Source: Candidatus Coprousia avicola (GTDB taxonomy: Bacteria > Actinomycetota > Coriobacteriia > Coriobacteriales > Coriobacteriaceae). From it: 41,717 nt of DNA. The translations under genes and the position numbers were made by a program. The DNA lies in contig DVMF01000027.1 in NCBI GenBank assembly GCA_018715125.1, positions 1 through 41,717 on the forward strand, written 5' to 3'. Shown piece by piece: positions 1 through 41,717 of the stretch; within the stretch, counting starts at the first letter, position 1, and each line of letters opens with the position of its first letter. A model generated the notes under the pieces. It made no database searches. It was not told the DNA's origin and saw only the letters and a program-made list of their open reading frames with translations.

Positions 1-424
1 AGATGATGAGCTCGAACGCCTCCGAGAGCCCGCAGGCGGCGAGCACCTCGCGGATATTCTCGAGCGGGGACGACGAGGCGAGCGCCACCCTGACCCCGCG
101 GTCTTTGAGGCCGGCAACGGCCTCGAGCACCCCGGGGTTCAGCAGCGAGGCATAATCGCACGTCCGCTCGGCAACCCAATCGTTGTAGGCGCGCGCGACG
201 TCATCGGTGCCAAACGCCTTGCCCGCCCGAGCGTACCAATCGACGAGCATGCGCACAAAGGCCTGCGTGGACTGGCCGACCTGGGCGTTGAGCTCCTCGT
301 CGGTCACGTCGATGCCGAGGTCGTCTGCCAGGGCGCGCAGCTCGTCCCAGTAGTAGCGCTCGGAGTCAACGATGACGCCGTCCATGTCGAAGATGACGGC
401 TTTGAAGGGGAAGGTCTCGCTCAT
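1..424 (-). CDS. HAD family hydrolase (beta-phosphoglucomutase-like), 3' end cut by window
   Basis: The minus-strand reading frame starts at the ATG at 424 and runs off the left edge, giving about 141 N-terminal residues. The start of the protein carries the HAD nucleophile motif FDMDGVIVDSE (DxDx[VT]), followed by a helical cap region and then VALASSSP, which fits HAD motif II (Ser after a hydrophobic strand). This is the layout of subfamily I HAD phosphatases and phosphomutases such as beta-phosphoglucomutase or phosphoglycolate phosphatase. The substrate cannot be told from sequence. It lies 65 nt downstream of a second HAD gene on the same strand and may be co-transcribed with it. The C-terminal Lys and Asp motifs lie outside the window. 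Confidence 0.88.
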   Translation of the reverse strand, partial: MSETFPFKAVIFDMDGVIVDSERYYWDELRALADDLGIDVTDEELNAQVGQSTQAFVRMLVDWYARAGKAFGTDDVARAYNDWVAERTCDYASLLNPGVLEAVAGLKDRGVRVALASSSPLENIREVLAACGLSEAFELII

Positions 425-489
425 GCGACGGTCCTTTCGTGGGGCATCGGAGGATCGGGGTCGTGAAAGTTGCAACGAGGGGGCGCTTC

Positions 490-1326
490 CTACCCCAAGA
501 TCTTCTCGAGGGCGAGCGCGATGCCGTCCTCGTTGTTAGAGGCCGTCACCATCTTTGCCGCTGCCTTGGTCTCGTCGATGGCGTTTGCCATTGCCACGCC
601 CATGCCGGCCCAGGCGATCATGGCGGCGTCGTTCTGCCCGTCGCCAAACGCCGCGACCTCCGCAGCATCGATGCCGAGCTTGGGCAGCGCCCCGGCGAGG
701 GCATGCGCCTTGTTGATGCCGGGCGCCATGAACTCAAAGTAGAACGGCGCGGTGAACATGCCCGAGAGACGGTCGCGGAAGGGCGCGTACATCTCCTCGG
801 CGTGAGCGGCGAGGTAGGTGTCGGTGCCCGCCGTCAAGATCTTGTCCTGCGGATGGTCGAGCACCTCCGCCAGGTCGCGCACCTCACGGATGATGAGATC
901 GCAGGCATCGCGCTCGTACTTCACGATGTTGATCTGCTCGCCGCGGTACCCGATGTGGCAGCGGTAGGCGTCCTCCACATAAAGGTACTCCCCCTCCGTC
1001 ACCCACGGGATGACGTCGAACTGGCGCAGGTGGTCGAGGAGCTCGCGCATGATGGCGGGCTCCATGGGCTGATCGAACAAGACGTCGCCCGTCATGGCGT
1101 CCACCACATGCGCGCCGTTGTAGGCGACGAGAAGCCCATGGTAGCGATCGAGCTCAAGCTCGCGGGCGAGCGCGCGCAACCCCTGCGCCGGGCGGCCCGA
1201 GGCGAGGATAAGGCGCACGCCGGCACGCTCCGCCGCGAGGAGCGCCTCGCGCGTGCGCGGGGTGACCACCTTGTCGTCGTTGGTGAGCGTGCCGTCGATA
1301 TCGAGCGCAATCGCCTTGATAGCCAT
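490..1326 (-). CDS. Cof-type HAD-IIB family phosphatase
   Basis: 278-residue protein. The N-terminus has HAD motif I, IALDIDGTLTNDDK; motif II is LILASGRP (residues about 40-47); the C-terminal acidic motif is AAFGDGQNDAAMI, with the GDGxND signature of Cof/YidA proteins. The middle third is a C2-type cap. Length is normal for Cof hydrolases (260-290 aa). Such enzymes are cytosolic Mg-dependent sugar-phosphate or flavin/pyridoxal-phosphate phosphatases; the exact substrate is unknown. The start is supported by an AGAGGAGAC Shine-Dalgarno sequence before the ATG at 1326. It sits between pgi (upstream, same strand, separated by a terminator) and another HAD phosphatase (downstream). Confidence 0.92.
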   Translation of the reverse strand: MAIKAIALDIDGTLTNDDKVVTPRTREALLAAERAGVRLILASGRPAQGLRALARELELDRYHGLLVAYNGAHVVDAMTGDVLFDQPMEPAIMRELLDHLRQFDVIPWVTEGEYLYVEDAYRCHIGYRGEQINIVKYERDACDLIIREVRDLAEVLDHPQDKILTAGTDTYLAAHAEEMYAPFRDRLSGMFTAPFYFEFMAPGINKAHALAGALPKLGIDAAEVAAFGDGQNDAAMIAWAGMGVAMANAIDETKAAAKMVTASNNEDGIALALEKILG

Positions 1327-1470
1327 GGGCGTCTCCTCTTCGCCGTGATTTCACACAGGCGCCATGGTACCACGCGGTTGTCAGCGATGGGTAAGAAGCT
1401 CGCCAAACTCCGGGCGAAGCACGTCATCGACGCGGTCGACGATGACATCAGCCGCATCCTGCGTTACACG

Positions 1471-1504
1471 AAAAAAGCGGCGCCACCGCAGTAGGTGGCG
1501 CCGC
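1471..1504 (-). terminator. Intrinsic terminator after pgi
   Basis: An 11-bp perfect stem, GCGGCGCCACC (1477-1487) paired with GGTGGCGCCGC (1494-1504), has a 6-nt loop. On the minus strand it is followed by a six-T run (plus-strand A run 1471-1476). It lies 30 nt beyond the pgi stop codon and should end the pgi transcript, separating it from the HAD genes. Confidence 0.9.
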
Positions 1505-1533
1505 CCTTCAAGCACGTTGCGTGAGCCGCAAGC

Positions 1534-3228
<1,695 letters not shown>

Positions 3229-3340
3229 AGGATCCTCCCTTTGCAACGGGTCTCTGCTGGCTTGCGCAGGGTCCACCACCCCGCGACATAGCTATTGTTA
3301 TCTTAGCGCAGCGTCGCGGCGCGGGCACCGTCATTGCCAC

Positions 3341-3383
3341 TTGACGGATAGGTCCGTACGTCATAGTATCGAACATACGTTTC
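3341..3383 (+). promoter_or_regulatory. Promoter with LexA (SOS) box for polY-yolD
   Basis: The -35 box TTGACG (3341-3346) and -10 box TAGTAT (3364-3369) are 17 bp apart. Immediately after the -10 lies CGAACATACGTTTC (3370-3383), a full match to the Gram-positive LexA consensus CGAACRNRYGTTYC. A repressor here would cover the transcription start. The ribosome site and GTG start of the polymerase follow at 3388-3403. Confidence 0.9.
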
Positions 3384-3400
3384 ATGTTAGGAGGTGCACC

Positions 3401-4810
3401 GTGACCGAGGCCCCGTTTCTCCCCGTCCCCGCCCCCGATGCGCCAGAAGACGCGGGCGCCGCGCGCACCTACCTCTGCATCGACCTCAAAACGTTCTACG
3501 CGAGCGTCGAATGCGCCGACCGCGGGCTCGACCCGTTTACCACCAACCTGGTGGTGGCAGACCCCGCGCGCGGCAGCACCACCATCTGCCTTGCCGTAAC
3601 GCCTGCGCTCAAGGCGCTCGGCGTCCGCAACCGCTGCCGCGTATTCGAGATACCCGAGAACATCCTCGCCACCACCATCATGGCGCGGCCGCGCATGCGC
3701 CACTATATGGAAGTCTCCGCCGACATCTACGGGACCTACCTTGAGTACGTGAGTCCCGCCGACATCCACCCCTACTCCATCGACGAGTGCTTCATCGACG
3801 CGACGCCCTATCTCACGCGCTACGGTCTCTCCGCGCGCGCCTTCGCCGAGCTGCTCATGGGCCGCGTGCGCGACCGGTTCTCCATATGTGCGACGGCGGG
3901 CATCGGCCCCAACCTCTTTCTCGCCAAGGTGGCGCTCGACATCACCGCCAAGCATGTGCCGGACGGCATCGGCATGCTCGACGAGGAGGGCTTCAAACGC
4001 GAGATCTGGCCGCACCGGCCCATCACGGATATCTGGGGCATCGGACCCGGCATCGCCCGGCGCCTCGCCGCCTACCACGTATACGACCTCATGGGCGTGG
4101 CGGCGCTCGACGAGGACATCCTGTACCGAGAGCTCGGCGTCAATGCCGAGTACCTCATCGACCACGCCTTCGGGCGCGAGCCGGTGACCATAGCCGACAT
4201 CCAGGCCTACCGCCCCGAGGAAAGCTCCTACGTCAACGGACAGGTGCTCCCGCGCGACTATTGCCACGATGAGGCGCTGCTCGTGCTGCGCGAGATGGTG
4301 GACGCCTCGGCGCTCGAGCTCGTGGAGCGCGGTGAGGCTGCCGGCCACATCTCGCTCATGGTGGGCTACGCCTACGGCGGCGCGGCGGCGGACGCGGGCG
4401 GCGGCGCGCAGGCGAGGCAGCCCGACCTCTTTCGCGGCGAGCACGGCACCCGGCGCCTGGACCGCCGGGACCCCGCGGCGTCTGCCGGAGGGTCGCGCAA
4501 GATCGGCGAGCACACCAACTCGCGCAAGAAGCTCCTCGCGCATTTCGAGCGCCTGTGGCGGGAGACCGTCGATCCGGCGCGCCCCATCAGGCGCATCAAC
4601 GTCGGTCTCGGCAACCTCATGCCCGAGGAGTTCACCACGGTCGACCTCTTCACCGATACGGAGGCGGACGCGCGCGAGCACGACCTTGCGAGCGCCGTCA
4701 TCGCCGTAAAGAGCAAGTTTGGAAAAAACGCCCTCGTCCGCGGCATCAGCCTCACCGAGGCGGGCACCGCCCGGGAGCGCAACGAGCAGGTGGGGGGCCA
4801 TCATGCCTAA
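3401..4810 (+). CDS. Y-family DNA polymerase (UmuC/DinB-like, SOS-induced)
   Basis: 469-residue translesion DNA polymerase. Catalytic motifs are intact: CIDLKTFYASVE (first metal-binding Asp at residue 28) and YSIDECFID (Asp128, Glu129). A helix-hairpin-helix region follows (DIWGIGPGIARRL). The C-terminal little-finger region holds a low-complexity Gly/Ala insert and then QPDLF (residues 340-344), which matches the beta-clamp binding motif QxxLF and should tether the enzyme to the sliding clamp. The GTG at 3401 is chosen because TTAGGAGGT sits just upstream; the longer open frame to 3197 would run through the promoter and LexA box. The stop overlaps the start of the YolD-like gene by 8 nt, so the two are co-translated. 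In Bacillus the UvrX/YqjW-type polymerases have the same YolD partner. Confidence 0.95.
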   Translation: MTEAPFLPVPAPDAPEDAGAARTYLCIDLKTFYASVECADRGLDPFTTNLVVADPARGSTTICLAVTPALKALGVRNRCRVFEIPENILATTIMARPRMRHYMEVSADIYGTYLEYVSPADIHPYSIDECFIDATPYLTRYGLSARAFAELLMGRVRDRFSICATAGIGPNLFLAKVALDITAKHVPDGIGMLDEEGFKREIWPHRPITDIWGIGPGIARRLAAYHVYDLMGVAALDEDILYRELGVNAEYLIDHAFGREPVTIADIQAYRPEESSYVNGQVLPRDYCHDEALLVLREMVDASALELVERGEAAGHISLMVGYAYGGAAADAGGGAQARQPDLFRGEHGTRRLDRRDPAASAGGSRKIGEHTNSRKKLLAHFERLWRETVDPARPIRRINVGLGNLMPEEFTTVDLFTDTEADAREHDLASAVIAVKSKFGKNALVRGISLTEAGTARERNEQVGGHHA

Positions 4811-5123
4811 ACGACCGCGCGCGGATCGCGCCGCCCAGTTCATGCCGTTTGCCGCCCTGAGGGGCTACTACGACCTCCTGCGCACCAAGGAGCGCGTGCC
4901 CGAGCCGCGCCACGAGCTCACCGAGGAGGAGGCGCGCGAGCTTTCCGCCGTCGCCCGCGAGGTGCGCCGCGGCGATGTGGTGCGCGCGGTGTACTACGAC
5001 GGCGACGCCTACGTGGAGCGCACGGGGTGCGTGGCGCGCATCGACCTCATCTTGAGGACCATCACGATAGTGGACGCGACCATCCCCCTCGACGATCTGC
5101 GCGACCTTGCCATCGTCGCCTGA
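4803..5123 (+). CDS. YolD-like protein
   Basis: 106-residue protein starting MPKRPRADRAAQFMPFAALRGYYDLL. The pattern PxRAxQFMPFAAL..Y is typical of the YolD-like family, small proteins encoded beside SOS-regulated Y-family polymerases in Firmicutes and Actinobacteria. A charged helix (EEARELSAVAREVRRGD) is followed by a small beta-rich C-terminal half. The ATG lies inside the last codons of the polymerase (8-nt overlap), so translation is coupled. The family's role is poorly defined; a UmuD-like accessory or regulatory function has been suggested. The lesion-bypass link here is inferred from position and the shared SOS promoter. Confidence 0.88.
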   Translation: MPKRPRADRAAQFMPFAALRGYYDLLRTKERVPEPRHELTEEEARELSAVAREVRRGDVVRAVYYDGDAYVERTGCVARIDLILRTITIVDATIPLDDLRDLAIVA

Positions 5124-5198
5124 CGGCGTCGCATGGGGTATCTTCTTATCCGTCACCCGAGTGCGGTTCAGCTCAGCCACCCTCTGAAGGAGGAACCG

Positions 5199-6443
5199 AT
5201 GAACGACTTCAACTTCTACTCTCCCACCCGCTTCGTCTTTGGGCGCGGGGCCTGCGACCGCACTGGCTCCGCGCTCTCCGAGGCGGGGTTCGCCCGCGTG
5301 CTGCTCGTCTACGGGCAGGGCTCGGTCGTGCGCACCGGTACGCTCGACCGCGTGCGCGCCTCGCTTGACGCCGCGGGGATCGCCTACCGCGAACTCGGCG
5401 GCGCGCGCCCCAACCCCGAGGTCGGGCTCGTCCGCACGGGCATCGAGCTTGCACGGGATGCGGAAGGGGTCGACGCGATCGTCGCGCTCGGCGGCGGCTC
5501 GGTCATCGACACCGCCAAGGCCATCGCCCTCGGCGCCCCCTACGATGGCGACGTCTGGGACTTCTTCTGCAAGCGCGCCGTGCCCGCCGCCGCCCTTCCC
5601 GTCGCCTGCGTGCTCACCATCCCCGCATCCGGCTCCGAGGCGTCCGACTCCTGCGTCATCTCCAACGACGAGCTCGGCATGAAGTGCGGCGTCAACACCG
5701 ACCTCAACCGCCCCGCACTCGCCATCATGGACCCCGAGCTCACCTTTACCCTGCCCTCCTATCAGACCGCCGCAGGCATCACGGATATGATCAGCCATGT
5801 GATGGAGCGCTTCTTCTCCGGCGAGAAGGGCGTGCCGGTGACTGACCACATCGCCTGCGGCCTCATCCGCGCCGCCATGGAGGCCGCCCCGCGCGTCATG
5901 GCCGACCCCGCCGATTACGACGCGCGCGCCAACCTGATGTGGGTGGGGACGCTCGCCCACAACGGCATCGCCGGCTGCGGTCTCAACGTGCCCGGCGCCC
6001 GTGACGGCGACTGGACGTGCCACGGCATGGAGCACGAGCTCTCCGCCCTCGACACGCGCATCACCCACGGAGCGGGCCTTGCGGTCATCCTCCCCGCATG
6101 GATGCGCTACGTCTGGACCGCGCACCCGGAGCGCTTCCTCGCGTTCGCCTACGAGGTCTTTGGCATCGAGCCGGTCGATCCGGCGGACGACGACCTTGCC
6201 GGCATCGATGAGGAGATCACGCCCGAGCGCGCCGTTCACGACGCCGTGACCTGCGCCATCGACGAGCTGCAGGACTTCTTCATCTCGCTCGGCATGCCCC
6301 GCACCCTGGGTGAGCTCGGTGTGACCGAAGCGGATATAGACCGCCTTCTGGAGGGCCTGCGCGTCACCCGCGGCGAGCGCTTCGGCACGTTCCGGAAGCT
6401 CACGCTCGAGGACGCGCGCGCCATCTACCGCAGCGCGCTCTAG
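5199..6443 (+). CDS. Iron-containing alcohol dehydrogenase (BdhA/YqhD-like)
   Basis: 414-residue group III alcohol dehydrogenase. It starts NFYSPTRFVFGRGA and carries the NAD(P)-binding GGGSVIDTAKAIALG. Metal ligands can be placed in GITDMISHVMERFF (Asp and His) and in the two His of HGMEHELSALDTRITHGAG. The closest familiar relatives are NADPH-dependent butanol dehydrogenases and YqhD aldehyde reductases, which reduce aldehydes to alcohols during fermentation or detoxification. The start at 5199 has the ribosome site GAAGGAGGAACC; the open frame reaches 5133 but no site is present there. It follows the SOS cassette by 75 nt with no clear terminator between, so partial read-through from that promoter is possible. 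Confidence 0.94.
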   Translation: MNDFNFYSPTRFVFGRGACDRTGSALSEAGFARVLLVYGQGSVVRTGTLDRVRASLDAAGIAYRELGGARPNPEVGLVRTGIELARDAEGVDAIVALGGGSVIDTAKAIALGAPYDGDVWDFFCKRAVPAAALPVACVLTIPASGSEASDSCVISNDELGMKCGVNTDLNRPALAIMDPELTFTLPSYQTAAGITDMISHVMERFFSGEKGVPVTDHIACGLIRAAMEAAPRVMADPADYDARANLMWVGTLAHNGIAGCGLNVPGARDGDWTCHGMEHELSALDTRITHGAGLAVILPAWMRYVWTAHPERFLAFAYEVFGIEPVDPADDDLAGIDEEITPERAVHDAVTCAIDELQDFFISLGMPRTLGELGVTEADIDRLLEGLRVTRGERFGTFRKLTLEDARAIYRSAL

Positions 6444-6543
6444 CGCCCCGCAAACGGGAGGAGCAACGATATGTTGATGCCCTTGTCCCGCTAGAAGCGT
6501 TATGAGAGCGTAAGGGGACATCTGCCTCGGGGAAGGGGACCTT

Positions 6544-7791
6544 ATGGACCGCATCGTCATCTCACGCCGCCACGCCGTCGCCGCCGGCGTCATGGGCGCC
6601 GGCGTCATGGGCGTCGCGCTGCTCTCCGGCTGCGACGCCGCGCTAGAGGCGCCCGGCATCGCCGATGCGCCCGAGATCACAGACCGTCCCGGCTCCTCCC
6701 CCGTCGTCGAGAATCCGGATCCGGAGCCGACGCCCGCCGAGAAGGCGCTCGCCCGCATGACCCTTGAGCAGAAGGTCGCCCAGCTCTTCTTCGTCACCCC
6801 CGAGGGGCTCACGGGGGCGTCGGTGGCGACGGTCGCCGGCACCCTCACGGCAGACGCTCTCGCACAGATCCCCGTGGGCGGCCTCGTCTACTTTTCACAG
6901 AACCTCGAGAGCGCTCAGCAGGTACGGGACCTGCTGAGCGGCACCGCCGCGCTCTGCCGCGATGCGGGCGCCGGCATCGCGCCCTTCCTCGGGGTGGACG
7001 AGGAGGGAGGGCCGCTTGTCGCCCGCATCGCCAACTCGGGCCTCTTCGACGTGCCCCGCTTCCCCAACATGGCCGATATCGGCGCCACGGGCGACCCTGC
7101 TCAGGCGGCCGCGGTGGGCACGGCCATCGGCACCTATCTGCACGACATCGGCTTCAACGTCGACTTCGCCCCGGATGCCGACGTCCTCACCAACCCCAGC
7201 AACACCGCCATCGGCGCGCGAGCCTTCGGCGCGGACCCGTCGCTCGTGGCGTCGATGGTCGCCGCCGAGGTCGAGGCTATGCGCGAGACGGGCATCCTTC
7301 CCTGCGTGAAGCACTTCCCCGGCCACGGCGACACCGCGGGGGACTCGCACACGGGCGCCGTCTACGCGGAGCGCCTGCGCGTCGACATCGAGGCATGCGA
7401 GTTCGCGCCGTTCCGCGCCGCCATCGACAGCGGCTGCCCCTTTGTGATGGTGGGCCATATCGAGACACCCAATTTCGCGGGCGACGGGCTCCCCGCCTCG
7501 CTCTCGCCCGTCATGATGACCGACGTGCTGCGCGGCGACCTGGGATTTGAGGGGATCGTCATCTCGGACTCGTTCGCCATGGGCGCCATCACGCAGAATT
7601 ACAGCCCCGCAGACGCGGCCGTACGCTTCTTCCAAGCGGGCGGCGACATGCTGCTCATGCCCGCCGACCTGCGCGCCGCCTACCAGGGTGTGCTCGACGC
7701 CGTGCATGCGGGAACCCTCACCGAGGAGCGTGTCGACGAAAGCGTGCTCCGCATCCTCACCGCTAAGGATGAGGCAGGGCTTCTCGCCTAG
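6544..7791 (+). CDS. Beta-N-acetylhexosaminidase (NagZ-like GH3), exported lipoprotein
   Basis: 415-residue GH3 glycoside hydrolase. The N-terminus has an SRRHAVAAG twin-arginine-like segment, a hydrophobic stretch and a lipobox LLSGC (Cys30), so it is probably exported and lipid-anchored. The NagZ signature KHFPGHGDTAGDSHTG starts at Lys256 and supplies the catalytic His/Asp dyad; Asp342 in VISDSFAMGAI is the expected nucleophile. NagZ enzymes remove N-acetylglucosamine from muropeptides; surface-anchored versions are usual in Gram-positives and act in wall recycling or glycan scavenging. A GGGGAAGGGGACC ribosome site precedes the ATG. It stands alone on the plus strand and meets the convergent endonuclease IV gene with a 4-nt overlap of ends. 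Confidence 0.94.
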   Translation: MDRIVISRRHAVAAGVMGAGVMGVALLSGCDAALEAPGIADAPEITDRPGSSPVVENPDPEPTPAEKALARMTLEQKVAQLFFVTPEGLTGASVATVAGTLTADALAQIPVGGLVYFSQNLESAQQVRDLLSGTAALCRDAGAGIAPFLGVDEEGGPLVARIANSGLFDVPRFPNMADIGATGDPAQAAAVGTAIGTYLHDIGFNVDFAPDADVLTNPSNTAIGARAFGADPSLVASMVAAEVEAMRETGILPCVKHFPGHGDTAGDSHTGAVYAERLRVDIEACEFAPFRAAIDSGCPFVMVGHIETPNFAGDGLPASLSPVMMTDVLRGDLGFEGIVISDSFAMGAITQNYSPADAAVRFFQAGGDMLLMPADLRAAYQGVLDAVHAGTLTEERVDESVLRILTAKDEAGLLA

Positions 7792-8687
7792 CGGGCGCCC
7801 TCTGCAGCCCGCGCTTCCGCTCGGTCCGCGAGACCGCGCATGGTCGCGATCTCGCGCGCGTAGCCATCGAGCTCGTTGGGCGTCTCCAAGATGAAGGGCA
7901 GGCCCGCGAGCGCCGGGTGCGTCACCACCGCACGCAGGACGTCCCAACCCCCGCCCAGCTCCTCGTTCCCGAGATAGCCCTCTCCCAGCCGCGCATGACG
8001 GTCCTTGTGCGCGCCGCACGGGTTGAGCGAGTCGTTGAGGTGCACCGCGCAAAGCCGATCGATGCCCACCACCTCATCAAACGTCTCGAGCACCCCGTCG
8101 AGGTCGTGGACGATGTCGTAACCGGCGTCGCTCACATGACAGGTATCGAGGCAGACACCAAGAAGCCCCGCGAGCTCGGGGCGGGCCTCCTCCACCCGCG
8201 CGATGATGGCGGCAAGCTCCTCAAACGTGCGACCCACTTCGGTACCCTTGCCCGCCATGGTCTCGAGGAGCACCCGCGTCGTCTGATCGGGCTCCATCAC
8301 CTGGCACAGCCCGCAGGCGATGAGCTCGATGCCGCGCTCCGCACCCTGCCCCACGTGCGCACCGGGATGGAAGTTGTAGTACATGCCCGGCAGCGCCTCC
8401 ATGCGGCGGAGGTCCTCGGCCATGGCCTCGAGCGCAAACGTGCGCGCCCGCTCCTTGGCGGAACAGAGGTTGTAGGTGTAGGGGGCGTGGGCCACAAGCT
8501 TGCCGAAACCGTTCTCGTCCATAAGACTGCGCAGCTTTGCAACGTCGTCCTCGTCGAGGGCGCGCACGCTACCGCCCCGCGGGTTGCGGGTAAAAAAGGC
8601 GAACGTATTGGCCTCAAGAGAGAGCGCGGTGCGCCCCATGGCCGCAAAGCCCTGGGCAACAGAGAGATGGCATCCTATGGTGAGCAT
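7788..8687 (-). CDS. nfo: Deoxyribonuclease IV (AP endonuclease)
   Basis: 299-residue apurinic/apyrimidinic endonuclease of base excision repair. Zinc-site motifs appear in order: YNFHPGAHVGQG, VLLETMAGKGTE, GVCLDTCHVSDAGYD, CAVHLNDSLNPCGAHKDRHARLGEG and FILETPNEL. These match the Nfo family. The ATG at 8687 follows GAGGAAACC; the frame is open to 8960 but the extension overlaps the upstream aldo/keto reductase and looks unlike Nfo. Its stop overlaps the end of the convergent NagZ gene. It lies 31 nt downstream of the aldo/keto reductase, probably in the same transcript. Confidence 0.96.
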   Translation of the reverse strand: MLTIGCHLSVAQGFAAMGRTALSLEANTFAFFTRNPRGGSVRALDEDDVAKLRSLMDENGFGKLVAHAPYTYNLCSAKERARTFALEAMAEDLRRMEALPGMYYNFHPGAHVGQGAERGIELIACGLCQVMEPDQTTRVLLETMAGKGTEVGRTFEELAAIIARVEEARPELAGLLGVCLDTCHVSDAGYDIVHDLDGVLETFDEVVGIDRLCAVHLNDSLNPCGAHKDRHARLGEGYLGNEELGGGWDVLRAVVTHPALAGLPFILETPNELDGYAREIATMRGLADRAEARAAEGAR

Positions 8688-8718
8688 GGGTTTCCTCGCA
8701 ATCTTGGTGAAGCGCGTC

Positions 8719-9909
8719 CTAGCGGTCGCGACGGGCCAGCAACGCGAGCGCCGCGCCGACGGGGCCCGGGGTGAGGCGCCGGCGGACGTCGTCCAACCGA
8801 TCGGGAATCGCGATGTGCTGGGGGCAGTGCGCGGCGCATTTTCCGCAGCGCACGCAGTTGGTCGCGAGCTTGGGATGTCCGCTCCTGATGGCCGACGCGG
8901 TGAAATACTGCGACACACCGGTGAACCAGCTGTGGGCGAACGAGGCGTTATAGGCCGCAAAGCAGCCGGGGATGTTGATGCCCTGCGGGCAGGGCATGCA
9001 GTAGTTGCACCCCGTGCACGGCACGCGGTTCGCCCTCTCGAACACGGCGAGCACCCTGGCTATCACCTCGTGCTCCGCCGCCGTGAGCGACCCGGGCAGG
9101 GCGCGCTCGGCCACCCGCGCGTTTTCGTCCACCTGCTGGGGCGACGTCATGCCCGAGAGGAGAAGCGTGACCTCGGGATGGTCCCATACCCAGGCAAGCC
9201 CCCACGCGGCGGGCGTATCGAGAGCCGGGGCCGCGGCCTCGGCGAAGATCCGCTGCGCCTCGGGCGGGAGCTTGCCCGCCAACCGTCCGCCGAGCAGCGG
9301 CTCCATCACAAACACGGCGAGCCCGCGCGCGGCCGCTGCGCGCAGCCCCGCCGTTCCCGCCTGATAGCGCTCGCCCGCGTAGTTGTACTGAATCTGGCAG
9401 AAGTCCCACGCAAACGCGTCGAGGAGGAGCGGGAAATCGTCGGCGCTCCCGTGGTAGGAAAAGCCGATGGCCCCGATGCGCCCCGCCGCCTTCTGCCGCG
9501 CGATCCACCCCTCGATACCGAGGCCCACCAGGCGCTCCCACTGCGCGGGGCTCGTCACGTTGTGGATGAGATAGTAATCGATGCGGTCGGTCCTGAGGCG
9601 CCGCAGCTGCTCGTCGAAGAGGCGGTCGAAGTCCTCCGGGCGCCGGCAGAAGCCGTGCGGCAGCTTGGTAGCGAGGTAGACGCGATCGCGCAGCCCCAGC
9701 CGCTCGAGCGCCGCACCGACGCACGCCTCGTTGCCGGGATAGAGGTACGCCGTATCGAGATAGTTGATGCCCCGCTCCACCGCACGGGCGATGATGGCCT
9801 CGGCGGCATGCGCATCGGGACGCCCCGGCACCGCACCGGGAAACCGCATGCACCCGAGTCCCAAGGCGGACAGGCGATGCTGGGTCTTAGGGTCGATACG
9901 GTACTGCAT
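8719..9909 (-). CDS. Aldo/keto reductase with C-terminal 4Fe-4S ferredoxin domain
   Basis: 396-residue predicted oxidoreductase. The N-terminal two thirds is a TIM-barrel aldo/keto reductase: LGLGCMRFPG, NYLDTAYLYPGNE (catalytic Asp and Tyr), LATKLP, YYLIHNV. The last about 110 residues hold two Cys clusters, CTGCNYCMPCPQGINIPGC and CVRCGKCAAHCPQHI, which fit 4Fe-4S centres. This fusion is common in strict anaerobes; the electron donor and substrate are unknown. The start ATG at 9909 gives the standard short N-terminus. It precedes nfo on the same strand. Confidence 0.92.
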   Translation of the reverse strand: MQYRIDPKTQHRLSALGLGCMRFPGAVPGRPDAHAAEAIIARAVERGINYLDTAYLYPGNEACVGAALERLGLRDRVYLATKLPHGFCRRPEDFDRLFDEQLRRLRTDRIDYYLIHNVTSPAQWERLVGLGIEGWIARQKAAGRIGAIGFSYHGSADDFPLLLDAFAWDFCQIQYNYAGERYQAGTAGLRAAAARGLAVFVMEPLLGGRLAGKLPPEAQRIFAEAAAPALDTPAAWGLAWVWDHPEVTLLLSGMTSPQQVDENARVAERALPGSLTAAEHEVIARVLAVFERANRVPCTGCNYCMPCPQGINIPGCFAAYNASFAHSWFTGVSQYFTASAIRSGHPKLATNCVRCGKCAAHCPQHIAIPDRLDDVRRRLTPGPVGAALALLARRDR

Positions 9910-10000
9910 GGGTCACCTCAGGCGCGAAAAAGGGCTCGTGGCATGGCGCCGCCAGTGTACCGCGGAGTCGCCGGGCGGCACAAGCGCGCCGTCGCAGCCC

Positions 10001-10138
10001 CTACTCGAGCGTTGCGGAGACCTCGTCGAGAAGCGCCTCCTCGGCCTCGGCCTCGCTCTCGCGCGCGTGCACCCAGTCCGACGCCAAAAGCGCCGCGATA
10101 CCGCCGATAACCAGCGCGCACGTGGCCACAACCGTCAT
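10001..10138 (-). CDS. Small predicted membrane protein, 45 aa
   Basis: A short frame, below usual size cut-offs, encodes [20 protein letters not shown] as a single likely membrane segment, followed by a hydrophilic acidic tail rich in Glu and Ala. A purine-rich AGGAAGGGGAGAGC precedes the ATG. It occupies the gap between the aldo/keto reductase and the divergent rnhA gene and reads away from rnhA. I do not recognise a family. The hydrophobic-then-acidic layout and the ribosome site support a real gene, but it is too short for certainty. Confidence 0.5.
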
Positions 10139-10326
10139 GCTCTCCCCTTCCTGTCGCTGCACCACAGCCTACCGCGGGACCAACAGGTGCACGCAAGCAG
10201 AACGTAAGGCGCGTGCAAAGCCGGGCGTTGGCGCGGGGGCGCGCCTCTGGGATAATGCCAACGCACACCGGACGAAAGCGGACGCTCGCGCGGGGCACGC
10301 CCGCGGCGGGGCAGGAGGAATGCGAC

Positions 10327-10815
10327 GTGAAGGTCACCATCTACACAGACGGCTCGGCGCGGGGCAACCCGGGCAACGGCGGCTACGGCGCGGTGCTCTC
10401 CTACACCAACCGCTCCGGGGAGACGTTTGTGCGCGAGCTCTCGGGCGGCTACCGCCAGACAACCAACAACCGCATGGAGCTCATGGCGGTGATAGCCGCG
10501 CTCGAGACGCTCAACCGCCCCTGCGAGGTGGAGCTGCACTCCGACTCGCAGTACGTGGTCAACGCCTTCAACCAGCACTGGATCGAGGGCTGGATCCGCC
10601 GCGGCTGGAAGACCGCCGCGAAAAAGCCCGTCAAGAACATCGACCTGTGGAAGCGGCTGCTCGCCGCCAAGGAGCCGCACCGGGTGACCTTCATCTGGGT
10701 AAAGGGCCACGCCGGCCACGAGCTCAACGAGCGATGCGACGAGCTTGCAACGACCGCCGCGGATTCGGGTAGACTGAGCGAAGACACCGGCTTTACCGCC
10801 GGCGACGCCGACTGA
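10327..10815 (+). CDS. rnhA: Ribonuclease HI
   Basis: 162-residue endonuclease that cuts the RNA strand of RNA-DNA hybrids in R-loops and primers. All four catalytic acids are present: Asp8 ([11 protein letters not shown]), Glu51 (NNRMELMAV), Asp73 (HSDSQYV) and Asp138 (ERCDELA), plus the conserved His in KGHAGHE. The GTG at 10327 is chosen because GCAGGAGGAA lies 6-12 nt upstream and the protein then begins [10 protein letters not shown] as in the family; the frame upstream to 10213 lacks a site. The Gfo/Idh/MocA gene starts 42 nt downstream on the same strand. Confidence 0.96.
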
Positions 10816-10857
10816 TATCGCCGGCGCCGCCGCACCCGCGCGACGAAAGGGGCGCCC

Positions 10858-11949
10858 ATGCTTCGCATCGCCACCATCGGCACCAGCATGATCACGAGCG
10901 ACTTTATCGAGGCCGTCACCGCCGACGCGGGCGCCACCTTTGTGGGGACGCTCTCGCGCGACGGCGGGCGCGGCCGGGCGTTCACGGAGGAGCGCGGCGG
11001 CTCGCACGCGTTCACCGAGATCGCGGACCTTGCGGCGAGCGATGAGGTCGACGCCGTCTACCTCGGAAGCCCCAACGCCTGCCATGCCGCCCAGGCGCTC
11101 GCCTGCATCGCGGGCGGCAAGCACGTACTCGTCGAGAAGCCGATGGGCGCCAACGAGCGCGAGGCGCGCGAGATCTTTGAAGCCGCTGCGGAGGCGGGCG
11201 TCGTTGCCATGGAGGCCATGCGACCGCTGCACGACCCGGCGTTTTGGGCCGTGCGCGACGTCTTGCCCGAGCTCGGCCGCATCCGCCGCGCCGACTTGCG
11301 CTTTGGCAAGTACTCCTCGCGCTACGACGAGATCCTCGCCGGCAGGCACACCAACATCTTCGACTGCGCCATGGCGTCGGGCGCGCTCATGGACATCGGC
11401 GTCTACTGCGTCGAGGCGCTTATCGGCCTCTTCGGCGCCCCTGCATCGCTCAGCGCGACCTCGGTGTTGCTCGACGAGGAGACGCGCGGACTCACGCACG
11501 GCCCGCTCGACGGCGCCGGCGTAATCGTCGCCTCCTGGCCGCACATGGCGGCGACCCTGAGTTACACCAAGATCATGAACGACAACCTGCCCTGCCAGGT
11601 CGAGGGCGAGTCCGCCACCCTCACGTTCGCAGGGGTGTCCGTCCCCACCGAGGCGCGCATCGACTATCGAGGTGTCACGGGACGCGGCGCCGCCAAGGCC
11701 GTGCGCGTGGAAGAGGGCGCGCGCAGCGTGTCGCTCGACCTGCCGCATTGCGAGAACACCATGGCCTACGAGCTCGCCGACTTCATCGCAGCGGTTAAGG
11801 CCGTCCGCGCGGGCGCGGTGCCCGAGGACGCGCCGGCGGGCCCCTTTGGCACGGTGGGGTATTTCCGCGATGTGACGCTCGCCGCACTCGAGCTCATGGA
11901 CGAGGCCAGGCGGCAGACGGGTATCGTCTTTCCCGCCGACGCGGCCTGA
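10858..11949 (+). CDS. Gfo/Idh/MocA family oxidoreductase
   Basis: 363-residue NAD(P)-dependent oxidoreductase. The N-terminus IATIGTSMITSDF is the Rossmann dinucleotide-binding loop, although the canonical GxGxxG is altered. The family's EKP motif is at residues 93-95 (LVEKPMGAN) and the second-domain catalytic segment is ALMDIGVYCVEAL. Members oxidise or reduce sugars, inositols or related polyols; the substrate is not evident. It lies 42 nt after rnhA and 48 nt before the acylphosphatase gene, so the three plus-strand genes may form a loose operon without an obvious shared function. Confidence 0.9.
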   Translation: MLRIATIGTSMITSDFIEAVTADAGATFVGTLSRDGGRGRAFTEERGGSHAFTEIADLAASDEVDAVYLGSPNACHAAQALACIAGGKHVLVEKPMGANEREAREIFEAAAEAGVVAMEAMRPLHDPAFWAVRDVLPELGRIRRADLRFGKYSSRYDEILAGRHTNIFDCAMASGALMDIGVYCVEALIGLFGAPASLSATSVLLDEETRGLTHGPLDGAGVIVASWPHMAATLSYTKIMNDNLPCQVEGESATLTFAGVSVPTEARIDYRGVTGRGAAKAVRVEEGARSVSLDLPHCENTMAYELADFIAAVKAVRAGAVPEDAPAGPFGTVGYFRDVTLAALELMDEARRQTGIVFPADAA

Positions 11950-11997
11950 GGCGCGCCCACCACACGGACGGCAGATACGGTAACGGGAGGTCATCCT

Positions 11998-12417
11998 ATG
12001 GGATTCTGGGATCGTTTTCGCGCGGCGGCAGGCGACGCGGGCTCTGCTGACGGCGCCAACCCCGCCAGCGAGCGCAGCCCGCTCGAGCGCGGGCTCATCG
12101 AGCGCCTGCAGGGCGAGCTTGAAGCCGCGACGCCTCCCACGCTCAGGTTCTACCTCCGCTTCACCGGCCGCGTGCAGGGCGTCGGCTTTCGCTGGACCAA
12201 CATGAGCATCGCGAGCAACCTCGGCCTCGCCGGGTGGGTCAAGAACCTCGACGACGGCTCGGTCGACATGGAGATACAGGGCACGCCGGCGGGCATCATC
12301 CGGCACCTCGACACGCTGCACGACAACTATCGGCGGATGCGCTGCCGTATCTGGCTCGAGGAGCTCGTCGAGGAACCGGCGAAACCGGGCGAGACGACGT
12401 TTCGGATGGCAAACTAG
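11998..12417 (+). CDS. Acylphosphatase with N-terminal extension
   Basis: 139-residue protein. The acylphosphatase core starts near residue 48: RFYLRFTGRVQGVGFRWTN carries the catalytic Arg65, and GWVKNLDDGSVDMEIQG carries Asn83. The enzyme hydrolyses acyl phosphates in the cytosol. Typical members have about 90 residues; this one has about 45 extra residues at the N-terminus (MGFWDRFRAAAGDAGSA..., mixed charged and Ala-rich). The ATG at 11998 is preceded by ACGGGAGGTCATCCT, so the extension appears to be translated. Its role is unknown. Confidence 0.92.
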   Translation: MGFWDRFRAAAGDAGSADGANPASERSPLERGLIERLQGELEAATPPTLRFYLRFTGRVQGVGFRWTNMSIASNLGLAGWVKNLDDGSVDMEIQGTPAGIIRHLDTLHDNYRRMRCRIWLEELVEEPAKPGETTFRMAN

Positions 12418-12429
12418 CACGCGCTGCGC

Positions 12430-12482
12430 AAAAAAACGCGAACGGCCGCGCCGGCTGCCCCTGGGGGCTCCGGCGCGGCCGC
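12430..12482 (-). terminator. Intrinsic terminator after the FKBP gene
   Basis: A 12-bp stem, CGGCCGCGCCGG (12443-12454) with CCGGCGCGGCCG (12470-12481), is followed on the minus strand by a T run (plus-strand A run at 12430-12436). It lies just past the FKBP stop at 12520. The plus strand has no T run after the stem, so it acts mainly on the minus strand. Confidence 0.85.
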
Positions 12483-12519
12483 GTAAGCCTCGCGTATAAG
12501 CTGTCCGCACGCAGCGGGG

Positions 12520-12948
12520 TTACTCGACGACCTCGACGAGCTCGATATCGAAGTTGAGGTCCTTGCCCGCAAGCTCGTGGTTGGCATCGAGCTCGACGCC
12601 GTCGGCGTCGACCGCGGTCACCGTCACGGGCACGGGCTGACCGCCCGGGCCGGAGAGGAACAGGCGGTCGCCGATGCTGATCTGGTCGATGTTGGGCACC
12701 TGCGCCGCCGGGAAGCGCAGCACGAGGTCATCGCGCCGCTCGCCGTAGGCATCTGCTGCCGGGATGTGGACGGTCTTCTTCTCGCCGACCGCCATATCGA
12801 GCACGGCGGCATCGAAGCCGGCGATCATCTGATGCGCACCGCACGTGAACTCGATGGGCTCACCGCGGTCGTAGGAGCTGTCGAACTGCGTCCCGTCATC
12901 GAGCGTGCCGCGGTAGTGGGCGCGCACCTTCTTGCCTTGGTTGGACAT
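12520..12948 (-). CDS. FKBP-type peptidyl-prolyl isomerase (SlyD-like)
   Basis: 142-residue cytosolic isomerase and chaperone. The FKBP core is visible in VRAHYRGTLDDGTQFDSSYD and MIAGFDAAVLDMAVGEKKTV. The insert between FKBP strands (HIPAADAYGERRDDLVLRFP through VTAVDADGVELDANHELAGKDL) matches the IF chaperone domain of SlyD. NHELAGKDLNFDIELVEV is the usual C-terminal strand. The His/Cys-rich metal-binding tail of E. coli SlyD is absent. The ATG at 12948 follows GGGGAGACTCCC; the open frame extends to 13014 without a ribosome site. It is monocistronic, with a terminator downstream. Confidence 0.95.
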   Translation of the reverse strand: MSNQGKKVRAHYRGTLDDGTQFDSSYDRGEPIEFTCGAHQMIAGFDAAVLDMAVGEKKTVHIPAADAYGERRDDLVLRFPAAQVPNIDQISIGDRLFLSGPGGQPVPVTVTAVDADGVELDANHELAGKDLNFDIELVEVVE

Positions 12949-13022
12949 GGGAGTCTCCCCTCGTGCCGGCCTGCGTGCGGGCGTGCCGCGGCGCCGCCGG
13001 TTCGGTAGATACAACGCCGCCT

Positions 13023-13049
13023 ATTCTACCTGAGTAAGCGTTTTGTCAG
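13023..13049 (-). promoter_or_regulatory. Possible promoter for the FKBP gene
   Basis: On the minus strand CTGACA (13044-13049) and TAGAAT (13023-13028) are good matches to -35 and -10 boxes, but the spacer is only 15 bp. The site is about 75 nt upstream of the FKBP start in the divergent intergenic region. Confidence 0.35.
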
Positions 13050-13156
13050 GCGCAGGACCGGCAATCCCTTACAATTGGAGCCCGCCCTAGGATGCGTGGA
13101 GCGCATGGCTCCTAGGTACAACGGCCAGGCCGCGCCGTTTGGCGAGAGGAGACCCG

Positions 13157-13819
13157 ATGTCCACAACCGAGCTCGTCGTCACGACCGCTCTGGGGCGCAT
13201 CCCCGTCACCGTTACCCGCAAGCGCATCAAGAACCTGAACCTCCGCGTCCATCCGGACGGCAGCGTGAACCTGAGCATCCCTCAGCGCGTCCCCCTTGCG
13301 CGGGCGCAGGACTTCCTCGATCGGCGGAGCGCCTGGATCGCCGCGCACGTGGCGCGCAGCACCGCGCGGGCGGCCGAGGCGGCGCGGCAGGCGGCCGCAC
13401 CCGATGCCACCGTACCGCTCTGGGGCGCGCTCGTGCCCGCACCGGGCGATTCGCGCGCCGTCGACGAGCGGTACCGCCGCGAGGTGGCACGCGCGCTGCC
13501 CGAGGTGGTCCGGCGCGCCGAGAAGCTCGTCGGCGTGCATGCGGCGGGCTGGCAGGTGCGCCCCATGACGAGCCGCTGGGGCTCGTGCACGCCGGCGCGG
13601 CGGACCATCCGCATCAGCAGCACCCTCGCCGCCTACCCGCGCGCATGCCTTACCTACGTCGTCATCCACGAGCTCGTGCACCTGATCGAGCCGAGCCACA
13701 ACGCCCGCTTCCATGCGCTCGTAAACCGCTTCTGTCCCGAGAGCGACGCGTGCCGGGCGCTGCTCAGGCGCCCGGCACGCGATATCGCCCTCTCGGCGCG
13801 CCCCGCCGATTCCCGCTGA
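13157..13819 (+). CDS. YgjP-like (DUF45/M48-related) metallopeptidase domain protein
   Basis: 220-residue protein. The first part has a small beta domain with the YgjP pattern VTRKRIKNLNLRVHPDGSVNLSIP. Further on come MTSRWGSCTPARRTIRISSTL and the zinc-binding HELVHLIEPSHNARFHALVNRFCP: His-Glu-x-x-His plus a third downstream His. This is the signature of the YgjP/WLM metallopeptidase family, often encoded near type I restriction systems but also free-standing. The substrate is unknown. The ATG at 13157 follows GAGAGGAGACCC. It converges on the sucrose hydrolase gene with a 54-nt gap. Confidence 0.92.
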   Translation: MSTTELVVTTALGRIPVTVTRKRIKNLNLRVHPDGSVNLSIPQRVPLARAQDFLDRRSAWIAAHVARSTARAAEAARQAAAPDATVPLWGALVPAPGDSRAVDERYRREVARALPEVVRRAEKLVGVHAAGWQVRPMTSRWGSCTPARRTIRISSTLAAYPRACLTYVVIHELVHLIEPSHNARFHALVNRFCPESDACRALLRRPARDIALSARPADSR

Positions 13820-13873
13820 AGGGCGCTGTCCGCTTGAAGCCGGCGGGCGGATGGACGCTGCGCGTCGGAGGGC

Positions 13874-15328
13874 CTATGCGGCGCCCCAGGTCGCGGCCAT
13901 GCCGTCTCCCATCGCCCACAGGCGCGCCCTCTCGCACGCGCCGGCGAGCGCGACGGTGAGCTCGTCTGCGCGGGGGAACCAGCGCGTGGCGAACACGATG
14001 CGCCCGCCGTCGGCGAAGACCTCGACGGCCGAGCCGTCGACCAGCACACGCAGATCGCGTACCACGCGGCCGCCATCGGCAGCGCACGAGCGCCGCGCGC
14101 GGCCGCCGCCGACCGCCGCCTCGCCCGCCGCCGCGTCGGCGAACGAAAGCGTTACGCCCCCGTTCTCGCACCGCACCTCGAGCGCCCCGTCGAGTGTGAG
14201 CACAGCTCCCTCGCCCACGCCCGCAAGGACGATGTCGGCACGATGGTCGGCGAGCTTGAGCGCGGCACCCGGCTCCAGCTCCCGCTCAGGTCCCCGCAGC
14301 GCCTCGAGCTCGGGCACAGGCGCCTGGACGATGACGCCATCTGCCGCACGGGCGAGGACGCGCGGGACCGTAAGGCAATGGCACCAGTCCATGCCCAACG
14401 GCGCGCTCGCGTAGGGCGGCTCCGGCAGGCCCATCCACCCGATAAGGATCGTGCGGCCGGCATCATCGGTAAACGTCTGCGGGGCGTAGAAGTCAAAGCC
14501 CGCGTCCCACCGGCGGAACGCCGCGGCGTCGAGCGCGGGCGCGTCCACGAGGCGCGCGCCTTCGGGCACCGGGAGATAGCCCGCCTGGTCGCGCAACCCG
14601 CAGGCCCAGGGCCTCTCCTCCATGCCCTGCGGGCAGAACGAGAGGTACTCGCGGCCATCGAGCGCGATGCGGTCCGGGCACTCCCACATGTAGCCAAAGT
14701 CATCGTGCGTGCGCACCTGCCCGTGGAATGCCCACGCGACGCCGTCGTCCGACCGGTAGACGAGCACGAAGCCCCGGTCGAAGAGGTCGCGCGCGCCCAG
14801 GATCATCCACCACGCGCCGTCCTCGCGCCACACCTTGGGGTCGCGCACGTGGCACGAGCAGGTGATGGGATAGTCCCCGTTGCGCATGAGCACCCGCTTG
14901 GGACCGAGGGCGAAGCCGTCGTCGGTCTCGATCATCAGCTGCGTCGCACGGCGGCCCGCACGGACGTAGTCGTAGTCCCCGGGCTCCTTGACGTTGCCCG
15001 TGTAGTAGAGGCGCAGGGCGTCTCCGCCATCCGCCGCCGCGCCCGGCAGCACCACGGCGCAGCCCGAGTACGAACCGTGCGTCTCGTCGTCCGTATCGGG
15101 CGCGATCACCATGCCGTGATGCTCCCAGTGCACGAGGTCGCGGCTCGTCGCATGACCCCACCCGCGCGGCGCCCCCGGCTCGGGCCACGCGGGGCTGTAC
15201 TGGTGAAATACGTGGTAGACGCCGCGGAACTGGCAGAGACCGTTGGGGTCGTTGAGCCAGCCCACCGGCGGCATGAGATGAAACCCGCACCGCCAGGACG
15301 AGGGGGAGGTCGCCTTCGTCATGCCCAT
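13874..15328 (-). CDS. scrB: Sucrose-6-phosphate hydrolase (GH32)
   Basis: 484-residue GH32 enzyme that splits the sucrose-6-phosphate delivered by the PTS into glucose-6-phosphate and fructose. The three catalytic motifs are present: GWLNDPNG (nucleophile Asp), SCHVRDPKVW (RDP, transition-state stabiliser) and YMWECPDRI (EC, acid/base). The C-terminal quarter is the GH32 beta-sandwich (VRDLRVLVDGSAVEVFADGG). The ATG at 15328 is chosen because AAGGAG ends 7 nt before it; that sequence overlaps the end of the upstream PTS gene, whose stop is only 4 nt away, so the two are translationally coupled. The product feeds glucose-6-phosphate to pgi-type central metabolism. Confidence 0.95.
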   Translation of the reverse strand: MGMTKATSPSSWRCGFHLMPPVGWLNDPNGLCQFRGVYHVFHQYSPAWPEPGAPRGWGHATSRDLVHWEHHGMVIAPDTDDETHGSYSGCAVVLPGAAADGGDALRLYYTGNVKEPGDYDYVRAGRRATQLMIETDDGFALGPKRVLMRNGDYPITCSCHVRDPKVWREDGAWWMILGARDLFDRGFVLVYRSDDGVAWAFHGQVRTHDDFGYMWECPDRIALDGREYLSFCPQGMEERPWACGLRDQAGYLPVPEGARLVDAPALDAAAFRRWDAGFDFYAPQTFTDDAGRTILIGWMGLPEPPYASAPLGMDWCHCLTVPRVLARAADGVIVQAPVPELEALRGPERELEPGAALKLADHRADIVLAGVGEGAVLTLDGALEVRCENGGVTLSFADAAAGEAAVGGGRARRSCAADGGRVVRDLRVLVDGSAVEVFADGGRIVFATRWFPRADELTVALAGACERARLWAMGDGMAATWGAA

Positions 15329-15332
15329 ATCG

Positions 15333-16754
15333 CTACTCCTTAGTCGCCGTCTGGGATACCGCGTCGGCATCATGGTACAGCACGTACGAGATGCCGAAGC
15401 TCACGATGCCGGCGATGGCGAACATGATGAGGTACTGCACGGGCTGCGCGAGGCAGAGCAGGATGCCGAAGATGCCGGTGACGCCGGTGCCCGAGGCGGC
15501 GAGGCCCGCGACGGAGGCGAACATGGCGCCCAGGCCGCCACCGATGCAGCCCGCCACGAAGGGCTTCACGAAGCGCAGGTTGACACCGAAGATAGCCGGC
15601 TCGGTGATGCCCATGAACGCGGAGAGGGACGAGGGCAGCGCGAGCGAGCGCACCTTGACGTCGCGCGTCTTGAGGGCGACGGCGAGGGCGGCGCCGGCCT
15701 GGCCGATGTTGGCGGCGCTCGCCAGCGGGAGCCAGTAGGTCACGCCGTAGGCGGCGATCTGACCCAGATCGATGGTGGTGTACATCTGGTGGATGCCCGT
15801 GACCACGGTGGGTGCGTAGAGCGCGCCCATGATGAGGGAGCCGATGCCGAGCGGCAGCGTCAAGAGGAACTGGATGGCGCCGAGAATCGCGTTCTCCGCC
15901 CACACGAACACGGGGCCCACGGCGATCATGACGAGGTAGGCGGTCGCCGCCACCGATACGAGCGGCGTGACGAAGAGGTCGAAGGCCTCGGGCACGATTC
16001 TGTGGAGCCGCTTCTCGATAAAAGCGAGGATGCCCGCCGCGATCACGATGGGGATGACGTGGCCCTGATACCCCACCCACTCGATGCTGTAGACACCGGG
16101 GATGACGGCATAGGTCTGAGCCACGCCCTCGGTCGCCACCGTGTTGGCGTTCTGGAGACCGGGGTTGATGAGGAGCATGCCCACCACGGCGCCCAGATAG
16201 GGGTTGGCGCCGAACGCCTTGGCGGCGGAGAAGCCGATCAGGATCTGCAGGAACGTGAAGGCGGTGTTGGACACGAGGTTCAGGATCTGGTACCACGCGT
16301 TATCGGTGTCGAGCGCGATGAAGCCGTTCGTATCCATGAACGAGAGGGCGCTCATGATGCCCAGCAGAAGGCCCGAGGCCACGATGGCCGGGATGATGGG
16401 GACGAAGACATCGCCCAGCAGCTTGATAGCGCGCATGAGGGGGTTCTTCTGCTGGTCGGCCGCAGCGGCCTTGGCCTCCTCTTTAGAGGCGGCCGTGATG
16501 TTGCCCAGGGAGACGAACTCCTCGTACACCTTGTTGACCGTGCCCGTGCCGTAGATGACCTGCAGCTGACCCGCCGCCTTGAAATTGCCCTTGGCGCCGG
16601 TCGCCGCATCCACCTTTGCCTGATCCACCTTGCTGTCGTCCGCAATCACCAGGCGCAGGCGCGTCGCGCAATGCGCCGCCGAGACCACGTTGCCCGCCCC
16701 GCCGATCGCATCGAGGATCTCCTGCGCGGCCTGCCGATAATCGAGTGCCACCAT
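15333..16754 (-). CDS. scrA: Sucrose-specific PTS transporter EIIBC
   Basis: 473-residue membrane permease that imports and phosphorylates sucrose. The N-terminal EIIB domain carries the phosphorylated Cys29 in SAAHCATRLRLVI. After a linker (KEEAKAAAADQQKNPLMRAI) the EIIC domain has about ten hydrophobic segments, including the conserved GITEPAIFGVNLRF, typical of the glucose-sucrose EIIC superfamily. No EIIA domain is fused, so a separate EIIA (often Crr-type) must supply phosphate. The ATG at 16754 follows AAGGAGGTAT. The assignment to sucrose rests on the downstream GH32 hydrolase and the LacI-type regulator upstream; without them trehalose would be an alternative. Confidence 0.94.
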   Translation of the reverse strand: MVALDYRQAAQEILDAIGGAGNVVSAAHCATRLRLVIADDSKVDQAKVDAATGAKGNFKAAGQLQVIYGTGTVNKVYEEFVSLGNITAASKEEAKAAAADQQKNPLMRAIKLLGDVFVPIIPAIVASGLLLGIMSALSFMDTNGFIALDTDNAWYQILNLVSNTAFTFLQILIGFSAAKAFGANPYLGAVVGMLLINPGLQNANTVATEGVAQTYAVIPGVYSIEWVGYQGHVIPIVIAAGILAFIEKRLHRIVPEAFDLFVTPLVSVAATAYLVMIAVGPVFVWAENAILGAIQFLLTLPLGIGSLIMGALYAPTVVTGIHQMYTTIDLGQIAAYGVTYWLPLASAANIGQAGAALAVALKTRDVKVRSLALPSSLSAFMGITEPAIFGVNLRFVKPFVAGCIGGGLGAMFASVAGLAASGTGVTGIFGILLCLAQPVQYLIMFAIAGIVSFGISYVLYHDADAVSQTATKE

Positions 16755-16816
16755 ATACCTCCTTCGAGTGAGCCTGCACCGATTCCCCACCACCCGCATC
16801 TCATGCCTGCGGTTGT

Positions 16817-16875
16817 GGAATCGTTCTCATGTCTTAGTAATAAGACTGCTTCGATATGTAATCGTTCTCATGTCT
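16817..16875 (-). promoter_or_regulatory. Twin operators upstream of the sucrose operon
   Basis: The 16-mer AATCGTTCTCATGTCT occurs twice in direct orientation (16819-16834 and 16860-16875), centres 41 bp apart, about four helical turns. Each includes a half-palindromic core (GGAATCGTTCTC, GTAATCGTTCTC) resembling LacI-family operators. They lie 63-121 nt upstream of scrA. A TTTACA -35-like box on the minus strand (16875-16880) abuts the distal copy. Repression by the neighbouring LacI-type protein, possibly by looping, is inferred. Confidence 0.75.
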
Positions 16876-16948
16876 GTAAACGGTAGTTATTTACCGGTAG
16901 ACGGCATCTTTCTCGCGAAGCAGACAGGGGGTTTACGTATTTAATTAT

Positions 16949-16960
16949 GGGAACGTTCTC
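16949..16960 (-). promoter_or_regulatory. Third LacI-type operator, near the end of scrR
   Basis: GGGAACGTTCTC is nearly palindromic around AACGTT and shares the CGTTCTC half with the two scrA operators. It lies just past the stop of the regulator gene, about 85 bp from the second site, and could be an auxiliary operator. Confidence 0.6.
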
Positions 16961-16965
16961 TTTTG

Positions 16966-17961
16966 TTAGGCTCGTTTTTGACGCGTCGAAGCGCGGACAA
17001 CGACGTCGTACCCCATCTTGATCTCGCGCGCGACGGCGTCCTCGTCCGCCATGGACCCCGCCAGCATGCGGGCCGCCTCGGCGCCGGAGGCCTTGTAATG
17101 GTAGTGCACCGAGGTGAGCGACGGCGTCACCACCTGCGAGATATCGCTGTCTCCCACGGCGGCGACCTGCACGTCGGCCGGCACCGCGATGCCGCGGTCG
17201 GCAAGGCACGCCATGGCGCCGTAGGCGATGGAATCCGTGGCGCAGACCAGCGTATCGAAGGACACGCCGCGCTCCATCAGGCGCTCGCAAGCAGCGTAGC
17301 CGCTCTCTATCGAGAAGTCGGCGATGACGCAGGCACCCTCTTCGACGACGACACCGCGCGCGGCGCACCCCGCCAGGAAACCCTCTCGCCGACGCCGGCC
17401 CGCCGCGACGTCCTCCTCCAGGACGCCGATGTACGCGGGCCGGTCTCCCGCGGAGAGCACCCGCTCGGTGAGCGCTCGCAGGGCACCGTATTCGTCTTGG
17501 TAGACGCACGAGCGTCCCTCGAGCTCTTGGTTGAGAACCACCAGCGGAACCGGCAGGGCTGCCATCGCCGCATCGTGCTCGGGAGTAAGGACGGTCGCTA
17601 TCAATATGACGCCGTCCACCTTGCTACGCTCGGAGAAAAGCCGTAAAAAGGAGACCTCGCGCGCGGCGTCGTTGCCGGTATTGGCGAGAAGCGCCTGATA
17701 GCCGACCTCGTTCAGAACGCCCGTGATGCCCGCGACCATGCGGCTCACCGACGCGGAGTTGATCTTGGGGATGATGATGCCCACCAGACCCGACTTGCCC
17801 GTACGCAGCGTCTTCGCCTGCCGCGACGGCGCATAGCCGGTCTCCTCAACCACCCGCGCGATGGCAGCGCGCTTCTCCTGCGACACGTAGCCGTCGTTGA
17901 AGTACCGCGAGACCGTTGCGCGCGAAACCCCCGCCATCTGGGCGACCTGATTGATATCCAT
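16966..17961 (-). CDS. scrR: LacI family transcriptional regulator (probable sucrose repressor)
   Basis: 331-residue repressor. The N-terminal helix-turn-helix is MDINQVAQMAGVSRATVSRY, followed by the hinge helix region (APSRQAKTLRTGKSGLVGII) and a periplasmic-binding-like sugar-sensing domain with VDGVILIATV and VCATDSIAYGAMACLADRG. The ATG at 17961 has GAGGAGG 6 nt upstream. It is the first gene on the minus strand before the sucrose PTS and hydrolase, with three similar operator-like sites between it and scrA. The sucrose assignment is by context; the effector (probably a sucrose or fructose derivative) is inferred. Confidence 0.9.
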   Translation of the reverse strand: MDINQVAQMAGVSRATVSRYFNDGYVSQEKRAAIARVVEETGYAPSRQAKTLRTGKSGLVGIIIPKINSASVSRMVAGITGVLNEVGYQALLANTGNDAAREVSFLRLFSERSKVDGVILIATVLTPEHDAAMAALPVPLVVLNQELEGRSCVYQDEYGALRALTERVLSAGDRPAYIGVLEEDVAAGRRRREGFLAGCAARGVVVEEGACVIADFSIESGYAACERLMERGVSFDTLVCATDSIAYGAMACLADRGIAVPADVQVAAVGDSDISQVVTPSLTSVHYHYKASGAEAARMLAGSMADEDAVAREIKMGYDVVVRASTRQKRA

Positions 17962-18068
17962 GGGCGACCTCCTCGGACATCAGTCTAGAGGACTTCCGCC
18001 ACAGGTGGCAAGCAAGCCCGGGTCCCATCGCCCCGACGAGCCCGCGGGGGCGCAAACGGGGCGCACCG

Positions 18069-18557
18069 CTACCGTGTGCGCTCTATCTCGACGGCTACGC
18101 TCGAGAGCGGCAGGCCGATGGGCGCCCACGGCTTCGCGATGCGCAGGCGCACCGCGATGAGCGCCGGATAGTCCGCCAGCAGGCGCTCTGTCGTGGCCTC
18201 GGCAGCGGCCTCGATGAGCTTGAACGTGTGCGCGCGCAGGTACGCGTCGATGGTATGGCACACCTCGCCGTAGTTGATCGAGGCGTCGAGGTCGTCGGTC
18301 TTACCCGCCTGGCGGAGGCTCGTGTAGAGCGTCGCCGAGACGACGAATTTCTGCCCGAGTTCGTTTTCCGCAGGGTAGACGCCGTGGTTGGCAAAGACCT
18401 CGAGGCCCTCGATCAAGATCTTGTCGGCGTGTTCGAGCGCCGCGGGGTCGAGCTTGGCGAGCTCGCGGCGGGCGACGGGCAATCCCGCCCGGTCGCGCTG
18501 CACAAGCGTGGTCTCCTCGCCGCGTGAGGTGTCTTCCGGCAGATGCTTATCGGTCAT
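18069..18557 (-). CDS. folB: Dihydroneopterin aldolase with N-terminal extension
   Basis: 162-residue protein whose C-terminal about 115 residues match FolB of folate synthesis, which turns dihydroneopterin into 6-hydroxymethyl-dihydropterin. Conserved stretches are DKILIEGLEVFANHGVYPAENELGQKFVV, DASINYGEVCHTI and FKLIEAAAEATTERLL; the catalytic Glu (HGVYPAE) and later Lys (IAKPWAPIG) are present. FolB proteins usually begin at the IxxxGL strand, so about 45 residues (MTDKHLPEDTSRGEET...) are extra. The ATG at 18557 has GGGGAAGG 9 nt upstream; an ATG at 18566 is too close to that site. No other fol gene is nearby. The HD-domain gene ends 136 nt upstream. Confidence 0.9.
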   Translation of the reverse strand: MTDKHLPEDTSRGEETTLVQRDRAGLPVARRELAKLDPAALEHADKILIEGLEVFANHGVYPAENELGQKFVVSATLYTSLRQAGKTDDLDASINYGEVCHTIDAYLRAHTFKLIEAAAEATTERLLADYPALIAVRLRIAKPWAPIGLPLSSVAVEIERTR

Positions 18558-18693
18558 GGCAATCATCCTTCCCCTGGGGTCGCCGGCACGCCGGGGCGAC
18601 AGCGCCCACGCCCGCGTCGGGTGACCCCATCGTCGTTCGACCTCCTCTATACCCGCACGGCACGAGCCCGCAACGGCGCGGGGCAAAAGAGCG

Positions 18694-19242
18694 TCAAATC
18701 TGAATGCAGAGGTTCTTCTTGGCGTCGGGCCACGAGCAGGCGCAGCGCACGTCCGCCGGACAGGCGAAGCATGGGCGCGAGGCCTTGTCCGCCCGGCAGA
18801 GCAGCTGCTCGAGCGGCTCGGCATCCGCGCGCAGGCGCCGATGCCCGCGAATGGCCGTCACGATGGAGAGACGCTCCACGTCGGTGAAGGCGACGTCCCC
18901 GTCGAGGCTCGCCAGGATATCGCCCGCAAGGCGCGCGCCCGTGAGCTCATGCGGCGCCCCCATGGCGTACTGTGTGGCCTTGCCGATGTCATGCAAGAGT
19001 GCCGCCGCATAGACCACCTCGCGGTCGAGCCCGCAGCCCTCCTCGAGGTTTGCGATCCACATGAGGCGCGCCGTATCGAGCAGATGGCGCAGCTGGTGCC
19101 GGCAGAAGGGGCGGTCGCACTCGAGGTGCGCGAGCCAGCGATATGCGGTTTGATAGGCAGGATGGAGCCAGATCGCATCGACACGCGGCATATTGGGAAG
19201 GCCCTGCTTGTGCGGATACCTCACGTGCGTCTCCGTCATCAT
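18694..19242 (-). CDS. HD-domain phosphohydrolase with Cys-rich C-terminus
   Basis: 182-residue protein. The HD pattern is clear: RHQLRHLLDTARLMW (His), AAALLHDIGKATQY (His-Asp) and a later VTAIRGHRR. Such domains bind metals and hydrolyse phosphate esters, often of nucleotides. The tail CRADKASRPCFACPADVRCACSW...C holds six Cys in about 35 residues and could bind a metal or an Fe-S cluster. The ribosome site GAGGGGAG serves ATG codons at 19242 or 19239. It lies between nrdG and folB on the same strand, so a nucleotide-related role is plausible but unproven. Confidence 0.82.
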   Translation of the reverse strand: MMTETHVRYPHKQGLPNMPRVDAIWLHPAYQTAYRWLAHLECDRPFCRHQLRHLLDTARLMWIANLEEGCGLDREVVYAAALLHDIGKATQYAMGAPHELTGARLAGDILASLDGDVAFTDVERLSIVTAIRGHRRLRADAEPLEQLLCRADKASRPCFACPADVRCACSWPDAKKNLCIQI

Positions 19243-19318
19243 CGCGCTCCCCTCTCCCGCGCAGCGCCCGCGCCGGGACGCCGCCCGACGCCGCCCCGGC
19301 GCGCCGCCGCGCTTGCCG

Positions 19319-19918
19319 CTACATCGAATGCGTCGAATAGACCTCCTCGTCGCGCCAGAGCACCACGGCCTCGGCAAGCGAGCAGCCACGCGCCGCTGCT
19401 GCACGGCGCGTGGCGTTGAGGTCGATCAGGCGCTGGTTGGACGAGCCGCGAAACCGCAGGCTGATATCGTAGAGCTCCTGCATCCAGGGGCCGTCGACCA
19501 AGATGTCTATGGTATCGAGCACGCGGTCGGTCACCTCGGTATGGTGACGGCCGCCGGGCATGAGCTCGTCGAGCACATCGCCCGTGAAGCACCAGATTGT
19601 CTTCGCCGGACTGCCGTCCGCGTGCACCCCGCGCGGGAACCGCGCGCGCACCCGCTCGAGAAACGACACGAGTCCGCGCTGGTTCTCGGGCTCCATGGGC
19701 TCGCCGCCCAGCACGGTGAGACCGTCGGCAAACGGATGGTCGAGGCTCTCGATGATCCGGTCCTCCACCTCACGGGTAAAGGGCTCCCCCGCCGCAAAGC
19801 TCCACGCACCCGAGTTAAAGCACCCCGGGCACCCGCGCCGGCAGCCGGAGACGAACAGCGACGTGCGCACGCCCTCGCCGTTGGCGATGTCGGAGTATTT
19901 GATCTCGGCGTAGTTCAT
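19319..19918 (-). CDS. nrdG: Anaerobic ribonucleotide reductase activating protein
   Basis: 199-residue radical-SAM enzyme that installs the glycyl radical on NrdD. The cluster motif CxxxCxxC is visible as CRRGCPGCF near residue 26, preceded by the NrdG-typical YSDIANGEGVRTSLFVSGC; LTVLGGEPM is the SAM-binding GGE motif. The ribosome site GGGAGAGGGGG precedes the ATG at 19918. Downstream of nrdD by 116 nt on the same strand, it is probably co-transcribed with it. A 34-bp repeat pair and a 12-bp tandem repeat fill the nrdD-nrdG gap. Confidence 0.95.
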   Translation of the reverse strand: MNYAEIKYSDIANGEGVRTSLFVSGCRRGCPGCFNSGAWSFAAGEPFTREVEDRIIESLDHPFADGLTVLGGEPMEPENQRGLVSFLERVRARFPRGVHADGSPAKTIWCFTGDVLDELMPGGRHHTEVTDRVLDTIDILVDGPWMQELYDISLRFRGSSNQRLIDLNATRRAAAARGCSLAEAVVLWRDEEVYSTHSM

Positions 19919-19952
19919 CGCCAGCCCCCTCTCCCCTTACCGAATGCAGGCA

Positions 19953-20034
19953 GATGCGTCGAAACGGCCCCGGCCTCACAGGGGCGGATGCGTCAAAACG
20001 ACCCCGTCCCCAAACGAGCACCCAAACGAGCACC
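19953..20034. repeat. Short direct repeats between nrdG and nrdD
   Basis: Two 20-mers with 18 of 20 identical bases, GATGCGTCGAAACGGCCCCG (19953-19972) and GATGCGTCAAAACGACCCCG (19987-20006), are 34 bp apart. They are followed by two perfect tandem copies of CAAACGAGCACC (20011-20022 and 20023-20034) that end at the nrdD stop codon. They look like a small REP-type intergenic element; function unknown. Confidence 0.65.
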
Positions 20035-22257
20035 TTACAGGTGCAGCACGCGGTCGCGGATCTCCTCGGTGCGCCCCTGGTTCCAGAACTGCGTGCCGAT
20101 GTAGCCGCACGTACGGCGGGCGACGTTCAGCTTCTCCTGGTCGCGGTTGCCGCAGTTGGGGCACTCCCACACCAGCTTGCCGTCATCCTCCACGATCTTG
20201 ATCTCGCCGTCGTAGCCGCACACCTGGCAGTAGTCGCTCTTGGTGTTGAGCTCGGCGTACATGATGTTCTCGTAGATGTACTGCATGACGCGGATGACGG
20301 CCTTGAGGTTGTCCTGCATGTTGGGCACCTCGACGTAGGAGATGGCGCCGCCGGGCGAGAGCGCCTGGAACTCGCTCTCGAACTTGAGCTTGTCGAACGC
20401 GTCGATCTTCTCGGACACGTGCACGTGGTAGCTGTTGGTGATGTAGCCCTTGTCCGTCACGCCGGGGATGATGCCGAAGCGGCGCTGCAGGCACTTGGCG
20501 AACTTGTAGGTGGTCGACTCGAGCGGGGTGCCGTAGAGCGAGTAGTCGATGTCCTCGGCGGCCTTCCACGCGGCGCACTTGTCGTTCATGTGCTGCATGA
20601 CGGCGAGCGCGAAGTCCTTGCCGTGCTCGTCGGTGTGGCTCACGCCCTTCATGTAGCGCACGCACTCGTAGAGGCCGGCGTAGCCGAGCGAGATGGTCGA
20701 GTAGCCGCCGTACAGGAGCTTGTCGATGGTCTCGCCCTTGTCGAGGCGGGCGAGCGCGCCGTACTGCCACAGGATGGGCGCGGCGTCCGAGAGCGTGCCC
20801 TTGAGACGCTCGTGACGGCAGCGCAGGGCCTTGTGGCAGAGCTCGAGGCGCTCGTCGAAGATCTCCCAGAACTTCTGCTCGTCACGACCCGAGGAGCACG
20901 CCACGTCCACGAGGTTGATGGTGACGACGCCCTGGTTGAAGCGGCCGTAATACTTGGGCTTGCCCGGCTCGTAGTTCTTGGCGCGCGCCACGTTGCCGTA
21001 CCCGTTGCCGGAACGGTCGGGCGTGAGGAAGCTGCGGCAGCCCATGCAGGTATAGACGTCGCCCTCGCCCGGCTTCTCGCCCGCCGACAACTTGAGCTCG
21101 CGCATCTTCTTGGCGGAGATGTAGTCGGGCACCATGCGCTTGGCGGTGCACTTGGCCGCAAGCTGCGTGAGGTAGAAGTACGGGCTGTCCTCGTAGACGT
21201 TGTCCTCGTCGAGCACGTAGATGAGCTTGGGGAAGGCGGGGGTGATCCACACGCCAGCCTCGTTCTTCACGCCCTCGTAGCGCTGGCGGAGCGTCTCCTC
21301 GATGATCATCGCGAGGTCGTGCTTCTCGGCCTCTGTGCGGGCCTCGCCGAGGTACATGAACACCGTCACGAACGGCGCCTGGCCGTTGGTGGTCATAAGC
21401 GTAACGACCTGGTACTGGATGGTCTGCACGCCGCGGCGGATCTCGTCGCGCAGGCGCTCCTCCACCACCTCGGCGATCTTATCCTGGGGCGCGTCGACAC
21501 CGAGCTCGGAGAGCTCCGTCTCGACCTGGCGGCGGATCTTCTGGCGGCTGACCTCCACAAACGGCGCGAGATGCGTGAGCGAAATGGACTGGCCGCCGTA
21601 CTGGCAGCTCGCCACCTGGGCGATGATCTGCGTGGCGATGTTGCACGCCGTCGAGAAGCTGTGGGGGCGCTCGATGAGCGTGCCGGAGATGACGGTGCCG
21701 TTCTGCAGCATGTCCTCGAGGTTCACGAGGTCGCAGTTGTGCATGTGCTGGGCGAAGTAGTCGGAGTCGTGGAAGTGGATGATACCCTCGTTGTGGGCCT
21801 CCACGACATCGGCCGGGAGCAGCACGCGGTTGGTGAGGTCCTTGGAGACCTCGCCGGCCATGTAGTCGCGCTGCACGGAGTTGACGGTGGGGTTCTTGTT
21901 GGAGTTCTCCTGCTTGACCTCTTCGTTGTTGCACTCGATGAGGGAGAGGATCTTGTCGTCGGTCGTGTTCTTCTGGCGCTTCAGGCCCTGCACGTAGCGG
22001 TAGATGATGTACTTGCGCGCGACCTCGAACTTGTCGAGCTTCATGAGCTCGTCCTCGACGAGGTCCTGGACCTCCTCCACCGAAACGGTGTGGCCGGCGT
22101 TCTCGCACGCCTCCGTCACGTTCTGCGAGGCGTAGATCACCTGACGCTCCGTCAGGCGATCGCTCTCCTGAACGTCGAGATTGGCGGCGCGGATGGCGTT
22201 CTCGATCTTGGTGATGTCGAAGGCTACCTCGGTACCGCTGCGCTTGATGATCTTCAT
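20035..22257 (-). CDS. nrdD: Anaerobic (class III) ribonucleoside-triphosphate reductase
   Basis: 740-residue enzyme that makes deoxyribonucleotides without oxygen. The N-terminus is an ATP-cone (MKIIKRSGTEVAFDITKIE), the allosteric domain. The barrel includes HNEGIIHFHDSDYF and CMGCRSFLTP. The C-terminal zinc site has two CxxC pairs (CQVCGYDG, CPNCGNRD), followed by the glycyl-radical loop RRTCGYIG. The ATG at 22257 follows ACGAGGATTCGC; the open frame upstream to 22407 would overlap the NrdR box region. Paired NrdR boxes lie about 145-190 nt upstream, which fits repression by NrdR when dATP is high. Confidence 0.97.
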   Translation of the reverse strand: MKIIKRSGTEVAFDITKIENAIRAANLDVQESDRLTERQVIYASQNVTEACENAGHTVSVEEVQDLVEDELMKLDKFEVARKYIIYRYVQGLKRQKNTTDDKILSLIECNNEEVKQENSNKNPTVNSVQRDYMAGEVSKDLTNRVLLPADVVEAHNEGIIHFHDSDYFAQHMHNCDLVNLEDMLQNGTVISGTLIERPHSFSTACNIATQIIAQVASCQYGGQSISLTHLAPFVEVSRQKIRRQVETELSELGVDAPQDKIAEVVEERLRDEIRRGVQTIQYQVVTLMTTNGQAPFVTVFMYLGEARTEAEKHDLAMIIEETLRQRYEGVKNEAGVWITPAFPKLIYVLDEDNVYEDSPYFYLTQLAAKCTAKRMVPDYISAKKMRELKLSAGEKPGEGDVYTCMGCRSFLTPDRSGNGYGNVARAKNYEPGKPKYYGRFNQGVVTINLVDVACSSGRDEQKFWEIFDERLELCHKALRCRHERLKGTLSDAAPILWQYGALARLDKGETIDKLLYGGYSTISLGYAGLYECVRYMKGVSHTDEHGKDFALAVMQHMNDKCAAWKAAEDIDYSLYGTPLESTTYKFAKCLQRRFGIIPGVTDKGYITNSYHVHVSEKIDAFDKLKFESEFQALSPGGAISYVEVPNMQDNLKAVIRVMQYIYENIMYAELNTKSDYCQVCGYDGEIKIVEDDGKLVWECPNCGNRDQEKLNVARRTCGYIGTQFWNQGRTEEIRDRVLHL

Positions 22258-22400
22258 GCGAATCCTCGTATCTGTCGCAAGTCTTCTGGGTCGGGCCCCG
22301 GGCCGCACAAAACCCACCGCCCGGGCCCCATGGGGTGAGGCGGCACGGTGCAACGGGTATGTGGCGCGAGAGCGTGATATCCATAATAGGCTACCGGAGC

Positions 22401-22445
22401 TCACCATATGCTGAGGATTTTTCTCTTCCCAACACTACATGTTGT
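22401..22445 (-). promoter_or_regulatory. Pair of NrdR boxes upstream of nrdD
   Basis: ACACTACATGTTGT (22432-22445) matches the NrdR consensus ACACWATATNTTGT at all but one fixed position. A weaker partner, TCACCATATGCTGA (22401-22414), starts exactly 31 bp away, the three-turn spacing typical of NrdR sites. A TATTAT -10-like box (minus strand, 22383-22388) follows on the nrdD side. NrdR repression of nrdDG is inferred. Confidence 0.75.
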
Positions 22446-22640
22446 GTTTCTGCAGGTGAAAGCAATTGGTGAAGTTACGGACACATTACCTTTTGGTTGA
22501 GAGCGGAGCGCCCGCGCTCGCACCCCGGCGCCCTCACCTGCAGGGGTTTGGATTTTGAAGTTTTTGGGTCTCAGAATAGTTCCACAAGTCCGACCGTTCG
22601 CCTATCGGCAAACGGATGAAAAAATCTCTTGACCTAGATG
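22446..22640. other. Gene-free stretch with RNA-like folding potential
   Basis: No gene is visible here. It has a perfect 10-bp inverted repeat, CTGCAGGTGA (22450-22459) and TCACCTGCAG (22534-22543), enclosing further GC stems such as GAGCG/CGCTC. It also has a local hairpin CCGTTCGCC/GGCAAACGG (22594-22615) and a T-rich unpaired stretch in between. It could be part of a long nrdD leader, a separate small RNA, or a dispersed repeat. Confidence 0.4.
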
Positions 22641-22648
22641 TTGTGGAC

Positions 22649-22675
22649 GGGCCCTCCGCGTGCCGGCGCGGGGCC
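22649..22675 (-). terminator. Weak GC hairpin after the C39 peptidase gene
   Basis: GGCCC-rich arms flank CGCG...CGCG just past the peptidase stop on the minus strand, with one bulge. The expected T run is not adjacent; a six-T run appears about 30 nt later. It may end the peptidase transcript, but the match is imperfect. Confidence 0.3.
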
Positions 22676-22678
22676 GCA

Positions 22679-23521
22679 TCAGGAGCCGAGCGCCCACAGG
22701 TTGCTCGCCTGGTCGAGCACGCGCTCGATATCCCACGTGGTGTGCGTCCGCTCGGCGCTGTTGGGGTCGTGCACGATCACGGTGCCGTCCTCGGCGACGC
22801 CCGCAAGCACGATGAAGTGCCCCGTCGTGGTGAAGTCTCCGGGCCGGACGCTCGCGATGACCACGGAGCCCGCCTCGAGCGCCGCGCGCACCTGCGACGC
22901 GTCTGCCGGCAGCTCAACGCTCGCAAGCCCCAGCTGGGCGGCGCCCTCCGTCATGAACGACCATGCCGTCATGCCGTCCACCGTGTAGCCGCCGCGCTCC
23001 GCGAAGGCGGCCATGTCCGCGGGCGTCATGTCATCGCGCCCCGTGAGCGCAACGTACGCCATGGTGAGGCAGGTGGGGCCGCAGCCGTTCTCGCCCACGG
23101 TGCCGCCCGCATAGGGCTCGGCGGCCCATGCGAGGTCGGTCTGGTAGAGCTCGGGCACCTCGCCGGCGCGCCATGCGGAGCGGGGCGTGGAGGCAGGGCC
23201 CGAGCCCGCGAGGCCGGAGAGCACCGCGTCCCCGACCGCCGCCCACGCGCCGCCGTCGGCAACCGCGCCCAGCGCGCCGGCGCACGCAAGCCCGAGCGCC
23301 ACGAGGGCGAGCGCCGCTGCGAGCAAGCGCCGCCCGAGACGGGGCCCACGCCGGTACCGCGCCCTCCTCAAGACCCCTCGGCGTCCACCCGATGCGGTGC
23401 CCGCGGGGCGCCGCCTTGCGGGCACCGGCGCGCGCGCCGCGCCCAAGGGGGCCGTGTTGCCGATAGGCTCCGCCGCGTACCCGCGCCCACCTGCCGCAAA
23501 TCGATAAGAGCTGCCGTTCAT
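22679..23521 (-). CDS. Membrane-anchored C39-type cysteine peptidase
   Basis: 280-residue protein. A basic, Arg-rich cytosolic N-terminus (about 65 residues) leads into one hydrophobic segment (LLAAALALVALGLACAGAL, about 66-85), so the rest is probably extracellular. The C-terminal peptidase domain starts near residue 120 and has ENGCGPTCLTMAY (catalytic Cys147), TTGHFIVLAG (His235) and IVHDPNS (Asp252), the Cys-His-Asp layout of C39-like (C39_2) papain-fold peptidases. The substrate is unknown; cell wall or secreted peptides are possible. AAAGGACACGC precedes the ATG. Its promoter carries the same operator as the adjacent two-component operon, so it is probably a target of that regulator. 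Confidence 0.85.
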   Translation of the reverse strand: MNGSSYRFAAGGRGYAAEPIGNTAPLGAARAPVPARRRPAGTASGGRRGVLRRARYRRGPRLGRRLLAAALALVALGLACAGALGAVADGGAWAAVGDAVLSGLAGSGPASTPRSAWRAGEVPELYQTDLAWAAEPYAGGTVGENGCGPTCLTMAYVALTGRDDMTPADMAAFAERGGYTVDGMTAWSFMTEGAAQLGLASVELPADASQVRAALEAGSVVIASVRPGDFTTTGHFIVLAGVAEDGTVIVHDPNSAERTHTTWDIERVLDQASNLWALGS

Positions 23522-23554
23522 GCGTGTCCTTTCTCTCGGGGATGACCTGCATCC

Positions 23555-23599
23555 ACCATAGGGAGGGCCCGCATAACGAGTCTTGAGGGAAACCCTAAG
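23555..23599 (-). promoter_or_regulatory. Response-regulator operator and -10 box before the C39 peptidase
   Basis: On the minus strand CTTAGGGTTTCCCTCAAG (23582-23599) is followed 21 nt later by TATGGT (23555-23560). The same 18-mer, with 15 of 18 identical bases, and a TATGCT box lie before the response regulator gene at 25611-25654. The operator sits about where a -35 box would be, as in promoters activated by OmpR-type regulators. Confidence 0.7.
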
Positions 23600-23625
23600 C
23601 TTTGGTTAACGCCGCCGCGAGCACC

Positions 23626-24879
23626 CTAGGCCGGCAGCTCGACGGTGAAGGTCGTGATACCCGCCTCGCTCGCCGCGGCGATCGTGCCGCCGTGGAGCTC
23701 CACAATCTCGCGCGCGATGGCAAGGCCCAGGCCGGCACCGCCCGTAGAGGTCGCCCGCGTCTCATCCAGACGGAAGAACTTATCGAAAATCGCCTTGAGC
23801 TTGTGCGGCGGGATGGTCGCCCCCTCATCGGTAACGGCAACCCGCACCCAGGGCGCCCCGTCCCGCTCCACGCGCTCCACCGCGACCGCGATCTTTGTGC
23901 CCTCGCGGCTGTAGGCGACGGCATTTTTGAGGATGTTGTTGAACACGCGCGCCAAGCGGCCCGGGTCGGCCTCGATCACCAGCTCCGCACCCGGCGACTC
24001 GACGCTCACCGGAGTGCCCTCCACCGTGAGCGCGCAGGTGTTGCCGTGCGCCTGCAGCAGCGGGTAGAACTCGTCTGCCATCTGCACGAGCAGGTACGAC
24101 AGGTCGACCGGCTCGACCTCCAGCTCGATGTGCGAGAGGTTGTAGCGCGTGATGTCGAAGAACTCGTTGATGAGCCGCTCCAGGCGCCGTGCCTTGTCGA
24201 GGGTGATGCCCACGTAGCGGCAGCGCTGCTCGCGCTGCATCTCGGGGATCTCGTCCAGAAGCGACAGGTACCCGATCACCGAGGTGAGCGGGGTCTTGAG
24301 GTCGTGGGCGAGGTAGGTGATGAGGTCGCTGCGGCGCTGCGCCTCGTCGCGAAGCGCCCGCTCGTGCGAGAGCATGGTCGCCTTGACCTCGGTCGCCGTG
24401 AGGGCGAGCGCGCCGAACTCCTCGGGAAAGACCTCGCTCGCCTCGGCATCGTGCCGCATGAAGAACGAGAGCAGCCCCGCGGAGCGCTCGGCGGCCCGCC
24501 GCTCGCCGCGGCGCGCCCCGAGGTACGCGGCGAACGTCGCCACCGCCACCAAGACGAGCACGAAGACGAGCCCGAGCCGCAGGAAGAACTCCTTCGCCCC
24601 GGTGGGGTCGAAGACGAGGTTGTAGGTCATCCCCGTCTGGTAGTCGACCTCCCAGGTGGAGACGAAGGTGCCGAAGAACCAGTCGACGAACGCGCCGTTC
24701 ATGCCGTCGTCGACGAAGCGGAAGAGCAGCAGGTAGAGCATGACGCCCACCGCGCCCCCCGCCACGAGGACCGCGGCGATAAGAAGGCGCTCGCGGCGGC
24801 GGCCGGCGCGCGCGGCGGCGGGAAGGGAGGTCTCGACGGGCGCCTCGGGGCGTCCGGCAGCGTTGCTCTCAGCGTTCAA
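23626..24879 (-). CDS. Sensor histidine kinase (VanS-like)
   Basis: 417-residue membrane kinase. Two membrane segments (about residues 32-53 and 99-120) enclose an outer loop of about 45 residues. The dimerisation domain has YLAHDLKTPLTSVIGY with the phosphorylated His192; the ATPase domain has FNNILKNAVAYS (N box), DEGATIPP (G1) and GGAGLGLAIA (G2). The AHDLKTPLTSVIGYL wording and the short sensor loop are typical of VanS-type kinases. The start is probably the TTG at 24879, which overlaps the end of the response regulator by 11 nt; no ATG exists before the first membrane segment, and the longer frame only retraces the regulator in another frame. No van ligase genes are present, so the signal is unknown. 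Confidence 0.93.
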   Translation of the reverse strand: MNAESNAAGRPEAPVETSLPAAARAGRRRERLLIAAVLVAGGAVGVMLYLLLFRFVDDGMNGAFVDWFFGTFVSTWEVDYQTGMTYNLVFDPTGAKEFFLRLGLVFVLVLVAVATFAAYLGARRGERRAAERSAGLLSFFMRHDAEASEVFPEEFGALALTATEVKATMLSHERALRDEAQRRSDLITYLAHDLKTPLTSVIGYLSLLDEIPEMQREQRCRYVGITLDKARRLERLINEFFDITRYNLSHIELEVEPVDLSYLLVQMADEFYPLLQAHGNTCALTVEGTPVSVESPGAELVIEADPGRLARVFNNILKNAVAYSREGTKIAVAVERVERDGAPWVRVAVTDEGATIPPHKLKAIFDKFFRLDETRATSTGGAGLGLAIAREIVELHGGTIAAASEAGITTFTVELPA

Positions 24880-25582
24880 TCTTGTACCCGCACCCCCATA
24901 CGGTCTTGATGTACTTGGGCTCATCGAAGGAGTCCCCCAACTTCTCGCGCAGATGGCGGATGTGCACCGTGATCGAGCCCGAGCCGTTCTCATAGTAGGC
25001 GTCGCCGAAGATCTTGCAGTAGAGCTCGCGGGCGGAGACCACCGCGCCGTTCGCCTCGAGCAGAATCCGCAAGATGGAGAACTCCGTGGGCGTGAGCGCG
25101 AGCGGGCGCTCGTTGAGCGTGCAGGCGTGCGCCGGCACATCGAGCACGAGCCCCGCATAGGTGAGGACCTCGCCGCGACGCGTATCCTCGGCCCCAGATG
25201 CAGAATAGGTTTTATACCGCCTGAGCTGCGCCTTGACCCGCGCGACGAGCTCGAGGGGCAAGAAGGGCTTCACCACGTAATCGTCGGCCCCCAGCGTGAG
25301 CCCCGTGACGCGGTCGACCTCCTCGCCCTTGGCGGTGAGCATGATGACGGGATAGGTGTGGCGCTCGCGGATCTTACGGCAGAGGGCGAAGCCGTCGACA
25401 CCGGGCAGCATCACATCGAGGAGCGCCAAGTCGAACGGGGGCGCCGCCGCGTCCTCGATACGCGCGAGGGCGCGGGCGCCGTCGACGAACACCTCGACGA
25501 TAAAGCCCTCGTTCTCGAGGTAGACCCGCACCAGGTCGCCGATCTCGCGCTCGTCGTCGACCATGAGAATCCGCTCCGCCAC
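24869..25582 (-). CDS. OmpR-family response regulator (VanR-like)
   Basis: 237-residue DNA-binding regulator. The receiver domain has ILMVDDEREI (acidic pocket), LLDVMLPGVDG with the phospho-accepting Asp56, MLTAKG and ADDYVVKPF (switch Lys). The C-terminal winged helix is complete (LTPTEFSILRILLEANGAVVSARELY, YIKTVWGCGYKIER). It is the first gene of a two-gene operon with the kinase. The ATG at 25582 is preceded by AGAGAAAGGGGCACGCG. An 18-bp operator and -10 box upstream are shared with the C39 peptidase promoter, which suggests autoactivation and control of that peptidase. Confidence 0.95.
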   Translation of the reverse strand: MAERILMVDDEREIGDLVRVYLENEGFIVEVFVDGARALARIEDAAAPPFDLALLDVMLPGVDGFALCRKIRERHTYPVIMLTAKGEEVDRVTGLTLGADDYVVKPFLPLELVARVKAQLRRYKTYSASGAEDTRRGEVLTYAGLVLDVPAHACTLNERPLALTPTEFSILRILLEANGAVVSARELYCKIFGDAYYENGSGSITVHIRHLREKLGDSFDEPKYIKTVWGCGYKIER

Positions 25583-25610
25583 GCGTGCCCCTTTCTCTCA
25601 TCCCCCACGC

Positions 25611-25654
25611 AGCATAGCGCGGGCACGGCCGGCGAACATGAAGGAATTCCTAAG
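25611..25654 (-). promoter_or_regulatory. Operator and -10 box before the two-component operon
   Basis: On the minus strand CTTAGGAATTCCTTCATG (25637-25654), containing the perfect palindrome AGGAATTCCT, is followed 20 nt later by TATGCT (25611-25616). The arrangement copies that before the C39 peptidase (15 of 18 bases shared, -10 offset 20 against 21). It is probably the binding site of the encoded regulator. Confidence 0.7.
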
Positions 25655-25682
25655 ACCGGGCGGCGCGAGCACTCCGAGGGCA

Positions 25683-27038
25683 CTAGTGCACCGCGCGCAC
25701 CGGCGAACGCAGGGAATCCCGCGCGGCGCGGGCGCGCTCGTCTTCCACGATGGCGGCAACGGTGCGGCGGCGCAGCGCCAGATAGGCGAGCGGCACCGCA
25801 AGCACGAGCACGCTTGCGCCGATGAGCACCCCCTGCACGCCAAACACCTCGGCCAGCGCGGGCGCCGCGAAAAGGGGCAGCGCGCCCGCGCCGTTGAAGC
25901 CCGCGTTCATGACCGAGTTGACGCGGCCGAGCACGGCAAGCGGCGCGTGCATCTGCACCAAGGTGTTCTGCAGCGGCGTCACCATCCCGAAGGCGCAGCC
26001 CAAAAGCACCTGTCCCGCAAACGCGCAGGCGACCTCGGACGTGCCCACGTACAGCAGGCAGCCCGCGCCCTGCAGGGCGATGAGCAGAATGAGGGTGAGC
26101 ACGTTGACGTGGCGGCGCGGGACGCGCATCGCCAGAAGCGCCCCGGCCACGCTCCCTATGCCCGCCGCGCTGGAGAGCCATCCCATCCAGGAGATGTCGA
26201 CGCGGAGCACGTCGCGGTAGAAGAGCGACTCCAACGGATCGAAGGCACCGTAGCCCGCGTACGCCAGCACGCCCGCGCCCAGCAGCAGGGCGAGCGAGGG
26301 GACGGTGAACACGGTGCGCACGGAGTCGGCGAAGGTGGCGCGGGGACGCGCGGCGTCGGGGCCGGATGCGGCGGTGCCGGCGCCCTCGGCAGCCGGCCCC
26401 TCGGCTGAGTCGCGCCTCCCCTCCGCCGCCCGCAGGCGCACGCGCGCGGCGCGCAGGCGCAAGACCCGCTCGACGAGGAGCGCCGCCGGCACCATGGCGA
26501 GGACGGCAAACACCGCCGTCGCGAGAAAGACGCGCTGCGCCGGCAGGACGGTCGCGATGGCGCCGCCCACCGCGGGCCCCACCACCACCGCCGCGTTGGA
26601 CACGACCGAGAGCAGCGCGTTCATCCGCTTGAGGTCGCCCGCGTCATCGGTGAGGTAGGCCGGGTACGAGGAGAGGTACATGAAGCCCATGCCCGTCGCG
26701 AACCCAAAGGCCATGCTCATGACGAGCACGTTTGCCACCGTCATGGGCACGATCTGGAACGCGACGCTCGTCGCCACGGCGCCGAGAAGCGCTACCGCGG
26801 AGTGCACGCGCGGGCCGCGCACGTCGAGCAGGGCGCCGCCCGCCGTGTTGCCGAAGATGATGAAGAGGTTGAAGAACCCCACCGCGCAGGCAAGCTCCCA
26901 CGTGGAGGCGCCCACCTCGTAGGTGAGCGTCCCTATCACGCCGATGAAATAGGCAGCCTGCACGCCCAGGTAGAGCAGAAAGCGCGTCGCCACCAGCAGC
27001 AGCGTCCCCCGCGGCAAAGCCCCATCGCGATCCGGCAC
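25683..27038 (-). CDS. Major facilitator superfamily transporter
   Basis: 451-residue polytopic membrane protein with about twelve hydrophobic segments in two halves. They are joined by a long charged cytosolic loop (residues about 205-255, rich in Arg, Ala and Gly). Short loop motifs such as GGALLDVRGPR between segments 2 and 3 fit the MFS motif A position. It resembles drug or small-molecule efflux MFS members (MFS_1/MFS_3 type); the substrate is unknown. The GTG at 27038 is preferred because GGGGAGGAGGG lies just before it; a GTG at 27059 is also in frame. It lies 99 nt downstream of polA on the same strand, after a hairpin. Confidence 0.88.
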   Translation of the reverse strand: MPDRDGALPRGTLLLVATRFLLYLGVQAAYFIGVIGTLTYEVGASTWELACAVGFFNLFIIFGNTAGGALLDVRGPRVHSAVALLGAVATSVAFQIVPMTVANVLVMSMAFGFATGMGFMYLSSYPAYLTDDAGDLKRMNALLSVVSNAAVVVGPAVGGAIATVLPAQRVFLATAVFAVLAMVPAALLVERVLRLRAARVRLRAAEGRRDSAEGPAAEGAGTAASGPDAARPRATFADSVRTVFTVPSLALLLGAGVLAYAGYGAFDPLESLFYRDVLRVDISWMGWLSSAAGIGSVAGALLAMRVPRRHVNVLTLILLIALQGAGCLLYVGTSEVACAFAGQVLLGCAFGMVTPLQNTLVQMHAPLAVLGRVNSVMNAGFNGAGALPLFAAPALAEVFGVQGVLIGASVLVLAVPLAYLALRRRTVAAIVEDERARAARDSLRSPVRAVH

Positions 27039-27063
27039 CGGCCCTCCTCCCCAACTCACAGCC

Positions 27064-27082
27064 CTCGGCCCCCAAGGCCGAG
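27064..27082 (-). terminator. Hairpin between polA and the MFS gene
   Basis: CTCGGCC (27064-27070) pairs perfectly with GGCCGAG (27076-27082) across a 5-nt loop, 55 nt past the polA stop. No T run follows on the minus strand, so termination is only a possibility. Confidence 0.3.
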
Positions 27083-27136
27083 CATATGGGCACTATGGTA
27101 GCGGGGAGCAGCGGGCGCGGCAACGGGCGCGGTGCC

Positions 27137-29917
27137 CTACTTCGCGTCCGCCCAGGTCTCGCCGACCGACGCCTCCGCCACGAGCGGCACCGAGAGCGCG
27201 ACGACACCCTCCATCTCCTCGCGCACCATGGCGATGAGGCGCTCGACCTCATCGGTCGGGCACTCGAAGTCGAGCTCGTCGTGCACCTGCAAGATCATGC
27301 GGGCCCTAAAGCCCTCGTCGCGCAGACGGCGCGCCACGCGGACCATCGCGATCTTGATGATATCCGCCGCGGTGCCCTGCATGGGATGGTTCATGGCCGT
27401 GCGCTCGCCAAACGCGCGCTGCGCCGGCACGCGCATCTTGAGCTCGGGGATGGGGCGGCGCCTGCCGAAGAGCGTCTCGGCAAAGCCCGTCTGCTTGGCG
27501 TCTGCCACGGTACGGTCGAGGTAGGTGCGCACTCCGGGGTAGGCCTCGAAGTAGCGGTCGATCATCTCGCGCGCCTCGGCCATGGGGATGTCGAGCGACT
27601 GCGAGAGGCCGTATGCCTGCTGGCCGTACACGATGCCAAAGTTGACGGCCTTGGCACGGCTGCGCAGCGCGGGCGTGACCTCGTTCACCGGAACCCCAAA
27701 GACGCGCGCGGCGGTCTCGGCGTGGAAGTCCTCCCCCTCGTTGAACGCCGCGATGAGGTGCGCGTCGCCGGAGAGGTGCGCGAGGAGCCGCAGCTCGATC
27801 TGGCTGTAGTCGACCGCCACAAAGACGCTGCCAGGGGCAACGGTGAAGGCCGTCTTGACCGTGTGGCCGAGCTCGGAGCGCGTGGGGATGTTCTGCAGGT
27901 TGGGGTTAGAGGACGACAGGCGGCCCGTCGCGGTGATGGTCTGGTTGTACGTGGTGTGCACGCGCCCGTCCTGCCGGCGGAGCGCCCCCAGCGTATCGAG
28001 ATAGGTGCTCTTGATCTTGGTCTTCTCGCGCCACTCCAAGATGAGACGGACGAACTCGTGGTCGCGCGCGAGCTCCTCCAGCACGCGGGCGTTGGTGGAG
28101 TAATAGCCGCGCGACGTCTTCTTGAGGCCCTTGGCGGGGAGGCCCATCACGTCAAAGAGGATGTGCGAGAGCTGCATGGGGCTCGCGATGTTGAAGGTCT
28201 CGTCGCCGGCGGCGGCGCGGATGCGGCGGGCGAGGTCGTCGATCTGCCCGCCGAGCCCGCGCGCGAGGTCGGACAGGCGGTCGGGGTCGACGTACATGCC
28301 CGTACGCTCCATGGCGGCGAGCACCGGCACGAGCGGCATTTCGATCTGGTCGAAGAGCGGACGCGCGCCCTCGCGCTCGAGGGCGGCCGCAAGCGGCTCC
28401 ACGGCCGCGCGGGCGACGGCGGCCGCGCGGGCAGCGGGGTCGGGGGCATCCTCGGGAGCGCCGTCCTCCCCCGCCGCGGGGGGCAGCGCCTGCGCGAGGT
28501 AGGTGTCGGCGATGTACGCGTCATCGAAGCTCGAGCGCACCGAGTCGAGCAGGTAGGCGGCGACCACGGTGTCGAACAGGCGCGCCGGGTCGACGGCGAG
28601 CGGGTCGAGCACCTCGGCGTCCGCCGAATCGACGGGCGAGAGCGCGTGCAGGAGCTCCTTCACATCCGGCGCTGCAACGCGGCCCTCTCTGAAAAGGCGC
28701 GCGAGCACTCCCGCCACCAGCCCGTGCGCGAGCGAGAAGCCGGCGACGGTCTCCGCGGGGACTGCTGCCCCCATGCCATCGGCCGCCTCCTCCACCGCGA
28801 CAAGCGCGCGCGACGTAGCGACCCACAGCGTGTGCGTGAGGCCGAAGAGCGCCCCGGCCTCGCGATCGTCCACGAGCGCCACGCCGAGCCACTCGTCCGC
28901 CGCGAGGGCGCGATCGAGCTCGGTGAGCGCCCGCTCGAGCGCCGCCGTGTCCGTCCCGTCCGCCCGCATCGCCTCGGGCAGCGCGAACGCGGCCGAGGCG
29001 GTCGCCGCGGCAAAGGCGCCGTCGATAAGCGCGAGGAAGCGGTTCTGCATCGCCATGATGCCGAGCGTGCCGAGCGCTGCCGTCACGTCGTCTGCCGTGT
29101 ACGCGGGAAACGCCGTGCCGGAAAAGTCGAGCTCCACGGGCGCATTCGTCTGGATGGTCGCCACCTTGCGCGAGAGCAGCGCGTCGTCGATGTGGGCGCG
29201 CAGGTTCTCGCCCATCTTTCCCTTGACCTCGTCGGCGTGCGCGATGACCTCGTCGAGCGAGCCGTACTGCGCAATGAGGGCGCTCGCCTTCTTGGGGCCG
29301 ATGCCGGGCACGCCGGGAATGTTGTCGGAGGTGTCGCCCTTGAGGCCGTAGAAGTCGGGCACGAGCGCCGGGGTGATGCCGTGGTAGAGATCCTCCACCG
29401 TCTCGGGCGTCATGACCTGCACATCCGAGAGGCCCTTCTTGGTGCCCACGATCTTGACGTGCTCGGTGGAGAGCTGGTACATGTCGCGGTCACCCGTGAT
29501 GAGGTACATGTCGCACCCGGCCGCCTCGCCCTGACGGGCGAGTGTGCCCAGGATGTCATCGCCCTCCCAGCCCTCGGCCTCGAGAATCGGGACCTTGAGA
29601 CCGGCGAGCAGGTCCTTTACCATGGGGAACTGCTGGCGCAGGTCCGGGTCCATGGGCGGGCGCTGCGCCTTGTACTGCGGGAGCATCTCCATGCGCACGC
29701 GCGGGCGCCCTTTGTCGAAGGCGACGGCGACGCCGTCGGGGTGAAACGCGTCGACCATCTTGAGGAACATGTTGAGAAAGCCGAAGACCGCGTTGGTGGG
29801 GCGGCCGTCCGGCGCGTTCATGGTGGGCGGCACGGCGTGGAACGCGCGATGCATGAGCGAGTTGCCGTCGATGACGGCAAAGGTGCGGCGAGCCTCGGGC
29901 GCGGTGGTGTCTGACAT
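27137..29917 (-). CDS. polA: DNA polymerase I
   Basis: 926-residue polymerase for repair and Okazaki-fragment processing. The N-terminal 5'-3' exonuclease domain has FAVIDGNSLMHRAFHA, VAFDKGRP, EGWEGDDILGTLA and LKGDTSDNIPGVPGIGPKKA, with metal-binding acids intact. The middle (about residues 310-580) sits where the 3'-5' exonuclease domain lies, but the DxE of exo motif I is not seen (the region reads GVALVDDREAGALFG), so proofreading is probably lost as in Bacillus and Thermus enzymes. The polymerase domain is complete: VAVDYSQIELRLLAHLSGD (motif A), RSRAKAVNFGIVYG (motif B), QVHDELDFECP (motif C). AGAGGATGCCCC precedes the ATG at 29917. Confidence 0.97.
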   Translation of the reverse strand: MSDTTAPEARRTFAVIDGNSLMHRAFHAVPPTMNAPDGRPTNAVFGFLNMFLKMVDAFHPDGVAVAFDKGRPRVRMEMLPQYKAQRPPMDPDLRQQFPMVKDLLAGLKVPILEAEGWEGDDILGTLARQGEAAGCDMYLITGDRDMYQLSTEHVKIVGTKKGLSDVQVMTPETVEDLYHGITPALVPDFYGLKGDTSDNIPGVPGIGPKKASALIAQYGSLDEVIAHADEVKGKMGENLRAHIDDALLSRKVATIQTNAPVELDFSGTAFPAYTADDVTAALGTLGIMAMQNRFLALIDGAFAAATASAAFALPEAMRADGTDTAALERALTELDRALAADEWLGVALVDDREAGALFGLTHTLWVATSRALVAVEEAADGMGAAVPAETVAGFSLAHGLVAGVLARLFREGRVAAPDVKELLHALSPVDSADAEVLDPLAVDPARLFDTVVAAYLLDSVRSSFDDAYIADTYLAQALPPAAGEDGAPEDAPDPAARAAAVARAAVEPLAAALEREGARPLFDQIEMPLVPVLAAMERTGMYVDPDRLSDLARGLGGQIDDLARRIRAAAGDETFNIASPMQLSHILFDVMGLPAKGLKKTSRGYYSTNARVLEELARDHEFVRLILEWREKTKIKSTYLDTLGALRRQDGRVHTTYNQTITATGRLSSSNPNLQNIPTRSELGHTVKTAFTVAPGSVFVAVDYSQIELRLLAHLSGDAHLIAAFNEGEDFHAETAARVFGVPVNEVTPALRSRAKAVNFGIVYGQQAYGLSQSLDIPMAEAREMIDRYFEAYPGVRTYLDRTVADAKQTGFAETLFGRRRPIPELKMRVPAQRAFGERTAMNHPMQGTAADIIKIAMVRVARRLRDEGFRARMILQVHDELDFECPTDEVERLIAMVREEMEGVVALSVPLVAEASVGETWADAK

Positions 29918-30032
29918 GGGGCATCCTCTCGACGTTTGCTTGCCACCAGTCTACCCGCCCGCGCGGACATGCGCCACACCGCGCGATGCGCGCAGGACGG
30001 CCGTGACACGAAAGCCTCGAGATAGCGCAGCC

Positions 30033-30653
30033 CTACCGCTCGGGCGTCGCCGTCAAGCGGATGCGCCCGCGGTCCGCGAGCGCCGCGAAATCGCCCGAGA
30101 GCCAGCGCGCCGACTCGCCCGGCCCCAGCACGAGGGGCATGCGGTCGTGCACGGGCGCAACCGTCGCGTTGGGCTCCGTCGTCACGATGGAGAGGCGCCC
30201 CTCGGCAGTCACGCCCGCGAGCAGAAATGCCCGGGCGCCGGGCAGGCGAAAGCGGTACTGCCGCCGCACGGGCTTACCGGTGCGCTCGCTCAGCATGCGC
30301 TCGGTCTGGTGGCCCTCGTAAAACGCACGCACCGGCACGAGGCAGCGCCCGTGCGCGATCGCGTCCAGCCAGAGGCCATGCCCGCGCTCGAGCTGGGAGA
30401 GCGCCGTATCGAGTCGCGTGTTGAAGACGGGCCGCCCGTCCCGCGGCGAGTCGAAGCCCCACACGAGCGACACCGTGATGAGTACGCCGTCCTCACCGGG
30501 CACGTAGGCGGGCACGAGCGATCCCGGCCAGGCGTCGCGCGCGGGATCGAAGTCCTCGTCCTCCCCTTCCAGCCGTGCGCGGCCACTGCGGCGGCGCGCC
30601 TCGAGCGCCTCCTCGGCCTCCTCAACGGTGAGCGGACACATTCGCTGGCACAT
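30033..30653 (-). CDS. SOS response-associated peptidase (SRAP/YedK/HMCES family)
   Basis: 206-residue protein of the SRAP family, which forms a covalent crosslink to abasic sites in single-stranded DNA through Cys2. The N-terminus MCQRM supplies Cys2 once the Met is removed (MCGR is usual). Other family marks are FNTRLDTAL (for FNARxET), VRAFYEGHQ (for GFYEW, with the catalytic Glu) and VHDRMPLVL (His of HxRMP). The Gly/His in place of the Trp after FYE is unusual. It starts 3 nt after the stop of the upstream membrane-protein gene and is probably translated with it. No LexA box was found in front of the pair. Confidence 0.9.
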   Translation of the reverse strand: MCQRMCPLTVEEAEEALEARRRSGRARLEGEDEDFDPARDAWPGSLVPAYVPGEDGVLITVSLVWGFDSPRDGRPVFNTRLDTALSQLERGHGLWLDAIAHGRCLVPVRAFYEGHQTERMLSERTGKPVRRQYRFRLPGARAFLLAGVTAEGRLSIVTTEPNATVAPVHDRMPLVLGPGESARWLSGDFAALADRGRIRLTATPER

Positions 30654-30656
30654 TGG

Positions 30657-31364
30657 CTAGTCTCCGTCCCCCGCCAGCACGCCCCGAGCCGTCCCGGCAA
30701 GAAAGTCGACCGGCACGGTCGTCTCCTCAATAGGGATGCCGATCTCGACCAAGAAGTCGAGAAACACGTCCTCCACACCAACAAAGGGGTCCGCATCGCC
30801 CTTGCCCTGGATGCCGCTCTGGATGAGCTTCTCGCAAAGTGCGCGGCACTCGTCCCAGCGATGCCCTTGGCGCCAGACATCGCGCAAAGCGCCCTGCCGC
30901 TGGGGGATAATCCACACGATGCCTTCCTTTTTGTTGTGATACCCTCGGGCATCTTCGAGGGAGATCGCGGAAATCCGCACGATGCCCTTGCCGCTGGTAC
31001 CGTATTTCTTGCGATGCTCGACCCACGAGGGCGCAAAGAGCACGCCGTCCGCCACAAAGAGGTCGCAGCGTACGGGCTCCTTGACATGCCGCCGGTAAAG
31101 TACGAGCGACAAGCCGATAAGCACGGCAGCGATGGCGGCGCAGACCGCGATGATGATGACGTACGGCAGCACGAACCCGTTCTGCACGCCAACCCAGAGG
31201 CAGACCGCGATGACGGCCAACGCTACCCCCGCGAAGGGGAGGGGCTTGAGGGCGTCGCTGTCGCGGAGCCACCCTTGGGGAAAGCGGTTGCGCGCAGCGA
31301 TGGCCTCCGCAACGCGCTCCTGATACCGCTCCGGCTCGATGAGCTTGTACGATTTGCCGCCCAT
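30657..31364 (-). CDS. Membrane protein of unknown function
   Basis: 235-residue protein. A hydrophilic N-terminus (YKLIEPERYQERVAEAIAARNRF) is followed by two adjacent membrane segments (FAGVALAVIAVCLWVGVQ and VLPYVIIIAVCAAIAAVLIGLSLVLY). Then comes a cytosolic part with the feel of a YcxB/PH-like fold (DLFVADGVLFAPSWVEHRKKYG...IVRISAISLEDARGYHNKKEGIVWIIP). The tail is acidic. I do not recognise a characterised homologue. The ATG at 31364 is preceded by GGGGGGCGG; the open frame extends to 31415. It is tightly linked to the SRAP gene (3-nt gap), which is the only clue to its role. Confidence 0.75.
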   Translation of the reverse strand: MGGKSYKLIEPERYQERVAEAIAARNRFPQGWLRDSDALKPLPFAGVALAVIAVCLWVGVQNGFVLPYVIIIAVCAAIAAVLIGLSLVLYRRHVKEPVRCDLFVADGVLFAPSWVEHRKKYGTSGKGIVRISAISLEDARGYHNKKEGIVWIIPQRQGALRDVWRQGHRWDECRALCEKLIQSGIQGKGDADPFVGVEDVFLDFLVEIGIPIEETTVPVDFLAGTARGVLAGDGD

Positions 31365-31532
31365 GGACCGCCCCCCACGCACCGGCATGCGCACCGTTTT
31401 ACTACCGACCCCCATAGTACCCCACGGCGCTCCCTACCCGCGACATCCGGCCCGGCGCAGCCCCTCATGGAGTCTACCGGGTCATCCGCACCCACATGCA
31501 GAGCGTTTACGAGTTCGCCCGGCAGTATTACC

Positions 31533-31574
31533 GTGAAGGCGCATTCATACCTGCATCGTATAATGCGCCGTCAC
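31533..31574. repeat. 13-bp inverted repeat at the left edge of the low-GC island
   Basis: GTGAAGGCGCATT (31533-31545) and AATGCGCCGTCAC (31562-31574) pair at 12 of 13 positions across a 16-nt loop. It lies 27 nt past the 6-phospho-beta-glucosidase stop, where base composition changes. No T run follows on either strand; it may still end or protect the operon transcript. Confidence 0.55.
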
Positions 31575-31600
31575 GTTTGCTCCAAAAGTTCCCGTTGAAG

Positions 31601-33064
<1,464 letters not shown>

Positions 33065-33116
33065 TTATCTCCTAACAACACGTTAGCCAATGAACCTCGT
33101 AATCAAAATCGGAAGC

Positions 33117-33154
33117 GCGGGCCGCACGCATAGGTCTCTTGGCAAGCGGCCCGC
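33117..33154 (-). repeat. Hairpin between the PTS and GH1 genes
   Basis: GCGGGCCGC (33117-33125) and GCGGCCCGC (33146-33154) form a perfect 9-bp stem with a 20-nt loop, 19 nt past the PTS stop. On the minus strand a T-rich stretch (GATTTTGATT) follows, so it could be a partial terminator or an mRNA stabiliser that sets the relative expression of the two genes. Confidence 0.5.
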
Positions 33155-33172
33155 ACCTGTAACAGAGCCGCG

Positions 33173-34591
33173 TCACTTCGCGGCGAGGTCCTCAGGCTTA
33201 ACGATGATCCAGCCGACAATGAAGGTCACGGCTGCGCCAATAGCCATGGCGATCACCTGGTTGATCAAATTGCTGGGATCCTCTCCCACGAATACGGTCA
33301 GACCAAACAGGCCGATTCCTCCGTAGACGTAACGGGCGACACCCATAAACCCTGCGTACAAACCTCCAAAGAATCCTCCGATGCATGCAGCGTAAATCGG
33401 CTTACGGTAACGAAGGTTCACGCCAAAGAGAGCCGGTTCGGTCACGCCCGACACGATGGCTGTAATGGCGCAAGACCAAGCAGTTGCGCGCTGGTCGGGG
33501 TCTTTTGCCTTAAGAGCGACAACGAGCGCGGCAATGCCCTGATTCAAATTGCGAATGAACGAAGCGGCGCCGACGAAGATGTCTTTTCCCGTCGTCGCAA
33601 TGGCATTTGTCGAGTACACCGAAAGGCAGGCATGCATGCCAGTCATCACCAGGAACGGAGAGATCGCCGTATAAATCGCGGTTCCAAAGGGCCCAAAGAC
33701 GTCATAGAGCCACTTGATGGCCACGCCGAGATACGTACCGAGCGTCGACCCCAAGGGAGCGGTAACGCACAAGGAGATGGGTGCCATGATCAACAGGGTC
33801 AGAATCGGCGCGAACATGCCTCGCACCGCTGTCGGAATATAGCGATTCAAGAAACGCCATACATAACTTGCCACCAAGATCGTAAGGAAGACCGGGAAGA
33901 TTGACGATGTGTAGGACTTGGCGGGAATTGCAAGGCCGTAGATGGAGCCAGCTGAGCCCTCGGACACCATGGAAATAAGCGTAGGAGATATGAGGATGGC
34001 ACCCAAATAGATACCCATGCTCGGATCCATGCCAAATCGCTTCGCGCAGGTATAGCCAAGTGCAACCGGAATGAAGTACGTCGAAGCGTCGCACATCCAG
34101 GACAAGGTCACATACGTCCCACTGTCGGTGGCAAGAAGACCGAGCTGGCTCAGAATCAGAAGGATCGACTTGACCATGCCGCCAGCTACAAGCATAGGGA
34201 TAATCGGCACGATGCAAGCGGACATGGCAGTAAAGAAGCCTTGGATAGAAATGCGGTCCTTCAGCGGAACCTTCTTTTTCTCTCCACCGGAAAGGTCGGC
34301 GTCAAGGTTCTCGTCGACCTTGTCCTCACGATCGATACCATACGTTTTGCAGATTGTCTTATATACCTCAGCCACATCCTGACCAATGATGAGCTGGAGT
34401 TGGTTTCCCGTCCACTGCGTTCCTAAACAGCCCTTCAGCCTTCCAAGCTCATCGGTCTTGACAAGACCCTTATCTTTGACATTAAAGCGGAGCCGCGTTG
34501 TGCAATACAGAAACTGGCTAATGTTTTCCTTGCCGCCAACAAGGTCTACGCATTGCGTAATGACTTCGGTGTAGTTATTTAGGTTTGCCAT
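33173..34591 (-). CDS. Beta-glucoside-specific PTS transporter EIIBC
   Basis: 472-residue permease. The EIIB domain has the phosphorylated Cys30 in FLYCTTRLRFNV. After a charged linker (DLSGGEKKKVPLKDR) the EIIC domain follows, with GGMVKSILLILSQ, SCAITAIVSGVTEPALFGVNLRY and the other segments of the Glc family. Unlike E. coli BglF it has no C-terminal EIIA, so phosphate must come from another protein. The ATG at 34591 follows GGAAGGGGATTGCG. It lies between the antiterminator and the GH1 glucosidase in one operon and shares their lower GC content. Beta-glucoside specificity is inferred from these neighbours. Confidence 0.94.
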   Translation of the reverse strand: MANLNNYTEVITQCVDLVGGKENISQFLYCTTRLRFNVKDKGLVKTDELGRLKGCLGTQWTGNQLQLIIGQDVAEVYKTICKTYGIDREDKVDENLDADLSGGEKKKVPLKDRISIQGFFTAMSACIVPIIPMLVAGGMVKSILLILSQLGLLATDSGTYVTLSWMCDASTYFIPVALGYTCAKRFGMDPSMGIYLGAILISPTLISMVSEGSAGSIYGLAIPAKSYTSSIFPVFLTILVASYVWRFLNRYIPTAVRGMFAPILTLLIMAPISLCVTAPLGSTLGTYLGVAIKWLYDVFGPFGTAIYTAISPFLVMTGMHACLSVYSTNAIATTGKDIFVGAASFIRNLNQGIAALVVALKAKDPDQRATAWSCAITAIVSGVTEPALFGVNLRYRKPIYAACIGGFFGGLYAGFMGVARYVYGGIGLFGLTVFVGEDPSNLINQVIAMAIGAAVTFIVGWIIVKPEDLAAK

Positions 34592-34774
34592 CGCAATCCC
34601 CTTCCGAGTGTCCTAGTGCGGACGTTTTCTGAATGGTGATGTACGGCATTATCTGCACTGTCGCAACGCGAGTTATCTTGCTTCCCAACGCATGCGACCA
34701 TGAAGTAGACAGCGGGCCTTCACCCGAGCGACCGCTCTTCAAAAAGACATGTTGCGATGCGAGTTGATTTGATG

Positions 34775-35611
34775 TTAGGGTTTCGACCTGTCGCAGATGC
34801 GAACCAGGTGCATAATGAGGTACATTCTCTCCTCATCGTTCAACGGATACCCACGTCGTTCTAGCTCTATCTCCATGGTGCTCAAGCACGTTTCGAATTC
34901 CGGGCCCATATTATCGAGCGAACCTGTAAGCATCTTTAATATGTCCAGTCCTTTTTCTGAGACAGAATCGGACTTATCTCCCGTTCGCTTCAACAGATAT
35001 TCCAAATGCGTCACGAAACGCGAATAGCTGAAGGATGTTCGGTCTATAGTGAAGCCCATGGTCGTTTCGATAATCGATGTGCAAAGGCTGATTATTTCCT
35101 GGGTTTTGATGGCGCCCGCGCTCTGATCGATTTCCGAATTGATGATATTCAACGCAATACCCGTTTTTTCTGCAACCGGTAAAGCAATGTGCAATCGCTC
35201 ACGTATCAGCCTCATCGCGAAACGAGCAATGTCTGATTCGACGGGATAAAGATGCTCGAAGTCGTAGTAAATCGGCATTTTTACATTGATGTGCTGTTCG
35301 ATACGATCGATGCAAAACTGAATATGGTCCGCGAGAATTAACGTTAGATTCTGATTGAGTTTGGAAGGCAATCTCCGCGACGCGTACTCATATGTATCAC
35401 TCGCAACCTGTAGCACATCTTCGCGAACATTCTCCAGCATGCTGACGCTATTTGGCTTAATGCCATAGTACGTTCGCTTCACTTTGGATAAATCATCGAG
35501 CTCGCATGGCATCGGCCGAAAGCCAATGCCACGCCCTTCGACTATTATTGTCTCCCCACTCGAATCTTGAGCTAAGGCGAAGTTGTTGTTGATCTTCTTC
35601 ATGAGTCTCAT
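34775..35611 (-). CDS. BglG/LicT-family transcription antiterminator
   Basis: 278-residue RNA-binding regulator. The N-terminal CAT domain (MKKINNNFALAQDSSGETIIVEGRGIGF, residues 4-31) binds the RNA antiterminator. PRD1 (about 65-165) has LADHIQF (His96) but reads TGIALNIINSE where LicT has ALHIVN, so the second PRD1 His is Asn155. PRD2 has RFVTHLEYL (His202) and MYLIMHLVRI (His269), the usual phosphorylation sites. The ATG at 35611 follows AAGGGGGG 8 nt upstream; the longer frame would extend through the leader terminator. A matching RNA antiterminator and terminator lie just upstream, so the protein should control its own operon in response to PTS phosphorylation. Confidence 0.95.
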   Translation of the reverse strand: MRLMKKINNNFALAQDSSGETIIVEGRGIGFRPMPCELDDLSKVKRTYYGIKPNSVSMLENVREDVLQVASDTYEYASRRLPSKLNQNLTLILADHIQFCIDRIEQHINVKMPIYYDFEHLYPVESDIARFAMRLIRERLHIALPVAEKTGIALNIINSEIDQSAGAIKTQEIISLCTSIIETTMGFTIDRTSFSYSRFVTHLEYLLKRTGDKSDSVSEKGLDILKMLTGSLDNMGPEFETCLSTMEIELERRGYPLNDEERMYLIMHLVRICDRSKP

Positions 35612-35728
35612 TCTGGTATCCCCCCTTTCATGGTTGCCGGCATGAGCAACGTCAGCAGTCCAGAACCGCAAACGAACACTTGAGACATCCCTTGTCATTA
35701 GACAGCTGATTCCCGCACACGGGGAAGC

Positions 35729-35801
35729 AAAAAAATACCTCAACGTAAGGCAGGCAATATTGATAATACCGTTATCAATATTGGTTATGCCTCCGTTGAG
35801 G
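35729..35801 (-). terminator. Leader terminator of the beta-glucoside operon
   Basis: On the minus strand a long stem is formed by 35738-35766 and 35772-35801: CCTCAACG pairs with CGTTGAGG, and the perfect 12-bp arms CAATATTGATAA and TTATCAATATTG enclose a 5-nt loop. It is followed by TATTTTTTT (T run 35729-35735). It should stop transcription 118 nt before the antiterminator gene unless the overlapping antiterminator hairpin forms. Confidence 0.92.
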
Positions 35802-35813
35802 GAGTGACAGTCC
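35783..35813 (-). promoter_or_regulatory. Ribonucleic antiterminator (RAT) of the beta-glucoside operon
   Basis: Read on the minus strand, the element is GGACTGTCACTCC, a short loop, then GGAGGCATAACC. This matches the BglG/LicT RAT plan (GGATTGTTACTGC...GCAGGCAAAACC): the two GG/CC ends, the ACTGT bulge, the ACTCC/GGAG stem and GGC-A-AACC on the far side. Its 3' half overlaps the 5' arm of the leader terminator, so the two hairpins exclude each other. Confidence 0.88.
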
Positions 35814-35818
35814 AATCA

Positions 35819-35846
35819 CCGATATAAAGGCTACCGCACCGGTCAA
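35819..35846 (-). promoter_or_regulatory. Possible promoter of the beta-glucoside operon
   Basis: On the minus strand TTGACC (35841-35846) and a weak TATCGG (35819-35824) are 16 bp apart, directly before the RAT. A promoter is required here by the antitermination layout, but the -10 box is poor. Confidence 0.4.
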
Positions 35847-36100
35847 CAACTCCAGAGTTGCGCACGGGGCAGACCCGGTGAACGGTCATGATCGCTCGGC
35901 AAGCGGTCTGTAGCACATGAGGCATGACCTTTCGTGCGAAGAATTCCGTGAGCAGCGCAGCTGGGTCCTTCCCCGGTTTCACACCTTGCTGATATTGTCG
36001 GAGATTGAGATTGACCCCATCCCTCCAGCTCTCCTTGTGCAATAACCGACGAGCTCTCCATCGTACCATCCGTCGACGGGACAGCGAATCCCGACTCCAA
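35847..36100. other. Gene-free stretch upstream of the beta-glucoside operon
   Basis: Several short frames cross this region on the minus strand (the longest about 95 codons, containing VNLNLRQYQQGVKPGKDPAA), but none has a convincing ribosome site or a recognisable family. It may be a decayed gene left by the event that brought in the operon. Confidence 0.4.
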
Positions 36101-36156
36101 GGAACCCGCGTTTAGGCCACCTTTCCGTCCCTGTAGGGGGCCTTAACGCGAGTTCC
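36101..36156. repeat. 18-bp inverted repeat at the right edge of the low-GC island
   Basis: GGAACCCGCGTTTAGGCC (36101-36118) and GGCCTTAACGCGAGTTCC (36139-36156) pair at 16 of 18 positions with a 20-nt loop. It marks the return to high GC and lies 68 nt past the stop of the FMN/ferredoxin gene, for which it may act as a T-less terminator. Confidence 0.6.
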
Positions 36157-36223
36157 TTCGCGGGGCGCGGCTGCGGAGCGGAGCCGCGGCACCGACGCGG
36201 GCCATTCGCCGTCCGTGCGCTCA

Positions 36224-36904
36224 CTAGCCCTTGGAGATGACGGCGCCCGCCGGGCACGCGTGATAGCAGTTGCCGCACTCGTCGCAGCGCTCCCCGTGGA
36301 TCTCATACGCCGCACTGTCTGCGGTGGGGAAAATCGCCTTGTGGGTGCACGCCTCCGTGCAGGCGCCGCAGGCGATGCAGGGATCCGGGTCGATGGTGAG
36401 GCCGGGCTCCTCGAACGCGTCTCCCCCAAAGGCGAAGCGCTCGCGCAGGATCTTGTGGTCGCGGTGCGCCATGTTGAAGTCGTAGTCGTAGTATTCCCCG
36501 TGGAAGCGCTCGAGCACGAAGACGACCGTCTCCGGGTACTTGTTGATGTCGTAGACCGCAACGTTGAAGAGCGGGTTCGCCGCCGCCTTGGCGTCGACCT
36601 CGGCCTGCGTGAGCTCGCGGACCGTGCCCGACACGCGCACCATGTAGCCGGGCTGGAAATGCGGCAGGTTGTCTTCGTCCCAAGTGCAGTGCTCGGCGGT
36701 CTTCTCCGCAGAGACGGTGAGCGCACCCAGCTTGAGCTGGCGATAGAACGGCTTGACGCGCATGGTGCGCAGGTAGAGGCCCTCGTCGTCGTACGCAAAG
36801 AAGTGCGCGATACGCGAGTCGACCCCGCCCGCGCCGTCGAGCGTGGCGAAGCTGCAGCAGCCCACCTCGTTGAACAGCTCGTATACCTCTTGCATGGTCT
36901 TCAT
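36224..36904 (-). CDS. Pyridoxamine-phosphate-oxidase-like FMN domain fused to a 2[4Fe-4S] ferredoxin
   Basis: 226-residue protein. Residues 1-150 form a split-barrel flavin-binding domain (VGCCSFATLDGAGGVDSRIAHFFAYDDEGLYLRT, FQPGYMVRVSGTVREL). The C-terminal about 65 residues are a ferredoxin with CIACGACTEACTHKA and CDECGNCYHACPAGA, eight Cys for two 4Fe-4S clusters. Such fusions occur in anaerobes and probably pass electrons between ferredoxin and a flavin substrate; the reaction is unknown. GGAGAGG precedes the ATG at 36904. It lies 148 nt downstream of the ATP-grasp gene on the same strand; that gap contains a 19-bp direct repeat. Confidence 0.9.
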   Translation of the reverse strand: MKTMQEVYELFNEVGCCSFATLDGAGGVDSRIAHFFAYDDEGLYLRTMRVKPFYRQLKLGALTVSAEKTAEHCTWDEDNLPHFQPGYMVRVSGTVRELTQAEVDAKAAANPLFNVAVYDINKYPETVVFVLERFHGEYYDYDFNMAHRDHKILRERFAFGGDAFEEPGLTIDPDPCIACGACTEACTHKAIFPTADSAAYEIHGERCDECGNCYHACPAGAVISKG

Positions 36905-36973
36905 AGCCCTCTCCTCTCTCTTGCCCCGGCAGGCGATGGCGTCGGGGCACCTTGCAACCAGGTCCAGCACGCA

Positions 36974-37024
36974 CCGCGAGGGGCGCCGCACAAGCGCCCG
37001 CTCCGCCGCGAGGGGCGCCGCACA
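36974..37024. repeat. 19-bp direct repeat before the FMN/ferredoxin gene
   Basis: CCGCGAGGGGCGCCGCACA occurs at 36974-36992 and 37006-37024, a 32-bp period. It lies 70-120 nt upstream of the FMN/ferredoxin start and just past the ATP-grasp stop. It could be a duplicated regulator site or a replication-slippage product. Confidence 0.6.
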
Positions 37025-37052
37025 CACGGCAGCCCCGCCGCGCGTGCGCCCC

Positions 37053-38045
37053 TCATCCAAACAGCGCGCGATACCGCCCGGCGATGTAGGCGGCGTGCTC
37101 CGCCATGAGGTCGTAACCCAGCAGCTCCTCGCAGTCCGCCGACACATTGGAGACCGCGTTAGCGTCGATGAAGACGGCGGCGTCGACGGTCTCGATGACA
37201 TCGAAGCTGCCGACCTCGAAACCGAGGAGCGCCGCCGCCCGCTCCGCCGCCGCCACGACCGGCTCCGGGCAGTCGCCATAGGGCTCGTACGTGGAGCCGA
37301 AGTGATAGGACGAAAGACCGTTTGCGGCGATGCTCCGGCGATGCAGGTGGGCAGCCCTTCCGCCCACGATCTCGATACGGGTGAGGTAGCCGGAGCGCGC
37401 CCGCTCGAACGACTCGACGATGAACGCGGTCTCCGCCGGGGCCTCGGCGAGAAACGCCCGCGCCTCGTCCGCGCTGCGGAGCACGGCCGTGCGCGCCGAG
37501 CGCCCACCGCAATCGGGCTTGATGACGCAGGGGTACGCGAGCGCCGCCGGGTCGATGGCGCCGGGCACGTCGCACGCGTGCACCTCGGGGACCGCGATGC
37601 CCGCCCGCCCGAGCGCCTCGGTGGCGGCGCGCTTGCTGATCTCGAAGACATGGGCGCGACCGGGATTGATGAGCGCGATGCCACGCTCTCCCGCCCGGGC
37701 GACCACCTCCGCCATGCGTGCGTGCGATGCGGCGTGCCCGCGCGCGAGGGCGCTTGCGAACACGCGGCTCACGAGCAGCCGGCACGAGAGCGCCGCCCGG
37801 ACGGCATCCGGCCGTTCCATATCGATGAGGCGAACCGGGAGGTCGCGCGCCGCAAGCTCCTGGGCGAGCTTGAAATCGGACCACTCGCTCGACTCATAGA
37901 GCACGCCCACCCAGGGGGCGTCCGCCGCCGGCCCGTCGGCAACATAGGCGACCTGCGTCGCCGCAATGTCCTGCGTCGCCGCAAGCTCCCGCCCCGCCGC
38001 AACGTCCCGCATCGCGCCCGCGCCTGTCTGCACCGTTCGCTCCAT
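37053..38045 (-). CDS. ATP-grasp domain protein (RimK/carboxylate-amine ligase-like)
   Basis: 330-residue predicted ligase. A pre-ATP-grasp domain (VGVLYESSEWSDFKLAQELAARDLPVRLIDMERPD) is followed by the ATP-grasp fold: KRAATEALGRAGIAVPEVHAC, YPCVIKPDCGGRSARTAVL (ATP-binding Lys and flexible loop), FIVESFERARSGYLTRIEIVGG, and FIDANAVSNVSADCEELLG with the metal-binding Asp/Asn. It should join a carboxylate to an amine, for example in peptide or amino-acid ligation; the substrate is unknown. The ATG at 38045 overlaps the transporter ATPase stop as TGATG, with GGAG 7 nt upstream, so translation is coupled. The pairing with an amino-acid importer suggests the ligase uses the imported molecule. 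Confidence 0.85.
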   Translation of the reverse strand: MERTVQTGAGAMRDVAAGRELAATQDIAATQVAYVADGPAADAPWVGVLYESSEWSDFKLAQELAARDLPVRLIDMERPDAVRAALSCRLLVSRVFASALARGHAASHARMAEVVARAGERGIALINPGRAHVFEISKRAATEALGRAGIAVPEVHACDVPGAIDPAALAYPCVIKPDCGGRSARTAVLRSADEARAFLAEAPAETAFIVESFERARSGYLTRIEIVGGRAAHLHRRSIAANGLSSYHFGSTYEPYGDCPEPVVAAAERAAALLGFEVGSFDVIETVDAAVFIDANAVSNVSADCEELLGYDLMAEHAAYIAGRYRALFG

Positions 38046-38779
38046 CACACGCTCCATTCCAGCAGCTTGCCCAAGAAGCGCTTGAGCTCGGGCGTCTTGG
38101 GCGCGGCGAAGACCTCGGCCGCCGGCCCGTACTCCATGAGGGTGCCCCCGCACAGAAACGCCACCTTGTCGCACGCGTGGCGCGCAAAGCCCATCTCGTG
38201 CGTGACGGTGATGAAACGCGTCCCCTCGCGCTTGAGGTCGGCGAGCAGGTCCAGCACCTCGGTGGTGTACTCGGGGTCGAGCGCGCTCGTGGGCTCGTCG
38301 AGCAGAAGCATCCGCGGGCGCGGCGCCACGGCGCGGGCGATGGCGACACGCTGGCGCTGGCCGCCCGAGAGCTGAGCCGGGCGCTTGTCGCCCTCGCCGG
38401 CAAGGCCGAAGCGGTCGAGCAGCTCGTCGGCACGCGCGGCGGCATCGGCCTCTCCCATGCCGTGCACGGCGCGCAGCGGCAGCGCGATGTTCTCGCGCGC
38501 GGAGAGGTGGTGGAAGAGCCCGCCGTCCTGAAAGACAAAGCCGAGGCTCGCCCGGTACCGCTCGAGACCGGGCTCGTCTGCGGGCAGCGGCTCGCCGTCC
38601 AAGGCGACCCACCCCGCGCTCGGCGCGAGAAGACCGCCCAGGATGCGCAGCAGCGTCGACTTGCCGCCGCCCGAGGGGCCGATGATGGCAAGCGTGGTGA
38701 CCTCGTCGTCAAAATCGATGCCCTCGAGCACCGCGCGGTCGCCGAAGCGCTGCGCGAGGCCCTCAATCTGCATGCGCAT
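38045..38779 (-). CDS. Polar amino-acid ABC transporter ATPase
   Basis: 244-residue ATPase of the GlnQ/HisP type. Walker A is IGPSGGGKSTLL, the signature LSGGQRQRVAIARA, Walker B MLLLDEPTSALD, and the switch His is in TVTHEMGFA. It powers the importer formed with the permease and binding protein just upstream. AGGAGG lies 7 nt before the ATG at 38779; the start lies inside the permease gene's end (17-nt overlap). Its stop overlaps the ATP-grasp start. Confidence 0.96.
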   Translation of the reverse strand: MRMQIEGLAQRFGDRAVLEGIDFDDEVTTLAIIGPSGGGKSTLLRILGGLLAPSAGWVALDGEPLPADEPGLERYRASLGFVFQDGGLFHHLSARENIALPLRAVHGMGEADAAARADELLDRFGLAGEGDKRPAQLSGGQRQRVAIARAVAPRPRMLLLDEPTSALDPEYTTEVLDLLADLKREGTRFITVTHEMGFARHACDKVAFLCGGTLMEYGPAAEVFAAPKTPELKRFLGKLLEWSV

Positions 38780-39548
38780 AGTCGAGCCTCCTCTCAAAGT
38801 AGCGGCTCACAAACATGAGGGGCAGCGTGAGCGCCAGGTACGCCCCCGCAAGGAAGAGATACGTCCCAAACAGGTTGAACGTGGCCGAGCTGATCTCCTG
38901 CATGGTCTGGGTGAGCTCGATCACGGCGATGACCGAGAGCAGCGACGAATCCTTTATCATGCTCGCGAGCTGCCCGGTGAGCGCCGGCAGCGTGCGGCTC
39001 ACGAGCTGCGGCACCACCACGTAGCGCAGGGTCTGCCGCCGCGTAAAGCCCACGGCGCGCGCCGCCTCGAGCTGGCCGGCGTCGAGCGAGGTGAGGCTGC
39101 CGCGCACGATCTCCGCAATGTAGGCGCCCGAGAAGATCGACAGGATGATGATGCCCGCCACCAGGCGGTTCTCCACACCCCACGCTGTACCGACGATGTA
39201 GAAGAAGAGGTAGATCTGCGCGAGGAGCGGCGTGCCGCGCATGAGCTTGACGTAAACGTCGCAGAGGTAGCGCACGGGCAGGATGCGGCTCCCCTGCCCC
39301 ACCGCGACAGGCAGGCCGATGGCGAGGCTCGCCACCAGGCTCCCCACCGCGATCTGCACCGTGAGCAGCAGGCCGTCGAGGATGCGCACGTGGTACTGCG
39401 CCACAAAGCCAAAGTCGAGCGCGACGCCCACCTGCAGCAGCGAGAGCCAGAAGAAGCCGATCACGAGCGCGCAGACGATGAGGTAGCTCGCCGCCGCCTT
39501 GACGGGGCCCGGCCGCTCACCGGGGCGCACGGTAAAGGGGTTGCGCAT
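38763..39548 (-). CDS. Polar amino-acid ABC transporter permease
   Basis: 261-residue inner membrane subunit (HisM/GlnP family) with about five hydrophobic segments. The family hallmarks are LLLTVQIAVGSLVASLAIG, YVKLMRGTPLLAQIYLFFY and the ATPase-coupling EAA loop GQLEAARAVGFTRRQTLRYVVVPQ. The ATG at 39548 overlaps the binding-protein stop (TAATG), so the three transporter genes are translationally coupled. There is one permease gene, so it probably works as a homodimer. Confidence 0.95.
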   Translation of the reverse strand: MRNPFTVRPGERPGPVKAAASYLIVCALVIGFFWLSLLQVGVALDFGFVAQYHVRILDGLLLTVQIAVGSLVASLAIGLPVAVGQGSRILPVRYLCDVYVKLMRGTPLLAQIYLFFYIVGTAWGVENRLVAGIIILSIFSGAYIAEIVRGSLTSLDAGQLEAARAVGFTRRQTLRYVVVPQLVSRTLPALTGQLASMIKDSSLLSVIAVIELTQTMQEISSATFNLFGTYLFLAGAYLALTLPLMFVSRYFERRLDYAHAD

Positions 39549-40474
39549 TACGCATCCGCCTCGGCACCCGCGTCGGCTGCGGCCACGCCCTCGGCATCCG
39601 CGTCGTCGAAGTCGAAGAACCAGCGGAAGCCGAGCTCGTCAAAGGCGGCCTTCTCGTCTGCCAGATACTGCTCGGTCAGACGGTCGAACTCGCCGTTCTC
39701 CTTGCTCTCGGCGATAAAGGCGTTCAGCTCCTCGCGCAGCTCGTCGTTGCCCGAGGCCACGGCGATGCCCCACGCCTCCGGATCCTGGAAGGGGATGAAG
39801 ACGGCGCGCGTGGTATCGGGGTTGGCGAGGTTGTTGCGGTATATGGTGAGCTGGTCGTAGAGGAAGCCGTCCGCGCGGCCTTGGGCAACCTCGGTCACGC
39901 AGGCGCTCTCGTCGGCAAGGCGCAGGATCTGCGCGTTGGCGAGGTTCTTGGTCGCGTAGACGTCGCCCGTCGAGCCGGTCTTGACGGCGACGGTCTTGTC
40001 CGCCTGGTTGAGGTCCTCGGCCTGCTCGACGCCGGACTCCGCGCCGGCGAGGATCGCAAGCTGCGCCATGGCGTAGGGGTCGGTGAAGTCGACTTCCTCC
40101 TCGCGCTCGGGCGTGATGGTGATGGAGCTCATGACGGCGTCCGCCTTGCCCGTCTGGAGCGAGGGGATGAGACCGTCGAAGCTGATGTTGTCGATCTGGA
40201 GGTCGTACCCGTACGCATCGGCGAAATCCTGCATGAACGTGACGGAGACGCCCGAGGGGTTGCCCGCATCGTCTTTGGTCTCGAAGGGCGGGTAGGCGAG
40301 CTCCATGGCGACGCGGAGCGTGCGCGCGGCGCCATCGGATGCCGAGCCCGCCGCCGCGGACGAGCCGCCCGCCGCGCCCTGGCCGCCCGAGCAGCCCGCG
40401 AGGGCCGCCGCCATGGTTGCCGCGCCTGCGATAAGCCCGCGGCGGGTGATGGAGGTCTGGATACGGTCGATCAT
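39548..40474 (-). CDS. Polar amino-acid ABC transporter substrate-binding lipoprotein
   Basis: 308-residue extracellular binding protein (SBP_bac_3 family). The export signal is TRRGLIAGAATMAAALAGC with a lipobox Cys. The mature part has RTLRVAMELAYPPFETKDDAGNPSGVSVTFMQDFA, FDGLIPSLQTGKADAVMSSITITPEREEEVDFTDPY and TVAVKTGSTGDVYA, typical of polar amino-acid binders. The ligand cannot be named. The ATG at 40474 is chosen because AAAGG lies 9 nt upstream; an ATG at 40483 has no spacing. It is the first transporter gene, 90 nt downstream of the MarR regulator. Confidence 0.95.
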   Translation of the reverse strand: MIDRIQTSITRRGLIAGAATMAAALAGCSGGQGAAGGSSAAAGSASDGAARTLRVAMELAYPPFETKDDAGNPSGVSVTFMQDFADAYGYDLQIDNISFDGLIPSLQTGKADAVMSSITITPEREEEVDFTDPYAMAQLAILAGAESGVEQAEDLNQADKTVAVKTGSTGDVYATKNLANAQILRLADESACVTEVAQGRADGFLYDQLTIYRNNLANPDTTRAVFIPFQDPEAWGIAVASGNDELREELNAFIAESKENGEFDRLTEQYLADEKAAFDELGFRWFFDFDDADAEGVAAADAGAEADA

Positions 40475-40564
40475 GATGAGCATCCTTTCAGGTTGGGGTT
40501 ATGTAGAAACGTGATGCAGAAAAGCACTTGGGTCGGCATCAGCGCCCGACGCGGCGCCAACGGC

Positions 40565-41047
40565 TCACGCGGCGTCGACGTCGCGCTCAGATGCGGCACC
40601 TTGGCCGGGCGCGCCGCGCTCTATCGCTGCGTGCAGGTTGCAGCGCATCGCGGCGAGCACACGCGCAGCTGTCGCCAGATCCGCCTCGCGTATCCCGTCT
40701 ACCCAGGTCGCGCGGAGCAGCGCGGAGATCTCGCCGAAGTCGCGCTCGAGGGCGCGGCCCCGGTCGGTGAGCGAGACCACCGTGGCACGGCCGTCGGACT
40801 CGTCGCGCGCGGTCTCGGCAAAGCCGAGCTTAACGAGCTTGCGTACCAGCGCCGTGACCGTAGAGGGGTCGCGGTCGATGCGCCGAGAAAGCTCAGACAT
40901 GCGCACCCGGTCCTCAGAGCAGAGCTGCGCCAAGATGTCGCCATGCGAGGGCGCGAGGCCCGCATAGCCGCGCCGTGCGAGCTCGCCGGCGAGAAACTGG
41001 TTGACGAGCGCGCGCGTGCGCGAAATCTCAGAGGCAAAGCCCTGCAT
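40565..41047 (-). CDS. MarR family transcriptional regulator
   Basis: 160-residue winged-helix repressor. The recognition region is visible as VRMSELSRRIDRDPSTVTALVRKLVKLGFAETARDESDGRATVVSLTDRGRAL, with the MarR wing (D-x-R-D-GR). The N- and C-terminal helices form the dimer interface. GGGGAGG lies 9 nt before the ATG at 41047. It is upstream of and on the same strand as the amino-acid transporter genes, so it may control both itself and the transporter. A palindrome in its promoter is a candidate operator. Confidence 0.92.
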   Translation of the reverse strand: MQGFASEISRTRALVNQFLAGELARRGYAGLAPSHGDILAQLCSEDRVRMSELSRRIDRDPSTVTALVRKLVKLGFAETARDESDGRATVVSLTDRGRALERDFGEISALLRATWVDGIREADLATAARVLAAMRCNLHAAIERGAPGQGAASERDVDAA

Positions 41048-41075
41048 GTTTGAGCACCTCCCCTATCGGATCGTC

Positions 41076-41115
41076 TGACATTGCGTCAGTATAGCATATT
41101 TAGTTTGATATCCAA
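41076..41115 (-). promoter_or_regulatory. Promoter and probable operator of the MarR-transporter operon
   Basis: On the minus strand TTGGAT (41110-41115) and TATACT (41088-41093) are 16 bp apart in an AT-rich stretch. TGACGCAATGTCA (41076-41088), an inverted repeat with TGAC/GTCA arms, overlaps the expected transcription start and is a good candidate for MarR binding. From 41116 to 41301 no gene or other feature is seen. Confidence 0.65.
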
Positions 41116-41301
41116 GTATTTTTATCGCTGCTTCTCTGCCGAAGCATAGTTTCTCGAAAGATGCCGAGACATCCCTTCTTTCTGCGTTCGGCGCGGCGGC
41201 AGCGGGTCGCCCAGCGCGCAACGGTCAATAGTCCATATAGTCATTTTTGAAGAACAACGCACACGCTCCTCACGCACCATTTTCGGCGACAAATCGGCGG
41301 A

Positions 41302-41333
41302 GCTTCAACCCGCGCGCCGCCGGGAGATGCAAC
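41302..41333 (-). repeat. Degenerate terminal CRISPR repeat
   Basis: These 32 bases align without gaps to the array repeat at 20 of 32 positions, and ten of the twelve differences are transitions. The next intact repeat begins exactly 33 nt later, the usual spacer length here. It fits a decayed repeat at the trailer (oldest) end of the array, with the 33-nt spacer at 41334-41366. Confidence 0.65.
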
Positions 41334-41366
41334 GGAGACGGCGGGAAGCGTCACGTAGCCGTCAAA

Positions 41367-41717
41367 GTTTCAATCCACGCACCCGTGAAGGGTGCGACGT
41401 AGGCGTCTGACGCCCTGCCGACGACCGTCCGGTTTCAATCCACGCACCCGTGAAGGGTGCGACCCTCAGGGGGCTTGGGCTCTCGGTCAAACCGTGGTTT
41501 CAATCCACGCACCCGTGAAGGGTGCGACGTCATGGGCACCCACGGGAGCCCCCGACGGCGGCAGTTTCAATCCACGCACCCGTGAAGGGTGCGACGTAGG
41601 CGTCTGACGCCCTGCCGACGACCGTCCGGTCAATCCACGCACCCGTGAAGGGTGCGACCCTCAGGGGGCTTGGGCTCTCGGTCAAACCGTGGTTTCAATC
41701 CACGCACCCGTGAAGGG
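41367..41717 (-). CRISPR. Type I-C-like CRISPR array, trailer end, cut by window
   Basis: Repeats of 32 bp start GTTTCAATCCACGC and end GAAGGGTGCGAC on the plus strand: 41367-41398, 41432-41463, 41497-41528, 41564-41595, 41629-41658 (lacking two T) and 41692-41717 (cut). Spacers are 33, 33, 35, 33 and 33 nt. The repeat contains the stem GCACCC/GGGTGC and, read on the minus strand, ends GTGGATTGAAAC as in type I-C systems, so crRNA is made from the minus strand and the leader and cas genes should lie beyond 41717. Spacers 4 and 5 are identical to spacers 1 and 2. Confidence 0.97.

Follow-up and report, generated by a model that had tools for sequence, protein, structure and literature searches.

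In Candidatus Coprousia avicola, a type I-C CRISPR array probably carries, at its leader-distal end, a tandem duplication of its three oldest intact repeat-spacer units. The duplication would have been generated by misalignment between repeats, and the loss of two T residues from one repeat is probably a separate event. The window (the whole stretch of 41,717 nucleotides that was analysed) is the complete contig C93 of the assembly G000 (2.42 Mb, 93 contigs), and the array fills its final 351 bases. Copies of a 32-nt consensus repeat (GTTTCAATCCACGCACCCGTGAAGGGTGCGAC) begin at 41367, 41432, 41497 and 41564, and a fifth repeat, beginning at 41629, is 30 nt long and reads GTCAATCC where the others read GTTTCAATCC, TT being absent. 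The features of this end of the array, in window coordinates, are as follows:

41302..41333, minus strand, decayed terminal (leader-distal) repeat, matching the consensus at 20/32 positions and set exactly 65 nt ahead of the first intact repeat
41334..41366, minus strand, spacer S0, the oldest and unduplicated, 33 nt separating the decayed terminal repeat from the first intact repeat
41367..41398, minus strand, intact repeat
41399..41431, minus strand, spacer S1, copy 1, same as 41596-41628, with a 31/33 protospacer in IMGVR_UViG_2802429438 followed by GAA
41432..41463, minus strand, intact S1/S2 repeat, copy 1
41464..41496, minus strand, spacer S2, copy 1, same as 41659-41691
41497..41528, minus strand, intact S2/S3 repeat
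41529..41563, minus strand, spacer S3, copy 1, 35 nt, same as G000:C6:30-64
41564..41595, minus strand, intact repeat at the S3-S1 adjacency, the duplication junction
41596..41628, minus strand, spacer S1, copy 2
41629..41658, minus strand, variant repeat R', 30 nt, TT deleted
41659..41691, minus strand, spacer S2, copy 2
41692..41717, minus strand, sixth repeat, truncated where the contig stops, its final 23 nt identical to the opening 23 nt of C6, on which S3, S4 and the later spacers follow

The two copies of S1 (33 nt each) are identical, as are the two copies of S2 (33 nt each), and identity of such 33-mers by chance in this stretch has a probability of about 1e-15. The order S1-S2-S3-S1-S2 over 41399-41691, which the initial annotation had read from the letters together with a TT-less repeat after the second S1, is thus borne out by exact spacer copies and by the 30-nt length of that repeat. 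Two elements had escaped that reading. S3 recurs as the first spacer of contig C6, and the array extends further to the left than its intact repeats, with S0 and a decayed terminal repeat occupying 41302-41366. The latter is the best match to the repeat outside the array within the window, where neighbouring phases score 6–11 and shuffling gives p of about 5e-5. Across the units of C93 and C6 together there are 44 distinct spacers, and S1, S2 and S3 are the only ones that recur.

Elsewhere in the genome the repeat occurs only on contig C6, which holds the repeat core from its second base and 43 repeats, with the spacers in the order S3, S4, S5 and onwards. Past this array come the leader and then cas2-cas1-cas4-cas7c-cas8c-cas5c-cas3 on the minus strand. 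The products of cas8c/csd1, cas5c and cas7c/csd2 score above the cut-offs of their models (TIGR01863, 382 bits; TIGR01876, 200 bits; TIGR02589, 370 bits, respectively), and cas3, cas4, cas1 and cas2 were assigned to the same operon by Pfam and NCBIfam matches. The system is a complete type I-C CRISPR-Cas, sharing with this type all seven genes, the repeat hairpin, a leader adjoining cas2 and a TTC PAM (seen for S1), and showing no unusual feature. Since the leader and the cas genes lie on C6 and on the minus strand, the array is transcribed from C6 towards C93, and the end that lies in the window is the leader-distal, oldest one; the decayed repeat at 41302-41333 agrees with this polarity. Two further repeats of the C6 array (G000:C6:400-427 and 599-626, in stretch L035) carry single-base changes.

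The adjacency of the two contigs is established independently of the repeats by a sister genome, G006 (~95% identical), in which the C93 flank up to window position 41123 matches at 94.8% and the C6 flank from position 12168 onward matches at 92–96%, both on a single contig, with order and orientation preserved and ~13 kb between them. A second sister genome, G003, shows the same flank order. C93 and C6 can be joined, and their exact end overlap is 23 nt; short overlaps, of 17, 21 and 25 nt, are also found at other contig breaks of this assembly. Contig-end overlaps in this assembly vary (131, 127, 114, 110, 25, 23, 21 and 17 nt), so that a fixed assembly k-mer overlap was dropped as a test of the break, no single k fitting these sizes, and the overlaps give no verdict between a real duplication and an artefact. 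At the other end of the window, a 17-nt overlap (window 1-17 = G000:C75:1-17) joins contig C75 and restores an uninterrupted HAD-hydrolase frame.

The joined array reads S0-S1-S2-S3-S1-S2-S3-S4 and onwards, with a period of three units. Its two blocks measure 197 and 195 bp, their sole difference being the missing TT, and the block is repeated contiguously with its order kept, S1-S2-S3-S1-S2 on C93 being followed by S3 at the head of C6. Recombination between repeats duplicating a repeat-spacer block, as originally proposed, is still the best reading, but the block had been taken as two units and, because C6 begins with S3-S4, it comprises three (S1-S2-S3). A two-unit block (S1-S2) was rejected for the same reason. 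A single tandem duplication creates a single new adjacency, here S3-repeat-S1, and the junction within the repeat at 41564-41595 is an intact 32 nt that keeps the array frame. The small deletion had been placed at a junction of the event; instead, it lies within the second copy, in the repeat that separates S1 from S2. With the junction repeat intact, the TT deletion is not a scar of the duplication event, an origin at the recombination junction was rejected, and the deletion is probably a separate event. In the predicted crRNA, the TT-less repeat keeps the same hairpin. The second S1 crRNA would have a 5' handle two bases short, the handle of the first S1 copy being normal.

In the proposed sequence of events, identical repeats would have misaligned, by replication slippage or unequal exchange, doubling (repeat-S1)(repeat-S2)(repeat-S3) in tandem and forming the new S3-repeat-S1 junction. 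Afterwards, a separate TT deletion would have arisen, or become fixed, in the second copy's S1/S2 repeat. It is within this second copy that the assembly breaks, and C6 holds the remaining units together with the leader and the cas genes. Additional copies of S1-S2-S3 may have been lost at the contig break. There is a slim chance that the block with the TT-less repeat (S1'-S2-S3) has been amplified at the array's old end to several copies, in which case the dosage of very old spacers directed against a resident provirus family would be raised.

We infer that the duplication is present in the real chromosome, although its location exactly at a contig end tempers confidence, and the initial annotation was sound in warning of an assembly error at this place. 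If the true array were S0-S1-S2-S3-S4 and onwards, an assembler that looped from the repeat after S3 back to the repeat before S1 would have left the last ~120–150 bases of C93 spurious. We consider this unlikely but worth weighing, given that the assembly is fragmented into 93 contigs and that this one terminates in an identical 32-nt repeat. The 23-nt overlap between C93 and C6 is itself repeat sequence, common to any two array ends, and the presence of S3 on both contigs, near the boundary, is expected under an artefact as well. Additionally, C6 begins with TCAATCC, the exact point at which the variant repeat diverges from the normal one, and this point could be a boundary shared in the assembly graph. 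However, a mis-threaded copy should be identical letter for letter, and the TT difference between the copies argues against a plain recopying of identical reads. The other ambiguous ends in the assembly break with overlaps and without looping, and a precise loop to S1 would have chosen one of ~45 possible targets. C6 opens with S3, the next spacer expected of a second copy, which favours a real duplication.

Two other explanations appear much less likely. If the assembly is a metagenome bin, as a smallest contig of 2.6 kb among 82 of the 93 contigs suggests, some cells could carry S1-S2-S3-S4 and others the duplication with the TT-less repeat, the contig end reflecting the mixture. Array rearrangements do segregate in populations (PMC8047081), but a second allele has no direct evidence and no further array contig was found in G000, so that this reading appears improbable; if true, a fraction of the cells would still carry a genuine duplication. 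That S1, S2 and S3 were each taken up anew, independently, is barely credible. The array does show what looks like repeated acquisition from a single target: two C6 spacers seven positions apart (G000:C6:1879-1912 and 2345-2379, L035) are 94% alike with a one-base offset, as though variants of that target had each supplied a spacer. However, acquisition adds spacers at the leader end, on C6 and 43 repeats away, re-acquisition would not reproduce a series of three spacers with both order and ends conserved, and it accounts for only 1% of complex events in a survey of arrays (PMC11472070). Leader-end re-acquisition was rejected as contradicted by the array polarity.

Block duplication is a rare but well-known type of rearrangement in CRISPR arrays, and repeated spacer blocks are established (PMC8047081; PMC11472070). 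The usual proposed mechanism is misalignment between identical repeats in replication, or unequal exchange (PMC8047081). SpacerPlacer flagged ~3% of spacers as duplication candidates and classed 86% of these as simple duplications; no potential duplication was present in 171 of the 333 array groups, in contrast to the remaining 162 (PMC11472070). The present duplication is an ordinary new instance of this phenomenon, sharing with known cases a contiguous spacer block in order and an intact junction repeat. It differs from them in its leader-distal location, at the array end usually described as the more stable (PMC8047081), and in the 2-nt deletion inside one copy, which makes it a marked case of array slippage in which reads can distinguish the copies. 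Among 13 stretches with the same repeat in other genomes, duplicates were mostly absent, with one non-adjacent duplicate (L041). The comparison with relatives that had been suggested at the outset yielded no array with the same spacers, G002 carrying a different array and G006 and G003 having no type I-C system.

A search of the spacers for phage targets, also suggested initially, succeeded in part. For S1, a 31/33 match lies in the viral contig IMGVR_UViG_2802429438, where GAA follows on the window strand; in crRNA orientation this gives 5'-TTC, the PAM expected of a type I-C system, the PAM evidence being from this one protospacer. The largest open frame over the match belongs to no PHROG family, so that the viral label of the target, a putative provirus, rests on the collection. 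No exact seed match in the viral contigs was obtained for S0, S2, S3 or the two C6 spacers that are 94% alike, and GenBank phages were matched by 0 of the 44 spacers.

The region from marR to the C6 flank is a variable defence site. The type I-C system next to marR occupies it in G000 (window 41123 to G000:C6:12168), whereas a type I restriction-modification system is found there in the sister G006 (L223:2166-15510) and type I restriction-modification with a type IV restriction enzyme in G003 (L224:6316-18207). In G006, a 550-aa gene (L223:7921-9573) between the hsdM-like and hsdS-like genes of this restriction system weakly matches a profile for prokaryotic Argonaute (E 1.9e-10).
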